A stretch of DNA of 64,000 nucleotides, taken from assembly GCF_014695975.1 (NCBI RefSeq), contig NZ_JACJPI010000071.1, forward strand, positions 1 to 64,000. The letters are read 5' to 3'. Numbering within the stretch: position 1 is the stretch's first letter; each line of letters starts with the position of its first letter. Source of the DNA: Leptolyngbya sp. FACHB-321. Its GTDB lineage: Bacteria > Cyanobacteriota > Cyanobacteriia > Leptolyngbyales > Leptolyngbyaceae. The position numbers were made by a program, and so were the translations under genes. Positions 1 to 64,000 of this stretch are shown piece by piece. Under the pieces are notes generated by a model. The model saw only the letters and a program-made list of their open reading frames with translations, did not search any database and was not told the DNA's origin.

Positions 1-227
1 CACCGAACATCCTTCTGCTGTTCCAGCCGTCGCACGCGCCAGAGACCAACCCCATCGAGCGAGTCTGGCAGCATTTCAAGTTGGGGTTGCGATGGCAACT
101 GCCGAAGAACTTGGATGAGTTGCGCTTGTCGATGCGCTCAAAGCTGGAAGAGATGACCCAAGCGGTGATTGCTTCGCTCGTAGGCTGGAACTTCATTCGG
201 GAAGCACTATCCGTAGCCGATATTTAA
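1..227 (+). pseudogene. IS630-family transposase, C-terminal fragment cut by window edge
   Basis: The frame starting at base 3 encodes 74 residues ending at TAA 225-227. It carries the IS630/Tc1-mariner C-terminal signature PETNPIERVWQHFK, which includes the last acidic residue of the DDE catalytic triad. The N-terminal part lies outside the window, so intactness cannot be judged. A close relative sits on the minus strand at 25960-26196 and shares most residues of this tail. IS630 transposases cut and paste at TA dinucleotides. Identification by motif is firm; copy status is unknown. Confidence 0.85.
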
Positions 228-237
228 AGAATTGGTA
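222..237. repeat. Right terminal inverted repeat of the IS630-type element
   Basis: The sequence overlapping and following the transposase stop (ATTTAAAGAATTGGTA) matches, in reverse complement, the TACCAACTCTTTAAAT found at the end of the related fragment near 25950. This supports it as the element's outer end, next to the TA target dinucleotide typical of IS630. Confidence 0.6.
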
Positions 238-891
238 TAAATTCACTCTCGGTTGGAATTGGATTCGCCTTGCCATCACCCACCAATGGAAGATACAGGT
301 TTATCAGTGCCTCTCAGGTCTGCCTGACCCTCAACCTGCCATCGCCTCCAAACGACAACAGAATGATTCCTGCAAGCGTGAATTTACCGTCCTCAGTCGC
401 TTTCCAGCTTCTTAGTTTTGTCAGCCACGCAGGTAAAAGGAGCCAAACAAGGGGACAGTTTGTCTCAAGCCAAGTTTATCGAAGCCATCTTTGGAATTAC
501 TGCCTAAGCGAATGCAAACGATCGGTATCGTTTGTTCTTAAAAAGTTTTTGCGACCCAACCAAGAAAAGCTGGTTTCCAAAGAACATTACTAACAGATGT
601 GGCAACAATATAGTCAAGGTGTACAAGCTTGCACTCCAATCAAGTTAGACTACTTGGCTGGTCGAAGTGCCTTTGAGAACAGTTATAGCCGGAAAAATGT
701 TACGTTGGTGCTGATTTTGGGTAGCCCATATGTGGCGCAGATTTACAGAGAGCAGAGTAAGGACAAAGTTAGAGCTTATGTTAGCTAAACAGCAAAAATA
801 GTTTGCTGGAGAGAGCAAGAGCAGAAATGGAGCAGAGGAAAATAGGAAGAAAGCCAGTTGAAATTGTAAAACATCGCATTGGAAGATAGCC
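238..891. other. Non-coding or degraded stretch without a supportable gene
   Basis: Short open frames exist here on both strands, but none shows a recognisable domain, a convincing ribosome binding site or consistent coding character. One plus-strand phrase around 465-510 reads like the end of a degraded protein but cannot be assigned. It is flanked by an IS630 end and an NB-ARC scrap, so it is best read as decayed DNA. Confidence 0.5.
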
Positions 892-1026
892 AAATTGGAT
901 GAGCAATTGTTCTACGATCAGTTCCATTGTTAGCGATCGCCACACCACAACCTCAAATTCAGCTTCAATCTGCCGCACTAGCTTGGCTGCCAAGTTACTT
1001 TTACCAATGCCATCGACGATAAAGAC
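892..1026 (-). pseudogene. NB-ARC ATPase fragment (P-loop region only)
   Basis: The minus-strand translation contains DGIGKSNLAAKLVRQ followed by AEFEVVVWRSL. This is the P-loop and following beta strand typical of cyanobacterial NB-ARC/WD40 or NB-ARC/TPR STAND proteins. Only about 45 residues of the family are recognisable. The rest of the nucleotide-binding domain and all repeats are missing, so this is a remnant. It lies directly upstream of, and antiparallel to, the large kinase gene. Family assignment rests on the P-loop context alone. Confidence 0.5.
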
Positions 1027-1112
1027 TGGAAGAATACCCTGAGTGATTGCTACCACTGAATGAGTGCGGTAAATTGCTAGATGCAAGGCATGAGTTTATG
1101 CAGAGGGTTCAA

Positions 1113-4100
1113 ATGATGATTGCCCTACCTGGAGTCGCCGTCCACAGCAAAATCTATGAGAGTTCCGTGTCTCTAGTGTACCGCGGCATTAGAGCGCACG
1201 ATAATCGTGCAGTCGTCGTCAAACTGCTCAAGCAGAATTATCCTTCTCCTCAAGAACTAACGCGCTACAAACAGGAATACCAGATTACTCGCTCCCTTAA
1301 TTTAGAAGGCGTAATCAAGGCACATAGCCAACAGGAGTATCAACGCACACTCGTCATTTTTTTAGAGGATTTTGGTGGAGAATCTCTCGAAAAGTGGATG
1401 CAGCAACGTCCAGACTTTTCTCCAATGTCCTTATCTGCATTTCTGCAGCTAGCGATCGACCTCACTGACATTCTCGGCAGAATCCAGGCTGCTGGGGTTA
1501 TTCATAAGGATATAAATCCTGGCAACATTGTCCTTAACTTAGAAACGGGCGTTGTTAAAATCATTGACTTTGGCATTGCCACCCGATTTAACCGCACCAA
1601 TCCGTTATTCAAAAGTCCTCATGGTTTGGAAGGTACACTCGCCTATCTCTCTCCAGAGCAAACCGGACGCATGAACCGCTTGCTGGACTACCGCACCGAT
1701 TTTTACTCGCTGGGTGTCACCTTCTACGAACTGCTGACTGGACAACTGCCGTTTCCTACCACAGACATCCTAGAGCTAGTTCATTGCCATATTGCTAAAC
1801 AGCCTGTTCCAATGCATGAACTGAATGCAGCAATCCCTAAAGCTGTCTCAGACATTGTGATGAAATTGATGGCAAAAAATGCAGAAGATCGCTATCGAAG
1901 TGCTTGGGGCATCAAAGCAGATTTAGAACATTGTGCAGCACAACTGACAAAAACAAGTCAAATTGGCAGTATCCAACTGGGTTTACAAGATGTTTCTGAT
2001 CAGTTTCACATTCCCCAAAAGTTGTATGGACGTGAAGCAGAAATTGCAGCATTGTTGGCAGCGTTCGACAGAATAGCTGGAATGAGGGATGCAGAAAACT
2101 CTTCTCTCAAAGTCGAGATGATGTTGATCTTTGGCTATGCTGGAGTTGGCAAATCAGCTTTAGTGCAGGAACTCTACAAGCCCATCACTGTTAAGTGTGG
2201 CTATTTCATCTCTGGTAAGTTTGACCAATTTGGGCGCAACATTCCCTACAGTGCAGTTGTGGATGCCCTACAAAAGTTGGTGCAGCAACTACTTGGAGAA
2301 CCAGACGCGCAGTTGCAACAGTGGCGATCGCACCTACTTACTGCATTAGGTAGCAACGGACAACTGATCATTGATGTCATTCCGGAAGTAGAGTTAATTA
2401 TTGGTAAGCAAACACCTGTGCCAGAGGTTGGGGCAACAGAAGCACAGAATCGCTTCAATCGCGTTTTTCAGCAGTTTATACGAGTATTCTGCTCTAAAGA
2501 ACATCCGTTGGTAATCTTCCTGGATGATTTGCAGTGGATTGACTCTGCTACGTTGAAGTTAATCGAACTGATACTATTGGATGATCAAGCTCAACACCTA
2601 CTTTTGATCGGAGCTTATCGAGATCATGAAGTAGATTTAACCCACCCACTCGCATTGATGTTGAAGCAATTACGGAAGCAAGGAGTAATATTTCAGAAAA
2701 TTGCCTTAAACTCTTTAACGCTAGAGCCATTGAATCAGTTAATTGCTGATTCAATGCAACAGCATCTAGGCACGGTTCGTTCCTTAGCTCAGCTAGTGTT
2801 GTGTAAAACGGCAGGTAATCCCTTTTTTGTGGGCGAATTTTTACGATCGTTGCACAGCGAAAATTTGTTGCACTTTAATACCGAGCAACGAACCTGGCAG
2901 TGGGACATCACTCAGATTGAAGCTCAGAATATTACCGATAATGTTGTGGAGTTGTTGCTGAGTAAGTTAAAGAAACTACCAGAGGTGACACAGCAAATTC
3001 TGCAATTAGCCGCTTGCATCGGGGCTGAATTTGATTTGGAGACGTTGGCGATCGTATGTGGGCAGTCCCCTACAACCGTTTTTCAGAACTTATTAACAGC
3101 GATACAAGCGGGATTTATTCAACCTATCTCTGGATTAGACGAAGACTTGTTAGTTCAGGACTATAAGTTCTTGCACGATCGCGTTCAGCAAGCCGCTTAT
3201 GCTCTACTCGATGAGTCGCAGAAACAAGGCGTACATCTGCAAATCGGTCGTAATTTACTTGAAAAGACGTTGCCAGAGCAGCGAGCAGAGCGGTTATTTG
3301 AAATTGTTGACCATCTGAATTGTGGAACTGAGTTAATCATTGAGCAAGCTAAACGGAATGAGATTGCCAAACTGAATTTGCAAGCAGGTCAGAAAGCGCT
3401 GGCAGCGACGGCTTATGAAGCAGCTTTCAAGTATTTCAATACAGGGCTTAAATTACTTGATGTGGACAGTTGGCAGTGTGAGTATGACCTAACTTTGGCG
3501 TTGCATTCAGAGGCAGCAGAGGCAGCATACCTCAGTGGTCACTTTGACGAGATGGAGCGGCTTGTAGAAGCAGTGCTTAACCGTGCGAAGACTGTGCTAG
3601 ACACAGTGAAAGTTTACGATAGTAGGATTCAAGCATGGATGTCGCGGGGAAACTCTAAAGAAGCTCTGAAAACTGGCTTGGAAGTGCTGCAACTTTTAGG
3701 AATTCGTTTGGTGGAAGCTCCAAGTCAATTAGATGTTCAAGCAGAATTAGAGGAAACCGCGTCACAATTGGCTGGGTGGGAAATCGAAGATTTGATTGAT
3801 CTGCCAGAGATGACTGAACCTGTACCACTGGCAGCAATCTACATTTTAGCCAGCACACTGGGTTCGGCTTATAGTGTGTCACCCGCTCTGCTAGTGCTGA
3901 TTGTGTGTAAGATGGTGAATTTATCAATCGCCTATGGAAACGCGATGTGGTCGCTGCTTGGTTATGCTGCCTATGGCATGACGCTATGTGGAGTTGTACA
4001 AGACTTTGAATTGGGCTATCGATTTGGCAAATTATCCTTAAATTTAGCGAAACGATCAAATAACAAGAGAGGCAGCTTTAAAGCATTGCTGATGGTAAAT

Positions 4101-7079
4101 TCTAGTATCATTTACCGGAAAGCCCACCTTAAAGAGACGCTTCCTAGTTTAGCTGAAGCTTATCAAAGCGGTATAGAAAGTGGAGAGTTTGAATATGCGA
4201 GTTATTGTGCAGTTAACGTATGTTACTACCCCTTTTTTGCAGGACAAGAACTGACAGAACTGGAACAAAAAACAGCAATTTATCGTAAAGCCACTCATCA
4301 AATTAGACGAGAGATTCCTGCCACCTATCTGGCAATGTTGCAACAAACAATCCTTAATCTGCGAGGTCAATCTGAAAATCCAAGTCGCTTAGTGGGTTGT
4401 CTCTATGACGAAGAGCAAGCACTATCATGGACGATCGCGGTCAAGGATGGAACTAGCCTTCACTGGTTTTACTTAAATAAGCTGATTCTATGCTATCTGT
4501 TCGGGGAGTATGAGCAAGCTGCAAAAACGGCTACTTTGGCAGAACCGTATTTAAGTGCAGCCACAGGATTAATCTCTGTTGCTATATTTTATTTCTATGA
4601 CTCCCTAATAGTTCTGAGCTTGTTAGCAAATGCTTCAAACTCTGAAAAAGAAGTCTGGTTAAGTCGCGTCAACGCTAACCAGGAGAAGATGCAAAAATGG
4701 GCATACCACGCCCCCATGAACTTTTTGCATAAATTTCAGTTGGTTGAGGCAGAGAAAGCGCGAGTTTCGGGTCAGTTTTTTGAAGCAGAGGGGTTTTATG
4801 AACAAGCCATTCAACGTGCTAAAGAAAATGAGTATCTTCAAGAAGAAGCCTTGAGCTATGAGTTAGCTGCCAAACATTACCTGGCTCGTGGTCGAGAAAG
4901 GTTTGCTCAGCTCTATATGAAGGAGTCCCATTACTGCTATGAGCGGTGGGGAGCAACTGCAAAAGTCAAAGATTTAGAGACTCGCTATCCCCAGTTTTTT
5001 CCTCAATCATCGAGTGTTGCTGATACGTCAATTCGCACTACTGCTGGAACCACTTCAAATACCTCACATATTGCTTTGGATTTAGCAACGGTGATGAAAG
5101 CAGCTCAGGCAATTTCGAGTGAAATTGAACTGGAGCAGTTGCTCAGTTCTTTGATGCAGCTCCTAATCGAGAATGCGGGTGCACAAACTGGTTGTCTACT
5201 TTTGGAAAGTTTAGGCGAATGGAGAATCGAAGCGTCTTGTGAACTGGCTGATGGTGAGCAGGTCTGTATGACGCAAGTGCTGCAATCAGTTCCAATGGCA
5301 ACTCGTGTACCCGAATCCGTTATTCAGTACGTGATCCGGACTCATGAAGCTGTAATTCTGAATGATGCAACTCGTGAGGGGAATTTCATCAATGATCCTT
5401 ACATTCAACATAACCAAACTCAATCGCTTCTCTGTTTGTCGCTGCTGAATCAAAGTAAGCTCGTTGGTGTGTTGTATCTGGAGAATCAATTAGCAACTGG
5501 GGCGTTTACACCAGAGCGATTGCAACTCTTACATCTACTATCGACTCAAGCAGCCATTGCGATCGAGAATGCCAAACTCTACTCAAAGCTACGCGCCAGC
5601 GAAAGTCGAATCACTCAATTCCTCGAAGCAATTCCAGTGGGAATTAGCATATTAGATGCCGTAGGTCGCCCTTACTACATGAATCAGCGAGGGATTCAAT
5701 TAGTGGGCAAAGGAAGTGATCCGTCTGTAGCTCTAGATCAGCTTACACAGGTTTATCAGGTTTATCTGGCAGGAACAAAGCAACCCTATCCTACTGAGAG
5801 GTTGCCATCTATTCGAGCATTGAGTGGCGAACGGACAACAGCTAACGATTTAGAAATTCATCAAAATAACGCAGTCATTCCCGTTGAGGTGTGGGGCACT
5901 CCCGTGTTTGACGAACAGGGTAATGTGGCTTATGCGATCGCAGCCTTTCAAGACATTACCGAGCGTAAACAGGCAGAAAAACTGTTAGCTGATTACAATC
6001 GCACCTTAGAGCAACAAGTCGCAGAACGAACGGCAGCGTTACAAGAAAGCGAAGCAGAACTGCGTGAGCGAGAACAGCAACTTCGATTGATTACCAACGC
6101 TCTACCCGTATGCATCAGCTACGTCGATGCCGATTTGCGCTATCGGTTTGTCAACCAGACCTATGAGGACTGGTTTGGCTGTAGCCGAGACGAAATTCTC
6201 AGTAGGCACATTCGTGAGATCATTGGAGAAGCCGCTTATCAAGTTGCTCAACCTTATATTGATCAAGTTCTAGCAGGACAGCTTACACTCTACGAAGCGG
6301 AATTGCCCTATCCTTTTGGCGATCGCTATGTCAGTGGTTCTCTCATTCCTGATTTTGATGCCAATCATCAAGTTCGAGGCTACTACGGTTTAGTCACAGA
6401 TGTCACCCAACAGCGAAATGCGGCTCTGCGGGAGCGTCAGCAGGAACAGAAAGCATCCATCCTCAACGAGCGCAACCGCATGGCAAGAGAAATACACGAT
6501 ACGCTAGCCCAAGCCTTCACAAGTATCATCATGCACACAGCCGCCGTCGCAGAGAGCGTTACAGAACTTGCCCCGCAAAATCTAGAAACACTCCAAACCT
6601 ATCTGCGAACGGTAGAAGAATTAGCCAGTAGTGGACTCACTGAAGCTCGTCGCTCGGTTACTGCTCTGCGACCGAAACTGCTAGAGGAGGGGGACTTGTA
6701 TTGTGCCTTGAACCGTCTCACCGCCGATATAAAATCTTCTACCAATATTCAAGTAAGCTGTGAGGTCACTGGAGCAATCTATGTGTTGTCCTCAGATGTT
6801 GAAGATAACCTGTTGCGCGTTGGACAGGAAGCGCTCACGAACGCTGTTAAACACGCTCATGCTACAGCAATTCAGGTTGAGCTGGAGTACGAGGAGACAC
6901 AGTGTTTATTGCGAATCAAAGACGATGGAAGGGGATTTGACGTTAGTCAAATTTCTCTCAGTCAAGGTTTTGGGTTACTGGGCATGAGTGAACGAGTTGA
7001 GCAAATGAGGGGTGAGTTAGTCATTCAAAGCCAACCGGGTCAAGGTACAGAAGTTGTTGTTGTCGTGAGTCGGGAGTAG
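1113..7079 (+). CDS. Multi-domain Ser/Thr kinase-like, AAA ATPase, GAF, PAS and histidine kinase protein
   Basis: A giant cyanobacterial signalling protein of about 1988 residues. In order: a protein-kinase domain (residues about 10-270) with catalytic HKD in HKDINPGN and a DFG motif; an AAA-type ATPase with Walker A GYAGVGKS near 340 and Walker B IFLDDLQW near 467; a long helical TPR-like region; GAF (about 1320-1485); two PAS domains; and a NarL-type HisKA_3/HATPase_c module with phospho-acceptor His in AREIHDTLAQ near 1793. The N, G1 and G2 boxes are present. The frame is open from 1047, but ATG 1113 is preferred: AGAGGG lies a few bases upstream and the family usually begins close to the kinase domain. 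The response regulator gene follows 6 bp downstream, a likely operon partner. Ligand and output are unknown. Confidence 0.88.
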   Translation: MMIALPGVAVHSKIYESSVSLVYRGIRAHDNRAVVVKLLKQNYPSPQELTRYKQEYQITRSLNLEGVIKAHSQQEYQRTLVIFLEDFGGESLEKWMQQRPDFSPMSLSAFLQLAIDLTDILGRIQAAGVIHKDINPGNIVLNLETGVVKIIDFGIATRFNRTNPLFKSPHGLEGTLAYLSPEQTGRMNRLLDYRTDFYSLGVTFYELLTGQLPFPTTDILELVHCHIAKQPVPMHELNAAIPKAVSDIVMKLMAKNAEDRYRSAWGIKADLEHCAAQLTKTSQIGSIQLGLQDVSDQFHIPQKLYGREAEIAALLAAFDRIAGMRDAENSSLKVEMMLIFGYAGVGKSALVQELYKPITVKCGYFISGKFDQFGRNIPYSAVVDALQKLVQQLLGEPDAQLQQWRSHLLTALGSNGQLIIDVIPEVELIIGKQTPVPEVGATEAQNRFNRVFQQFIRVFCSKEHPLVIFLDDLQWIDSATLKLIELILLDDQAQHLLLIGAYRDHEVDLTHPLALMLKQLRKQGVIFQKIALNSLTLEPLNQLIADSMQQHLGTVRSLAQLVLCKTAGNPFFVGEFLRSLHSENLLHFNTEQRTWQWDITQIEAQNITDNVVELLLSKLKKLPEVTQQILQLAACIGAEFDLETLAIVCGQSPTTVFQNLLTAIQAGFIQPISGLDEDLLVQDYKFLHDRVQQAAYALLDESQKQGVHLQIGRNLLEKTLPEQRAERLFEIVDHLNCGTELIIEQAKRNEIAKLNLQAGQKALAATAYEAAFKYFNTGLKLLDVDSWQCEYDLTLALHSEAAEAAYLSGHFDEMERLVEAVLNRAKTVLDTVKVYDSRIQAWMSRGNSKEALKTGLEVLQLLGIRLVEAPSQLDVQAELEETASQLAGWEIEDLIDLPEMTEPVPLAAIYILASTLGSAYSVSPALLVLIVCKMVNLSIAYGNAMWSLLGYAAYGMTLCGVVQDFELGYRFGKLSLNLAKRSNNKRGSFKALLMVNSSIIYRKAHLKETLPSLAEAYQSGIESGEFEYASYCAVNVCYYPFFAGQELTELEQKTAIYRKATHQIRREIPATYLAMLQQTILNLRGQSENPSRLVGCLYDEEQALSWTIAVKDGTSLHWFYLNKLILCYLFGEYEQAAKTATLAEPYLSAATGLISVAIFYFYDSLIVLSLLANASNSEKEVWLSRVNANQEKMQKWAYHAPMNFLHKFQLVEAEKARVSGQFFEAEGFYEQAIQRAKENEYLQEEALSYELAAKHYLARGRERFAQLYMKESHYCYERWGATAKVKDLETRYPQFFPQSSSVADTSIRTTAGTTSNTSHIALDLATVMKAAQAISSEIELEQLLSSLMQLLIENAGAQTGCLLLESLGEWRIEASCELADGEQVCMTQVLQSVPMATRVPESVIQYVIRTHEAVILNDATREGNFINDPYIQHNQTQSLLCLSLLNQSKLVGVLYLENQLATGAFTPERLQLLHLLSTQAAIAIENAKLYSKLRASESRITQFLEAIPVGISILDAVGRPYYMNQRGIQLVGKGSDPSVALDQLTQVYQVYLAGTKQPYPTERLPSIRALSGERTTANDLEIHQNNAVIPVEVWGTPVFDEQGNVAYAIAAFQDITERKQAEKLLADYNRTLEQQVAERTAALQESEAELREREQQLRLITNALPVCISYVDADLRYRFVNQTYEDWFGCSRDEILSRHIREIIGEAAYQVAQPYIDQVLAGQLTLYEAELPYPFGDRYVSGSLIPDFDANHQVRGYYGLVTDVTQQRNAALRERQQEQKASILNERNRMAREIHDTLAQAFTSIIMHTAAVAESVTELAPQNLETLQTYLRTVEELASSGLTEARRSVTALRPKLLEEGDLYCALNRLTADIKSSTNIQVSCEVTGAIYVLSSDVEDNLLRVGQEALTNAVKHAHATAIQVELEYEETQCLLRIKDDGRGFDVSQISLSQGFGLLGMSERVEQMRGELVIQSQPGQGTEVVVVVSRE

Positions 7080-7085
7080 GTAGTC

Positions 7086-7730
7086 TTGCGTCAGACAAAT
7101 GTGGATCAGACAACTGCGATTCGAGTTCTAATTGTGGATGATCATGTCATCTTCCAGCAAGGACTGGTTAACATCATCAACAAAGAGGCGAATATGACGG
7201 TGGTGGGTAGAGCCAGCAATGGCATCGAAGGGATCAACCTCTTTCGTCAAATGCAGCCCGATGTCACTCTAATGGACTTGCGGATGCCTCAAATGGATGG
7301 AGTAGCAGCGATCTCATCCATTTGTGCAGAATTCAATACGGCTCGCATTATTGTCTTGACTACCTATGATGGCGATGAGGAAATTTATCGTGGCTTGCGG
7401 GCAGGTGCAAAGGGCTATCTGCTGAAGGATTGTAAACCGAGTGAGCTACGAACCGCCATTCGTACTGTTCACGATGGGCAGCAATATATTCCACCGAATG
7501 TGGCTGCTAAATTGATCCAGCGAATGAGCAGTCCGGAGTTGAGCGATCGTGAGTTAGAGATACTTCGATTGGTCGCTCAGGGCATGAATAATCTGGAAAT
7601 CGGTACGACTTTAAACATTAGCGAAAGCACGGTCAAATCCAACATCAGCCGAATCCTAAGCAAGCTGGGAGCGAAAGACCGCGTCCAGGCAACAATTATT
7701 GCTCTTAAACGAGGAATTGCTAGCCTTTAA
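7086..7730 (+). CDS. NarL/FixJ-type response regulator
   Basis: An N-terminal receiver domain (IRVLIVDDHVIF acidic pair; phospho-acceptor Asp in TLMDLRMP; conserved Thr and Lys in VLTTYDG and GYLLKD) is followed by a LuxR-type HTH (LSDRELEILRLVAQGMNN, ISESTVKSNISRIL). Length is 214 residues from TTG 7086; an alternative GTG start lies at 7101, still ahead of the receiver. The gene sits 6 bp after the large kinase, whose HisKA_3 domain is the class that phosphorylates NarL-type regulators, so they are inferred partners. It probably acts as a DNA-binding transcription factor; targets are unknown. Confidence 0.9.
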   Translation: MRQTNVDQTTAIRVLIVDDHVIFQQGLVNIINKEANMTVVGRASNGIEGINLFRQMQPDVTLMDLRMPQMDGVAAISSICAEFNTARIIVLTTYDGDEEIYRGLRAGAKGYLLKDCKPSELRTAIRTVHDGQQYIPPNVAAKLIQRMSSPELSDRELEILRLVAQGMNNLEIGTTLNISESTVKSNISRILSKLGAKDRVQATIIALKRGIASL

Positions 7731-7743
7731 GCCCTTCGTACCA

Positions 7744-7774
7744 ACTTAAGTTTGAGAAAAAACTGAACTTAAGT
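7744..7774 (+). terminator. Hairpin after the kinase/regulator operon
   Basis: ACTTAAGTT and AACTTAAGT form a perfect 9-bp stem around a 13-base A-rich loop, 14 bp beyond the response-regulator stop. There is no clear T tract, so it may be a weak terminator or only a 3' end structure. Confidence 0.4.
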
Positions 7775-7962
7775 CTAGGTTATGCCGATACCACAGGCTA
7801 TTTATTTATGGTCATTCTGCTACTTAAATGTAGACTCTGATTTGAAGACAGCTCTAGATTTGCCTGGTATGGTAAGCCATACAGACTAACAATAGGAGTT
7901 GAAGCAAAGGAATCGAACGGTACTTTCTACACAGGAACTTATTTTCCTTCAGAGGTTTAAGA

Positions 7963-8357
7963 ATGAATCATAATGTTTCTGCTGAAGTAATCAGCAGTAG
8001 CAACCAATTAGCTGTACTACCGTGTGAACGAGATCATCGACAAGGAGCACTAGATGCCAAAGTTGTGCTGGTTACGTATGGAGATTATCAATGACCTTAA
8101 TGTGGAGAACTTTATGCTTTAATTCAAACCATTCAGAAACAGCTTTGTACACAGCAGCGTCAGAGGCAGCGTCAGCACAAGGGCAGTTCTGGCAGATGCA
8201 TGAGATGTTATTGAATCATGGGCAGAAACGAGGAGATGACTACCTGGCAGAGTACGCAGACAAGTTAGGACTGAATGTGACACAGTTTGTGAGAGAGATT
8301 GCCAGAAAAGTATATATCGACTGCATCAATCAGGATATTGCAAGCGGACCCACCTAA
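7963..8357 (+). pseudogene. DsbA-like thioredoxin-fold protein, internally deleted
   Basis: The 5' part from ATG 7963 reads like the start of a DsbA-family (thioredoxin_4) protein up to VVLVTYGDYQ, where the CPxC active site should follow. Instead the frame hits TGA. Another frame then resumes with a C-terminal segment of the same family (AASAQGQFWQMHEMLLNHG, YADKLGL) and stops at ACCTAA 8357. The active-site segment and the final substrate-binding part are missing. The gene is therefore deleted and frameshifted, and abuts a histidine-kinase tail. Confidence 0.7.
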
Positions 8358-8689
8358 TTTGTGAGATTAGCGGCACGCCGTATGCGTTACCTCCTGAAAC
8401 TGAGAATATCCTGCTGAGAATTGGGCAAGAAGCATTTACAAATGCCATTAAGTACGCTCGAGCAAACGAGATCCGGATTGATCTAGTCTACGAGTCAACA
8501 TTATGCTCTTTACGAGTTAAGGATAATGGACAAGGATTTGAAGCCAATGATACAACCCTAAAACAAGGGTTTGGTTTGTTGGGCATGACCAAACGTGCAA
8601 AACGGATTGGGGGAAAACTTTCAATTCAAAGCCACTTGGGGCAGGGAACGGAAATCATTGTATCTGTGCATCGAGAGATGACAGTATGA
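8351..8689 (+). pseudogene. Histidine kinase C-terminal HATPase_c fragment
   Basis: The frame ending at TGA 8687-8689 encodes only the ATP-binding end of a NarL-type histidine kinase: ENILLRIGQEAFTNAIKYA (N box), VKDNGQGFE (G1) and GFGLLGM (G2). It closely resembles the C terminus of the large kinase encoded at 1113-7079, suggesting a paralogous locus. No start codon or upstream domains exist, because the 5' side runs straight into the DsbA relic. Its stop overlaps the next start (ATGA), as in an original kinase-regulator operon. Confidence 0.75.
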
Positions 8690-8852
8690 GCCAATCCGCA
8701 GCCATTCGCGTCCTGATTGTTGATGACCATGCCATTGTGCGGCAAGGACTTGTTGCAATGATTGAAAACGAGCCGGATATGACAGTAGTGGTCAAGCAGG
8801 CAATGGACAGGAAGCCATTGACCAATATCGGCACTACAACCTGATGTCACCT
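8686..8852 (+). pseudogene. Response regulator receiver head, truncated
   Basis: ATG 8686 begins SAAIRVLIVDDHAIVRQG, a NarL-type receiver start very like the intact regulator at 7086. Homology continues to about VVVKQA, then a one-base shift moves the continuation (GNGQEAIDQY, then LQPDVTLI) into other frames. The receiver is lost where an isochorismatase-like sequence begins near 8850. No phospho-acceptor Asp region or HTH remains. Confidence 0.7.
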
Positions 8853-9144
8853 TGATAGTCAATCCTCATAAAGTTTTTGGCTCGCGAAACAACGACCTGA
8901 TTTTGCAACTAGGGAATCGCTCCATTAGCAAAGTGATTCTCCTGGGAATGCTGGAAAATCTCTGTGTCGAATCTCACCTGCGCGACCTGGTTGAGTATAG
9001 AGTCGAGGTTCTCGTCGTCAAGGATGCAACGGCTGCTCCTCAATATCCAGATCTAGGCGACGCTATCAGGCGGCACTGATTAACTATGAATATATTGCCA
9101 ATGCGGTTCTGTCTACAAACAAGGTTGTAGCAGCAATGGCATAA
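8850..9144 (+). pseudogene. Isochorismatase-family hydrolase, C-terminal half
   Basis: The segment contains NPHKVFG, NDLILQL and GMLENLCVESHLRDL, where the Cys is the expected catalytic nucleophile of the cysteine-hydrolase (isochorismatase-like) fold, then VVKDATAAP. A frameshift near 9058 moves the end (YQAALINYEYIANAVLST) into another frame, which stops at TAA 9142-9144. The N-terminal half with the catalytic Asp and Lys is absent. It is a remnant fused to the response-regulator stub. Confidence 0.7.
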
Positions 9145-9254
9145 CGCGAAATCTCACTGGTTGCAAATTTCACCAACTCTCAAGTTTATCATGCGAACAA
9201 CAAAGCCCATTTTAGGGATTTCAGCAATGTATTAGGAATACAAAGGTGATCACA

Positions 9255-10076
9255 ATGGTGATTTTTACATGGAAAAACATTCAACGATTATTGCTGTGGC
9301 TACTCGCATTTAGTGTTGTCGTTATCGTATCGATCGTGATGCACCCAGCATCAGCCACTTCAAAGGAAATAGCCCAAGCGTCTGGCTCTAAACCGTCGAT
9401 CGTTCTGGTTCATGGCACCAACGCCGACGCCACATCCTGGCAGCACGTCATTCCGCTGTTGCAAAAGAATGGTTATACCGTGACTGCTGTGCAAAATCCG
9501 CTGACTTCCCTGTCAAACGATATTGCCATGACCAAGCGGGTAATTGATGTCCAGAAGGGACCCGTTGTGGTAGTCGGTCACTCCTACGGTGGAAACGTGA
9601 TTACATCTGCGGCGGCTGGCAACCCACGAGTGAAAGCATTGGTGTATATCGCTGGTTTTGCACCAGAGCCAGGCGAAAGCACTAGCGAGTTAAATAGCAG
9701 ATACGCCCCTCCTCCACTCGCCAAAGCACTGATAGCTGATACAGCAGGCTTTCTCTACATCGATCGCGAGAAGTTTCACGAGGTCTTTGCTCAAGATGTA
9801 TCAACATCTGAGACGCAAGTGCTGGCAGTGACGCAAAAGCCGCCTGCCAAGACGATTTTTGACCAATCCGTGGACAAAGCAGCCTGGAAAACAATTCCCT
9901 CCTGGTATCTCGTGTCTCAGGAAGATCGATCCATTAATCCTGAGCTTGAGCGATTCATGGCAAAGCGAATTGGGGCTAAAACAACTGAGCTCAAAGCTAG
10001 CCATGTCGCCTACATCTCTCATCCAAAAGAAGTTGCCAACCTGATTATTGAAGCCGCAACCTCTGCTGTGAAGTAA
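9255..10076 (+). CDS. Exported alpha/beta hydrolase (tandem copy 1)
   Basis: An alpha/beta hydrolase of about 273 residues with an N-terminal hydrophobic signal/anchor (LLLWLLAFSVVVIVSIVM) and an Ala-rich cleavage-like stretch. The catalytic fold starts at SIVLVHGTNADATSW, with nucleophile elbow GHSYGG and a C-terminal His in KASHVAYISHP. A frame-compatible GTG lies at 9246, but ATG 9255 is preferred because AAAGGTG sits just upstream. It is closely related to the neighbouring gene at 10166, which lacks the signal, so duplication gave an exported and a cytoplasmic form. The likely activity is an esterase or haloperoxidase-like hydrolase; the substrate is unknown. Confidence 0.85.
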   Translation: MVIFTWKNIQRLLLWLLAFSVVVIVSIVMHPASATSKEIAQASGSKPSIVLVHGTNADATSWQHVIPLLQKNGYTVTAVQNPLTSLSNDIAMTKRVIDVQKGPVVVVGHSYGGNVITSAAAGNPRVKALVYIAGFAPEPGESTSELNSRYAPPPLAKALIADTAGFLYIDREKFHEVFAQDVSTSETQVLAVTQKPPAKTIFDQSVDKAAWKTIPSWYLVSQEDRSINPELERFMAKRIGAKTTELKASHVAYISHPKEVANLIIEAATSAVK

Positions 10077-10165
10077 TCGCAATCTCTAATTCTTGCCAAT
10101 TGATCGCGAGCTGAGCGAAGTAGGCTCTGCGATGACCTCATCAACCAAATCAAGGAGTAACTCTT

Positions 10166-10879
10166 ATGTCTCAAGATAAACCTTCAATTGTTCTAGTTCA
10201 CGGCAGCTGGGCTGATGGTACATCCTGGCAACATGTCATTCCGCTGTTGCTACAGGATGGCTATACCGTGACCGCTGTGCAAAACCCGCTGATTTCTCTA
10301 CCAGATGACATTGCCACGACCAAGCGGGTGATCGATTCCCAACCCGGACCTGTTGTTGCAGTCGGTCATTCCTACGGTGGAGCCGTAATCACAGGCGCGG
10401 CGGTTGGCAATCCGCAGGTGAAAGCATTGGTTTATCTTGCGGGTTGGGCACCAGGACCAAATGAGAGCATTAGCCAGTTAATTGGCAATGCTCCCTCCCC
10501 TCTTGTCAAAGCCATTGCCCCGGATGCAGCAGGCTTCCTTTACATCGATCGCGAGAAGTTTCACGAGGTCTTTGCTCATGACGTGTCACCCGTCGAAGCG
10601 CAGGTGATGGCAGTGACGCAAAAGCCTGCCGCCAGCATAACTTTTGACCAATCAATGGAAAGCGCAGCTTGGCAAACCATTCCCTCCTGGTATCTCTTAG
10701 CTCAAGAAGATCGGGCAATTCCCCCTGAGCTTCAACGGTTCATGGCAAGCCGAATGGGTGCTAAAACAACTGAAATCAGAGCCAGCCATGTGCCCTATAT
10801 TTCTCAGCCCAGAGAGGTTGCCAACCTAATCATTGAAGCAGCAAGCTCTGTTGTGACAGTAAGCTCTGCTGTGAAGTAA
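10166..10879 (+). CDS. Cytoplasmic alpha/beta hydrolase (tandem copy 2)
   Basis: A 237-residue alpha/beta hydrolase aligning along its whole length with the preceding gene (shared TSWQHVIPLL, GHSYGG and FLYIDREKFHEVFA). Nucleophile Ser is in GHSYGG and the catalytic His in RASHVPYIS. AAGGAG lies ideally ahead of ATG 10166. There is no signal peptide. It starts a co-directional run of oxidoreductase and hydrolase genes. Substrate cannot be inferred beyond a small ester or amide. Confidence 0.87.
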   Translation: MSQDKPSIVLVHGSWADGTSWQHVIPLLLQDGYTVTAVQNPLISLPDDIATTKRVIDSQPGPVVAVGHSYGGAVITGAAVGNPQVKALVYLAGWAPGPNESISQLIGNAPSPLVKAIAPDAAGFLYIDREKFHEVFAHDVSPVEAQVMAVTQKPAASITFDQSMESAAWQTIPSWYLLAQEDRAIPPELQRFMASRMGAKTTEIRASHVPYISQPREVANLIIEAASSVVTVSSAVK

Positions 10880-10933
10880 TTCCATCTACCTAACAACATT
10901 AATCCTCTACAGACAACAGAGGAGGAGAACGTC

Positions 10934-12511
10934 ATGACTCACTATGACTACATTGTGATTGGTGCAGGTTCAGCAGGCTGCGTGGTCGCTAACCGTTTAA
11001 CAGAAGACAGCGATACAACGGTGTTACTTCTCGAAGCGGGTAACCCAGATACGAAACCAGAGATTTTTATCCCGGCGGAATGCGTCAATCTACTCGGCAC
11101 TGAGGTGGACTGGGGCTATTTTAGTGAACCCGAACCCTATCTGAATAACCGCAAAAGTTTTTCTTCTCATGGCAAAGTCTTGGGTGGCAGCAGTTCGATT
11201 AATTTCATGTTTTATGTTCGGGGCAATCATCACGATTATGACCATTGGCAGTCGTTGGGAAATCCTGGTTGGAGTTATCAGGATGTCTTGCCTTATTTCA
11301 AGAAATCGGAACACCAGCAGCGAGGCGCATCCGAATTTCACGGGGTTGATGGGGAGTTGAGCGTGACCGATCCGATTTCCCCAAACGTCGTATCCCAACG
11401 CTTTATCGACGCAGCAGTGGCACGGGGCTATGATTACAATCCTGATTTCAACGGTACACAACAGGAAGGGGTGGGGCTCTTTCAGTACACTGTCAAGGAT
11501 GGCAAGCGACACAGTACTGCGGCTGCTTTCCTTGTGCCCATTCTCCAGCGTCCCAATTTGACTGTAACCACTAGTGCATTGGTGACTCGCGTGTTGTTTG
11601 AGGGAACCCGCGCCCTTGGGGTGGAATATCTGCACGAGGGAATGCTGCACCAAGTCAGGGTCAACAGGGAAGTGATTTTAAGTGCAGGTGCATTTGATTC
11701 GCCCAAGCTGCTGATGCTCTCCGGCATTGGGGATGCTGCACAATTGCAAGCATTGGGGATTTCTGTCGTCGCTGATTTACCAGGTGTCGGTCAAAACCTG
11801 CAAGACCACCTTCTCATACCTGTAGCATACCAAGCAACTCAGGATTTACACCCAGCAAGCACCAGTAGTATTGCGGAAGCTGGATTCTTTTGGCATAGCG
11901 AGGGTGATACGGAGGTCGCACCCGATTTACAGTTTCTCTTCGGTCCCAATCTGTTTGTACCCCCTGGCTATGCCCGCTCTGATTGGGCATTCTCGGGTGC
12001 AATTTCTTTAAACCGTCTGCAAAACGTTGGTAGTATCAGCTTACGTTCTTCTGATCCTAAAGAGCCACCCATGTTTCGGATGAACTATCTGCAAAGTGAA
12101 ACTGATGTGCAAAAGGCAGTGGCTGCAATTAAGTTAATGCGCCAATTGTTTCACACCAGCTTTTTTGATGAGTTTCGCGGTGCAGAAATTGCTCCGGGTG
12201 ATGAGGTTCAGAGTGATGAAGCCCTCGTTGCTTACATCCGAAACGCGGCTAGCACGTCGTGGCATGTCGTCGGCACTTGCAAAATGGGCACTGATTCGAT
12301 GGCAGTGGTAGACCCCGAACTCCGAGTACATGGGGTTGAGGGATTGCGAGTTGTGGATGCCTCTATCATGCCGACAATCACGGCAGGCAATACAAACGCA
12401 CCGACCATCATGATTGGCGAGAAGGGAGCGGATTTGATTAAAGCGGAGAGGGGCAGACGCGGTAACGTGGAGCGATCGAAAGAAACCGCCTCCACATCCC
12501 TTTCGCATTGA
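10934..12511 (+). CDS. GMC-family FAD oxidoreductase (choline/alcohol dehydrogenase type)
   Basis: A 525-residue flavoprotein. It has the N-terminal ADP-binding motif [16 protein letters not shown] signature 1 ([13 protein letters not shown]), signature 2 ([15 protein letters not shown]), and a C-terminal catalytic His in [11 protein letters not shown] with Asn in GNTNAPT. Such enzymes oxidise primary alcohols or polyols. A strong GGAGGAG precedes ATG 10934. It lies 54 bp after the second alpha/beta hydrolase. A dehydrogenase rather than an oxidase role is an inference. Confidence 0.9.
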
Positions 12512-12560
12512 TTCCCCGCGTCTCCGTGTCTCCATATCTCTGCGTCTCCGCGTCCTTAAA
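12512..12560. repeat. GTCTCCGCGTC-type short dispersed repeat, copy 1
   Basis: Directly after the GMC stop lies a C/T-rich run of alternating cgtctccgtgtc and tgcgtctccgcgtcc units. Related sequences occur downstream of the stops at 16828 and 19284, so this is a dispersed intergenic repeat family. Confidence 0.6.
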
Positions 12561-12589
12561 ACAAATCATTTACCAATAGGGGCACTCCC

Positions 12590-13027
12590 ATGACACAACC
12601 TCTCTGGTTTTTTGGCACCCATCTCACCATTGTTGCTGATCACACCACGACTGGCGGCAAATACGACCTGATCGAGGGCTACTTTCCACCGGGCACACAG
12701 CCTCCTCCCCATCGCCACACGCGCTATTCCGAACAACTCTATGTGCTGGAAGGGGAGTTTACAGTTTGGGCGGGTGAAAACAAGGTGGTGCTAGGTCCCG
12801 GTGAAAGTTACCTGATTTCTCCAAGCACACCGCATGTGGTTGCCGTGCTCAGCGATAAACCTGCTCGTGGGTTGGTTGTTGCTGCGCCCAGTGCCTTTGC
12901 TCGGCTGATCGCAGCAGTGGGGACAGTGGATGAGACAGAACCACCGGACATGGCGCTGTTTGGACAGATTTCTGCTGAGATTGGCGATGAATTGCTGGGT
13001 GCGCCTGGAGATCTACCCCCTGCCTGA
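12590..13027 (+). CDS. Cupin-domain protein
   Basis: A 145-residue single cupin. Metal-binding motif 1 is PPPHRHTRYSEQLYVLEG (His, His, Glu) and motif 2 includes ISPSTPHVVAV. ATG 12590 follows an AGGGG ribosome binding site. Small cupins of this kind act as dioxygenases, isomerases or sugar-binding proteins; the sequence does not decide which. It is part of the co-oriented catabolic cluster, 78 bp after the GMC gene. Confidence 0.82.
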   Translation: MTQPLWFFGTHLTIVADHTTTGGKYDLIEGYFPPGTQPPPHRHTRYSEQLYVLEGEFTVWAGENKVVLGPGESYLISPSTPHVVAVLSDKPARGLVVAAPSAFARLIAAVGTVDETEPPDMALFGQISAEIGDELLGAPGDLPPA

Positions 13028-13033
13028 GACAAC

Positions 13034-13245
13034 TATGACAAAAACCATTTTGATTACAGCATCCGAACATGCCACCCAATCGGGATCTGTTGAGATACTG
13101 CGAGTTTTGTCACTGGGCAAGCGATCGCAAAGACAACTGGATACTGGGTCGTCCCGATGGTCATCCCCGATTGTCCGACCTCAATCTTTGAGAAGCCGGA
13201 TCTCCGCACGCTATCAAAATGCTATCCAAAACTTTGGAGCTAAAG
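13034..13245 (+). other. Remnant coding sequence, unassigned
   Basis: ATG 13034 begins MTKTILITAS, like the first strand of a Rossmann-fold NAD(P) protein, but the glycine-rich loop does not follow. Frames close or change within 200 bp without family signals. It looks like a collapsed oxidoreductase 5' end between the cupin and MOSC genes; evidence is weak. Confidence 0.3.
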
Positions 13246-13896
13246 ATGAAACTCATCTCTGTCAATGTGGGACTTCCGCGTGAAGTCACCTGGAAAGGAA
13301 AAACCGTTAGCACTGGAATCTTTAAAGAGCCAGTCAGCGGACGAGTGATAGTGCGAGCGCTCAATTTGGACGGGGATGGGCAGGCAGATCTCACCGTTCA
13401 TGGCGGAGCAGATAAAGCAATTTATGTCTATCCCTTTGAACATTATGACTACTGGCAGAATGAATTGCCTGATACAGAGTTAACACCGGGTATCTTTGGT
13501 GAAAACTTCACAACTATTGGACTGAAAGAAGAAGAACTGAACATCGGCGATCGCTTTCAAATTGGCGCTGTCAAGTTGATGGTGACCCAACCTCGCCTAC
13601 CTTGCTACAAACTAGGAATTCGGTTTGGGCGACCCGATATGGTAAAGCGATTTCTCGCTAGTCGTCGTACTGGATTTTATTTCCGCATTTTGCAAGAGGG
13701 CGAAGTCAGTGCTGGGGACAATCTAGAGTTGGTGAACCGGGACAACAACAACGTCAAGGTTGCTGATATCACGCACCTTTATGTGCGTGAGCAAGACAAT
13801 CCAGAGCTACTTCACCGTGCTGCTCAGTTAGAAGCGTTACCCGAGAGTTGGCGTGACTACTTCCAAGAGCAAAGCCGTCGCCAGGATAAATCTTAA
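13246..13896 (+). CDS. MOSC-domain protein (YiiM type)
   Basis: A 216-residue protein with MOSC features: LNLDGDGQADLTVHGGADK, GENFTT, and conserved Cys in QPRLPCYKLGIRFGRPDM. YiiM-type proteins participate in molybdenum-cofactor-linked reduction of N-hydroxylated compounds. The frame is open from 13219, but ATG 13246 is preferred, with GGAG 9 bases upstream and matching the usual family N terminus (MKLISVNVG). Confidence 0.85.
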   Translation: MKLISVNVGLPREVTWKGKTVSTGIFKEPVSGRVIVRALNLDGDGQADLTVHGGADKAIYVYPFEHYDYWQNELPDTELTPGIFGENFTTIGLKEEELNIGDRFQIGAVKLMVTQPRLPCYKLGIRFGRPDMVKRFLASRRTGFYFRILQEGEVSAGDNLELVNRDNNNVKVADITHLYVREQDNPELLHRAAQLEALPESWRDYFQEQSRRQDKS

Positions 13897-13924
13897 TAAA
13901 AACCCAATATTTGCAGGAGACCTA

Positions 13925-14493
13925 ATGTTTATCAATTACATTTCACTTGTGCTGGCTAACCTAGCATCTGGAATTACTTTGTTAGCTGGCTATCTATACT
14001 TTTCTCTTGGTACTTCAAATCAGAAACGCTGGATTCCAGGGTTTGGTGTAGTTAGTGCGGTTGCCATAGCCACTGGTTTACACATGACGTTGACCTGGTC
14101 GATTGTTGGTAGTTTCGATATTGCCTTTGGTGAAATAACGGTTCTATTTGGCATTCTATTTGTCGGAACTTCACTAACCCTAACGGTGGGTTGGGAATTA
14201 TTTTCCCTTGGCATTTATGGAATCTTTGCAGGGCTTGTATTACTTCTCATTGGCTTTCGCATCATCGATCTGGGACTAACGCAGCTTCCTCTGCTGTCAG
14301 GAATTGGTTTCATTCTCGTTGGCTTGGGCGGGATTTTTCTGCGCCAACCCTTTATTTCAAGGAGACTCATTTCCTGCGAACTATTGGAGGAGTTGTACTA
14401 ATTGTGGCAGCCCTCATCTTTGCCTACATTGGATTGACTACCTACTGGATACATCTTGCCAACTTCTCGATATGGCAACCTCTACCGGGCTAG
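13925..14493 (+). pseudogene. DUF981 membrane protein with a homopolymer frameshift
   Basis: From ATG 13925 (GGAGA just upstream) the sequence encodes a hydrophobic multi-span protein of the DUF981 type (LLAGYLYF, GLHMTLTW, AFGEITVLFGILF). At the five-T run near 14335-14340 the frame shifts. The family-like end (APTLYFKETHFLRTIGG, then TYWIHLANFSIW) continues in another frame to the stop at 14493. One extra T would restore a single reading frame. It is either a recent pseudogene or a base-calling error; function is unknown. Confidence 0.7.
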
Positions 14494-14543
14494 TCACGGT
14501 ACAACGACCATCAGTTGTGGTGCAAATGAAAAGGAGTTTAATC

Positions 14544-15452
14544 ATGCAAAACATTACTCTTGATACCATTACTCAAGCTGTCATTGATCATGGGGATCGT
14601 GGTAAATCTCACCCACGACTGTATGAAATTTACACAAGCCTGGTTCAACATTTGCACGAGTTTGTGCGTGAGGTAAATCTGACTGAGTCAGAATTGCAGC
14701 AAGGACGTGATTTTATCAACCAGGCAAGTCATCACACTCAGGAGATTCCCACCGGAGAAATTCATCTGTTAACGGATCTACTAGGGATCTCAGAGTTGGT
14801 AGAACTACTGCACGATGTCTATCGCGGAACAGAAGGCAATTTAGAAGGACCGTTGTATGTGCCGAATGTACCAGAACGGCAGATGGGCGATCGCTTGGGT
14901 ATTGATGCAGAAGGAGATATACTTTTTCTGTCAGGCAGGGTTTTAGACTTAGATGGTCAGCCGATCGCCAATGCTGTGATGGATGTTTGGCAACCCAATT
15001 CCAAGGGATTGTATGACATTCAAGATCCATCTCAGCCACCAGGAAACTTTCGGGGACGTTTCACAACAGATGCCAGTGGCAAGTATACGTTTGAAACGGT
15101 GGTACCACTCGGTTACAAGGTGCCAGCCAGTGGTCCATCTGGTGAGTTGCTAAGATTGCTAGGACGACATCCCTGGCGATCGGCTCACATTCATTTCAAA
15201 GTCAATGCCCCGAAGTATACTTCGTTGACCACTCAAATTTTTATTGCTGGCGATCCACACCTAGATTCGGATACAACCTTTTCAGTTCGATCAGCGATCA
15301 TTCAATTACACAAGCACGAAGCACCAGATGAAAAGGTGCACAATCAAAGTAAACCATTTTACACAAGTGAGTTTGATTTTGTGCTGAAACCCGTTACTCC
15401 AGCGACAGATCATCAAGCAATGGCTAAACATTATGACTACATCACCAACTGA
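14544..15452 (+). CDS. Intradiol ring-cleavage dioxygenase (catechol 1,2-dioxygenase-like)
   Basis: A 302-residue protein. The N-terminal helical dimerisation region is followed by the beta-sandwich core (SGRVLDLDGQPIANAVMDVW). The four Fe(III) ligands of the family are visible as Tyr in NSKGLYD, Tyr in PLGYKVP and two His in RSAHIHFKV. Family members cleave catechol or hydroxyquinol between the hydroxyls to muconate. ATG 14544 is set by AAGGAG 8 bp upstream; longer open sequence 5' of this overlaps DUF981. A dienelactone hydrolase gene 2 kb downstream supports an aromatic-degradation role. Substrate preference is not determinable. Confidence 0.87.
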   Translation: MQNITLDTITQAVIDHGDRGKSHPRLYEIYTSLVQHLHEFVREVNLTESELQQGRDFINQASHHTQEIPTGEIHLLTDLLGISELVELLHDVYRGTEGNLEGPLYVPNVPERQMGDRLGIDAEGDILFLSGRVLDLDGQPIANAVMDVWQPNSKGLYDIQDPSQPPGNFRGRFTTDASGKYTFETVVPLGYKVPASGPSGELLRLLGRHPWRSAHIHFKVNAPKYTSLTTQIFIAGDPHLDSDTTFSVRSAIIQLHKHEAPDEKVHNQSKPFYTSEFDFVLKPVTPATDHQAMAKHYDYITN

Positions 15453-15897
15453 GAACAACCCACTCATTGGTATGTGGAAGTTAATCTCTGCCGCTGCTAT
15501 TCATGCTGATGGAACGGTAACTCCAGATGTATATGGTACTCATCCTGTTGGTTACATTACGTATACATCAGACGGTCACATGATGGTAATGTTTTCTAGG
15601 AGCGATCGCTCAGCGCTGAGTCAGGAGATCCGAGCGCCGCTGATGTCCCAGATGCAATCTCTACCTGTTGAAGAGCTAGCTCAAGCATTCACAACATTCA
15701 ATGCATATGCTGGAACTTACACACTGAGCGGAAATACAGTGACGCACCAGATCGAGATTGCATCGATTCCTAATCGGGTTGGTACAGCGTTAGTTCGTAC
15801 ATTTACTTTGCGTGAGAGCCAAGTGACTTTGAGAACGTTACCAGTCTTAAGTGATGATGTTGAAACAGTTTTTGAGTTGGTGTGGGAACGCATTTAA
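15433..15897 (+). CDS. Lipocalin-like domain protein
   Basis: A 154-residue protein beginning NPLIGMWKLISAAAIHADG and containing GYITYTSDGHMMVMFSRSDR, the pattern of the small lipocalin-like family (Lipocalin_5 type). It starts inside the dioxygenase gene (20-bp overlap), so translation is probably coupled. There is no signal peptide, indicating a cytoplasmic location. The bound ligand is unknown. Confidence 0.78.
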   Translation: MTTSPTENNPLIGMWKLISAAAIHADGTVTPDVYGTHPVGYITYTSDGHMMVMFSRSDRSALSQEIRAPLMSQMQSLPVEELAQAFTTFNAYAGTYTLSGNTVTHQIEIASIPNRVGTALVRTFTLRESQVTLRTLPVLSDDVETVFELVWERI

Positions 15898-15958
15898 TTT
15901 TTCAATGTTCATTCACGCAAATACTTCAATTTCACCTCTTTAAACAAGGAGTAATCTC

Positions 15959-16828
15959 ATGACTACCTATCGCACCGTTTCGATTGATGGTTTGGATATC
16001 TTTTATCGGGAAGCTGGCTCTCGTGATAATCCAACCATTCTGCTGCTGCACGGTTTTCCAACCTCCTCTCACATGTTCCGTAACCTGATTCCTGCGCTTG
16101 CTGATAAATTCCATCTCGTTGCACCAGATTACCCAGGTTATGGCAACAGTTCCATGCCAACTGTGGATGAATTTGATTACACATTTGATCATTTGGCTGA
16201 GATCGTGGAGAAATTTATTACTGCGATCGATCTTAAGAAATACAGCCTCTATGTGATGGATTATGGAGCACCCGTTGGTTATCGCATTGCGGCTAAATAT
16301 CCAGAGCGAGTGCAAGCGCTCATTGTGCAAAACGGAAATGCCTATGAGGAAGGCTTGCGGGAGTTTTGGAACCCCATCAAGGCATATTGGCAAGATCGTT
16401 CGCCTGAGAATGCAGACAAGCTCAAATACCTTGTGACCCTGGAAGCCACGAAATGGCAATATACCAACGGCGTTCGTAATCCTGAAGCAATTAGCCCAGA
16501 CACCTGGACAATGGATCAACATTTCCTCGATCGCCCTGGTAACGGTGAGATTCAACTGGCGCTGTTATATAGCTATGGCACCAATCCACCACTTTATCCC
16601 CAATGGCAGGAGTATTTCCGCCAATACCAGCCACCGACTCTAATTGTCTGGGGCAAGAACGATTATATTTTTCCGGCTGAAGGAGCCTATCCCTACCAGC
16701 GTGACTTAAAAGACGTTGAGTTTCATCTACTCGATACCGGACACTTTGCTTTAGAAGAGGATGGAGATACGATCGCAAACTATATTTCTCAATTCCTTGC
16801 GTCACGATTGCAACCCGTCCTTGTCTAA
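15959..16828 (+). CDS. Alpha/beta hydrolase with Asp nucleophile (haloalkane dehalogenase-like)
   Basis: A 289-residue hydrolase: [18 protein letters not shown] (oxyanion region), [10 protein letters not shown], and a nucleophile elbow VMDYGAPVG, where Asp replaces the usual Ser. Acid and His positions fall in WGKNDYIFP and [10 protein letters not shown]. An Asp nucleophile is characteristic of haloalkane/haloacetate dehalogenases, which form an alkyl-enzyme ester. Epoxide hydrolases also use Asp, so dehalogenase is a probable rather than certain call. AAGGAG precedes ATG 15959. Confidence 0.82.
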
Positions 16829-16829
16829 A

Positions 16830-16911
16830 GAGGATGCGGAGACATGGAGATGTGTAATTAGGTGAAAATTCCTTGTGTCCTAAAGTCTCCGTGTCCCTCC
16901 GTCTCCGCATC
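16830..16911. repeat. GTCTCCGCGTC-type repeat, copy 2 (inverted pair)
   Basis: GATGCGGAGAC near 16833 and GTCTCCGCATC near 16901 form a perfect 11-bp inverted repeat around an AT-rich centre, right after the hydrolase stop. It could act as a transcript-end hairpin. It is related to the repeats at 12512 and 19285. Confidence 0.6.
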
Positions 16912-16972
16912 GATCGCCGGAATGGCTAGTTAAAACTGCCGTTGCTTAAGAGCCAAGGTAAGGAAATTGTTC

Positions 16973-17323
16973 ATGAGAGTTGCTCAGTATAGAACCGCGA
17001 TCGTAGTTCTTCATTCAATCGCACATGGACTGCATGGTTTAACTCACGTCCAAATTTCAATCTCCCTCTCTCTGCTTCAGCTTGTGTTTATTAGCATTGT
17101 GATCTGGTTAACTCCAACTATTGCTGCCATTTGTTCTTTTTGGAATTTACAAGCATTTCATCGTAATAAGCCCCGATCATGTTTCTCAAGTTTCTTTTGC
17201 AGGTTGGGGTTTACTCTTTCAACTCACAGCAATTCTCACCTTCATTATCGATGGACTTGAAAGTTGGATTGGCTATTGGGCAGTAAATCTCAATGTCTTG
17301 AATCAAGTGAGCGTTGAAGAAGG
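16973..17323 (+). pseudogene. Small multi-span membrane protein, frameshifted
   Basis: ATG 16973 opens a hydrophobic protein (YRTAIVVLHSIAHGLHG, LLQLVFISIVIWLTP). Near 17115-17130 the hydrophobic continuation switches frame (LFGIYKHFIVISPDHVSQV, FAGWGLLFQLTAILTFI), with apparent loss of a segment. The second frame runs on without a stop into the dienelactone hydrolase gene, so the two could appear falsely fused. The product is a degraded predicted membrane protein of unknown function. Confidence 0.6.
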
Positions 17324-17339
17324 AGGACAACAGGACATC

Positions 17340-18080
17340 ATGAAAACTCAAAATGTAACCATCCAAGCCTTCTCAGGAGGCAGTTTTAGCGCCTATCTAG
17401 CAGCACCGAGTACTCAGCCTCGCGCAGGAATTGTGTTGATTCAAGAAGTTCTTGGGGTCAACAATAATATGCGGCAGACTGCCGATGATTATGCTAAAGA
17501 AGGTTATTTGGTGCTCGTACCAGATCTGTATTGGCGACTGGAACCCAATGTACAACTTGATCCTGAAGATAAAAACCAGTGGACTAAAGCCTTTGAGCTG
17601 CTCAAAGCATTTGATCTGGATAGCGGTATAGAAGACCTAAAGGCAAGTCTATCTTTTTTGAGGCAGTATCTCAGTAGCACAGGCAAAGTTGGTAGTTTGG
17701 GCTTTTGTTTGGGCGGCAAACTGGCTTATTTCATGGCAACACGTACTGACGCAGATGCCAATGTGAGTTATTACGGTGTTGACATTGACAAGAATCTAGC
17801 AGAGGCGACAAAGATTCAGAAACCGCTGATCTTGCATATGGGTGGAAATGACGAGTACGTGTCTCCAAGTGCTCAAGCGGTCATTCAGCAAGGGCTGCAA
17901 GATAACCCCCTGGTCACAATCTATCGCTATGCAGGAGTGAGTCACGGATTTAGTCGCGTGAATAGTTCCGCTTATCGCAAAGAAGCCGCAGAACTAGCAA
18001 GCGATCGCACGTTAGCGTTCTTGAAACAGCATCTAGGCAATGGTAGCAAAATCTCAAATGAGGCGACTACCGCTAGATAA
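17340..18080 (+). CDS. Dienelactone hydrolase family protein
   Basis: A 246-residue protein with the DLH fold: GIVLIQEVLGVNNNMR, catalytic Cys in SLGFCLGGKLAYFMATR, Asp in GGNDEYVSP and His in GVSHGFSRV. DLH hydrolyses dienelactone to maleylacetate in the modified ortho pathway. The open frame extends upstream into a degraded membrane gene; ATG 17340 is chosen because homology starts there and AGGA lies 8 bp upstream. With the intradiol dioxygenase at 14544 it suggests (chloro)aromatic ring processing. Confidence 0.88.
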   Translation: MKTQNVTIQAFSGGSFSAYLAAPSTQPRAGIVLIQEVLGVNNNMRQTADDYAKEGYLVLVPDLYWRLEPNVQLDPEDKNQWTKAFELLKAFDLDSGIEDLKASLSFLRQYLSSTGKVGSLGFCLGGKLAYFMATRTDADANVSYYGVDIDKNLAEATKIQKPLILHMGGNDEYVSPSAQAVIQQGLQDNPLVTIYRYAGVSHGFSRVNSSAYRKEAAELASDRTLAFLKQHLGNGSKISNEATTAR

Positions 18081-18288
18081 TTCGCCCACTTTGCTCAAGC
18101 CATCCACGTTATTGAGGAAAACATCATGCTAGTCGCCAGCAGGAAACAATGTTGCCTCGGAAGCGATGTTGGTAGAAAGTGATTGTCATTTCACAATCAT
18201 TACCCATCAATGAACACGATCAAGTCAATTGGCTTAACAGTGTCATTTCAACAAATTGTTCACCATTCATCAACAAAAGGAGAACGTC
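18081..18288. other. Intergenic gap between hydrolase genes
   Basis: No gene is seen. The stretch contains a possible leader for the next gene and ends in a strong AAAAGGAGAA ribosome binding site for ATG 18289. Confidence 0.5.
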
Positions 18289-19284
18289 ATGGTTTCTCAA
18301 CTAAACTCACCAGCAGTAAAAATTTTGGAAGTTGCAGATGATCCACGCCTTTCCAGAGGAACGAAGGAATTCTTGAAAGTGTTGAATTCAGGTGGTGTGG
18401 GTTTAGAGACATTGTCCCCACTCGAAGCACGTCAAGTACTTGTGGATGGACAGGCTTCCGTTAAAGTCGATCTTTCAGGCATTGAGGAATCTGAAAAGAC
18501 GATTACCGCTGATGGTTACACAATTACACTCAACATTGTGCGACCTGAGGGTGTCAAAGGCATACTGCCTGTTTTCGTGTTTATTCATGGTGGCGGTTGG
18601 GTGCTGGGTGATTATCCCACGCACAAGCGTATGGTTCGTGACCTTGTTGTGCTTTCAGGATTTGCAGCGGTCTTTGTCAACTACACCCGCACACCAGATG
18701 CTCAATATCCACAAGCGATCAATGAAATCTATGCTGCGACCAAATGGGTGGCTGAGCATGGTGAGGAGATTGGGGTGGATGGCAAAAATCTAGCCATTGT
18801 TGGAAACAGTGTCGGCGGCAACATGTCCACAGTGACTACGTTGAAGGCAAAAGAGAAGGGAGGACCGCACATCAAGCTGCAAATTCTATTTTGGCCGATC
18901 GTAGATGCTGATTTTGAAACGGATTCGTATCACCAGTTTGGCGACAAACGTTTCCTAACTGTACCAACGATGAAATGGATGTATGACATGTACATCGCTG
19001 ACCCAGAAAAACGCAAAGACATCTACGCTTCTCCTCTACGGGCTACTATTGAGCAACTGAAAGGCTTGCCTCCAGCGCTAGTTGTGGTTGCAGAAAGTGA
19101 CATCTTGCATGACGAAGGCGTCGCTTATGGACGTAAGCTCGATGAAGCTGGGGTAGACGTGACCCTTGTGCAGTACAACGGCATGATTCATGACTTCGGA
19201 CTGCTTAATGGTTTAGCCGAGCTTCCAGCAGTTCGTTCTCTTTTCGTTCAAGCAGCCGCCGAATTGAAGAAATATCTGCAATAG
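18289..19284 (+). CDS. Alpha/beta hydrolase, HSL/acetyl-esterase type
   Basis: A 331-residue esterase/lipase of the hormone-sensitive-lipase group. HGGGWVLGDYPTHKR gives the HGGG oxyanion motif, GNSVGGNM the nucleophile Ser, ESDILHDEG the Asp and MIHDFGLL the His. The frame extends upstream to 18256, but ATG 18289 has the strong AAAAGGAG site. The upstream context (ggagaacgtcatg) is the same as that of the GMC gene. Probable substrates are short-chain esters. Confidence 0.88.
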   Translation: MVSQLNSPAVKILEVADDPRLSRGTKEFLKVLNSGGVGLETLSPLEARQVLVDGQASVKVDLSGIEESEKTITADGYTITLNIVRPEGVKGILPVFVFIHGGGWVLGDYPTHKRMVRDLVVLSGFAAVFVNYTRTPDAQYPQAINEIYAATKWVAEHGEEIGVDGKNLAIVGNSVGGNMSTVTTLKAKEKGGPHIKLQILFWPIVDADFETDSYHQFGDKRFLTVPTMKWMYDMYIADPEKRKDIYASPLRATIEQLKGLPPALVVVAESDILHDEGVAYGRKLDEAGVDVTLVQYNGMIHDFGLLNGLAELPAVRSLFVQAAAELKKYLQ

Positions 19285-19395
19285 GACGCGGAGAGAGGGG
19301 ACGCGGAGAACCAAAAGAGTGATTAAAATCCCCATGTCTCCGTATTCCCGCGTTCCCTTCCCCCCACTCTTCGTGTTCCTGCGTCATCCTCAATG
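19285..19395. repeat. GTCTCCGCGTC-type repeat, copy 3 (inverted halves)
   Basis: GGACGCGGAGAGAGGGG and ACGCGGAGAACC on one side, and ATGTCTCCGTATTCCCGCG on the other, form inverted halves around an A-rich centre immediately after the esterase stop. It is the third copy of the family seen at 12512 and 16830. Confidence 0.6.
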
Positions 19396-19406
19396 AGGTA
19401 ATTCCA

Positions 19407-20405
19407 ATGCAAGCTCAAATCATCAACCGGTTTGGTGATCCTACTGTTTTCGAGACGGCAGATATCCCAGTTCCCCAGATTTTGCCCAATCATGTGTTGA
19501 TTTGGGTGAATGGCAACCAGCGTGAATCCTGTAGATCTCAAAATCCGTCAGGGCGTACCTGCATACGCGTCTGTTGCCCCTGATCTTCCTGCGGTGCTGC
19601 ATGGGGATGTGGCTGGAGTGGTGGAAGCAGTTGGTGAGGGCGTAAGCACCTTTCAACCTGGAGACGAAGTGTATGCTGTCCAGACGGAGTCAAAGGGCTG
19701 GGGGGTGCCGTAGCTGAATATATGTTGGCAGATGCAGATTTGGTGGCTCGTAAGCCCCAGTCCCTCACTATGGTGGCCGCAGCCGCCCTGCCCCTGATTT
19801 CAATTACGGCATGGGAAGCCATCATCGATCGCGCTAAAGTCTAACCCGGACAACGGGTGTTAATTTATGGTGCAACGGGAGGTGTGGGGCATATTGGGTT
19901 GCAGCTGGCGAAGTGGGCGGGGGCAAAGGTTTATGCCCTGGTATCAAGTGAGGGGAAAGGGGCGATTGCCCGTAAATTGGGAGCCGATTTCACCATCAAC
20001 TACTGCCAACAGACGGTCGAAGAATTCGTGGCAGACCACACGAATGGACAGGGGTTCGATGTGGTGTTTGACACGGTGGGAAATGACAATCTGCAAAATG
20101 CATTCAGAGCAGCAAAGCTGAATGGCACCGTAGTTTCGATTGTTTCGACGTCTCAGCAAGATCTAACCCTACTTCACACCAAAGGACTCACCCTACATTT
20201 AGTTTATCGACTCATTCCCATTCTTCATAACGTGGGACGATCGCACTAAGGAAAGATTCTGTCACAAGTGGCTCAACTGATGGATGCAGGGCATATGCAT
20301 CCTCTATTGGATACCAGAGTATTTAATTTTTCTGAAGTGACTCAGGCATACCAACGGGCTGAATCAGGACAGGCGTTGGGCAAAGTGGTACTCCAACAGG
20401 GATAA
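19407..20405 (+). pseudogene. Quinone oxidoreductase / zinc-type alcohol dehydrogenase (MDR), disrupted
   Basis: The full-length medium-chain dehydrogenase can be read across several frames. The start is QIINRFGDPTVFETADIP, then the catalytic domain (VLHGDVAGVVEAVGEGV), the Rossmann motif YGATGGVGHIGLQLAKWAG, and the end AYQRAESGQALGKVVLQQG with stop 20403-20405. At least two frameshifts (near 19510 and 19700), an in-frame TAA before the Rossmann motif and another break near 20248 disrupt it. The domain order is intact, so decay is recent. It belongs to the co-oriented catabolic cluster. Confidence 0.85.
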
Positions 20406-20448
20406 CTGAAAAACGCGCTCTAAATACCTGAATGAGGTTTCTAGACTT

Positions 20449-21240
20449 ATGACAACAATTCACATTGATCCCAATGAGTTATCGAACAAGAGAGTGCTGG
20501 TAACAGGCGGAACTAAGGGCATGGGCGCAGCGATCGTCAACCGTTTGAGGCAAGCTGGTGCAAAAGTCATCACAACTGCCCGGTCAAAGCCTGATGAACT
20601 TCAATTTCCAGATTTGTTTATTCAATCTGACATCAGCACATCTGATGGTGTGGAAAAAGTGACCGAGGAAGTGTTCGCTCGTCTTGGCAGTGTGGACATC
20701 TTAATTAATAATGTAGGTGGTTCTTCAGCACCCATTGGTGGCGCACTTGTCCTCAGTGACGAGGATTGGCAGCAGACGTTTAATGCAAATTTGTTCGCTG
20801 CTGTTCGCTTAGATCGAGCGTTTCTACCTCAGATGCTGGAACAAGGTTCGGGGGTCATCGTCCATATTTCATCTATCCAACGCACGCTCCCACTTTATGC
20901 AACCTTGCCATTAGCTGCGGCGAAAGCGGCGCTGACGAATTACAGCAAAGGGCTCTCCAAAGAAGTTGCACCAAAAGGAGTGCGGGTAAATACCGTTGCT
21001 CCTGGTTTCATCGAGACGTCAGCCACCACAAGACGGATCGAGAGAATTGCTGCTAATGCAGGAACAGACTTTAATACTGCAAGACTTAAACTGATGGATT
21101 CCCTTGGCGGAATTCCAATGGGTCGTCCGGGTGTCCCTGAGGAAGTCGCTGAACTGGTTGCTTTCCTGGTATCCGATCGCGCTTCTTACATCAACGGAAC
21201 TGAGCTTGTAATTGATGGTGGAACCATTCCTACCGTGTGA
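20449..21240 (+). CDS. Short-chain dehydrogenase/reductase with altered YxxxK motif
   Basis: A 263-residue SDR. The NAD(P)-binding motif is [13 protein letters not shown], catalytic Ser in HISSIQ, and the C-terminal GTELVIDGG are typical. At the catalytic YxxxK position the sequence reads [10 protein letters not shown]: Lys is kept but the Tyr is Leu. That residue normally donates the proton, so activity is doubtful or the motif is displaced. It is the last gene of the catabolic run. Confidence 0.87.
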
Positions 21241-21552
21241 GACATCAGAGTTAGGTTCTGTAAACATAACAGCAAACAACGTCAAAAAAATTGCGAACCT
21301 TTGCAAAGACTTTTGGAATACTCTTTTGTGGTTGACCTAGCGTTTCCACCCACCCAAACTTGCTTGCTGCGTCCGTCTGCTGACTAAAGCGATCGTCTTT
21401 TTAGCGCGGCAACCTGGCTCTTGTTTGAACTGTACCCAACCAGTGGCAGCTAGTTCGATTTAGACAAAGGTGGTGGACTTTACGTCTCTCGGTTGCGACT
21501 GGTGCTGCAGGAGTCACCCTGTTATCAAGGTAAACTTTACTGTTAGAGCTTG
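21241..21552. other. Non-coding stretch after the catabolic cluster
   Basis: No supportable gene on either strand. The region lies between the SDR stop and a decayed hypothetical gene plus IS630 insertion. Confidence 0.5.
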
Positions 21553-21868
21553 CTAGCAGGTCTGTAAGTGCGCGTTTAGCCTTAAGTTGGACTGTCCTAA
21601 ATCAACCTGCAGCTGTTCGTCCAACAGCTGCGCTCGCTGCAGAAATTCTGTGAGCACCTCAGCGAGCGCTGCTTCTAGCGGTCGCAGTTGGTCACTTAAC
21701 CAATAGTGCGTCTCGGCGGCTTCCGGCACTAACACCAAGTATCTTCCTAGGTGTAGCGGCGAAACTGGCGGACGCGGCGAAACAAACCGACCAGGTGCGC
21801 CGGACACTCGCAAGCAATCACCTCGGCGGCTTCACAGATCCCTTGCGGTTGCTCGTCCGAAAAATCTG
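21553..21868 (-). pseudogene. Small conserved hypothetical protein, frameshifted
   Basis: On the minus strand, an upstream frame gives GICEAAEVIACECPAHLVG and VRQFRRYT, then stops. A second frame continues ETHYWLSDQLRPLEAALAE and TEFLQRAQLLDEQLQ. Together they look like one small helical cyanobacterial protein broken by a frameshift near 21750. The IS630 element at 21870 begins at its 5' edge. Family is remembered only loosely; function unknown. Confidence 0.45.
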
Positions 21869-21869
21869 A

Positions 21870-23021
21870 TACCAACTTAAATGAGCTATAGGGCAGATGA
21901 ACTAGACTGAGAGAGCTGTTTCCAGCCTTCTACTGATGGTGGGCGTGACCTCAATTGACGTGAAAGAAAGTTTAGCTGATCTGGCAGAACCGTTGCGCCA
22001 AGTCGAAATGCCAACAGCTAAAGAACGCTTGCAAGTCCTTTACTAGTACTGGCTCAAACAGGACAAGGCACCGAGTATCAGTGCCATTGCCAAAGCGGTC
22101 GGAAAACATCGAAACACGGTGCAAACCTGGTGATGGCATTACCGAGCAGGTGGTGTGCCAGCGATGTTGGCGGTCAAGAAACCACAGGGGGGCGTGCGAG
22201 TGATTCCGCAGTGAGCCGAAACGGCTTTGGCAAAGCGGTTGCAAGAGAGTCATGGCTTCCAAAGCTATGGAGCGGTGCAACAGTGGTTAACCGAAACGCT
22301 AGGGGTCGAAGCGGAGTATCACGCGGTCGATCCGATGACCCGCTACTGACTCAAAGCCAAGCTCAAGGTCGCACGTCCTCAAAATGACAAGCAAGACAGT
22401 GTGCAGCGCGCTGCTTTTAAGCAAACCTTGCAGACAACCTTGAATTGCTAAGACAGTACGACCGCCAGATACGACAGGATAAGCGAGCGATCCGCTACTT
22501 TACACAGGATGAGAGCCGCTTTGGCCTCAAAACCATCATCAGACGCTTGAGCACCGCGTGTGGTGTCAAACCGATTGGCGTTTGGCAGCGGTTATTCAAA
22601 GCGTTTTAACTTTACGGTGCGGTTGAACCGGCGACAGGCGCATCCTTCTTCTTGCAATTTTCTCATGTCGATACCGAATGCTACCAGCGGTTTTTGGACG
22701 AGTTCGCCCAAGCGTATCCCGATAGTCTCAATATTCTTCAAGTGGACAAGGGGCGCTTTCACAAGGGCAAAGACTTGGTTGTACCAGAGGACATCGTCTT
22801 GTTGTTCCAACCGCCTTACTGTCCAGAGTTAAACCCAAGTGAGCGGTTGTGGAAACACCTCAAGGCAGAGCTCAAGTGGGCTTCGTTCAAAACCCTGACG
22901 CAACTGCAAACCAAAGTTGATCAACTCCTCGCTGAGTTAACACCAGCAGTGATTGCTTCCATCACGGCTTACCCCTTCATCTTGGATGCCTTATCTGCCT
23001 TGAAAGCCGTTTAAATTGGTA
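21870..23021 (+). mobile_element. IS630-type insertion sequence, inactive
   Basis: The left end has TACCAACTTAAATGAG at 21870 and the right end TTTAAATTGGTA ending at 23021, giving imperfect terminal inverted repeats bounded by TA dinucleotides. The interior is filled by one degraded transposase gene. About 1.15 kb, the usual IS630 size. Confidence 0.75.
21936..23014 (+). pseudogene. IS630 transposase with multiple stops
   Basis: Reading from ATG 21936, the HTH region (ISAIAKAVGKHRNTVQTW) is interrupted by TAG and TGA codons. The middle (FTQDESRFGLKT, first DDE Asp region) is followed by a TAA and a frameshift. The C-terminal part (LNILQVDKGRFHKGKDL with the second Asp; CPELNPSERLWKHLK with Glu) is intact to TAA 23014. 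At least five inactivating lesions make this copy dead. It is a different IS630 lineage from those at 1-227 and 26405-27369. Confidence 0.85.
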
Positions 23022-23438
23022 TGACATTGTAAAATTGACACCACTTTGTACAAGGTCACTCCCTCTAGCGTGCCCACCGCCTTTGCCTGTCAGCCAGCGA
23101 GATGGCTGAAGTTTGCCTAGTGACTGTGCTGATCACTGCCGCTGCTAGACTCGTTCAGCACTGCCACAACCCTTGGAAGCCTTGCATAGTAACAGTTCTA
23201 CTTTTTTAGTCACTTGGTGGTCCGCAGCCACCCGCAACTAACTAACAGCAGAAGCGGCAACCTCGCTTCTGCATCAGAGCTAATAGGAACGAGAACAGCG
23301 GTGTTGCAGACTATAACCGAATGGTGATACAGACCAATTTCGGTCCAGCTAGCTGTGAGAGAAAGACCGAAACTTTCCGCCTCTTAGTAGTTAGCCCACA
23401 GGATTTCTGTAAAGAAGTAACTCGAACGTTATGTGCTA
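23022..23438. other. Non-coding stretch between IS630 and histidine kinase
   Basis: No gene supported. At 23219-23250 a short segment (CCGCAGCCACCCGCAACTAA) resembles the ends of the dispersed ~60-bp repeat seen at 27591, 30928 and 33852, but it is incomplete. Confidence 0.4.
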
Positions 23439-23480
23439 GCAGCACGTTAATCCAGCCGTTTAGCTGGATTAACGTGCTGC
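23439..23480 (-). terminator. Perfect 18-bp hairpin overlapping the kinase stop codon
   Basis: Bases 23439-23456 and 23463-23480 are exact reverse complements around a 6-base loop. The stop codon of the minus-strand kinase lies in the left arm, so the last residues (QHVNPAKRLD) are encoded by the hairpin. Stem strength suggests a transcription terminator or RNA stabiliser; no strong T tract follows. Confidence 0.6.
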
Positions 23481-25654
23481 CGGAGAGGAATCCGAATGAC
23501 GAACTCAGTTCCTTCACCAGAGATTGAGAAGCACTCCAATTTGCCGCCATGTTTCTCTGTGATGATTTGGTAGCTGATGGACATCCCCATTCCTGTGCCT
23601 TTCCCAAGCGGTTTAGTCGTAAAGAAGGGATTAAATATTTGTTGTTGAACCTCTTTAGGAATACCGACTCCGTTATCGGCAATCCCTACTTCGACCCATT
23701 CTGCGTTCACAATCGACGTGCGAATTGTAATTTGATTGGGATGATCCTTGAGCGTTTGAGCGGTGCGCTTAGTATGACTCTCTTCGATCGCATCAATCGA
23801 ATTCACCAAGATATTCATAAATACTTGGTTCAGCTGTCCAGGATAGCACTCGACGAGCGGTAGTACAGAGTAGTCTTTGACCAGCGCAATCTCTGGTCGC
23901 TCGGATGTAGCTTTGAGGCGGTGTTGCAGAATCATCAGGGTGCTATCAATCCCTTCGTGAATATCAACCGCTTTGAATTCAGCTTCATCCATGCGGGAGA
24001 AGTTTCGCAACGAGAGGACAATCTGACGAATGCGATCGGTTCCCAGTTTCATAGAAGCCAGCATCTTTGGTAGATCTTCCTGTAAAAACTCGAGATCGAT
24101 AGCTTCAGCAATCGATTGAATTTCAGGGGAAGGGTTAGAATCATGCTGCTGCAGCACCTGCACAAACTCTAGTAGATTCTCGGTGTATTCCTGCACATGG
24201 GCGAGATTCCCATGAATGAAGTTAACTGGATTATTAATTTCGTGGGCAATTCCGGCAACAAGCTGTCCTAAACTCGACATTTTTTCGCTTTGAATCACTT
24301 GCGATTGAGTGCGCTGTAATTCCTTTAATGTATTTTTGAGTTCGGCTGTGCGCTCTTCCACCCGGTCTTCCAATTCCTCTTTGCTGTTCTCTAAGGCAGC
24401 AAACGAGCCGCGCACTTGCCCTGCCATATGATTGAAGGAATTGGACAGTGTGTTGAGTTCTCGAATACTGCTCGTTTCTACCGTCTGATCTAAATTGCCA
24501 GATGCTATTGACTCACTTGCCCAGTTGAGGCGAAGAATTGGACGCGCAATCCAACGAGATGTAAGGACACCCATGAGAGAAGCAATCACCAATGCGCCGA
24601 AACAAAGTGCGATTGTGGTGTATGTATTGGCATTAATTTGCGCCATAAATGTGTTTTCTGGCACACTCACTACAACCAGCCAATCTAAGCCATATTCGTC
24701 GCGCCAGGGTACAACATTAATGAAATTCCTTTCTCCCTGCACCTCAAGCTGAAAGTCTGTACTTCGGGTGATGGACTGAAGCTTGTTAGAGGTAAGGAGA
24801 TGTTTGGCGATCGCCTGGATAGTTAAATTCGGGCTGTCGAGCGCCCGCAAGCGCTGTGTTTTCTCGTCAATGAGCACGAAGGGCTTCTCTGTACTCGAAT
24901 TAGCGATCAGGACACCATCCCGCTCTACAATAAACACTTCCCCAGATTGGCTGATATCCAAATTGCGTAAGAAATCGCTAAGTTTCAGCAGGTGGATATC
25001 GACTGCAATCATTCCCAGCAGGCGATTTTGCGAATCATAGATCGGGCGGCTGGCAGAGGCAGCAATGTAGGGTCCCGTTGGAAGATTTGAAGTAGTAACC
25101 TTTGCCCAAATCGGTTTGCCAGCAGCAATGGGTTCGGTATACCAAGGTTCAGTGAGATTATCCCAATCCCACGTAGCGTTAACCCGAGTGCGATTGCCTT
25201 GTACATCCGTAGCGTAGTTAGTATTGATTTTAGACGGCTCAGTCGTCCAATCATCAATAGTGATAGTTTTGCCGTCGTAACTAGCAGCTGCGATTCCCCC
25301 ACCTGTGGCTAAACCAATACCAATGTATGTTACGTCGTACGCCTGAATTTGATCCCAGAGGTATTTGCCCACTGTTTCGCGATCGCCTACCTCTAAAATT
25401 CCCCGGCGGATAGCATCTGCATTGATTTGGTTAAGGGTTTGAGGAATTTCAAGATAGGACTTCAGGTGTTCATCCACAACATCGCTAGTACGAGCTATCA
25501 ACTGTTCTGCCAAGTCATTGACTGCTCTCTGTCCATTCTTAAAGGACAAGTAGCCGACTAAACTAACGGCTCCAAGAATTTGAAGAATGAAGGGAACAAT
25601 AAGAACAATTTGTAATGGAAACGCGCCCACCTTGCGAGGCTGATGAATTTTCAT
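23447..25654 (-). CDS. Membrane sensor histidine kinase (Cache, HAMP, HisKA, HATPase)
   Basis: A 735-residue sensor. An N-terminal membrane segment (IVLIVPFILQILGAVSLVG) is followed by an extracytoplasmic double-Cache-like region, a second membrane segment near residue 350, HAMP, a coiled coil, HisKA with phospho-acceptor His in AGIAHEINNPVNF, and HATPase_c (NILVNSIDAIEE, DNGVGIP, GKGTGMGMSIS). Cache domains sense small extracellular molecules such as amino acids or carboxylates. No response regulator gene is adjacent, so its partner is elsewhere. The end is set within a strong hairpin. Confidence 0.9.
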   Translation of the reverse strand: MKIHQPRKVGAFPLQIVLIVPFILQILGAVSLVGYLSFKNGQRAVNDLAEQLIARTSDVVDEHLKSYLEIPQTLNQINADAIRRGILEVGDRETVGKYLWDQIQAYDVTYIGIGLATGGGIAAASYDGKTITIDDWTTEPSKINTNYATDVQGNRTRVNATWDWDNLTEPWYTEPIAAGKPIWAKVTTSNLPTGPYIAASASRPIYDSQNRLLGMIAVDIHLLKLSDFLRNLDISQSGEVFIVERDGVLIANSSTEKPFVLIDEKTQRLRALDSPNLTIQAIAKHLLTSNKLQSITRSTDFQLEVQGERNFINVVPWRDEYGLDWLVVVSVPENTFMAQINANTYTTIALCFGALVIASLMGVLTSRWIARPILRLNWASESIASGNLDQTVETSSIRELNTLSNSFNHMAGQVRGSFAALENSKEELEDRVEERTAELKNTLKELQRTQSQVIQSEKMSSLGQLVAGIAHEINNPVNFIHGNLAHVQEYTENLLEFVQVLQQHDSNPSPEIQSIAEAIDLEFLQEDLPKMLASMKLGTDRIRQIVLSLRNFSRMDEAEFKAVDIHEGIDSTLMILQHRLKATSERPEIALVKDYSVLPLVECYPGQLNQVFMNILVNSIDAIEESHTKRTAQTLKDHPNQITIRTSIVNAEWVEVGIADNGVGIPKEVQQQIFNPFFTTKPLGKGTGMGMSISYQIITEKHGGKLECFSISGEGTEFVIRIPLRQHVNPAKRLD

Positions 25655-25948
25655 TGTAGGGAAAACGACACTAATCCTCGTATAGGATTCCCATAATGCC
25701 CATGTAGCTAACTTTCGATGAGCTTTGCTTCAAGCAGTGCACTATTTGATGGACAGGTTGAGCAAGTTGCTGTGAAAGCGTTGGGGGCGATTACTCAAAG
25801 GGTGCACGCTAAAAACTCCAAAGCAGCGGACCGAAAACGCGAGTTTAGTTTCTGGCGTCTGAACGCTGCGGGTGCCCATTGATAAACGTGGGTAATGATG
25901 AGCTTGTGCTACCGATGCTGCACCAGCGGTCAACTGGCACAATAGCTA
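25655..25948. other. Upstream region of the histidine kinase
   Basis: About 290 bp with no supportable gene. It should contain the promoter of the minus-strand histidine kinase. No clear operator or promoter element could be singled out. Confidence 0.4.
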
Positions 25949-26200
25949 ATACCAACTCTTTAAATACCGGCTACAGATAGTGCATTCCGAATGGAGTCCC
26001 ACCCTCCAAACGAAGCAATGACTGCTGGAGTCATCGCTTCCAGCCTTGAGCGCATCAACAACCGCAACTCATCCAAACTCTTGGGTAACTGCCATCGCAA
26101 CCCCAACTTAAAATGCTGCCATACTCGCTCAATTGGATTAGTTTCTGGCGCATGTGATGGCTGAAACATCAGGATGATGTTGCTTGGAATCTGCAAGCCC
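25949..26200 (-). mobile_element. IS630-type fragment: transposase C terminus plus one terminal repeat
   Basis: The minus strand encodes the last 78 residues of an IS630 transposase (PETNPIERVWQHFKLGLRW) close to the fragment at 1-227. The sequence TAATACCAACTCTTTAAA at 25947-25964 matches the end of that element in inverse orientation. The 5' part is missing beyond about 26200, so this is a truncated relic. Confidence 0.75.
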
Positions 26201-26404
26201 TTGGCTCTATGTGCCCCGGCTGTCCAGTTGGCTGATGAGGATACTGTCGTTGTATCCCTTTTCTGTCACTCTAGTCGGATAGAAATCCACAAGCTACGCT
26301 GCACAGCGGTTTCGCTTCTCGGATGAGTTTTGGCAGTCTTATTGAGAAATTGAGGCTAGATAAGGCTTCCAGAATTCACTCCTACGAAAGTGAAAGCTGG
26401 CATT

Positions 26405-27369
26405 ATAGCTATTGCCAGGACAATTAGGACATAGGCTAAGAGCTATGCTGACTCTAGGAGCCACACTGTGTCTATGGCACAAGCCTACAGTTAGGACTTG
26501 CGACAAAAGGTGCTCAACGCCATTCCGTTAGACGGTCTGAAGAAGAGTGAAGCGGCACAAGTCTGCCAACTCAGTCGCCACACAATCGACCGATGGTTGC
26601 AACGGCAAGAGGAGACTGGAGACTACCAAGCCAAAACTACTCGACCGCATCGTACCAGCAGCAAAAGCACCGATTGGGACAAGTTTGCCGAGTTTGCCAA
26701 ACAGCATGGGGATAAAACCCAAGCTCAGATGGCAGAGCGCTGGGAAGAGCCGGTCAGTGCTCGCACCATTTCCAAAGCACTGCACCAACTTGGATTGAGT
26801 CGAAAAAAAGACGTATGGCGATCGGGAACGGGATGAGGGCAAACGGGCTGCTTTTCTGGAACCACTAGCTAAGGTTCCCTGGTCCGACCGAGTCTACCGC
26901 GATGAATCGGGGATGGATGAACGGGAGGAGGATGGTTACGGTTGGTGCGAACCTGGAGTGCGCTTTGAAGCGCTCAAGTCAGGGCGGCAAAGTGGGCGAG
27001 TCAACATGATTGCCGCTTACTGTGAGCAGCAGTTGAGCGCTGCTTTTACCGTAGACGGTGCTTGCAACCGAGTGGTGTTTGAAACCTGGCTAGAAACTTG
27101 TTTACTGCCAACGCTCCAACCTGGAAAGGTGTTGATTTTAGATAACGCCACGTTCCGCTATGGTGGACGCATGACTCAACTGGTTGAGTCAGTCGGTTGT
27201 CGTTTGTTCTATTTACCTGCTTATTCTCCAGATTTCAATTGCATTGAAAAGTGTTAGGCTTGGCTCGAAAATCGCATTCGCAAACGCTTGTCTCATGTCG
27301 ATTCTTTAAGTCAAGCGATGGAGTCTGTTCTGAAAGATGCTGTGTCCTAATACTCTTGTCTATAGCTAT
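26405..27369 (+). mobile_element. Second IS630-lineage element, inactive
   Basis: The ends ATAGCTATTGCCAGGACAAT (left) and, in reverse complement, ATAGCTATAGACAAGAGTAT (right) form imperfect terminal inverted repeats of about 30 bp. The shared core includes the AGGACA next to the coding region. TA dinucleotides flank the element. One broken transposase fills the interior. Confidence 0.75.
26474..27350 (+). pseudogene. IS630 transposase with two nonsense codons and a frameshift
   Basis: From ATG 26474 the N terminus reads MAQAYS, then TAG, then DLRQKVLNAI with HTH (KKSEAAQVCQLSRHTIDRW). A run of seven A near 26805 shifts the frame. DDE motifs follow (YRDESG; VLILDNATFR). A TAG at about 27256 interrupts IEKC-AWLENRIRK, and the protein ends at TAA 27350. 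Each lesion looks like a single-base change, so decay is recent. Confidence 0.85.
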
Positions 27370-27590
27370 GGAGACTGAAAACCGCTTTTTGAAACGTCTG
27401 CTGAGTTAGTGTTTCGACCTTAGCGTACGTTTCTGTTCCGATCCTATGCAATCCCCGTAGATAAACATCTGAAAACAAACCACGCGATTCATAAGCTCTA
27501 CTAACCAAGGGATTGCGATCCTCACTTTGGATGACTGCAAACTGGCACAAGGTTCCAAACCTCAATTTCACCTTTGCCCGTCTGCAGAAT
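27370..27590. other. Non-coding stretch after IS630
   Basis: No supportable gene. The segment separates the IS630 right end from the first copy of the ~60-bp repeat family. Confidence 0.4.
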
Positions 27591-27660
27591 CCGCAGCTAA
27601 CCAGTCCACCGGCGCACTTGCACAGCTGCTCCGGGGGGCAACTAACCTAGGCGATCGCTC
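27591..27660. repeat. CCGGGGTGCAACTAACC repeat family, copy A
   Basis: The segment CCGCAGCTAACCAGTCCACC, GGCGCACTTGCAC, then GCTGCTCCGGGGGGCAACTA and GGCGATCGC, is shared with the copies at 30928 and 33852. It starts and ends with CAGCTAAC/CAACTAAC, about 45 bp apart. No coding potential; function unknown. Confidence 0.6.
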
Positions 27661-27695
27661 GATGTAGCTGAAAGCGGTGCCGTCGGTGTCAGCAG

Positions 27696-28028
27696 TTGTA
27701 CGTTTTCACGAAAGATAGCGCGGTTTTCAAATTCGTAGCGTATAGCTCCTATCTTCTTTGCGTCATGGCTCGCGGTAATGTGCTGCGTGACTTTAAAAGG
27801 GGAAGCAGCTTTGCATCACGCATCCGCCCGTTTCCTTCATCGGCAGCCGTTGTTGCAATAAACCTGCCGCATAAATTTGAGCAGATAGAACTTTTGTGCC
27901 ATGCCTTTGCTCGTGAGACCTGATAAAGCTGAGGTAAAAAATAAAGTGCTTGTTCTGCAGAGGTTGGACGCTTTATGGTGCCGCGCCACGAATTTGAAAA
28001 CCGCGCCTTTTTTTATCAAAACGTACAA
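27696..28028. mobile_element. 333-bp MITE-like element with ~40-bp inverted repeats
   Basis: TTGTACGTTTT at 27696 and the block GCGCGGTTTTCAAATTCGT up to 27735 are mirrored by ACGAATTTGAAAACCGCGCC at 27988 and AAAACGTACAA ending at 28028. The interior has no transposase. Both arms can be translated into similar short peptides only because they are inverted copies. This is the layout of a non-autonomous MITE; its parent element was not seen in the window. Confidence 0.7.
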
Positions 28029-28083
28029 TTAGCGCTCTAGAGACGAGTTGAGATGGAAACGTTTACAGACTTGATCGCGCCAA

Positions 28084-28833
28084 TCATGCCTGACGCATGC
28101 GGCGGAGAAACGTGTGGAGTCGATCGCTCTGCGGATTCGTCAGTACCTCACGCGCTGGACCCTCTTCCACAATCAAGCCCTGATCCAAAAACAGCACGCG
28201 ATTGGCAACGTCGCGGGCAAACTGAATTTCGTGAGTGACGACCACCATCGTCATGCCCTTATCGGCAAGCTGCTGCATCACCTCCAGCACCTCACCGACC
28301 AGTTCCGGGTCTAAAGCACTTGTTGGTTCATCAAACAGCATAATCTGCGGCTCCATGCACAAACTACGCGCGATCGCCACGCGCTGCTTTTGCCCCCCAG
28401 ATAACTGATCCGGGTAGGCATCTATTTTGTCTGCTAGCCCTACTTGCTCCAGATAAAAGCGCGCCCGCTCCTGGCTTTCCTGCTTCGATCGGTTTAGCAC
28501 CTGCTGCGGAGCCAGCGTCAAATTATCCAGCACGCTTAAATGGGGAAACAGATTGAACTGCTGGAACACCATGCCAATTTGTGATCGCACATCGCGGAGT
28601 TGTTTTCGCGTCAGCGCTGGTTGCGACAGCTCGATACCTGTGACAACAATACGTCCCTGGTCGATCGTTTCCAACCGATTGAGGCAGCGCAGTAGCGTAC
28701 TTTTGCCGCAGCCTGACGAACCAATCACTGCCAGCACTTCAGCGCGATCGACGTGACCGCTAATCCCCTTCAGCACATGCAGGGGTCCGTAGTATTTCTC
28801 GATATGCTCAAACAGAACTGGGGGCGTGCTCAT
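28084..28833 (-). CDS. glnQ: Amino-acid ABC transporter ATP-binding protein (GlnQ type)
   Basis: A 249-residue ATPase with Walker A GSSGCGKST, Q-loop VFQQFNLFPHLSVL, signature LSGGQKQRVAIARSL, Walker B MLFDEPTSALDPE and switch His in VVVTHE. This set is typical of polar-amino-acid importers. It is divergently arranged from the fused binding-protein/permease gene at 28962, with 128 bp between. It energises uptake at the inner face of the membrane. The substrate (Gln, Glu, Arg or similar) cannot be fixed. Base composition here is visibly richer in G+C than the flanking IS-rich DNA. Confidence 0.92.
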   Translation of the reverse strand: MSTPPVLFEHIEKYYGPLHVLKGISGHVDRAEVLAVIGSSGCGKSTLLRCLNRLETIDQGRIVVTGIELSQPALTRKQLRDVRSQIGMVFQQFNLFPHLSVLDNLTLAPQQVLNRSKQESQERARFYLEQVGLADKIDAYPDQLSGGQKQRVAIARSLCMEPQIMLFDEPTSALDPELVGEVLEVMQQLADKGMTMVVVTHEIQFARDVANRVLFLDQGLIVEEGPAREVLTNPQSDRLHTFLRRMRQA

Positions 28834-28961
28834 AAGCTCAAAAAACCAAAAATGGAACTCCAGACAGATTCAGAGTTCAATGAATTAATCCAGTTATAGA
28901 TAAAATCTGTTTTACGCATCTCTCCTTTTTAGAAGAGATTGTCCTCTAGCCAATCTAAATC
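28834..28961. promoter_or_regulatory. Divergent promoter region of the amino-acid transporter
   Basis: The 128-bp AT-rich gap between the oppositely oriented ATPase and binding-protein/permease genes must hold both promoters. The poly-A/T tracts around 28880-28930 stand out from the G+C-rich genes. No operator is recognised. Confidence 0.5.
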
Positions 28962-30479
28962 ATGACAACTGTGCGCCGACTGCTGCGATCATTGCTGTTG
29001 AGTTTAAGCTGTTTGCTGCTCATTGTAAGCATGGGGCGAACGGAGAGTACCGAACTGAGGGTCGCGGTAGAGCCAGTGTATCCACCGTTCGAGTTCCGCG
29101 CTGCAAACGGCGAAATTCAGGGCTTTGACATCGACGTGATTCGGGCGGTCGGTAAAGCAGCAGGCTTTACGGTCCAGTTTCAAAGCATTGCGTTCGACGG
29201 CATGATTCCCGCATTGCAAGCGCAGACTGTTGATGCAGCGATTAGCGCCATGACGATCACGCCTGCGCGATCGAACGTCGTCACCTTCTCGCGTCCTTAT
29301 TTCAAAGCGGGCTTGGCGATTGCGGTGCGCGAAGGAACTCAGAACATTAACCGACTCGAAGACTTAAGCGGCAAGTCGATCGCCGTCCAGATTGGCACCA
29401 CTGGTGCCGATGCGGCTAAGCAAATTCCAGGGGCAACCATTCGCACGTTTAACGCCGCTGTGCTGACGCTTCAGGAACTCAGCAACGGCAATGTTGATGC
29501 CATCATCAACGACGCGCCCGTAATGCTGTATGCGATCAAAACAGGCAACCTCAAGGGCATTCGCGTTGTCAATCAACTACTGACCGAAGACTTCTACGGC
29601 ATTCCCACGCCGCGCAACTCTCCCAACTTACAGCGAATTAACCAGGGGCTTGGCACTATTTTAAGCAATGGCACTTACGCGCAGCTTTATCAGAAGTGGT
29701 TTGATGCTCAACCACCGGAACTGCCTGTCACCGCGCCTGCCTCTGCGACAGGGAATACGACCGCAATTCCCAGTTCCACTCAGGTGATTCTCGCGTCGCT
29801 GCCGCCACTGCTAGCCGGAACGCTGATCACGCTACAGCTTGCAGCGATCGCGGTCATCCTTGGCTTGGTCGGCGGCTCTCTCATTGGCATTGTCCGCTTG
29901 TCCAAAGTACGACTCCTGCGCTGGGCGGCGGCAGCGTATATTGACTTCTTCCGAGGAACACCGCTGCTGGTGCAGCTTTTTATGATTTACTTCGGCATTC
30001 CCGCCGCGTTTCAAGCGTTGGGACTCACGTTTAGCTTTGACCGCTTCCTAGCAGCGATTATCGCTCTGAGCCTCAATTGCGCAGCATATGTTGCAGAAAT
30101 TGTTCGGGCGGGCATTCAGTCGATTGAAACGGGACAGTCCGAAGCCGCTGCATCCCTGGGACTGGATGCGATTCAAACCCTGCGATTCGTCATCTTTCCG
30201 CAAGCGTTGCGCCGGATGCTGCCGCCATTGGGCAACCAGTTCATCAGCTTGCTCAAGGACACCAGCTTGGTTGCTGTCATTGGCTTCGAGGAGCTATTTC
30301 GACGTGGGCAGCTCATTGTGGCAGAGAACTATCGCCCGTTTGAACTCTATTTCGCGATCGCGCTGATCTATCTGGCATTAACGCTGCTTTCGTCCCAAGG
30401 CTTCAGCTATCTAGAACGCTGGATGGACCCTGCTCAGCGGGGGCGAAAGCAGTTCACCAAAGAGAAGGTGCAGCTCTAG
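28962..30479 (+). CDS. Amino-acid ABC transporter, fused substrate-binding protein and permease
   Basis: A 505-residue fusion. The signal peptide is in the first 28 residues (SLLLSLSCLLLIVSMG). A family-3 solute-binding domain spans about 30-250 (LRVAVEPVYPPFEF, GFDIDVIRAVGKA, AISAMTITPAR). A His/Glu/Gln-type permease spans about 270-500 with an EAA-like loop (IQSIETGQSEAAASLGLD) and several membrane spans. The binding domain is therefore tethered outside the membrane. It pairs with the divergent ATPase at 28084 to form a complete importer. Confidence 0.92.
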   Translation: MTTVRRLLRSLLLSLSCLLLIVSMGRTESTELRVAVEPVYPPFEFRAANGEIQGFDIDVIRAVGKAAGFTVQFQSIAFDGMIPALQAQTVDAAISAMTITPARSNVVTFSRPYFKAGLAIAVREGTQNINRLEDLSGKSIAVQIGTTGADAAKQIPGATIRTFNAAVLTLQELSNGNVDAIINDAPVMLYAIKTGNLKGIRVVNQLLTEDFYGIPTPRNSPNLQRINQGLGTILSNGTYAQLYQKWFDAQPPELPVTAPASATGNTTAIPSSTQVILASLPPLLAGTLITLQLAAIAVILGLVGGSLIGIVRLSKVRLLRWAAAAYIDFFRGTPLLVQLFMIYFGIPAAFQALGLTFSFDRFLAAIIALSLNCAAYVAEIVRAGIQSIETGQSEAAASLGLDAIQTLRFVIFPQALRRMLPPLGNQFISLLKDTSLVAVIGFEELFRRGQLIVAENYRPFELYFAIALIYLALTLLSSQGFSYLERWMDPAQRGRKQFTKEKVQL

Positions 30480-30927
30480 CAGTCGCCTTAGAAGTTAGGA
30501 CGTAGACGAGAAGGCTCGATTCGCCGCTGCAACCGCGGTAGTGGGTCAGGTACAAGCTTTGTTGTGCTGTGGTTAGTGACCCTGCTAAAGCACAGTTGCT
30601 TGAGTCTATGGTTGTAGCGCAAAAACTGTTAAAGGTCAAACGATCAGTAACGCTTGCAGCACGTTTCAGAGTGGGCGGCTGTGCGCTCCAGGGTTGTCTA
30701 GCCACCCAACCACGACCAGCTCTTGGGCTCACTCCCCTCAGACGGCACCGACTTGTGCTCTTCCCTGCTTTTGTCCGAGTGGAGGACCAGCAGCTGTAGC
30801 GACAGCGTTTCAGCGTTTCTGTAGCCGTAGCGTTAAAACCAACGTGAAGCCTGAAAGCACTGCTGAGCTTGGTTAACGCTCTGTGGTCTCTCAGCTAAAT
30901 CAAAGTCAGAAACAGAGGCACTGCTCA
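30480..30927. other. Non-coding stretch between transporter and repeat copy B
   Basis: About 450 bp with short frames on both strands but no domain, start signal or conserved motif. No gene called. Confidence 0.4.
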
Positions 30928-30990
30928 CTTGATGCAGTCCCCCGGCGTACTTGCCCAATTGCTCCGGGGTGCAACTCACCAAGGCGATCA
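30928..30990. repeat. CCGGGGTGCAACTAACC repeat family, copy B
   Basis: ATGCAGTCCCCCGGCGTACT and TTGCTCCGGGGTGCAACTCA, then CCAAGGCGATCAC, align with copies A and C. It lies about 55 bp downstream of the minus-strand diguanylate cyclase relic. Confidence 0.6.
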
Positions 30991-31044
30991 CGATTGCCGC
31001 TGAGAGCTTGAGTAAGGCGTTGCTGTGCTTGTGCGGTCAGTGGT

Positions 31045-32653
31045 CTAGACCACTGTCTCGACACATTTAACACGATTTCGTCCCGCCGCTTTAGCGACAT
31101 AAAGAGCTTGATCAACTACTTGCATGAGCGACTGACTGGTGTCCCCATGTTCAGGAAATAAACCGACCCCCAGCGAAAGTGTCGTGCGGATCGTTGCAGC
31201 ACCAAACTGCACGCGCATGGCTTGAAAGGAGCGTCGAAGCTGTTCGGCGCGCTGACAAACATCCTTCAACGTGATCGCCGGCAGCAGCAGTACGAATTCT
31301 TCACCACCGTAACGACACGCGATATCGCCTCGTCGACTGTGAGCGCGCAGCAAACGACCAAAAGCCTGTAAGACGCAATCACCACCTTGATGCCCGTAGG
31401 TATCATTGACTTGTTTAAAAAAATCGATGTCCATCAGGATCACAGCGACCGGATAAGCTGCCCGCGCCGCGCGTGCCAAATCTCGAGGGAGCGTCTCCTC
31501 AAAATAACGTCGATTGAATAAGCCCGTCAGAGCATCGCGGATCGCCTGTTCACGTAGCTGCGTTTGGAGTGCGTTGATTTCGCACAACTGGGCTTGTAAG
31601 CGTTCGTTTACCTGACGCAGTTCCAGGTCAGCTTGTTGCCGTTGAGTGACATCGCGCAAGACAAGCAAATGCCCAGTGAGACAGTTACAGTGATCGCGTA
31701 AAGGTATGACGTGTAATTCCACATAGCAGCCTGTGCTCAGCTCCAGTAGCAATTCACTCGGCACTGTTTCAGACGCTTGACAAAGCTGAGCGAGCGCTGG
31801 TCAGCTTGAGCCTAATTGCCTAAGCGGTTGCCCCAAGCAAGTGACGCTGATCCCAGTGAGCTGCTGGGCGGCTGGATTGATATCAAGCAACCGCTGGTGT
31901 AGATCTGGCACGAGGACACCATCCGACATACTCTCGCTCAACATGTCTCGTGCCACTGGTACCAGATCAAACAGACGAAAGCGAAAGAGGGTGACGAAAT
32001 AGATGAGACCAGCCAGCAAAAAGCTCATCGGCGTGAGGTTGAGACCGGCAGGCGTGAGCTTGAGCATATACGCACTACCACCGAGCAACGGGACGAGCGC
32101 TCCTGCTAACGCCAGCCGCGATTGTTGCTGCTGGAGTCGCACGGGGCGCCGCTTGCACCAGTAGCCATGAACCAGCAAGCGTATAAAGATAAACGCAGGT
32201 CATGACCCAATAAAAGCCTGGACCATGCTGGTAAACAATTTGGTTAGTGCCCTGGGAAGATGGCACAAAGCCACGCCAAACCAACTGATGCTGTTCGTTA
32301 GTCGCCACTAAAACCACATTGAGACTGGGGATTAGCCAGAACAAGACGGTGTTTTTGAGTGTGAGCCACTGCCTTTTGTGCGTGAAGTAGAGCGCAAAGA
32401 TGAGAAAGAACGTCATCACGCTGCCAGAGCCAACATATTCCCACTTAGACCAAAAGATTTTGTCCGGTAGAGCGATTGCTGCCGCTTCGAGCGCGGCAAC
32501 AGTGGCATAAACAGCAGTCGAAAGCAACAATAAAATAAACGGTCTGCTGGCAGAGGCGGCAGCACGCCGGTGCCAAGCCGCAACCGCAAGCGCAACCGCG
32601 AGCAGCGCTGTGAGGCTGAGGATGGCAAAAGAGGGATTATGGTTGAAAAGCAT
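31045..32653 (-). pseudogene. Diguanylate cyclase with 7TM sensor and PAS domain, disrupted
   Basis: On the minus strand, ATG 32653 opens a seven-span sensor of the histidine-kinase N-terminal 7TM type (IFWSKWEYVGSGSVMTFF, FWLIPSLNVVL). Near 32140 the frame shifts; the rest of the membrane part and a PAS-like domain follow (LLDINPAAQQLTG). An in-frame TGA at 31801-31803 then interrupts it. The C-terminal GGDEF domain is intact with active site RYGGEEF and I-site-like upstream region, ending at 31045. It would have made c-di-GMP from two GTP. One frameshift and one nonsense codon inactivate it. Confidence 0.85.
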
Positions 32654-32676
32654 AGTGACGCTGAGTTCTGAGACAG

Positions 32677-32714
32677 GCTCTTACCGCAAGAGCCGCCAGC
32701 GAGTGCTGGCGGCT
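32677..32714. terminator. Overlapping strong hairpins
   Basis: GGCTCTT-ACCGC-AAGAGCC (7-bp stem) overlaps AGCCGCCAGC-GAGT-GCTGGCGGCT (10-bp perfect stem); the two cannot form together. They lie downstream of the minus-strand gene at 33057 and upstream of the cyclase relic, so termination of the former is plausible. Confidence 0.5.
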
Positions 32715-33056
32715 TAGCGCTCTTTGGCTAGTCAACCAAAAGCCTTAGAAGCCTCAGCGACGGTGTCAAAAGGCTGCCTGAGGAACGGCACAGCAGGGGT
32801 TTGAGGCTCTTAAGTGCCAGAGGGTTCAACTTGTACACGCGGCTTGAGCAGCTTAACGTACTTTCGGTTCGGATGAGACTCAAACCGCCTCTATGCGGCG
32901 AAAAAAACTAGGACAGGAAGGACAGGAGCCAGTCTTGCCTGCTTAGAGCCTACGCTGGATGCTGCTGCACCTCAGACGAGGGCCCCAACCGCAAGCATGG
33001 CGTTGATGCTCAGCCTGAAGGCTGAAAGCTGCAAGGCGCTCAGGCGTGGCAGGAAA
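32715..33056. other. Non-coding stretch downstream of the hypothetical membrane gene
   Basis: About 340 bp; no supportable gene and no family-specific repeat apart from the hairpins at its left edge. Confidence 0.4.
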
Positions 33057-33686
33057 CTAGTCGAAAGAAAAGCTAAAGGGTCCGAGCGAAATCGTTGTGG
33101 ACTTGACACTGTCTTTAAGCGTTTCTTCAAGCAGGGGCATATCAACAAACCGCACTGCCATCGGGGAGCTAAAGGTGATCTCACCGAGGCGTTGGTTCGG
33201 TTGAGCGGTGATGCTTAACAAGCGCAAGGTGTAAGTATCGTCTCGGTTAAACGGTTGCAAGCTTAAGTCAACCTTGGCTTGAGGCTGGCTAAAGGTGGAT
33301 GGCTTAAGTTGGGTCACCCGATGGTGGCGATCCGCGGTCTGGACTTCGAGCTGAATGACCACGTCTTGAGCCGCTAGAGTAAGGCCGAACTCAAAGCGGT
33401 CAAAATCCTGCTTGGATTGATTCTGCACTTGCACCTGCGCTAGCTGCAAGTGGTTATAGCTGTAAGTCGTCTCACCATCAGAAATTTCAAGCTGCGCGCG
33501 CGGCAAAGCGGTGCCACCGAGGCTTTCAAACAGTGGTGCCCGCTCAACCCGACACCCAACTCTCGGTTTGCGCTGCCGGTAAGCCGCAATGAAGGCGTAC
33601 GCCAAAGCACCAATGGCACTGCCACACAGGAAGAGGAGCGTTGCGAAGAGGAGTGTGTACCCGGAAAGAGAAGCCATGTGAAGCAA
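33057..33686 (-). CDS. Hypothetical single-span membrane protein
   Basis: A 209-residue protein I do not recognise. One N-terminal membrane segment (LLFATLLFLCGSAIGALAYA) precedes a soluble domain rich in beta strands (AQLEISDGETTYSYNHLQL, FEFGLTLAAQDVVIQLEVQ), which looks immunoglobulin-like. There are no catalytic motifs. The frame is open over its full length with consistent coding character, and strong hairpins lie downstream. It is isolated from other intact genes. Confidence 0.6.
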   Translation of the reverse strand: MLHMASLSGYTLLFATLLFLCGSAIGALAYAFIAAYRQRKPRVGCRVERAPLFESLGGTALPRAQLEISDGETTYSYNHLQLAQVQVQNQSKQDFDRFEFGLTLAAQDVVIQLEVQTADRHHRVTQLKPSTFSQPQAKVDLSLQPFNRDDTYTLRLLSITAQPNQRLGEITFSSPMAVRFVDMPLLEETLKDSVKSTTISLGPFSFSFD

Positions 33687-33851
33687 GTGGCAGGCTCAGA
33701 CCGGCCTGAGGTGAATTAATCGGTTAGTGTGTATGAGCGCGCCGCCGTCGGGAAAGCGTGCCGCCGCGTTCCAGTATTACAAAGGATCGTGCAGCCTGCT
33801 GACATCACCCCAAAGTCAAAGCGCCGCTCCCAGGTAACAACCAAAAGATGG

Positions 33852-33916
33852 CTGCCATCCGCAGCTAACTAGATCACCGACGCACTGGCACTGCTGCTCC
33901 GGGGTGCAACTAACCA
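33852..33916. repeat. CCGGGGTGCAACTAACC repeat family, copy C
   Basis: CCATCCGCAGCTAACTAGAT, CACCGACGCACTGG, then GCTGCTCCGGGGTGCAACTA match copies A and B. Its right edge runs into the left inverted repeat of the 1.3-kb unit. It lies about 100 bp downstream of the lipoprotein relic. Confidence 0.6.
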
Positions 33917-35231
33917 CGAAGAAAGTGAGCATTAGTAGAAGTTAGCGAATTGACTTCATTTTAATCAAATGGCTCACTTTCACACGAATCATTGCCAGAC
34001 CCCAATATAATGTCTTACTGGGAAACGGCCTTGAAGCCAGTTTCGTTGAGGATGACCTGGTCCTCTTGGCGAACCGTTAGCTGAGTGCCCGTACCCCATG
34101 GGGTAGGATTATCTGGGCTACTAATCGGCATTTCTACAATATGAACGTACTCGCCGTTGCGCCAACCCATCGAGTTCCTACCATTGCGGCTGGTGAGTTT
34201 TCCGTTGCTCAGGCTTAGACATTCTCCCCTAGAATCACACCCCCGATAGCTTAAATTGCCGGTGCCATTGACGCCCGACCATGACCTGAAATTGCTGATG
34301 GTTGATCGTCCATTCCCCGTTAGTGTAGGTTTCGCTATCGCTCGTAGGTGTCGAAGATGCAGGTGCCGAAGAGTTGAGTACCTGTAGCTTTGTAATAATC
34401 CATGCCCGCCGGGTTTTGCCACACGGTTCGGTACTTGGACAATCAGCTAGATTGCCTTGTTCATAGGTTGCTCGCAACCGCTGACGCAAATACGCCTTCT
34501 CTTGAGAACAAATCTCAAAACGTGCAAACAGTCCTTTATACTTGACGTTGTTGTCATCGACTAAGATGACATAGCACGTCAAATCGCCATTTTGCAGCTC
34601 CTCTACGGTGCCGATCGTGGGTCTATTGTTCGATTGATTATTTTGTACGGCGGGATTGGCAGGTGCAGAATTGCCAGACTCAGCAGCCTAAGCCACTGAA
34701 GATGCCGTAGCCGCTGGAGTGCTGGCAGAACTCCCTAGCGTTACTTGAGTCGATTGTTGCGGCGACTGGCAACCATAGGCACTTATTGCTATTCCAGTGA
34801 CCAAGACCATGATCTGCGCCAAGCGTAACTTTGCAAGCACCGCAAATTGTTGAAGCGTTATAAGGTCTGATGCGAAGCATCATGATTCTCCTTGGTGAAC
34901 AAAGTAGAAATAGCAATCGAAAAGATTGAAAGATTAGAGGACTGGGAAAGCACCTATCAGAAGTCGAGGAATAGCACTCGTGACGCGTTGCTGTACTGGC
35001 GTTGTGCTTTCCCGAAATCGCGAGAACTGATTAACAGCCAACGGGTTCGACTCAAACACCTGGACTGCGAACGAGGTCATAGAGTCGCTGGCGCACGCGC
35101 AGGCTCGCAAACCCCTTGGCGATCGCGTTGTAATTGGGGTCTGGCAACGATTCGTGTGAAAGTGAGCCCTTGTATCACAATGAAGTCCATGCGATGACTT
35201 CTACGAATGCTCACTTTCTTCGTGGTTAGCT
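33908..35231. mobile_element. 1.3-kb unit bounded by ~99-bp inverted repeats
   Basis: The left arm 33908-34006 (CTAACCACGAAGAAAGTGAG ... TTGCCAGACCCCAAT) reappears as reverse complement at 35133-35231 with scattered mismatches. Each arm itself can fold (AGTGAGC with GCTCACT; AGAAGT with ACTTC). Inside are a lipoprotein relic on the minus strand and a 100-codon plus-strand frame without recognisable domain (34892-35197). No transposase is inside. It could be a non-autonomous mobile unit or an inverted duplication of a regulatory hairpin. Confidence 0.6.
34015..34884 (-). pseudogene. Secreted lipoprotein-like hypothetical protein, disrupted
   Basis: On the minus strand, ATG 34884 has AAGGAG upstream, but the signal-like segment (IMVLVTGIAISAYGCQS, with a lipobox-like Cys) is in a shifted frame. 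An in-frame TAG follows in the low-complexity linker. The mature region (NGDLTCYVILVDDNNVKYKG, LFARFEICSQEKAYLRQRLR) is readable. A second frameshift near 34270 moves the C-terminal part (LSYRGCDSRGECLSLSNGK, GWRNGEYVHIVEM) into another frame ending at 34015. Three lesions make it non-functional. Function unknown. Confidence 0.65.
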
Positions 35232-35370
35232 GCCGGACGCGCAGAAGGTCCACGCAAAAACGGGGGTTTCGCTCGACTCAAAGAGCTCAAACTCTATAAA
35301 AAAGCCGCTTTTTACGTGTCATTTAGTCCAATAGTGGTCCAGCCGTCAGAAGCAGTGGTTCTAGTGTCAT

Positions 35371-35460
35371 AAAAGAAACTCATCGATTGCTTTGCTTGAA
35401 ACCCATATGCTGCAAGGGTTTCAAGCAAATGGCTTGTTTTTACACGAATCGTTACCACAG
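35371..35460. repeat. Hairpin related to the 1.3-kb unit ends
   Basis: TTTGCTTGAAACCC (35391-35404) and GGGTTTCAAGCAAA (35416-35429) make a perfect 14-bp stem. It is followed by ATGGCTTGTTTTTACACGAA and TCGTTACCA, matching the ATGGCTCACTTTCACACGAA / TCATTGCCA tail of the 99-bp inverted repeats. This is thus a third, diverged copy of that structured unit, between the 1.3-kb unit and cas12k. Confidence 0.55.
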
Positions 35461-35531
35461 GCCTTTTTTGCCAGCTTAGTACAGGTGTAGAAATCTAATC
35501 TGCAAGAGGTCTATACTCTTCAGCTGATGCT

Positions 35532-35747
35532 GTGACTGAGCAAAAGATTTTGCGCAATTTGCAAATAGGTAGCACAAGCTTATAAAGTTGAAACCTGTGC
35601 GCGTTGCAGGGTTTGATTCACTTCCAATTGCTGTTCCTTCAATGCAGTTGGATGTCAACTTATCAGAAGCTAGAACACTAGACTGGAGCTGCTCTCACTC
35701 GTTGCGCAACTCATTTGCAAATTGCGCTATATTTTCTGCTCATTCAC
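35532..35747. repeat. MITE-like inverted repeat overlapping the cas12k 5' end
   Basis: GCGCAATTTGCAAAT and flanks at 35532-35566 are mirrored, with a few mismatches, at 35713-35747 (ATTTGCAAATTGCGC). The interior shows weaker inverted similarity. The right arm overlaps the upstream open frame of cas12k, so an insertion may have replaced the native promoter and start. Confidence 0.5.
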
Positions 35748-38235
35748 AATCGTTGCTCTTGAAAATTGTGTTGTGCGTAAAGAATTTCGTACTGCTCAAG
35801 CGCTTTTGTGTGCCAGTGACGAGGTACTCCAGATTCTATGGGAGTACACCGAGAAACACACGCTGCTCGTAAATGAGCTATTTATTGAAGTTCCTAAGCA
35901 CTTAAAGTTTGAGCAGTGGAAACAGAAGGGAACCGTTGCTAGAGAAGCTATAGAGAAAGAGATTCTTCCCCTTAAGCAGTCTGTTCGTTTTGCTGGTTTG
36001 CCAAGTCGTCTTTATGTTTCTGCCGTTTTTATCACAATTCAAGCCTATCGAGCTTGGTTAAAGCAGCAGTCAATATGGCTCTGGCAGTTGCTAGGTCACC
36101 AAAAATGGTTCGATACAATTTCATCAGGTTCTAAGTTAGCTGCCGAAACAGACTTTAGCTTTAAGCAAATCCAGGCAAGAGCACACGAGGTTTTGGAGCA
36201 AACCTAGCAAGAAATGTTTGCTTCACAAGAGCAAACACTCCAACAAGCTAATCAGCCTCAAGACGAATCAACTGTGATGGATGAGAGAGACTTACTGGGT
36301 GAGCTGCTCGATGCTTATGACGAAACCAGTGACCTCCAAACCCAACTTGCCATTGTGCACCTGCTTCTGAGTAATCTTCAAGTCGCGGAAGAGGAGCACA
36401 CCCCAGAGGCAATAGCTAAAAGACTGGATGCGAAGAAGATTGAAATTGAGCGACTTCAAAAAAAGTTAAAAGCTCGGCATCCGAAAGGGCGTGATCCACT
36501 AGGCGATCGCTTCCTTCAAGATATTGACATCGCGATTTCTGCCCCATTGCCTCGGGCTGATGCACCGGAGGAATTTGCTGCGGAATTTGATCAATGGCTT
36601 GATCAAAAGCAAATTCGCTTATTCAACCCAGCGCACTACCCGCTCCGATTTGAAACGCAAGACGACTTAATTGGGTTTCAAGTCGTGCGGGAGAAGCCTG
36701 TTGAAGCAAAGAGTTCGCAGCCCGATCAGACGTTGAAGTCTGGAACATCAAGAAAAAAGAAACGGCGCTCTATGAAGCGACGGCGAAAAATTCCCCAAAC
36801 GAGGATCTGCGTTTGTTTTCATACAATGCGTAACCTGAGGTTTGAGGTTTATTGCGATCGTCGTCAACTTCAGTACTTCAAGCAATTTTTATCGGACTAC
36901 GAAGCCTACACCAAGTCGGAGGATGAAGAATTTAGCGCACGGTCATTTCTCTTTCGCTCTGCAACAGTGTTTTGGGTTGAGGATGAGAAGTTACGTCGTG
37001 AGATGAAAAAACAGCAATGGAAGCAAGCCGGAAAGACTGACAATTTACCAGAGCTACCACCTTGGAAAACCCACCGACTTTATCTTCATGTCGCGATTGA
37101 TGATAAGCAGCTAACTGCTGAAGGGACGGAACAGGTTCGGCAAGAAAGTCTAAAAGAATATCAACAACGGCTCCAACGGAGTGAGGACAAGCTGAACAAA
37201 CTTGAAGAGCAATATCAGGTAATTCAGCAGCAGCGCCCTCTGACAACAGCCGAATCTAAAAAAATAAAGAACTAACGAAGTTCAGTTAAAAGCACTAGAA
37301 CGACAATCGAACGTTTGACTAACACTACACTCAAACGTCCAAGCAAACCTCCCTATCAAGGGCAGAAAAACAGAGTTATGGCAGTCAGCTTTGATCGCAA
37401 AGACCCAGTGACAATCGCGGTGGTCGATCAACTGCACCCATCAGATCCATTTCACTGCTCAACAGAGGAATTGCTGATTTACCATCGTACTCAGGTTCAA
37501 GCGGTAAACCGAAATGTTCGCCTATTTAAGCTAAAGCGCAGGATAAGATTGCTGACGTTACAGTATAAGCTGATCCGTTGCTTGGGAGATCTTGAAGCAG
37601 CCAGATTTCTGCTCTGGATGAATTATCAGGTAGAGAGAACAGGACACACCATTTTGTGGACTGAGTTCCAGTACCGGATGTTGAGAGTTGCGCTGGTTAT
37701 TGCTGGCATTCCAGTTCTGCTACTGCTCAACCTGGACGCAAAGGATGTGGCGAGCGACTATCAAACCGTCACAAAGCTTCACGAGCACCATAAAGAGCGA
37801 GTTAATAAACGTGCTCAGGATCAGAAACTGAAACACCGCTATCGCAGGAACTCTACAGAATCCAATACCCGGGAGTATTTAGCACGAGTCATCGCGGCTG
37901 CAATTGTCAAGTTAGCGATCGAGTTTCAAATAGGCGCTATTGTCATTCCTGATTTGAGTGACATTCGAGAAAAAGTAGAAGCACAAATTCGTGCTGAAGC
38001 TAAACGAGGGCATCCAAACAACTATGGAACGCAGGACAATTATGCCAAAGATACCCGAGATAGCTTTCACTGCTGGAACTATAGTCAACTGGCAACTTTC
38101 ATTCAGGAACGGGCAAGGAAAGATGGAGTTGCGATCGCAATCATGCCGCAGACTATTGAAGGGACGCTAACCGAAAAAGCTACCAAAATGGCAACCGAGT
38201 TCCGACCTGAGCATCTGCTTCAAGCGTCGGATTGA
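35722..38235 (+). pseudogene. cas12k: Cas12k (type V-K CAST effector), interrupted by two stop codons
   Basis: Three consecutive open segments in one frame align in order with ShCas12k as I recall it. Segment 1 (to TAG 36205): FEQWKQKG, RFAGLPSRLYVSA. Segment 2 (to TAA 37273): LLDAYDETSDLQTQ, ARHPKGRD, RFEVYCDRRQLQYFKQFL, TEGTEQVRQE. Segment 3: RPSKPPYQGQ, the RuvC-I-like strand VMAVSFDRKDPVTIAVVDQ, then IVIPDLSDIREKVEAQI and NYAKDTRDSFHCWNYSQL. Cas12k is a nuclease-dead RNA-guided protein that directs Tn7-like transposition. The whole is about 820 codons against 639 residues in ShCas12k, including about 100 extra residues after RuvC-I. The native start is unclear: no SD site; TTG 35722 or GTG 35773 are possible. 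Around 37265-37310 another frame (KALERQSN) fits the family better, implying two compensating indels. TnsB, TnsC and TniQ genes were not found. Confidence 0.9.
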
Positions 38236-38269
38236 TGTTTTTGAACTATGACAATTCAATAACAGTAGC

Positions 38270-38525
38270 GACTAATCCGCACGTAATGTGGTAGATCAAA
38301 AACACTGGGTTGTTTAAGTGCTTTCCGTCCCAGTCAAACCAGGATTGCTTCGCAAACTGGGGCTACTTGCATCCGCTCTAGAACTTACCCCTCCAGAGTT
38401 AAGATACGGGAGAAATCCTATATTAAGGTTGCAGTTCTCTATGCTTTCAAGCATTGAGGATAGGGTCATATACCCTCTGTAGCTGAGAAACGCCCCTAAA
38501 GGGTTGAACCCACACCACAATAATA
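38270..38525 (+). ncRNA. Type V-K tracrRNA-like sequence downstream of cas12k
   Basis: In type V-K loci the tracrRNA lies between cas12k and the CRISPR array. Here, 35 bp after the cas12k stop, a structured region begins. Its 3' part aligns with the ShCAST tracrRNA as I remember it: GCTTTCAAGCATTGAGGATA (compare GCTGTCAATAGACAGGATAG), then CTGAGAAACGCCCCTAAAGG (compare CTGAATCACCCCCGATCAAG). It ends in TTGAACCCAC, which can pair with the GTGGGTT/ATGGGTT end of the local repeat. Boundaries are approximate. Confidence 0.65.
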
Positions 38526-38727
38526 TCTGACAAACCGAAGCAAGGGAGAAATCTCTGGGAGGTTTGCCAAAACGCTTGAAACTTCTTTAGCGAGTGAGCT
38601 TTTCAACTTTTTTGAATCAAGCTTATTGCTTGCTCAAGCGAGTTCAAGCTTATCTTTCGGGACACTTTACGAACTTCGCCAAATTTCTATACTGAGCTAA
38701 GTGTATGTAAGTGTTTTGGCTGCGGGA

Positions 38728-38764
38728 GTCGCAATCGCCCTTCCGATAGCGGATGGGTTGAAGG
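38728..38764 (+). CRISPR. Single recognisable type V-K direct repeat
   Basis: A 37-base sequence, GTCGCAATCGCCCTTCCG then ATAGCGGATGGGTTGAAGG, has the layout of type V-K repeats (GTNGCAA... CCTTCC... GGTGGGTTGAAAG in AcCAST as I recall). It lies 200 bp after the tracrRNA-like end, on the expected strand. No second perfect copy follows, so the array is a relic. Confidence 0.6.
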
Positions 38765-38768
38765 GAAT

Positions 38769-38982
38769 AATTAACGTGAGTTCGGGATAAGGAATCGCTA
38801 GAAGCCCTGATTTTCTGCGGCTTGCCACCACGCTCTCGGTCAAGTTCTTGTCAATAAGTCTCACAGTTGCAAATACTTGCAGTAGCAGGTCTTATTGAGA
38901 AAGGGTGACTGGCTGGCTACTTAACTCAAGCTATTCATAGTAGGGGTTTTAGCCTTCGGCTTAACCCGAACTCACGTTAATT
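38769..38982. mobile_element. 214-bp MITE-like element inside the CRISPR relic
   Basis: AATTAACGTGAGTTCGGG at 38769-38786 is repeated exactly as reverse complement at 38965-38982. There is no coding sequence between. It begins 5 bp after the recognisable CRISPR repeat, so it probably inserted into the first spacer. Confidence 0.65.
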
Positions 38983-39007
38983 AATTTCTTCAGCCATTTT
39001 CCAAAAA

Positions 39008-39044
39008 CAGATCGTACCTGCCCTCCCTATAGCGGGTAAACTGT
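39008..39044 (+). CRISPR. Degenerate CRISPR repeat candidate
   Basis: ATCGTACCTGCCCTCCCTAT then AGCGG aligns without gaps over about 25 columns with the 5' two-thirds of the repeat at 38728, with about 17 matches. The 3' GGGTTGAA end is lost. A weaker third candidate (GTACCCTCTCAATAGCAGGT) lies at 39121-39140. These are consistent with a decaying array but could be chance. Confidence 0.35.
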
Positions 39045-39209
39045 GATCGCTCTCTCGACAGCAAGTAGCTGAAAGTTTTAACGCCTTGGTCCCACCTAGC
39101 CTAAGTCATTGATATCATGAGTACCCTCTCAATAGCAGGTAGAGCGCAAACCCATAATCAGCGAGGGTAGAAAGAACTTCTAAAGAAAAACGTGCTGTGA
39201 ATGAATAAT

Positions 39210-39246
39210 GTGGGTTGAAAGGACTGCCTGACCCTGGAAATATTCT
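39210..39246 (+). CRISPR. Delocalised 3' half-repeat plus spacer-like sequence
   Basis: GTGGGTTGAAAG at 39210-39221 is exactly the 3' end of canonical V-K repeats (AcCAST and ShCAST) without the 5' half. The following bases GACTGCCTGACCCTGG occur again, in reverse complement, at 39540-39555. V-K transposons are known to carry a delocalised short repeat with a homing spacer outside the main array; this fits that pattern. No GTN PAM is obvious at the matching site. Confidence 0.5.
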
Positions 39247-39373
39247 GCGAAAAAGGTTTTAGAGGTAGTGCATAAAAAGGTGTCATCGGCACCTTTACCT
39301 TTTGTTGAAGAAAAGTCTTCCCGTTTAATCTGCTGCTTAAAGGCTGCCACCAAGTTTGATGCGGTTCATTTTT

Positions 39374-39489
39374 GGACAAAATCGCTTTAAAACCGATCTA
39401 AAAATTTAAGTGGCTGCTCTATTCCCTGAAATGCCCATATTCCGTCTTTCTGGACAAGATCGCTTTAAGAGCGGACAAAATCGATTTAA
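39374..39489 (+). repeat. Three 17-bp direct repeats, candidate TnsB-binding sites
   Basis: GGACAAAATCGCTTTAA (39374-39390), GGACAAGATCGCTTTAA (39452-39468) and GGACAAAATCGATTTAA (39473-39489), then a partial GGACAA at 39491. Repeated sites of this size at uneven spacing are what TnsB-type transposases bind at Tn7-like and CAST ends. They lie downstream of the CRISPR relic, where the right end of a V-K CAST should be. The orientation relative to a true end and the terminal dinucleotide are not resolved. Confidence 0.5.
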
Positions 39490-39519
39490 TGGACAACAGC
39501 CGAAAATTGCCAAAAAAAT

Positions 39520-39554
39520 TGCCTGACCCTAATAAGCCCCCAGGGTCAGGCAGT
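39520..39554. repeat. Hairpin TGCCTGACCC / GGGTCAGGCA
   Basis: TGCCTGACCC (39520-39529) and GGGTCAGGCA form a 10-bp stem with a 12-base loop. The right arm is the exact reverse complement of the spacer-like sequence at 39222-39237. It could be a terminator-like structure at the distal edge of the transposon relic. Confidence 0.5.
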
Positions 39555-39556
39555 CT

Positions 39557-40009
39557 GTCTGTAAGTACGCTCTCCTAGTTGCAAAAGCTAAACGAACATA
39601 GTTGCCCCCTATACCTGTCTAGCCTTTCCGAGTGCGTTCCTCAGACTCTGTATCCATTCTGCTGCCTTTCCTTGCTAGAACCATCCGATATAGTACTCAA
39701 AGACTTCTAAAGATTGGCCAGTTCTACTCTACCTAAGTCCGTAAATTCACTCTTTTTGTAACTGAAGCTCGGTAAAAGGAAGTTTCAGGGCAACAAGAAG
39801 CACTATTTAGTAAGAGCATAGAGGACATGGATGAGTTGATCAGTCGATAGGCAAAGACGGCGTCCTATGCACCAACATCAATAACAGGATCAAACTATTG
39901 TTAAAAGAGATAACTACAGACGCAACACCTATCAGTGGGCTGAGTCCTTCGTCTAATGTTAGGCTCGTAGCAATTCATCTGTTTGCGATCGCATTCATCA
40001 GCCATAGCT
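39557..40009. other. Non-coding stretch between CAST relic and core genome
   Basis: About 450 bp with no supportable gene. No tRNA gene was recognised here, although V-K elements often sit near tRNAs. The last ~100 bp should hold the promoter of the next gene. Confidence 0.4.
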
Positions 40010-40819
40010 ATGCTCATTCCATTAACCCGTAAAACCTTTGAAACGTTGGTTCCGGCAGTGGCTACTGGACCGCAGTACATCTACTGTTGGGGAAAATTTC
40101 CTGCCTTGCTCTTGCGTCTGCTAATTTCGATCGGTGGCGTGACGGTCATTCTACTGTTAGGCAGTCTTTTAGGTGAGGGCTTTGGCTTTATCCGGTTTCT
40201 ACTGGGTATTATGACGGGGTTGTATTGGCTATGGGGACCTGTTTTTTGGGCGAGCTTAAAGAATATTGAGTTTCGTAAGTACGCCTATAGCGGTTTTTGG
40301 CAGGGGGATGTCATTGATGCTTTTGTTACCGAGGAGCTGATTGGTAAAGAAGAAACGGTGAATGAACGGGGTGAATTAGTAATTGTCGAAAACAGAGAGC
40401 GGCGTTTCAACCTGGTTGTAGGCGATGAGACAGGCTTTACGAGCCGACTCCAAGTGCCGCTTAAGCGAAATTATCAGGCGATCGCAATTGGTGATGCAGC
40501 AGAAATGGTAGTGATGTCTAACCGGGGCGATCTGGGTCGAATTAACAAGACATCTGACATTTACGTCCCTAACCACAACCTTTGGGTAAGTGATTATCCC
40601 TTGCTACTGCGTGAGACGTTTGTTGAGGTGAGCCACCAGTTAAATGGGCAAGATCGGGACGCGCAGGATCGGGATGAACGTTATCGCAGCGATCGATTTG
40701 AGTCAGAACGCGATCTGCAATCACGAGAGCGATATGAGGATAGGGATCGTGGTGGGGCAATTGAGCTGAGTCGTCGCTCACGTCGTCGATCTCGCAACAG
40801 ACCCTCAACCAACTGGTAA
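40010..40819 (+). CDS. Conserved cyanobacterial membrane protein of unknown function
   Basis: About 269 residues. Two membrane segments (ALLLRLLISIGGVTVILLLG; FLLGIMTGLYWLWGPVFW) are followed by a soluble domain (YAYSGFWQGDVIDAFVTEEL, RRFNLVVGDETGFTSRLQV) and a highly charged Arg/Asp/Glu-rich tail (QDRDAQDRDERYRSDRF) that is probably disordered. The frame opens at TTG 39983, but ATG 40010 fits the family start (MLIPLTRKTFE). Such proteins are often mislabelled as phosphate permeases; no transporter motif is seen. First intact core gene after the accessory island. Confidence 0.75.
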   Translation: MLIPLTRKTFETLVPAVATGPQYIYCWGKFPALLLRLLISIGGVTVILLLGSLLGEGFGFIRFLLGIMTGLYWLWGPVFWASLKNIEFRKYAYSGFWQGDVIDAFVTEELIGKEETVNERGELVIVENRERRFNLVVGDETGFTSRLQVPLKRNYQAIAIGDAAEMVVMSNRGDLGRINKTSDIYVPNHNLWVSDYPLLLRETFVEVSHQLNGQDRDAQDRDERYRSDRFESERDLQSRERYEDRDRGGAIELSRRSRRRSRNRPSTNW

Positions 40820-40893
40820 CTGAAGCATCACGGCAACAGTTCTAAATGCTCGCTGCTGTGATGAGCAGATGCCCCATTGGCTTATTCACCCTT

Positions 40894-41523
40894 TCACATC
40901 ATGCCGTTCTGCTCTCGCCCGTAAGCTTGCCATGCCAGATCGACTAACCCATTCATGATCGCTGCTGCCACAACTGCATTGCCCTTGCGACCTTCGATCC
41001 GAATATGGGGGATGAGTGAATCAGCCAAGCGCTTTTTCGCAATTTCTGCATCAACAAAACCAGAAGGTGTCGCAACAATGAGTGCCGGACGAATCTCTTC
41101 CGCCTCAATTAAATCGACTAACGCTGTGAGTGCTGTCTGCGCCTGACCAACAACAAAAATGCCTTCTGGATAGCGTCGAGCAAGTGTTTCAATGCCCCAA
41201 GCCGCACGAGTCTTTTCCTTTTGAGGACGAGTGAGCGCCTCCATGCTGCAATAGACGGGGTTTGCAAACGTATTCTGAATGTTAGTTGTGATGCCCACCT
41301 GCACCATCGGCACATCGACGACGATCGTACTTCGCGCAGCAAGAGCGGCGGCTCCAGACTGTAGTGCTGCGTCTGCAAAGCGAATCAACGCTTTGTACTC
41401 GAAATCAGCCGTTGCATAAATGACGCGACGAACCAGCTCATATTCGGCAGGTGAGAAAATGTGTTCGCCAATCTCTCGATCAATAATCGCTAGACTTTGA
41501 GCATCTGTTGAGTGCCATTCCAT
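40894..41523 (-). CDS. cobH: Precorrin-8X methylmutase (CobH/CbiC)
   Basis: A 209-residue protein with the CobH/CbiC pattern: ADFEYKALIRF, IVVDVPMVQVGI, IQNTFANPVYCSMEAL, VVGQAQTALTALVDLIEAE, IVATPSGFV and IEGRKGNAVVAAAIMNGLV. It catalyses the 1,5-methyl shift from C11 to C12 converting precorrin-8X to hydrogenobyrinate or cobyrinate in corrinoid synthesis. At the position where P. denitrificans CobH has a catalytic His (RMIHA-type), this sequence has Tyr (RVIYATADF). I recall other cyanobacterial homologues with the same Tyr, so it may be lineage-typical. Confidence 0.93.
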   Translation of the reverse strand: MEWHSTDAQSLAIIDREIGEHIFSPAEYELVRRVIYATADFEYKALIRFADAALQSGAAALAARSTIVVDVPMVQVGITTNIQNTFANPVYCSMEALTRPQKEKTRAAWGIETLARRYPEGIFVVGQAQTALTALVDLIEAEEIRPALIVATPSGFVDAEIAKKRLADSLIPHIRIEGRKGNAVVAAAIMNGLVDLAWQAYGREQNGMM

Positions 41524-41649
41524 CGCGACCCTTTACAAAATAATTGCTTGTGGTAAACAGCCTACACTTGCCAGCCCCAAATGGCGACCCTTTGCGATCG
41601 CCATGCTGCGAGACTCAAGCGAATGCTAAAAAACTGAACTCAAACAGAC

Positions 41650-42507
41650 TTATACTTCATCAGAAGAAGGGTTACGGCTAAGTACAGGCACTAAAAAGGC
41701 AGCTAGAGCACCGACCATAAAACCAGCAATATTGCGAAACAGCGGTAGCCAATCAGAGGTGCGAGTAACAACAGGACCAATGCCGAAGGCAATAAAGAGA
41801 ATGCCCCATAGTGGAGAGAAGATCAGTGCCCACTGCCACGCAATAACCTGCCCTTCTTTGCGAGGTTTAGCAGCAAAACCACAGACAACGCCACCCACAA
41901 TAGAGGTGATTAGCGTTAGAGCCCACTGTTCGGGAGGCAGCCCAGGCACAACCAAGCAACCACCTCGACGCAGACACAGTTTAATTGATTCCAGCGCTTC
42001 TAGAATCGACTGATCTTCACCATGTTCGCGCACAAAGAATTGATTGCCAAAACGGGTCTGTAGTTCAATCCAGAACGTGCGAGACATCAACGGGTAAAAA
42101 TCATCACCCACGCTGAAATTAAGTAGATTGCCGCCACGCGGATCAGCTACCAGCAAAACGCTGTGTTTATCCAGTCCCCAATAGTCTTTTACTGCAAGAC
42201 CAGGTGTACGCTCAAACTGAGTGAGTACCCGCAGTTTCCAACCAGTTTCTTGTTCAAAGTCTTCCAAATCCTTTGCCAGGTTTGCTTCCTGTTGACCAGT
42301 CAAGGCATTTGCCAAGTCAATCACGGGCGTTTGTATGTCTGGCAACAATTCAGGATTGTTGTAGGCGTACGCAGTTGAATGAGCTAAACCATTAATTGGA
42401 CTAAGCCAAAGTGCCAAGGCAAAAAGGAGAACAGCTGTATGGCGCAGAAGTTGCTCGAACCGCGATCGTACCGATCGCCCTGTAACAAAAGCTGGAGGAG
42501 TGGACAT
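41650..42507 (-). CDS. psb32: TPM-domain protein, Psb32-like
   Basis: A 285-residue protein. After an N-terminal signal/membrane segment (LLFALALWLSPINGLAHS) comes a TPM domain (PDIQTPVIDLANALTGQQ, LEDFEQETGWKLRVLTQFE, HSVLLVADPRGGNLLNFSVG). Two C-terminal membrane spans follow (WALIFSPLWGILFIAFGIG; IAGFMVGALAAFLVPVL). This layout matches Psb32, a thylakoid protein linked to photosystem II repair. Exact function is inferred from family. It is divergent from the cysteine desulfurase gene. Confidence 0.87.
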   Translation of the reverse strand: MSTPPAFVTGRSVRSRFEQLLRHTAVLLFALALWLSPINGLAHSTAYAYNNPELLPDIQTPVIDLANALTGQQEANLAKDLEDFEQETGWKLRVLTQFERTPGLAVKDYWGLDKHSVLLVADPRGGNLLNFSVGDDFYPLMSRTFWIELQTRFGNQFFVREHGEDQSILEALESIKLCLRRGGCLVVPGLPPEQWALTLITSIVGGVVCGFAAKPRKEGQVIAWQWALIFSPLWGILFIAFGIGPVVTRTSDWLPLFRNIAGFMVGALAAFLVPVLSRNPSSDEV

Positions 42508-42756
42508 GGGGAATAGCGGCTTTATCGTAGAACTATGCTGATACAGAAGCGTGATTTATCTTTACACTCTTTAATCTTACTCTCATCTTAGGAAGCTAAG
42601 GGATCATCGTCAATCATTATGTGGTGTCAACCTGTTGCTGCTCGTACTAGGGCTAACAGTATGATCGCGTTCCGGTAACCAATCTCAAGTAAGCAATCAT
42701 CTAGACTATGAAGAGGTGCCACTGTAAGCACCTGTAGCTTTTGCTGAGAGATGTGC

Positions 42757-43920
42757 ATGGTTCAACGCCCAATTTATCTGGATTGTCATGCCACGACACC
42801 TGTAGACCCTCGTGTCTTGGCAGCCATGCTCCCTTACTTTACAGAGCACTTTGGCAATGCGGCGAGTGTTAGCCACCTGTATGGCTGGGAGGCAGAAGCA
42901 GGCGTGCAGCAGGCAAGAGCAACAGTAGCGACCACGATTGGTGCGACACCAGAAGAAATCGTCTTTACTAGCGGAGCTACAGAAGCAAATAACCTGGCAA
43001 TTAAAGGCGTTGCCGAAGCGTACCTTAGTAAAGGTCGTCATATTGTGACGATCGCCACTGAGCATAGCGCGGTGCTTGATCCCTGCCGTTACTTGCAGAC
43101 GTTGGGCTTTGAAGTAACTGTGCTGCCTGTACAGCAGGATGGGCTGGTAGCGTTGGCAGACTTAGAGCAAGCACTACGAGCAGATACAATTCTCGTGTCT
43201 GTAATGGCAGCAAATAACGAAATTGGTGTCTTGCAGCCGCTAGCGGCGATCGGTGCGCTGTGCCACACACGGCAGGTTTTGTTTCACACGGATGCAGCGC
43301 AGGCGATCGGCAAAATTCTCCTTAATGTCGAAGCAATGCAGATTGACCTCATGTCTCTCACTGCTCACAAGGTGTATGGTCCGAAAGGGATCGGGGCACT
43401 TTATGTACGACGACGCAATCCTAAAGTGCGACTAGCACCCCAACTGCATGGAGGCGGACATGAACGCGGACTACGATCGGGCACACTGTATCCACCGCAA
43501 ATTGTTGGTTTTGCTAAGGCAGTGGAGTTAGCGATCGCCGCTATGCCAGAGGAAACCGAGCGGCTACGGGCACTACGCGATCGTCTTTGGCAGCAACTTA
43601 CAGTACTAGACGGACTGCACTTAAATGGTCATCCGACTCAGCGGCTAGCCGGAAACTTAAATATTAGCGTTGCAGGTGTTGACGGACAGGCATTGCTTCT
43701 AGGCTTACAACCGATGTTGGCGGTTTCGTCTGGTTCTGCTTGCTCATCGGCTCAGATTGCCCCATCGCATGTATTGCAGGCTTTAGGACTGACAGAGGCT
43801 TTAGCCTTTGCGTCCGTGCGGTTTGGCATTGGGCGATTTAATACTGAGCAAGATATCGATCAGGCAGCAGCTTGCACAATTGCAACCGTGCGATCGCTAC
43901 GTCAGGTTGCTCATGTCTAA
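42757..43920 (+). CDS. Cysteine desulfurase (NifS/IscS family)
   Basis: A 387-residue PLP enzyme: YLDCHATTPVDPRVL, PLP-binding His in ATEHSAVL, Schiff-base Lys in LTAHKVYGPKGIG, RSGT motif in GLRSGTLYP, and active-site Cys in AVSSGSACSSAQI. It abstracts sulfur from cysteine as a persulfide for Fe-S cluster assembly and thiolation. An in-frame ATG also lies at 42751; ATG 42757 sits better after GAGAG. A strong terminator follows the stop. No isc or nif partner genes are adjacent, so the symbol is left open. Confidence 0.92.
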   Translation: MVQRPIYLDCHATTPVDPRVLAAMLPYFTEHFGNAASVSHLYGWEAEAGVQQARATVATTIGATPEEIVFTSGATEANNLAIKGVAEAYLSKGRHIVTIATEHSAVLDPCRYLQTLGFEVTVLPVQQDGLVALADLEQALRADTILVSVMAANNEIGVLQPLAAIGALCHTRQVLFHTDAAQAIGKILLNVEAMQIDLMSLTAHKVYGPKGIGALYVRRRNPKVRLAPQLHGGGHERGLRSGTLYPPQIVGFAKAVELAIAAMPEETERLRALRDRLWQQLTVLDGLHLNGHPTQRLAGNLNISVAGVDGQALLLGLQPMLAVSSGSACSSAQIAPSHVLQALGLTEALAFASVRFGIGRFNTEQDIDQAAACTIATVRSLRQVAHV

Positions 43921-43941
43921 GCACATAGATGAGACACAACA

Positions 43942-43978
43942 AAAGCGGGCGTAATCCAACTGAGATTACGCCCGCTTT
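43942..43978. terminator. Bidirectional intrinsic-type terminator
   Basis: AAAGCGGGCGTAATC and GATTACGCCCGCTTT form a perfect 15-bp stem with a 7-base loop, A-rich on one side and T-rich on the other. It lies between the plus-strand desulfurase and the minus-strand small gene at 44012 and can serve both. Confidence 0.85.
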
Positions 43979-44011
43979 CTAAGTTTTAAGTACATTGAGC
44001 AGACAGCTACT

Positions 44012-44167
44012 CTAGCTCATGCCAGCACCGCGGGGTTGGTTCCGCACAGCCGTTTCGCCAGATACACCAATTTCAGCAGCCATCCGACTCAGCGCAGACT
44101 GCTCACGGTTCTTAACAGTGTGCTGATGACGGTTTGCTAACGCACGTGCTTGATCTTGGGTAGACAT
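44012..44167 (-). CDS. Small 51-residue protein
   Basis: ATG 44167 (minus strand) with AAGGAAG about 8 bases upstream opens a 51-residue basic, helical peptide (MSTQDQARALANRHQHTVKN, then REQSALSRMAAEIGVSG) ending at TAG 44012. It converges on the terminator shared with the desulfurase gene. Charged N-terminal helix, C-terminal Gly/Arg-rich end, no membrane segment. The RBS, terminator and codon pattern support expression; the function is unknown to me. Confidence 0.65.
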   Translation of the reverse strand: MSTQDQARALANRHQHTVKNREQSALSRMAAEIGVSGETAVRNQPRGAGMS

Positions 44168-44526
44168 GATTGACACTTCCTTATTTATCGTTTTTTGTTC
44201 TTACTAGCTAATATAACAGAAAATTCTGTATCTAAAGCTACAAAAGCATCTTTTAATAAAAATTCACTCTTTGGATGCACAAGCCGATTGGACTAAAGCG
44301 TTCTTGAAGGATTAGGGTGCCTCTTCACTATAGAGATGTGTCTGTGATCGCCCCACCAGCTAAGCAAGTCTTTTTCTAGCCTAGAGGGTGAGGTCAGATC
44401 ATTATAGATATGTCAAGATTCATCTGGGCTTGAGACAGAAGGGAACCTATAGCAGCAATCTACTAGTCTTGTTTCAAGACACGTAACCACCGCGTCAAAT
44501 CGTCTCGTGTTTTCTATCCTAAAGTC
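44168..44526. other. Intergenic region between divergent genes
   Basis: About 360 bp, AT-rich near 44200-44270. It contains the promoter and leader of the minus-strand small gene and of the plus-strand DUF3038 gene. No specific operator seen. Confidence 0.4.
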
Positions 44527-45141
44527 ATGCAGTCTCCAGCCAAGTTGCCAAACTCCACGTCGGTTGAAACGTTGCCACTGCTCAATCAGCCCGATCCATC
44601 TCAGTTGGACAATATAAAAGCTCAACTCGATTTGGTCTTGCTAGCGTTAGAAGCACTCGCTGGGATTGGTTCAGAAGCCATGCTTCAGGCGGCGAACGAG
44701 TTAAAGCTAGAGTCTCTGGTTGCTGATCGCGTTGCCCTATGGCGGTTGCGGCAAGCCAGTCCACTACGGAAAGGGCAGGGTGGTCGCAAAAAACTTGATG
44801 TTGAGGAGGCACGAGCGCTAGTACTAATTAGCTGTCATCTTGCTAAGCAGCAAGCAGAAAAAATTAGACGTGCTGTTGCCCTCCTAGAGCAAATGGCAGA
44901 ACAGCAACGTGAACCACATCAAACAGCATTGTTGGGAGATTACCTAGACACGTTTAACAATACCTATCAGGAGCGCATGAATGATGGCGATCGTGTGCCG
45001 CCCGTAGCACTAAACAATCTTGCGCTCAAACTTTTGATTGATCTACTGTTTTACAGTGCTGCAAACGGTTCTCGACGGCTGTGGTTAGCGCTGATGGATC
45101 GCTCAAGTAATGGCAACCAGCAAACGGTAAGCAACCGTTAG
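44527..45141 (+). CDS. DUF3038 family protein
   Basis: A 204-residue, mostly helical cytoplasmic protein (LDNIKAQLDLVLLALEALAG, SEAMLQAANELKLESLVADR, ARALVLISCHLAKQQAEKIR) of the cyanobacterial DUF3038 type. It is followed by a DUF4335 gene in the same direction; the pair is usually adjacent in cyanobacteria and probably works together. Molecular function unknown. Confidence 0.82.
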   Translation: MQSPAKLPNSTSVETLPLLNQPDPSQLDNIKAQLDLVLLALEALAGIGSEAMLQAANELKLESLVADRVALWRLRQASPLRKGQGGRKKLDVEEARALVLISCHLAKQQAEKIRRAVALLEQMAEQQREPHQTALLGDYLDTFNNTYQERMNDGDRVPPVALNNLALKLLIDLLFYSAANGSRRLWLALMDRSSNGNQQTVSNR

Positions 45142-45280
45142 CGATCGGGGTAGCAATTACCTGAAGACGGGTTTCAAGATCAATTTAGTCTGATTGACCT
45201 GTCTGCTTCTGTCTCGTCTCCTCTAATGCTCCATCTCTCAGCCTCTTAGCCCTTCTACATACTCGTTGAATTCTTGCTTC

Positions 45281-46693
45281 ATGTCTCACTCTATTTTGCG
45301 ACGCTACACTCCTCCAACCTGCACATTAGAGATCCTAGCGAAAAACTCGCCGCTGTCTCGGTGGGTTGGTCAGCCAGTGTTGAAGCACCTCCGGTTTCAG
45401 CTTAGTTTGGACGATCCAAAGCTACCGAAAGAGGAGTGGATTGTTTTACGAGGCGATCGCGTTCAGCTTGAAGCGCTCCATGAGGCAGTATCAAACTATG
45501 TGCAGCACTTTCTCGAGCAATCGTACGACCTCGATACCATGCATCGTTTTCACTCGTATGTAAGCACTACGTCAGCGGCAGAAGGGGCGGTTGCCGTGTT
45601 ACCAACCGCAACACAAGATGAACTACGGGCGATCGCAGCATCGCCGCCGAATGCCATTTCGTTACAGCCAAGTGGTCTGCTGACTCACACGTTGGCACTC
45701 GGCTCACTGGCAACGCCGGATACTGCTAACAAAGTTTCTTTGAGTGCTTTGCAGCTCTTTGATTTAGCAAATGCGTTGGATGAGTATGCCTCGGAACTAG
45801 TTGCTCTGCCAGATGTGCAGCGATCGCGTCAATTAGCACCATCCTCTCTTCGTTGGGGGCAACTAGCCGCTACAGGTCTGCTAGTAGTTGGACTCTCAGC
45901 CTCAGTTGCCAAAATTATTGAAAGCAGCTCGAGACCTGCATCTCCCACAGCTAGCCAAGGGGACAGCAGCGATCAAAACATTGCTATGCAAGTGCCTCCA
46001 ACAGCAATTCAAAGTCCGATACCGCCGATCACATCAGGGCAAAAGCTACCATCGCCACCACCGATTGGTTCAACAGTGCCCGCAAGTCCGGGACTGCCCA
46101 CCTTTCCCGTTGCCGCACCACTGCCTCGCATTTCAAGTGCTGACACTCCAGCAGGGGCAGTTACGCTCACCCCAAACACTCGTAGTGCCCAGAGTAAAGA
46201 GACTGGGAATCAAATTACAGTATCGCCGTCAACGAGCCAACCATCAGCTACTGCACCAACGCAACCAGCTCAGCCGATGCCAAAACCGCTTGCTCTTAAC
46301 CGGGAGTTTGCTAAGACTTCACCAAGTCAATCTGCAAGTGAGTCAACTTTGCGTGCTGCGACGGGCGATCAAGGTGCTCCAGCAGAGCAAATGGACACTG
46401 CCTTTGACACCATCCCCCAAATCGCTGAAGCACGACAATACTTTCAACAACGGTGGACTCCACCACAAGGGTTGACCCAAACGCTGGAATATACCCTTTT
46501 AGTAAATGCCGATGGCTCGATTCAACGCATAGTGCCCCTAGGACAGGCAGCAGGTAACTATATTGATCGAACTGGGGGACCACTTGCGGGAGAACCGTTT
46601 GTTTCGGCGATCAGCGGTGGGCGTAATGCTAAGGTTCGACTAGTACTTAGCCCTGACGGCAGCGTGAAAACTTTTTTGGAAGGGTTTTACTAA
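45281..46693 (+). CDS. DUF4335 family protein
   Basis: A 470-residue protein. The N-terminal DUF4335 domain (SILRRYTPPTCTLEILAKNS, VLKHLRFQLSLDDPKLPKEE) is followed by a single membrane span near residue 200 (LLVVGLSASVAKII). A long Pro/Ser/Thr-rich low-complexity linker leads to a C-terminal domain (EYTLLVNADGSIQRIVPLGQ). The upstream TTG 45266 is less likely than ATG 45281. It probably forms a unit with the preceding DUF3038 gene, tethered to the membrane. Function unknown. Confidence 0.82.
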   Translation: MSHSILRRYTPPTCTLEILAKNSPLSRWVGQPVLKHLRFQLSLDDPKLPKEEWIVLRGDRVQLEALHEAVSNYVQHFLEQSYDLDTMHRFHSYVSTTSAAEGAVAVLPTATQDELRAIAASPPNAISLQPSGLLTHTLALGSLATPDTANKVSLSALQLFDLANALDEYASELVALPDVQRSRQLAPSSLRWGQLAATGLLVVGLSASVAKIIESSSRPASPTASQGDSSDQNIAMQVPPTAIQSPIPPITSGQKLPSPPPIGSTVPASPGLPTFPVAAPLPRISSADTPAGAVTLTPNTRSAQSKETGNQITVSPSTSQPSATAPTQPAQPMPKPLALNREFAKTSPSQSASESTLRAATGDQGAPAEQMDTAFDTIPQIAEARQYFQQRWTPPQGLTQTLEYTLLVNADGSIQRIVPLGQAAGNYIDRTGGPLAGEPFVSAISGGRNAKVRLVLSPDGSVKTFLEGFY

Positions 46694-47001
46694 CAATAAG
46701 CGCTCGGACTGCAACAAAAAGCGCCTGCCGTTAAGGCTCTAGAATATCTAGCGCTAAAACTGCGACTATTTCAACAAAGTCCGCCGCTGATTAGGAAATG
46801 CGACGGACTTATAACTTCTACAGGTATGTTTTACTATGTGGCTGTATAAAGCCTCTGGCATTGAAGAAACGCGTAGCGTCTCCGTTAGCAAAGCCGTCTC
46901 TGTAGCAAACTGCCGTAATTCCTCTAGGAACAGGAGTACTCAGTCGCTAGAGCAACAAAAGCGTTGCTCGAACGTCGAACCTCATTTAATAGCAAGATGC
47001 A
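46694..47001. other. Intergenic region between convergent genes
   Basis: About 300 bp with no supportable gene. A short direct or inverted motif (GCGTAGCGTCTCCGTTAGCA) resembles common cyanobacterial filler repeats; no terminator is evident. Confidence 0.4.
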
Positions 47002-47487
47002 TTAAGACTGACGTTTGCGTGCCTTCAGCTTTTGGCGACGGCGGTTCGTAGCAACAACAGCACTATCAACTGGAAAGCCTGGAATCGGCATCACTTGGTA
47101 AACACGCTCTTCTTCCAGGTGTTTTAGCTCGGTATAGTCAACCCAATGGATACAATCAACAGGACAGGTATCGATCGCCTCTTGAAGCAGTTCCTCAGAA
47201 TCGCCGTCCTGACGCACAACCCGCGATCGCCCGTAATCTGGTTCAATGTAGAACGTATTACGAGCGACATGGGCACAGTGCTTGCAACCAATGCAGGTAA
47301 TCTCATCAACATAGACACCTTTTTGTCTGAAAGCGCCACCAAGCTCCGGTTCCAAACCCGATCGCTCTGGTGCATCTCGCAAAAAGCCACCCAGTTCTGG
47401 TTCTAGACCTGTCCGAGGGTTTAACGTGTCTCCAAACTCTGATCCAGCAAAAGCATCTGCCGAATTGGATGAAGCGGCATCAGACAT
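47002..47487 (-). CDS. 4Fe-4S ferredoxin with N-terminal extension
   Basis: A 161-residue protein. The N-terminal extension carries a duplicated GLEPELGG octamer. The ferredoxin domain follows with cluster ligands in CIGCKHC and CPVDCIHW. The C terminus is basic (NRRRQKLKARKRQS). An open frame extends upstream, but ATG 47487 is preferred: it overlaps the Ycf35 stop (TAATG), so translation is coupled. The trio DUF2997, Ycf35 and this ferredoxin is a known cyanobacterial arrangement; electron partner unknown. Confidence 0.88.
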   Translation of the reverse strand: MSDAASSNSADAFAGSEFGDTLNPRTGLEPELGGFLRDAPERSGLEPELGGAFRQKGVYVDEITCIGCKHCAHVARNTFYIEPDYGRSRVVRQDGDSEELLQEAIDTCPVDCIHWVDYTELKHLEEERVYQVMPIPGFPVDSAVVATNRRRQKLKARKRQS

Positions 47488-47873
47488 TACGCACTCCAGC
47501 GCTGTAAGACCAATCGGATCGAACCGTCTTTGTTTTGCTGCTGCTCTGTAACCTGGAAACCCTTTTGGGTTGTTTCGTTTAGAACGGTGTGGTAGGCATA
47601 GCGCTGTGTTACACGGCTCAGAAAGCGGTCTACAGTCCAATCTTGACGCCAAAACTGTAAATCAGCGACTAGTTCATACTCACTGCCATTCCACCGGAAG
47701 CCAATACCATAACCGTTATCTTGTTCGATCGCGATCTCGGCAGTTTGAGTCAGACCACGATAGCCTTGCACTGCTTCAGGACCATCTTTCCAAACGATTC
47801 CTAAGTCTGTCAAAGCTGCTTTCAGAGCGGGGAGGTGACGAATTTGGGTTTTAATCTGACTGAAGTGTGACAT
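47487..47873 (-). CDS. ycf35: Ycf35 / DUF1257 family protein
   Basis: A 128-residue protein beginning MSHFSQIKTQIRHLPALKAA, with YRGLTQTAEIAIEQDNGYGI and ELVADLQFWRQDWTVDRFL, the Ycf35/DUF1257 pattern conserved in cyanobacteria and some plastids. It overlaps the ferredoxin start by 1 base and follows the DUF2997 gene. Function unestablished; the linkage suggests an Fe-S or redox related role. Confidence 0.9.
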   Translation of the reverse strand: MSHFSQIKTQIRHLPALKAALTDLGIVWKDGPEAVQGYRGLTQTAEIAIEQDNGYGIGFRWNGSEYELVADLQFWRQDWTVDRFLSRVTQRYAYHTVLNETTQKGFQVTEQQQNKDGSIRLVLQRWSA

Positions 47874-47919
47874 GGTGATTCTTAAAAGTTGAATAAAGGA
47901 GACTGAACAAAAAAGAACG

Positions 47920-48129
47920 TTACCACTCGCTAAATGTTATCTGATTAGACGCATCTAACAACTGATTAATTGGTTGAGTAAAATATTCAGACGTTTGCTC
48001 TTGACTGACAACCTGACCTAATTGTGCTTCGATAGCCGCAGTAACCTCAGCGCAAGAAGCACCCACGATACCTGTTACTTTTTCCTGTACTCTGCCGTCA
48101 GGGTAGATGATAAATTCTAACGTTTCCAT
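47920..48129 (-). CDS. DUF2997 family protein
   Basis: A 69-residue protein (METLEFIIYPDGRVQEKVTG, then GASCAEVTAAIEAQLGQV), matching the DUF2997 pattern. First gene of the minus-strand set with Ycf35 and ferredoxin. It is short but well supported by conserved neighbours. Function unknown. Confidence 0.85.
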   Translation of the reverse strand: METLEFIIYPDGRVQEKVTGIVGASCAEVTAAIEAQLGQVVSQEQTSEYFTQPINQLLDASNQITFSEW

Positions 48130-48294
48130 GCTTTTAGTAAAGATTTAACGATTTGATTCAGCTCACACCAAATCCTCTAGTTCTGACACTAGCGCTAATG
48201 AAACAACAGAGGTGGGAAGGATACAGCTAACCCTGACGCGTACAGACTTACGAGCCTGTGAGACAAAATAATAAAAACAGTGTCTCAGTATTGC

Positions 48295-48337
48295 TAAGTA
48301 AATCTTAACATTTATTCAGGAAAGTTAAGCTTACTTA
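48295..48337. promoter_or_regulatory. Inverted repeat in a divergent promoter region
   Basis: TAAGTAAATCTTAAC (48295-48309) and GTTAAGCTTACTTA (48324-48337) are near-perfect inverted halves separated by 14 bp. They lie in the 445-bp gap between the DUF2997 set (minus) and the Ser/Thr kinase (plus), so they could be an operator or an RNA hairpin. Not matched to a known regulator. Confidence 0.35.
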
Positions 48338-48574
48338 GAGTGATAACTCAGATATATGACAGTTTCGCTTAACTTCTTATTGCCGTCAAGCTGAAAATGC
48401 TTTGTAACGCGATGTTTAAGCCGCAAAGTGATGCCATAACATCAAAGATCTTTCTGTAGTATGGTCTTAGCCTAACCCTGAGGGGTGAGACACCGCAGAA
48501 CGAGCAGCGTATTACAAGCCACAATAGAATTCACAGGGAATGTATCCCTTTTGCGGTTTAGTTCTCAACACAAT

Positions 48575-50557
48575 ATGGTGCCTCCTCTTCCATCAGGAAC
48601 AGTGCTGCGCCAGCGGTACCTGATTCAGCAAGTTCTCGGTCAGGGCGGTTTCGGTCGCACTTATTTGGCTCTCGATCAAGAGCGCTTCAATGAACCCTGC
48701 GTTTTGAAGGAATTTATTGTTCCTTATCATGATGGGACATTGATCGAAAAGTCGAAAACGCTCTTTCACCGCGAAGCTAGTACACTCTATCAAATTCAAC
48801 ACCCTCAAATTCCACGTTTTTGGGCTGCTTTTGAGGATGAGAAGCGTTTTTTTCTAGTACAAGATTTTGTAGATGGGCAAACTTATCGCCAGTTGTTGAG
48901 CGATCGCAAGCAAAAAGGGCAAACCTTTTCAGATGCTGAAGTACTGTATTTTCTTAGCCATTTGTTGCCAGTTCTTGCCTGCATTCATAGCCAGGGCATT
49001 ATTCATCGGGACATTTCTCCAGAAAACGTTATTTTGCAGACTCAGGCAACGACGCAGCTAGAGCCAACTCAGACTCTTCCTGAAGCGGGTTTACCTGTAT
49101 TAATTGATTTTGGTGCGGTGAAAGAGGCAACTAGCCACTGGCCGCTGATGTCAACACCAACACGAGTCGGTAAAGTGGGCTATGCACCACCCGAACAGTT
49201 ACAAACAGGCAGAGTTTACCCTAACAGCGATTTGTATGCTCTAGCAGCAACAGCGCTGGTGCTGCTGACAGGACGAGAGCCGCAAACGTTGCTGGACAGC
49301 CGGACGCTTACCTGGAACTGGGAGCCGTATGCCTACGTTAGTGACGAACTAGCAATGGTGTTGCGGCGAATGCTAGCGGTTTATCCAGGCGATCGCTATC
49401 AGACGGCGACTGAGGTTTTACAAGACCTCCAATCGTTTGGAGCCATACCGTTAGAAAGTACACTGTTACGATCGCCAGACCCTGCTGCTCCGTCGCCTGA
49501 CCAGCCAGCGATCGTCAATTTTTTGTCGCCTCAAAGCGATCGTTTAACCCAGACAGCTAAAACGCCTCAACCCATCAGTCAACAGACCTCAACACCTGCT
49601 CCGGTAAGAGCGCCATCGCGTCGCTCGCCCCATACGTCCGATCTTGGATGGCGACGCTGGGACAATATCGGCGGCAAAGTGCGCGCTGGGATTGCTGCAA
49701 CGCTGCTGGCGAGCTTGGGTATCGCACTGCCGATCGTGTGGCAACTGGGGATAAAAGCACCGGATACCAACGGAGAGGTTTGGGTTTCGGGCGCTAAACT
49801 GCCTCAGTCAGAAGCGTCTCGCATCATTGATGCACCAGATGCTTCTGGCTCGAACTTAGCCATCAAACCGCCCTTTGAACCTAATCAAGCTGAACCTAAC
49901 CAGACTGAAACCACACGCACAGATGGTGCGGTAGTCAAAACCAGTAAACCCTTACAACGCCTGCAGTTTGCCCGTGGCAAGGTTACAACTGCTGTTCAGG
50001 GTCATTTGCAGGCAACAGAGATGCAGCCCTACATGCTACAAGCATCACAAGGTCAGATTATGTCTGTCACCTTGCAAGGTCAGGGGGCAGTCATGAACTT
50101 GCTGCGATCGAACCAGGAAGCGATCGACGCTGCATCACACCAAACTCGTAGCTGGACAGGCCAATTGCCTGCGGATGATCGCTACATGATTCAGGTTTCT
50201 GGTACGGGTGCCTACACGCTGGATGTGGCGATTACGCCATTAGCACGACCGACACAAGAGCAAATTCAACAAGTTGCGTTTGCGCCTGGTAACTCTGGCA
50301 CTACTGTAACAGGGCAGATAGCACCGAACCAGCTTCAACGCTATCTGTTGAAAGCAAAGCAGGGGCAAATACTGGTTGTAAAAGTGCTACAAGGTAGCGT
50401 GAGCTTTAGTGCGATCGCTCCGAATGGTCAGCGTATCGGCAGTAACGCTACCAATACCAAAAGCTGGCAGGGACGCCTACCCCAGGATGGTGCTTATATG
50501 ATTGAAGTGTCTGGCAACGAGCCAGAGGGCTATGCGATCGCGCTTGAGGTTCTTTAA
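48575..50557 (+). CDS. Ser/Thr protein kinase with C-terminal extracytoplasmic beta domains
   Basis: About 660 residues. The Hanks-type kinase has a Gly-rich loop GQGGFGRTYLA, Lys in CVLKEF, catalytic HRDISPENVIL and DFGAVKE. A Pro-rich juxtamembrane segment precedes a membrane span near 370-390 (GIAATLLASLGIALPIVW). Two repeated beta domains follow (LQRLQFARGKVTTAVQGHLQ; GNSGTTVTGQIAPNQLQRYL), each resembling bacterial pre-peptidase C-terminal (PPC) domains. The layout is a receptor kinase. The frame opens at GTG 48485, but ATG 48575 fits the domain start. Confidence 0.88.
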   Translation: MVPPLPSGTVLRQRYLIQQVLGQGGFGRTYLALDQERFNEPCVLKEFIVPYHDGTLIEKSKTLFHREASTLYQIQHPQIPRFWAAFEDEKRFFLVQDFVDGQTYRQLLSDRKQKGQTFSDAEVLYFLSHLLPVLACIHSQGIIHRDISPENVILQTQATTQLEPTQTLPEAGLPVLIDFGAVKEATSHWPLMSTPTRVGKVGYAPPEQLQTGRVYPNSDLYALAATALVLLTGREPQTLLDSRTLTWNWEPYAYVSDELAMVLRRMLAVYPGDRYQTATEVLQDLQSFGAIPLESTLLRSPDPAAPSPDQPAIVNFLSPQSDRLTQTAKTPQPISQQTSTPAPVRAPSRRSPHTSDLGWRRWDNIGGKVRAGIAATLLASLGIALPIVWQLGIKAPDTNGEVWVSGAKLPQSEASRIIDAPDASGSNLAIKPPFEPNQAEPNQTETTRTDGAVVKTSKPLQRLQFARGKVTTAVQGHLQATEMQPYMLQASQGQIMSVTLQGQGAVMNLLRSNQEAIDAASHQTRSWTGQLPADDRYMIQVSGTGAYTLDVAITPLARPTQEQIQQVAFAPGNSGTTVTGQIAPNQLQRYLLKAKQGQILVVKVLQGSVSFSAIAPNGQRIGSNATNTKSWQGRLPQDGAYMIEVSGNEPEGYAIALEVL

Positions 50558-50653
50558 GCTTAGGATTCTTTAAGCTTAGGTGCTGCTTGAGGATGCACTA
50601 CGTCAGAACTAACGCTAAGATCTCGCTTTAGTCAATGCTTCAGTTCTAACCAC

Positions 50654-51742
50654 ATGGCTTCTGAAATAGCTTCTCGAGCGGTACTTAAGGAGTTGGTTGA
50701 GCGGCTAGCAGTAGGAGAGTCCTTAACGCAAAAAGAGTGGCGGCAGCTAGAAGCAGCGACGTTGCAAGATACAAGGCGCGCGATCGCATTTGGCATCACA
50801 GCCGAGACTATCCACACTACTTTGCAGGCACGATCGCGCTTACTTCAGGCTGTTTATCCAAGCATCGAGCAGTTTTGCCAACGTCATGCGAGTCTCTCTG
50901 CCAACGTGATTGAAACTCTGTGGCATTTGTGGCTACCGCTGGCAGTGTGGCTAAAAACTCGGCGGCAAGCAGTTGATCGCCCCTGGGTACAGGGCATTTT
51001 AGGTGGGCAGGGCACTGGCAAAACAACACTTGGAGCAATCCTGGTGCTGATACTGCAATTATGCGGCTATAAGACCGTTAGCCTGTCTCTGGATGATTTC
51101 TACAAGACGTATGACGAGCGTTTGCGCCTACGAGAGCATGACCCTCGCTTGCTCTGGCGTGGTCCACCAGGAACCCATGATCTTGAGTTAGGGCTACAGA
51201 CATTGGATGCCTTGCGCCAATTAGCGCCTGAGCAACCGATCTCGCTCCCCCGTTTCGATAAAGCGCTGCACGATGGCGCAGGCGACAGAATCGCACCGAC
51301 CCTGGTTTCGGGTGCGGATGTCATCTTGTTTGAAGGCTGGTTTGTGGGCGTTCATCCAGTTGATCCAGCCGTTTTTGAGCAGGCGATCGCACCCATCATA
51401 ACGACGTCCGATCGTGCCTTTGCCCGTGACATGAATACAAAACTCACTGACTATCTACCTCTGTGGCAACGGCTAGACAGCCTCATTGTGCTGCATCCTG
51501 TCGATTATCGCCTTAGCAAACAGTGGCGTAAGCAGGCAGAACAGCAAATGCGAGCCAGTGGTAAACCGGGTATGAGCGATGCCGAGATTGATGTTTTCGT
51601 TGAGTATTTTTGGAAAGCCTTGCATCCTGAGTTGCTCATCAAACCGCTAGTGGTTAAACCTGGGTGGGCAGACCTCGTTATCGACATCCAGGCAGATCAC
51701 ACAGCAGGCGCAGTGTATCGGGGCGGTGAAACCAATACGTGA
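50654..51742 (+). CDS. glyK: D-glycerate 3-kinase
   Basis: A 362-residue P-loop kinase. Walker A is GILGGQGTGKTTLG (about residues 114-127), then SLSLDDFYKTYDERLRL, LLWRGPPGTHDLELG and ILFEGWFVGVHPVDP. This is the GLYK pattern: it phosphorylates glycerate to 3-phosphoglycerate, the last step of the photorespiratory cycle. Some homologues are mislabelled as phosphoribulokinase/uridine kinase relatives. Standalone gene, convergent with the IPP isomerase gene. Confidence 0.9.
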   Translation: MASEIASRAVLKELVERLAVGESLTQKEWRQLEAATLQDTRRAIAFGITAETIHTTLQARSRLLQAVYPSIEQFCQRHASLSANVIETLWHLWLPLAVWLKTRRQAVDRPWVQGILGGQGTGKTTLGAILVLILQLCGYKTVSLSLDDFYKTYDERLRLREHDPRLLWRGPPGTHDLELGLQTLDALRQLAPEQPISLPRFDKALHDGAGDRIAPTLVSGADVILFEGWFVGVHPVDPAVFEQAIAPIITTSDRAFARDMNTKLTDYLPLWQRLDSLIVLHPVDYRLSKQWRKQAEQQMRASGKPGMSDAEIDVFVEYFWKALHPELLIKPLVVKPGWADLVIDIQADHTAGAVYRGGETNT

Positions 51743-51969
51743 TCACTGTGGAATCACTTGAATTAGCAAAAGGATGAAGGATGAATCGAAGCCTTCGTTC
51801 AAAGGAAGTTTCAAGGTTTATAGGTGTCCTCACGTTCACTTCGACTGCTATAGCACCATCAGAAGTGGTTTGTAGCGGCAGTGTCCAAGAAAAACTGGGC
51901 GCTTGCTAGTGACGAAAATTGTAGTGATGCAAGTTTTTGTGGCATTACTGTTTTGTTTTTGATAGCCCA

Positions 51970-52992
51970 TTAAATCTTCTGCAAAACCCCGGGCGATCGC
52001 AGGTCTTCAAGCCGTTTGCAGCCCGTACAAAACATGGCTGTAGTTAGTTCTGCAACAAGAATCTCTACTAGCTCATACAAAGCTGCTTCGGAGTCATTTG
52101 CGGCTTGGAGAAAGGGAAACGCCATGCCTGCGAGATCGGCACCCAGCGCGATCGCTTTTGCAGCTTCCAGTCCATCCCGCAAGCCACCAGAGGCGATAAG
52201 AGGAATCTGAGGGGCGATCGCTCGTACAGCAGTGACGCACTCAGCAGTGGGTAAGCCCCAATCGGCAAAGGTTCTACCTAAACGACGCTGACGGGCATCG
52301 GTGGCGCGTTCACTTTCGACCAGTGACCAGGAGGTGCCGCCTGCACCTGCCACGTCGATCGCCGCGACCCCCGTTTCCAGCAGCCTTTTTGCGCTTGTGG
52401 CAGAAATACCGTTACCAACTTCTTTCGCAATTACAGGTACTGACAGCGCAGCGCAGAGCGATGCAATTTGTGAGAGCAAGCCTCGAAAATTTGTGTCGCC
52501 GCTGGTCTGCACACATTCTTGAAGTGGATTGAGGTGCAGAATCAGGGCATCGGCTTCGAGTGCATCCACTACCCGGCGGCACTCATCCAGCCCATAGTGG
52601 TAATTGAGCTGTACAGCGCCTAAATTAGCAAAGAGGGGAATATCAGGCGCGATCGCGCGCACAGAAAAGGTGGTTGCAACGGACGGATTTTCAACCGCTA
52701 CGCGCTGAGAGCCAACGCCCATTGCCAGACGGTACTGCTGTGCCACAGCTGCCAGCCTAGAGTTGATTGTTTTTGCCAGTTCAGTGCCGCCTGTCATCGA
52801 CGAAATAAGCAGTGGTGCGCCCAGGCTTTTACCCAGGAAGGTCGTTGTAAGGTTGATGTCGTCGCGATCGATCTCAGGCAAACAGCAGTGGGTAAACCGA
52901 TAGTGCTCCAGCCCATTCGTAATCTGACGGCATTGCACATTTTCATCCAGACAGATGCGGAGATGATCGGCTTTGCGAGTCTGGGTTTCCAT
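51970..52992 (-). CDS. fni: Isopentenyl-diphosphate delta-isomerase, type 2 (FMN-dependent)
   Basis: A 340-residue FMN enzyme: [84 protein letters not shown] and [20 protein letters not shown]. It interconverts IPP and DMAPP for isoprenoid, carotenoid and phytol synthesis. The frame extends to TTG 53025; ATG 52992 ([11 protein letters not shown]) matches the family start. Confidence 0.93.
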
Positions 52993-53089
52993 ATTGATGA
53001 GGGATTGGGTACGGGATGTAGGCAATAGAGCAAGGCGATAATGTTTATTATCGTGCTTAGCCTTAATTCTTTGTGCTTAAGCCTCTCTT

Positions 53090-53623
53090 CTAAACCCGTA
53101 TCAACTCCACTCCATCGCGCCCATCAATGTCCTGAAGGTAGACCTTGACTTGTTCTTCTTTAGCAGTTGGGAGTTGCTTGCCGGTGAAGTCAGGGTGGAT
53201 CGGTACTTCTCGATGTCCGCGATCAACCAGCACAACGAGCCGAATAACGGCTGGTCTGCCATAGTCATTCACAGCATTGAGAGCCGCACGAATGGTACGC
53301 CCTTTAAAGATCACATCATCGACCAAAACAACGGTTTTGCCAGAAAGGTCAAAAGGTATTTCCGTTTTTGCCGGGGTGCGAATGCCGATCGTGTCCAAGT
53401 CATCGCGGTAGAAGGTAATGTCGATCGCGCCCATTGGCACCGTTACTTGTTCTAGCGCCTCAATTTGCCGCGCTAGCATGGCTGCCAGATGAACCCCCCG
53501 TGTATAGATACCAAGCAACACCAGCTTGGAAAGATCTGATCGCTCTACTACCTGTGACGCTAGCCGCGTCACTGTCCGCCGCACTTCTTCTGCTGACAGA
53601 ATTTCGACCACTTCTGTAGACAT
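53090..53623 (-). CDS. pyrR: PyrR bifunctional regulator / uracil phosphoribosyltransferase
   Basis: A 177-residue protein with the PRTase fold: [36 protein letters not shown], and the PRPP loop [19 protein letters not shown]. In Gram-positives PyrR controls pyr mRNA attenuation; in cyanobacteria the enzymatic or regulatory role is less clear. Standalone here, 97 bp upstream of the IPP isomerase gene in the same direction. Confidence 0.9.
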
Positions 53624-53919
53624 AGAAAATCAAGTTTTGAGTTAAGAGTGTTGAGTTAAAGCCTTTTTGAACAATTTTCTACAATCTGTGGTTTTGTAGC
53701 CTGATTAACTGAAAGAAACTTTTTGCTGTGCGGTTAGTTGCGTAGGGTTCTTGAAGAGTCAGTGCAGCTACGAAGGTATTAACGCAACCACACTCAAAGG
53801 GGTATAACCCGCTGATGCGAGTTGTCTTAATCTTTAGCGTCTTAGAACTACAGAAATAGACTTTTCGCTTGCTTCAAAGCTAAAAATTACCTCAAAGTTA
53901 GAAGCTAAGAAATTCTATC
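53624..53919. other. Gap between pyrR and kaiC
   Basis: About 296 bp. It should contain the pyrR promoter and the 3' end of the kai operon on the minus strand. No strong hairpin or other gene was recognised. Confidence 0.4.
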
Positions 53920-55476
53920 CTAAACTTCATCTTTTGGCTGTACAGCTTTGATAATACGCGACAGTTCGCTTTTTTCATCTACAGCAATGCGAGTCGGCGA
54001 GCCACTGATGATGCCTTCAAAGTTACGGAAGGACTCTTTGATTTGAGGACCACGTTCGCTGATAGTATATTCGCGAATACCTTTATCATGCCAGGAGCCA
54101 CGCATCTTGAAAACGTTAATAGCCCGCGCCATCTCACCCCGAATCTCGACATATTGCAGCATTAAAATGGTGTCTGTAATGGTGGAAATATGAGAATCGG
54201 TAATGGAATTTGATCCCATAAATTGATCAGACGTGTTGGTAAAAAAGCCTGTGATTTCTTCTTGTTTAGCAAAGCCAGTTACACCAATTACAAATTGGCG
54301 AAACGCATTGTTGCTTACCCCTCGTGCGAGGGCGGAGAGGGAATCGATCGCAATTCGAGAGGGCTTAAACTCAGCGATTTCCGTTTTAATAATTTGTAGA
54401 TGATCTTCTAGACCAGCAGACTCAGGATAGGCACAAATGATTCTCAGTACACCTTTCTGTTCAAGTTCTTCAAAGTCAATGCCCCAGGAAGAGGCATTCC
54501 GAGACAACTGGGCACGGGATTCTTCATAGGCAAACAAAATAGCACGATCGCCTCGCTGACAGGCATCTTGCAAAAATTTGCTGACCATCATCGTTTTGCC
54601 TGTACCCGTTGCTCCAGTCGCTAGAATAATCGAGTCCTTAAAAAAGCCACCACCGCACATTTCATCCAGCGTTTTAACTCCGGAGGAAACGCGTACATTG
54701 GACGATCGTTGCGTTAGACGCATGGCTCCCAACGGAAAGATATTAATACCATTATTTGTAATGGTGAAAGGGTATTCACCTTTCATGTGCGTCGTACCCC
54801 GCAGTTTGAGAATTTCGATCGTACGACGGCGGCGTTCCCCTTCTAGCACGTTGCGAATAATGACCACGTTATCCGATACAAATTCTTCGACGCCAAACCG
54901 TGCTACGGGACCATATTCTTCGACCCGTTCAGTGGTCATTAACGTCGTTGCGCCAACTTGCTTTAAGCGTGCCACTAGACGAAATATTTCGCGTCTTACA
55001 ACTCCAGCGGAGTCATATTGCTGAAAGACAGCCGTCACCGAATCAATCGAAACTCGTCGTGCTTTGTATTTACGAATCGCGTATTGAATGCGCTCAATTA
55101 AAGCAGAGAGATCAAAGTTCCCTGCCACATCTTGCCCTTCAGGATCAGGTGACGCATCGAGAATAAAGAGCTTACCTTCATTAATAAATTTCTGCAAATC
55201 CCAACCAAAGCTAAACGCATTTTTGATGACATCCGCTGGAGATTCCTCAAAGGTGACAAAAACACCTGATTCGTCAAAATCAACAATACCTTGATACAAA
55301 AATTGCACAGCTAGCAACGTTTTACCTGTGCCAGATGTGCCGCTAATAAGAGTAGTACGTCCTGTTGGTACACCACCATGGCTAATGTCATCAAAGCCCT
55401 CGATCATGGTGCGAATTTTTTTCACACCAGGGACAGAATATTCACCGTTTAGCGGATTTTGATTGAGTTGGTTCAT
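53920..55476 (-). CDS. kaiC: Circadian clock protein KaiC
   Basis: A 518-residue double-domain RecA-like ATPase. CI has Walker A GTSGTGKT near 46 and catalytic Glu pair in FVTFEESPADV; CII has Walker A GATGTGKT near 290 and Glu pair in FAYEESRAQL. The autophosphorylation pair Ser431-Thr432 is visible in DSHISTITDT, in the same numbering as S. elongatus because the N termini have equal length. It hydrolyses ATP and cycles its phosphorylation with KaiA and KaiB. Last gene of the kaiABC set. Confidence 0.97.
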   Translation of the reverse strand: MNQLNQNPLNGEYSVPGVKKIRTMIEGFDDISHGGVPTGRTTLISGTSGTGKTLLAVQFLYQGIVDFDESGVFVTFEESPADVIKNAFSFGWDLQKFINEGKLFILDASPDPEGQDVAGNFDLSALIERIQYAIRKYKARRVSIDSVTAVFQQYDSAGVVRREIFRLVARLKQVGATTLMTTERVEEYGPVARFGVEEFVSDNVVIIRNVLEGERRRRTIEILKLRGTTHMKGEYPFTITNNGINIFPLGAMRLTQRSSNVRVSSGVKTLDEMCGGGFFKDSIILATGATGTGKTMMVSKFLQDACQRGDRAILFAYEESRAQLSRNASSWGIDFEELEQKGVLRIICAYPESAGLEDHLQIIKTEIAEFKPSRIAIDSLSALARGVSNNAFRQFVIGVTGFAKQEEITGFFTNTSDQFMGSNSITDSHISTITDTILMLQYVEIRGEMARAINVFKMRGSWHDKGIREYTISERGPQIKESFRNFEGIISGSPTRIAVDEKSELSRIIKAVQPKDEV

Positions 55477-55601
55477 GAGGAGGGCTTGTTGAAGAAGGCG
55501 CAGACGATCGCTAGAAATTCGCTGTTTTTCGCACCAGAATTTTTTTTTGCGCTAAATCTGGCTCTGAATTTAATTTACAGTTGTTTTTACTCTGAGGCTT
55601 T

Positions 55602-55922
55602 TTATTCTAACAATTTAGATGCATCGTCCTGCAACTCTTCGTAAAGTAGATCAAGACCAATCAGGACTTTTTCACGATCGGATAAGTCACCAATAATTTT
55701 ACGTACGGGCGGGGGCAAGATTTTAGACAACGTGGGTGTTGCTAAAATTTTGTCCTCTTCAGCAAGCTGAGGATTTTTCATGACATCAATGACCTTAAGC
55801 GCATAAACACCCTGAAAATCTTTTTCTAAGATTTCATTTAGCACTTTAAGAGCACGAATGGAACTTGGTGTATTTCCAGCCACGTAGAGCTTCAGGACAT
55901 AAGTTTTTTTGAAGGGGCTCAT
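55602..55922 (-). CDS. kaiB: Circadian clock protein KaiB
   Basis: A 106-residue Kai[41 protein letters not shown] and [20 protein letters not shown]. KaiB is a fold-switching thioredoxin-like protein that binds KaiC CI during the night and sequesters KaiA. It lies 125 bp upstream of kaiC and downstream of kaiA in the conserved order. The acidic C-terminal tail is present. Confidence 0.97.
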
Positions 55923-56047
55923 AGCTTAAGGTGTATTAATCATGCAACTATAGCGGAACCTGAAGTCAGTTTAAGACGACCTCTTTCAGCGAAGAAACTC
56001 TATGGTGTAAGGCAATTCACTAACAGCCAGTGCTAGTTTTCTCTGGG
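55923..56047 (-). promoter_or_regulatory. Candidate kaiBC promoter region
   Basis: The 125-bp gap between kaiA and kaiB holds the position where kaiBC is separately transcribed in S. elongatus. No exact clock element was recognised by eye; the assignment is positional. Confidence 0.4.
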
Positions 56048-57079
56048 CTAGTTTTCTCTAGGTACGGAGCGCCGATACATCTCACATAAGTGGGCGATCG
56101 TATCAATCAATGTCAACCGATAATCTAGCAGAATATCATCACTGCGTCCCTCTAATTTTAACTGTTTTGCAAACTCATCCATCAAATCCATATGGATTTC
56201 CACCACTTGTGAGGTTGCAATATCGGTGAAAAAAGCAGCATTGACAAATTCATCAATACGCTGATTGAGAGTATCATCTTCGCTGAAGTAATACAGTATG
56301 ATCTCCCGATAGTGATCGCGGAGTTGTTCTAGCGTTTCTTGCTGCTGTTCTAACGCCATGTAACGAAAAAAGTTACGTGGGTTGCGCTTGTAGTAAACAC
56401 CGAGATAACCCAAACGCTCTTTTAGTTTTTCTGTCAGTCGTCGCTGTTGTAGCATCAGAAAGTTTTGAGCGGTGATATCGGTTGATAGATCGACGGTTGA
56501 CAGTGCGTTGCTTAAGCGGCAGGTCGGCGACAGGTGGAGAAATTGCTCGATCGCCTGCTCAATATAGTCACTAATGGCATCACATTGAGCGATTGTGATC
56601 CAAACTTCTGCTGTGTGATAGACAAAAGCGAGATTAAGAACGGGGGACGTGTCCTCACTTGCTTCGATCGCATTGGCTGCGTCCGCCGTCTGAATTGCAT
56701 TCGTACCAGGTATAGCTGGATCAGCGGTGGTCGTGTCGGATTTAACCGTGCCAGAGGTTGTCGGCAGCGTCTCTAAAGCGATGTCAGGCGAGACAATGAT
56801 GGCTGGAAGTAATGTTGCCTGCCCATGTAGCTGCTTGGCAAGCTGCGGTAGGGCAGAGCCACCCTGTAAGATGAGGCAATCCAGGTGCTGCTTTTCGTGT
56901 TCGACAACCGAGAAAAAGTCACTGCTGGTTTTTGGCATGGTCACACTGTAGCGATCGTGATCCAGGCGCTGCAAAACTGCCTGAGCAAGTGACTCAGGGG
57001 CAAGAAAAATGCCAACTGAGAGCTTAGATCGTTGTGAATGAGGTAATGGATGGTTCAAAACAGTCTGAAATCGGGACAT
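56048..57079 (-). CDS. kaiA: Circadian clock protein KaiA with an internal low-complexity insertion
   Basis: A 343-residue KaiA; S. elongatus KaiA has 284. The N-terminal pseudo-receiver (LSVGIFLAPESLAQAVLQRL, DCLILQGGSALPQLAKQL) and the C-terminal four-helix domain that stimulates KaiC autophosphorylation (RLTEKLKERLGYLGVYYKRN, FFTDIATSQVVEIHMDLMDE) are recognisable. Between residues about 102 and 147 there is a Thr/Ala/Asp-rich stretch without homology (SGTVKSDTTTADPAIPGTN), inserted within the pseudo-receiver. First gene of the cluster, divergent from the hybrid kinase. Confidence 0.94.
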   Translation of the reverse strand: MSRFQTVLNHPLPHSQRSKLSVGIFLAPESLAQAVLQRLDHDRYSVTMPKTSSDFFSVVEHEKQHLDCLILQGGSALPQLAKQLHGQATLLPAIIVSPDIALETLPTTSGTVKSDTTTADPAIPGTNAIQTADAANAIEASEDTSPVLNLAFVYHTAEVWITIAQCDAISDYIEQAIEQFLHLSPTCRLSNALSTVDLSTDITAQNFLMLQQRRLTEKLKERLGYLGVYYKRNPRNFFRYMALEQQQETLEQLRDHYREIILYYFSEDDTLNQRIDEFVNAAFFTDIATSQVVEIHMDLMDEFAKQLKLEGRSDDILLDYRLTLIDTIAHLCEMYRRSVPREN

Positions 57080-57189
57080 TATTAGCGCACGTTTTATCGA
57101 TGCAATTAACTTAAAAGGCTTACTGTGAACATTCTCAAAAAAGCTTTATTTTTTCTTAAGATTTTAGCACTCAATTAATTATAGTAACA

Positions 57190-57261
57190 AAGCAATCTTG
57201 TACTGGAAAAGCTACTTATAACAGACGCATAATTGAATGTAATAAGCAATCGTGTATTGGA
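57190..57261. promoter_or_regulatory. Direct repeats in the kaiA / hybrid kinase intergenic region
   Basis: AAGCAATCTTGTACTGGA (57190-57207) and AAGCAATCGTGTATTGGA (57244-57261) are 18-bp direct repeats with two mismatches, 54 bp apart, in a 390-bp AT-rich gap between divergent genes. They are candidates for a shared regulator site controlling kaiA and the kinase; no known consensus is claimed. Confidence 0.45.
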
Positions 57262-57471
57262 AATTACTTTAAAGTCCTTTAAGTATCTCTACGGAGACTA
57301 ATGCTTTAGTTTTGAGTGATGAACTCCATCATCTAGCAAGTCTGTTTCATCCAGTAACTTGCTGCCCTCCTGACTCCTCAAATGCGTTTTTGCTCAATCA
57401 TTGCGCCTAGAGGCAACTGCCCCGCTGTAGCGTTGGTAGCTCACATCACTCCTCTCTTGGGCAGGCATTCT

Positions 57472-60400
57472 ATGGTTTTAAGCATTCCCTCTCTCCAAGC
57501 TTTTGTTGATCCTGTACCATGCTGTGCAGTAACTGCCCGCTTGACAACTGCGTTAGCAGTGCTTGGGCAAGCAGCCAGCGCTAAAACAACGGCTGTCAAT
57601 CGGCTAGTGTTGGTTGACGAGCGACAGCACCCGATCGGGTGGGTGAGTGCACAGCAGCTTTTGCATTATTTAGCAGCGGCTGGTCTGTTCAGTCAGGAGG
57701 CTGACGTGTCGGACGATCGCCCGCTTGTGACGAACCAACGTACGGCTGATCTACTTGTCTTGGACGTGATGCCCTCGATTGTAGAGCCGCTGCTGACGAT
57801 CGCAGCAAATTGGACAATTGATGCCTTCCTACCGCATTTACAGGCTCAGCCTCATGCCTGTTACGCTTTGGTTGACGCTGAAGGCTGCTTCTTAGGGTTG
57901 CTGGACAGTGCTCGGTTGCTACAGTTTTTGATGACACGTGTGATGCCGCCAGCGCCTTACCTGGAGGCGGCATCTGTGACAGCACTACTGGAACCATCAC
58001 ACCCAAAGTTGAGTCCGCTACTGCGTGAGCTGGTAGAGCGACTGCCCCTGCCTGTCATGGTGCAAACCTGCCATGGGCAAGTGCTGGCACAAAACTCCAT
58101 CTGGCGCACCCAAATTAGCGAACTGCTCGATCCCGGCTGGCTGCGGCATGAAGTTGCTACGCTGCTAGAAATGCCGTTGCTCGAATCGGTTGTGCTGCCG
58201 TCCGATCGCGAGATCTGGTCGGCTTTAGGATCACGATCGACTAGCCAGGGTACAAACTCAGCGCAATCGCTTCCTCTAGCGCTTAAAACTCGCACTGGTA
58301 CGGCAACGCCCGAAGCGTATGATTTGGGGGATGACAGCGCTGGTATTCCTGCGGCTCTCCCTACTGCAAGTTCGTGCCAACTGGGTACAAAGCCAGGGAC
58401 TTGTATCTGTGTTTGCCCCTTGAAAGACGGGCAGGAACAGGTTTTGCAATTTGTGAGAGTTCCACTGGGTTCCCTCTCGGCGCAGACGGCTCTGGATTGG
58501 GGCGATCGAGCGCAAACGCTGGTAGCAGCCGTTGAAGCACCCTTTAGTGAAACGCCTTTCAGCGACGAGTCAGCATCTCCCTCTCAGCTTTTTCGGCTTG
58601 CTGCGCTGCTGTCCACGATTCATGACCCTGCTGATACTGTTTCGTCTTTCAGTCGCAAGAGCTGCACTGATGACAGTGTTGTGCCAGCAGCCGAAGAACT
58701 TTGGCTTATCTTGGCGCAGGATGTAACAGAGCAACAGCAGCTTGCCAGAGAACTTACGGCTAAAAATGCTGACCTCATTCAGCTCAATCGACTCAAAGAT
58801 GAATTCTTGGCGTGTATTAGCCATGAACTGCGGACGCCTCTGACATCTGTTTTGGGGTTGTCGAGTTTGCTTAAAGATCAGACGCTTGGTGCGTTAAACC
58901 CTCGACAGGTGCATTATGCACGGCTCATTCACCAAAGCGGTCGTCACCTGATGGCAGTGGTCAACGATATTCTCGATTTGACCCGTATAGAAACTGGTCA
59001 GCTAGAGCTAGTCTTAGCGCCAGTCAATCTGGAAACGGTTTGTCGTCGTGCGTTTGAGCAGGCACAGCAATTGCAACTACAAGAGGGCAATCAAACAGAA
59101 ACGGAGCCGGAGCCGGAGCAGCCAATGTTTTCGCTGACACTGGAGCCAGATCTAGGACTGCTGATTGCTGATGAACAACGTCTGCGCCAGATGCTTTCGC
59201 ATTTGCTGGCTAATGCGCTTAAGTTTACAGAGTCCCATGACCCGATCGGTCTAAAAGTGGGGCACTGGGGCGGCTGGATTGCCTTCACCGTTTGGGATAC
59301 AGGCATTGGCATTCCATCTGAAAAGCAGCATTTAATTTTTCAAAAGTTTCAGCAGCTTGAAAATCCGTTGACACGGCGGTTTGAAGGTACAGGTTTGGGC
59401 TTAGTGCTCACGCAACGGTTGGCGCGGCTACATGGCGGTGATATTACGTTTGTCTCTAAAGAAGGCGAGGGTAGCCAGTTTACGATTTTGCTGCCGCCGC
59501 ATCCTCCCGGCACTGACGCGGCTTCTACCTTTACGGCTGTGCCTAAAACGGTAGCGGCAAGTGAAGTGGGTCGATCGTATCCGCCTCGAAGCAAAAGTCA
59601 GGTAGTGCAGGATGATGTTCCTGGGGCAGCAGGTGCTTATGCGGTGGATGTGGCTGCCCTACAGCGTAGCCAGCTAGTGCTTATTGTGGAAGCCTCTCGC
59701 CAATGCTTAGAAGCGCTTTCCGATCAGCTGACAGGGTTAGGTTATCGCGTGGTGATTGCGCGATCGGGCACGGAAGCGCTGGAAAAAGCGCGCCGCTTGC
59801 AACCCTGCATTATTTTTCTGAATCCAGTGTTGCCGTTACTGTCTGGTTGGGATGTGCTGACTCTATTGAAGTCAAACGCTGAAACCCAACAGATTCCAGT
59901 GGTGATGATGGCAACGAAAGTTGATGAAGGGCAAGCCCGTCAGCGACAGTCGGATAGCTTACTAAGTGTGCCGATTCAACCGAAGTCGCTCCAAAAATGC
60001 CTTCAAACACTGGTCGTTGATCGCCAAAAGGCAACGCTTAACCCTCGACCTCCAGCCGTGTTGACTATTCTGCGGCTCAACCCTGGCGTTTGGTCACACG
60101 CCCACCAGCCTCTGCCAACGGCGGAACTGAATGCGTTGCTGCACTCTTACCCATGCCGCATCCTGGAGGCAGACGACCTGGAACAGGCAGAACTCCTAGC
60201 GCGGGTGTGGAAGCCAAATGTTATCTTGCTTGACGGTGCTTTAGCCGATGCCGAGGCTTATTTTCAGCAGTATCGTCGGCATATTGTGCTTGCGTCCCTG
60301 CCGCTTGTGACGATCGACCAGGCAACCTCGCAAGCCGCAAATCAGATATCGGGTTTGCTGGTCTTTCCCTGCTTGTCTCCCCCAGAAACGTTACTATCAG

Positions 60401-60948
60401 CCAACGCGTCACCACATACAACAATTGAAGCATCTACCCTCTTGCAAGTGATTCAGGTTGCGGCGGGGTATGCGTGGCGACCATCAATTCTGGCGTTAGA
60501 TACTGTAACGCTACCCTTGAGGTTAACTATGCAAAACCTTCAAGATCAATCAGCACGAGGTCTGGATAGTTTTCCTCAAGAAACAGAGTGGCTGCAAGCC
60601 TTGACGCACTATTTAAACACGGCTGGTTTGTCGAGTGTCATTGGGCGTTGCTGGCAAGAAGTACTTCAGCAGCTTGAGTTGGGTAGTGTGGATGTGTTGG
60701 TGCTTTGCTGGACGAATGCGATCGCTCAGCCCTTTACGCTATCAATGCTCTTTGCGCTTCAGCAGTTACCAAAGCGCCCTCCCATTCTGGTTTTGGATCA
60801 TCGCCATCATGGCTCAACGGCTGGTGCAGCACCGCTCGCCCCCCTGCCAGAGGCACTGAAACAGATTGCTGCACACATTCTGCCTGCGTCTCTACCGATG
60901 ACGGAACTGTTGCAGCATATGCATCAAGCGATAAAGGTTAAACGATAA
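57472..60948 (+). CDS. Hybrid histidine kinase with CBS domains and degenerate receivers
   Basis: About 1158 residues. The N terminus has two CBS-like domains (DPVPCCAVTARLTTALAVLG, RLVLVDERQHPIGWVSAQQL). A PAS-like linker precedes HisKA with phospho-acceptor His in ACISHELRTPLTSVLGL near 450, then HATPase_c (LLANALKFTESHD, VWDTGIGIP, GTGLGLVLTQRL). A first receiver (LVLIVEASRQCLEALSDQLT) has Asn at the usual Asp position (IIFLNPVLPLL), so it is probably inert. A second receiver-like region keeps Asp (VILLDGALAD). The frame opens at 57382; ATG 57472 (MVLSIPSLQAF) fits the domain start. Divergent position next to kaiA suggests clock input or output, as an inference. Confidence 0.88.
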   Translation: MVLSIPSLQAFVDPVPCCAVTARLTTALAVLGQAASAKTTAVNRLVLVDERQHPIGWVSAQQLLHYLAAAGLFSQEADVSDDRPLVTNQRTADLLVLDVMPSIVEPLLTIAANWTIDAFLPHLQAQPHACYALVDAEGCFLGLLDSARLLQFLMTRVMPPAPYLEAASVTALLEPSHPKLSPLLRELVERLPLPVMVQTCHGQVLAQNSIWRTQISELLDPGWLRHEVATLLEMPLLESVVLPSDREIWSALGSRSTSQGTNSAQSLPLALKTRTGTATPEAYDLGDDSAGIPAALPTASSCQLGTKPGTCICVCPLKDGQEQVLQFVRVPLGSLSAQTALDWGDRAQTLVAAVEAPFSETPFSDESASPSQLFRLAALLSTIHDPADTVSSFSRKSCTDDSVVPAAEELWLILAQDVTEQQQLARELTAKNADLIQLNRLKDEFLACISHELRTPLTSVLGLSSLLKDQTLGALNPRQVHYARLIHQSGRHLMAVVNDILDLTRIETGQLELVLAPVNLETVCRRAFEQAQQLQLQEGNQTETEPEPEQPMFSLTLEPDLGLLIADEQRLRQMLSHLLANALKFTESHDPIGLKVGHWGGWIAFTVWDTGIGIPSEKQHLIFQKFQQLENPLTRRFEGTGLGLVLTQRLARLHGGDITFVSKEGEGSQFTILLPPHPPGTDAASTFTAVPKTVAASEVGRSYPPRSKSQVVQDDVPGAAGAYAVDVAALQRSQLVLIVEASRQCLEALSDQLTGLGYRVVIARSGTEALEKARRLQPCIIFLNPVLPLLSGWDVLTLLKSNAETQQIPVVMMATKVDEGQARQRQSDSLLSVPIQPKSLQKCLQTLVVDRQKATLNPRPPAVLTILRLNPGVWSHAHQPLPTAELNALLHSYPCRILEADDLEQAELLARVWKPNVILLDGALADAEAYFQQYRRHIVLASLPLVTIDQATSQAANQISGLLVFPCLSPPETLLSANASPHTTIEASTLLQVIQVAAGYAWRPSILALDTVTLPLRLTMQNLQDQSARGLDSFPQETEWLQALTHYLNTAGLSSVIGRCWQEVLQQLELGSVDVLVLCWTNAIAQPFTLSMLFALQQLPKRPPILVLDHRHHGSTAGAAPLAPLPEALKQIAAHILPASLPMTELLQHMHQAIKVKR

Positions 60949-61049
60949 GAATACGTTCTGCTGTCAAGGCTATTGCCGTAAGGAAACAGCACGGGTGACA
61001 ACTAGCTTACTTACCCTTATCCCGACTCTATTTCCCCTAAGAAACGAAC

Positions 61050-62240
61050 TTAGAGCCAAACAACTTGCGATCGCTCGTGCAGCACGCGCCCATAGACTGC
61101 TTCTGTTTGCAGTGCCAGCTTGTACCAATCAAAGCGATGTTTCAAATCTGCATAAGCGTTATCTACTAGCCATTGTGCGTAACCAGGATGCCGCAGAACT
61201 TCTAAAATGCCCCAGGCAAGTGAATCAGGATTGTTTGTCCAGGTGACAATGCCTGTTTTTGTATGGCGCACCACTTCTGGTAAGCCGCCTGTATCAGAAA
61301 CAACCACAGGAACGCGAGCAGCAAAGCTTTCTAGCGCCACAATACCAAACGGTTCGTACAGGCTAGGAAACACGGCGCAGTCAGCCACGGTTTGAAACTT
61401 ATCCAGGTCAGCGTCAGACATAAAGCCTGTGAAATAGCATTGGTTCCAAATGCCCAACTCCCAGGCTTGGCGCTTCAGGTACTCGGTATTGCCACCGCCA
61501 ATCAGCACAAATTTCACCGCCTGCCCGATCGCTTGCAGCACCTTAGGCGCGGCATCAAGCAGCACCGAAACTCCTTTCTCGTAGGTCATACGACCCACAT
61601 AGTACGTAATTTTCTCTTCGTCAGCCGCAAAACGTCGGCGAAACGTCCAGTAATCAAAGTCTGGATTACGCTGTTTTTTTTCGGGACGAATGCCGTTGTA
61701 GACGACATCAATTTTGTCCCAGGGTGCTTCCAGGGTGCGCTCAACCTCTAGCCGCATGTAGTTGGTACAAACGATGACACGCCAAGCATTATGTACAAGC
61801 TGTCGCTCTTTCGTGTGGACATAGCGCTGGACATCCGTGTAAATGCCGTTATGGCGACCAGATTCAGTCGCATGAATGGTTGCAACGAGAGGGATTTTGA
61901 AGGTGTGCTTGAGGGCGATCGCAGCATCGCTCACCAGCCAATCGTGAGCATGAATCAAATCGAAGGGTCCCTCTTCCAGCAATAGTTTTCCACCGTGCTG
62001 TCCGAGGCTGTCATTCATATTGCAAACCCAGTGGAGAAAATCAGCGCTATCGCCAACCCTAACGCGATGGATCGATACGCCATCGACCACTTCATAGTGA
62101 GGCGCTTGCCCAAACTCAACGGTGATCAGGTGAATCTCGTGCCCCTGTTTGGCAATTTCAGGGTATAGCTCTGCTACGTGTCGAGCGATTCCACCCACAA
62201 TACGAGGCGGGAATTCCCAAGCCAGTACCAGAATCTTCAT
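61050..62240 (-). CDS. Glycosyltransferase family 4
   Basis: A 396-residue retaining GT-B glycosyltransferase. The N-terminal domain starts MKILVLAWEFPPRIVGGIAR and contains DLIHAHDWLVSDAAIALK. The C-terminal GT4 domain has YYVGRMTYEKGVSVLLDA, FTGFMSDADLDKFQTVADCA and the EX7E motif in PSLYEPFGIVALESFAAR. Family members include glycogen/starch synthases and glucosyltransferases using NDP-sugars. Acceptor unknown. It converges on the hybrid kinase gene. Confidence 0.9.
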   Translation of the reverse strand: MKILVLAWEFPPRIVGGIARHVAELYPEIAKQGHEIHLITVEFGQAPHYEVVDGVSIHRVRVGDSADFLHWVCNMNDSLGQHGGKLLLEEGPFDLIHAHDWLVSDAAIALKHTFKIPLVATIHATESGRHNGIYTDVQRYVHTKERQLVHNAWRVIVCTNYMRLEVERTLEAPWDKIDVVYNGIRPEKKQRNPDFDYWTFRRRFAADEEKITYYVGRMTYEKGVSVLLDAAPKVLQAIGQAVKFVLIGGGNTEYLKRQAWELGIWNQCYFTGFMSDADLDKFQTVADCAVFPSLYEPFGIVALESFAARVPVVVSDTGGLPEVVRHTKTGIVTWTNNPDSLAWGILEVLRHPGYAQWLVDNAYADLKHRFDWYKLALQTEAVYGRVLHERSQVVWL

Positions 62241-62431
62241 CGGCGCTTATCTCGACAGTGAGATTAGTTTAACTTTACACAGCCCTTTCCATTAGCCTAG
62301 CTTAGGCAGCACAGCTATTTTGCGTAACTTAGTCGTAAAAGTTACCGTAATCTAGTAGGATGCACTACGGCAAGGAACTGTGATGGCGAGGAGTCGTCTT
62401 GATGCAATGATGGAGGTAAGAGACCAAAGTA
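62241..62431. promoter_or_regulatory. Divergent promoter region (glycosyltransferase / universal stress protein)
   Basis: About 190 bp between oppositely oriented starts. It must hold both promoters. No consensus boxes or operator could be assigned with confidence. Confidence 0.4.
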
Positions 62432-63586
62432 ATGACTCAGACAACAACTCCAGTCCTTTTTCCTCCTTTCCTTCTGGCAACCGATGGTTCGCCTAGCGCT
62501 CAGGTCGCGCAAAAACTGCTGGCTGCGATCGCCCAAACCCTACAGGCGCAGCAAAATGGTAATGGGCGATCGCTAGTGACGGTGCTAACAGTAGAGCCAC
62601 GTCGCTCCAGTCGCTCTAAACGGTTACCCACCAAGCAAGCACCTGTTGCTAGCCAGGCAACCGAGTCTACACCAGTTGCGCCTGCTGCTGACGCTTCTTC
62701 AGAGATGCTAGTGGAGCTTACTGCGCTTCCTAGTAGCGATGAGCTGGCGACAACTCTGCGCCCACACTTTCCAGTAGATGTGCCGATCGCCGTTCAGGTA
62801 AAGCAAGGTCGTCCCGCGATCGAGATTTTGCGTTGTGCCCGTACGATCCAGGCAGGTTTGATTGGTGTTGGGTCGCGGGGTCCAAGCAGCCGTCTGGGAC
62901 GATTAATGGGCAGTGTTTCTGTGATTATTGCTCGCTATGCACCCTGTAGCGTTTTAGTAGCTCGTGGTGCTGCATCTACAGCAGAGCCAAGCCTGCATCA
63001 CCTTTTGCTGGTTGTCAACGACTCTTCCACCACCCAACAGGCGATCGCTACCGCTTATCAGCTTTTGCCAGCGGGTGTACAGCAAATTACGATCCTCTAC
63101 GCCCAACCACCGCTGAATGCTGACTATTTGTTTGGACCCTTTGCCACGCCGACCCCAAGCTGGCAGCTAAACCAGTCGCTACAAGAGGCACAGAGAGAGC
63201 AGAGTGAGCAAGTGCTGGCACACGCAAAGGATGCACTGAACCGCCCAGGCGTCACCGTTCATACGCTGCGGCAAACGGGCGATCCGGGACCACTAATCTG
63301 CCAAATTGCCCAACAGCGGCAGGCAGACTTGATTGTGTTGGGCGGTAATGCGACACGACGCTGGCTCCGTTTTCCTGCTGGCGAAGCACTCTTGACCTTA
63401 CAGTCGTTCCGGCGATCGAAACCAGACGAGCCAAAACCAGACAGCTTAAAGCCAGAAGACAAGTTACTGGTCAAGCCACCGCCCGCGTTGCGAAATACAC
63501 GCCTTAGCGCTACTGAAGACTACACGCTGCACCATGCTCCCTGTCCTGTCTTGCTCTGCCGGACAACAGCCGTTGCTGCTAACTAA
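62432..63586 (+). CDS. Tandem universal stress protein (UspA)
   Basis: A 384-residue protein with two Usp domains. The first (LLATDGSPSAQVAQKLLAAI; GLIGVGSRGPSSRLGRLMGS, SVIIARYAPCSVLVARG) shows the G-2X-G-9X-G-S/T ATP-binding pattern. The second (LLLVVNDSSTTQQAIATAYQ; DLIVLGGNATRRWLRF) lacks a clear copy of that loop and has a Lys/Pro-rich insert before HHAPCPVLLC. It probably binds ATP and acts in stress adaptation in the cytoplasm. Confidence 0.88.
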   Translation: MTQTTTPVLFPPFLLATDGSPSAQVAQKLLAAIAQTLQAQQNGNGRSLVTVLTVEPRRSSRSKRLPTKQAPVASQATESTPVAPAADASSEMLVELTALPSSDELATTLRPHFPVDVPIAVQVKQGRPAIEILRCARTIQAGLIGVGSRGPSSRLGRLMGSVSVIIARYAPCSVLVARGAASTAEPSLHHLLLVVNDSSTTQQAIATAYQLLPAGVQQITILYAQPPLNADYLFGPFATPTPSWQLNQSLQEAQREQSEQVLAHAKDALNRPGVTVHTLRQTGDPGPLICQIAQQRQADLIVLGGNATRRWLRFPAGEALLTLQSFRRSKPDEPKPDSLKPEDKLLVKPPPALRNTRLSATEDYTLHHAPCPVLLCRTTAVAAN

Positions 63587-63754
63587 AGCAACGTCTCAAG
63601 CGTCAGGCAAAGATACTTAGGCAAAGATACGGCAATAACCAATGCAGCCATCTACAAGTAATTACCTGCCTAGAATGTATGGCTTTTTAATTTGCATTGG
63701 TGTAATTTTCGGTTAAAGTACCTTTTTTGATCCTGGTTCTCTTTTTAGAAAGGT

Positions 63755-64000
63755 GTGAATAACAGTGATAACGATCGATCGTTTGTTGCCTTACTGGACT
63801 ATTTGAAGCGATCGCAGGGCTTTGATTTTTCGGGCTACAAGCGATCGAGCTTGCAGCGGCGCGTCCAAAAACAGATGAACGTTAGAGGCATTGCCACGTT
63901 GGAGGACTATACAACCTACCTGGAAACGCATCCAGACGAGTTTGCTAGCCTTCTCAGTACTATTTTGATCAACGTCACTGGATTTTTTAGGGATGCGGCT
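63755..64000 (+). CDS. CheR-type methyltransferase N terminus, cut by window edge
   Basis: GTG 63755, with AGAAAGG upstream, opens a frame continuing past the window end. It contains FVALLDYLKRSQGFDFSGYK, SSLQRRVQKQM and SLLSTILINVTGFFRD, the N-terminal CheR all-alpha domain and start of the SAM-binding domain. In cyanobacteria this often begins a CheR or CheB/CheR-PAS-kinase fusion. The length and downstream domains are unknown. Confidence 0.85.
   Translation, partial: MNNSDNDRSFVALLDYLKRSQGFDFSGYKRSSLQRRVQKQMNVRGIATLEDYTTYLETHPDEFASLLSTILINVTGFFRDAA

Follow-up and report, generated by a model that had tools for sequence, protein, structure and literature searches.

A candidate Tn3-derived miniature transposon among inverted repeats near a cas12k remnant in Leptolyngbya sp. 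FACHB-321

A 64,000-nucleotide stretch of the Leptolyngbya sp. FACHB-321 genome, analysed here as a whole and referred to as the window, carries long inverted repeats near a cas12k remnant, and the locus raises the question of whether these repeats belong to a mobile element or to a structured RNA. A preliminary description made from the sequence alone saw foldable arms around a 1.3-kb unit with a third, diverged copy beside cas12k, and suggested that a common tail is conserved while the stems change by compensation. The repeats are real. Arms A (33906–34006) and B (35133–35233) are 101 nt long, 88% complementary and spaced by 1126 nt, and the third copy (C, 35365–35462) has a perfect 14-bp stem (35391–35404 with 35416–35429). 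The common tail also holds up: with up to three mismatches its pattern matches arms A and B and copy C and nothing else in the window, and no match was seen in shuffled sequences (0/100). The boundaries of the unit, however, were misdrawn, as it is B and C that pair up and not A and B. We propose, with a probability of about 0.9, that positions 35136–35463 are a non-autonomous miniature transposon, M1, that came from a Tn3-family transposon, and that arm A is a solo left end.

Arm B and copy C are opposite ends of a single 328-bp element, as the pair recurs, tails outward, at two other places in the genome. On contig C7 a C-type copy (8265–8362) and an A/B-type copy (8494–8591) lie 131 bp apart, the same spacing as between B and C in the window, and on C39 the corresponding copies (28797–28883 and 29022–29111) are 138 bp apart; the whole of M1 matches at 90% over 328 columns in C7 and at 81% over 317 columns in C39. 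M1 (35136–35463, plus strand) consists of a left terminal inverted repeat (TIR), a palindrome, a leader-derived core, a second palindrome and a right TIR. The left TIR, which is the tail of arm B (35136–35173, plus strand), has no mismatches to GGGGTCTGGNAACGATNCGTGTNAAA and three to the 38-bp consensus described below. The right TIR, the tail of copy C (35426–35463, minus strand), has four mismatches to the consensus and diverged outer bases, and only 27 of its 38 bases are identical to the left TIR, so that this copy of M1 may be past moving. The arm B hairpin (35158–35218) pairs GAAAGTGAGC at 35158–35167, which is the inner half of the TIR, with GCTCACTTTC at 35209–35218, an internal inverted copy, and the perfect 14-bp palindrome with its 11-nt loop (35391–35429) overlaps the right TIR on its inner side. 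The element is short and without transposase coding as far as the tested TnpA proteins show, none of which matched M1 at E≤1.

Arm A (33906–34003, minus strand) is 88% identical to M1 positions 1–98 and includes a TIR at 33966–34003 that departs from the 38-bp consensus at one position. The outer edge of arm A lies at 34003 and its body runs leftward, and no partner end was found. Because the outer edges of A (34003) and B (35136) face each other across the interval that had been taken as a 1.3-kb unit, the 33.9–35.2 kb interval is not a transposon, and what lies inside it is DNA between two elements (34004–35135). It contains short reading frames, and the two tested (34015–34422 and 34235–34582, both on the minus strand) have no family match. 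Tn3-derived inverted-repeat miniature elements (TIMEs) are reported to mobilise intervening DNA (PMC4133298; PMC13367494), and A and B are related copies in inverse orientation that flank 1.1 kb, as they would in a composite transposon (TIME-COMP). Such a composite needs two outward-facing ends, yet the sole recognisable TIR of arm A faces inward and no outer left end was found, and among the matches listed from six same-genus genomes and the FACHB-321 genome itself (40 of 74 candidates scored) none has 33906–35463 moved as a block. We regard a composite transposon as highly improbable.

The 38-bp TIR consensus is GGGGTMTGGYAACGATTCGTGTNAAANNGRGCCATTTG, with the tail as its outer part and GGGG as the outer end of many copies. 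A genome-wide search for the tail, suggested in the preliminary description, recovered dispersed copies: the outer 21-mer GGGGTCTGGNAACGATNCGTG with up to three mismatches occurs at 13 sites in the genome, including the three in the window, and a reversed control gave none. At least one of the 13 TIR-like sites (C54) has by eye no further resemblance to the element. BLAST searches of the same genome (6.7 Mb in 91 contigs) gave, with the queries included, 15 matches to arm A and 27 to copy C at E≤10, and 11 and nine, respectively, below 0.01. A query spanning 33000–36200 matched in all six other genomes of the genus, with the whole or nearly whole element at 82% in G002 and G004, its right part in G001 and G003, its left end in G005, and in G006 a 65-bp stretch overlapping the junction of arm A with D1, a dispersed repeat described below. 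The idea that the copies are local and explained by one inverted duplication is thus overturned by their dispersal in the genome and the genus.

The TIR also extends beyond the genus. Its outer 26 bases are present with up to two mismatches in 13 of 144 genomes, FACHB-321 included (12 of 143 relatives), and an exact 25-base part is found in 17 stretches of a contig collection (genome_contigs). Fourteen of these are labelled Cyanobacteria (Pseudanabaena, Drouetiella, Myxacorys, Stenomitos, Phormidium and two uncultured), and the others are from an Oscillochloris MAG, Chloroflexales ZM16-3 and a MAG labelled Clostridium. There was no match in the plasmid collection by blastn, nor in viral contigs with the exact TIR pattern. 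Two genomes from different genera of the family contain related 188-bp miniature elements with the TIR of M1 (L109, 2455–2642; L099, 1747–1934) that are 79% identical to each other, and a second miniature form therefore exists.

Several loci link the TIR to a transposase. In Chloroflexales ZM16-3 (L138) two TIRs, identical to each other at 37 of 38 bases, bound a complete 4254-bp transposon in which a tyrosine recombinase gene (296 aa) is followed co-directionally by tnpA of the Tn3 family (1017 aa; NF033527, E 4.2e-201). A second pair of TIRs, in G079 (L095), bounds 5820 bp; besides genes for a tyrosine recombinase and an HTH protein, this segment has a Tn3 tnpA into which a gene for an IS5-type transposase is inserted. 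The TnpA of Myxacorys (L098) is intact (1000 aa; E 6.2e-196) and starts 331 bp from a zero-mismatch TIR, and no second TIR was found at this locus with up to ten mismatches allowed. Altogether, TnpA genes or fragments lie less than 400 bp from a TIR at nine distinct loci, seven of them identified by tblastn of 45 loci (L095, L098, L106, L110, L125, L137 and L138), with L166 and L168 in addition. The 38-bp pattern is common to L098, L110, L125 and L138; L095, L106, L137, L166 and L168 have the outer part of the TIR only (~20–29 bases), and their inner third differs. The Tn3 family is characterised by a TnpA of ~1000 aa and by inverted repeats 38 to 40 bp long (PMC7157771). The tail is a TIR of Tn3 type common to elements that encode a Tn3 transposase, and its conservation is due to its being a TIR.

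A matching transposase gene was not found in the FACHB-321 genome, where the Myxacorys TnpA has no match at E 1e-20 and gives weak fragments only. Matches at this threshold are present in 12 of 42 family genomes searched, those in G003 and G004 being at 24–28% identity only. A remnant on C73 has the same TIR together with homology to the 3′ end of tnpA, being 72% identical to L125 across 199 columns, and matches TnpA over 35 columns (E 1.3e-5).

The interior of M1 can be compared with these larger transposons. Its core (35223–35374, plus strand) is homologous to the Myxacorys leader between the TIR and tnpA, with a local alignment z of 7.8. In five copies (M1, C7, C39, G002 and G001), each locally aligned and compared with 500 dinucleotide shuffles, z ranges from 7.0 to 14.3 and the core scores above all 500 shuffles in each (5/5), narrowly so for G001 (49 vs 48). 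The right end of the C39 copy is 81% identical to L125 over 72 columns, about 34 of which are inside the inner edge of the TIR; the right-end match of M1 itself to the tnpA-3′ end is 91% over 44 columns and is mostly TIR. Because the core resembles the leader and the right ends resemble the tnpA-3′ end, the most fitting reading of M1 is a transposon that has lost its interior by deletion and now consists of leader and right end.

Tn3-type elements prefer AT-rich 5-bp targets. The five bases immediately outside 47 ends are 79.6% A/T compared to 52.8% at positions −40 to −11 (Wilcoxon p 1.5e-8, an optimistic value in that several of the ends are related copies), the set excluding degraded outer ends (the A-side of C39 and two C81 copies) and later finds. 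Position −6 is only 23% A/T, and this sharp edge after five A/T-rich bases fits a Tn3-type target. Flanking target duplications, a further check that the preliminary description had proposed, were absent despite this signature: exact direct repeats of at least 4 bp at offsets 0–2 were found at 0 of 11 two-ended elements, M1 included, a set that includes three with degraded ends and two with an end in common. TIMEs in the literature are alike in this respect, as most database copies are without direct repeats (4 of 18 have them; PMC4133298). That paper offers recombination between copies as the reason for some TIME copies without repeats, and this explanation, borrowed here by analogy, may apply to the missing duplications in FACHB-321.

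The folding of M1 is what might suggest a structured RNA, either regulatory or guide-type, kept by selection on its fold. As RNA the element folds at −115.9 kcal/mol (z −5.47), better than all shuffles (0/100 as good), and the palindrome beside the TIR is significant (p<0.05) in five of six Stenomitos C-type ends and exact in the window's copy. Some both-sided changes are also present, at 2 of the 14 C-hairpin pairs and at 8 of 96 pairs in a consensus fold of five copies. However, much of the fold comes from pairing between the two TIRs and from the palindromes, the copies differ in completeness and context, and the both-sided changes are not above those of shuffles. The proposal that the stems change by compensation is not borne out, as shuffles often equal the observed pairing: the C hairpin is 81.6% paired in seven C-type copies (171 of 500 shuffles as high) and the A/B stems 86.6% in 11 A-type copies (59 of 500), counts that do not include G003, G004, G005 and the weak C63 and C28 copies. 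The RNAalifold covariation term for the whole element in five copies is unfavourable (+3.64 kcal/mol), so that covariation analysis, also among the checks proposed earlier, gave a null result, and a scan of the whole window at the Rfam gathering cut-off returned no matches. Neither covariation above shuffles nor a known-family match thus places M1 in a structured RNA family. The earlier alternative of a transposon end or an RNA element therefore divides, the first part standing with the tail as a Tn3-type 38-bp TIR and the second, a structure-selected RNA, falling away as very unlikely. M1 is an ordinary kind of element, not a new RNA, and its hairpins are DNA inverted repeats, made by one TIR half with its internal inverted copy and by the palindrome beside the right TIR.

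The TIR-adjacent palindrome was considered as a feature of the whole family and dropped, its significance being mostly confined to the Stenomitos C-type ends. By 200 letter shuffles per end, p<0.05 was reached in three of 12 tnpA-3′ ends, in none of four 5′ ends and in one of the 16 remaining ends, compared to the five of six given above, and the palindrome is therefore lineage-limited. It may be a terminator, a binding site or simply inherited; there are six terminator-like sites in 33800–36000 where 2.2 are expected, one of them at 35422–35436.

The proximity to cas12k could suggest that the repeats are the ends of a CRISPR-associated transposon (type V-K) that carried it. The cas12k remnant (35722–38235, plus strand) is a single frame with an inner TAG at 36205 and TAA at 37273; NF038191 matches it in three pieces, there is a match to a Cas12k in the PDB, and the homology starts at about 35791, such that the right end of M1 is ~330 bp upstream of it. 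However, the TIR accompanies Tn3 TnpA elsewhere, TniQ has no match on the cas12k contig (its five genomic matches fall on C3, C81, C82, C4 and C53), and another miniature element, unrelated to M1, is located between M1 and cas12k. We therefore discount this origin almost completely, and see no functional tie between M1 and cas12k. The intervening element is 218 bp long (TGTGACTGAG...TCATTCACA; 35531–35748) and looks to have been recently active, with 95–100% identical copies on C31, C27, C53, C28 and C49. On C27 the copy runs up to the end of the contig, and on C53 it is ~280 bp from a TniQ match. Beyond cas12k, at 38756–38995, there is an inverted-repeat element (TTAACGTGAGTTCGGG...CCCGAACTCACGTTAA) that by eye is like one beside the C73 copy.

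On the other side, arm A adjoins a stretch (33848–33915) with a short dispersed repeat, D1 (33857–33915), fused to arm A at GCAACTAACC. D1, which ends in CTCCGGGGTGCAACTAACC, is also present at 27589–27647 and has 13 matches in the genome; it is inverted beside the C27 copy and by eye is partly like the tnpA leader of the Tn3 element. It was considered as an integron attC and dropped, its ends appearing unlike the attC core motif. At least 31194–33847 of the window is duplicated on C74 at about 94–96% identity, apart from 305 bp that only the window has (31778–32082). The 94% identical C74 duplicate has its stop point at 33848, at the start of the stretch that holds D1 and arm A.

M1 would best be filed as a new TIME. 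It has inverted 38-bp TIRs of Tn3 type, is short, has no transposase coding, and shares a TnpA-linked TIR and AT-rich 5-bp targets; 5-bp direct repeats at an individual copy, which fresh insertions should have, are seen at 0 of 11 but, being scarce among published copies too, are not required. TIMEs are similarly of a few hundred bp and transposase-less, with 38-bp Tn3-type TIRs, and their transcripts are predicted to fold (PMC4133298). Some keep a putative resolution site, as TIME244 does (PMC13367494). M1 differs from them in sequence, in length (328 bp vs 262 or 244), in its cyanobacterial host, in having a core related to a tnpA leader, and in the 13 TIR-like sites of its genome, whereas Pseudomonas TIMEs are usually single. 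Among the best-ranked literature on Tn3-family miniature elements in cyanobacteria and on Stenomitos transposons no title or abstract described M1.

Among larger elements, TnXax1 is the only named one in the best 15 of at least 5000 matching plasmid records, with 45% identity to the Myxacorys TnpA across 97% of its length. A tyrosine recombinase with a helper is described for the TnXax1/Tn4651 subgroup (PMC7157771), whereas L138 shows one tyrosine recombinase and tnpA, in the same direction. In Tn4430 (TnpI/irs), as in L138, the TIRs enclose a tyrosine recombinase followed co-directionally by tnpA, and the Myxacorys TnpA is homologous to the solved Tn4430 transposase (E 7.6e-66).

A plausible history for M1 can be drawn from these comparisons. 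Internal deletion of a Tn3-family transposon would have removed tnpA and spared the 38-bp TIR at each end, the left leader, and a short right end that includes its palindrome. A Tn3-family TnpA acting in trans could then bind the TIRs of M1 and join element and target through a cointegrate, and either host recombination or a site-specific recombinase would resolve this intermediate. More tentatively, and on balance doubtfully, the retained leader could still serve the tyrosine recombinase as a functional resolution or promoter site, and the elements could be portable, scattered recombination sites of an undescribed Tn3 subgroup in Cyanobacteria and Chloroflexota. If so, they could invert or delete DNA between copies, events to which the solo ends and the lack of target repeats might point.

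TIR pairing and subterminal palindromes can thus mimic a conserved RNA, and this serves as a warning for other loci. What appeared to be a structured repeat near cas12k becomes a named and testable candidate for a Tn3-type miniature transposon of cyanobacteria, and the link between its TIR and a transposase, seen in both Cyanobacteria and Chloroflexota, provides a pattern by which such remnants can be searched for and annotated.
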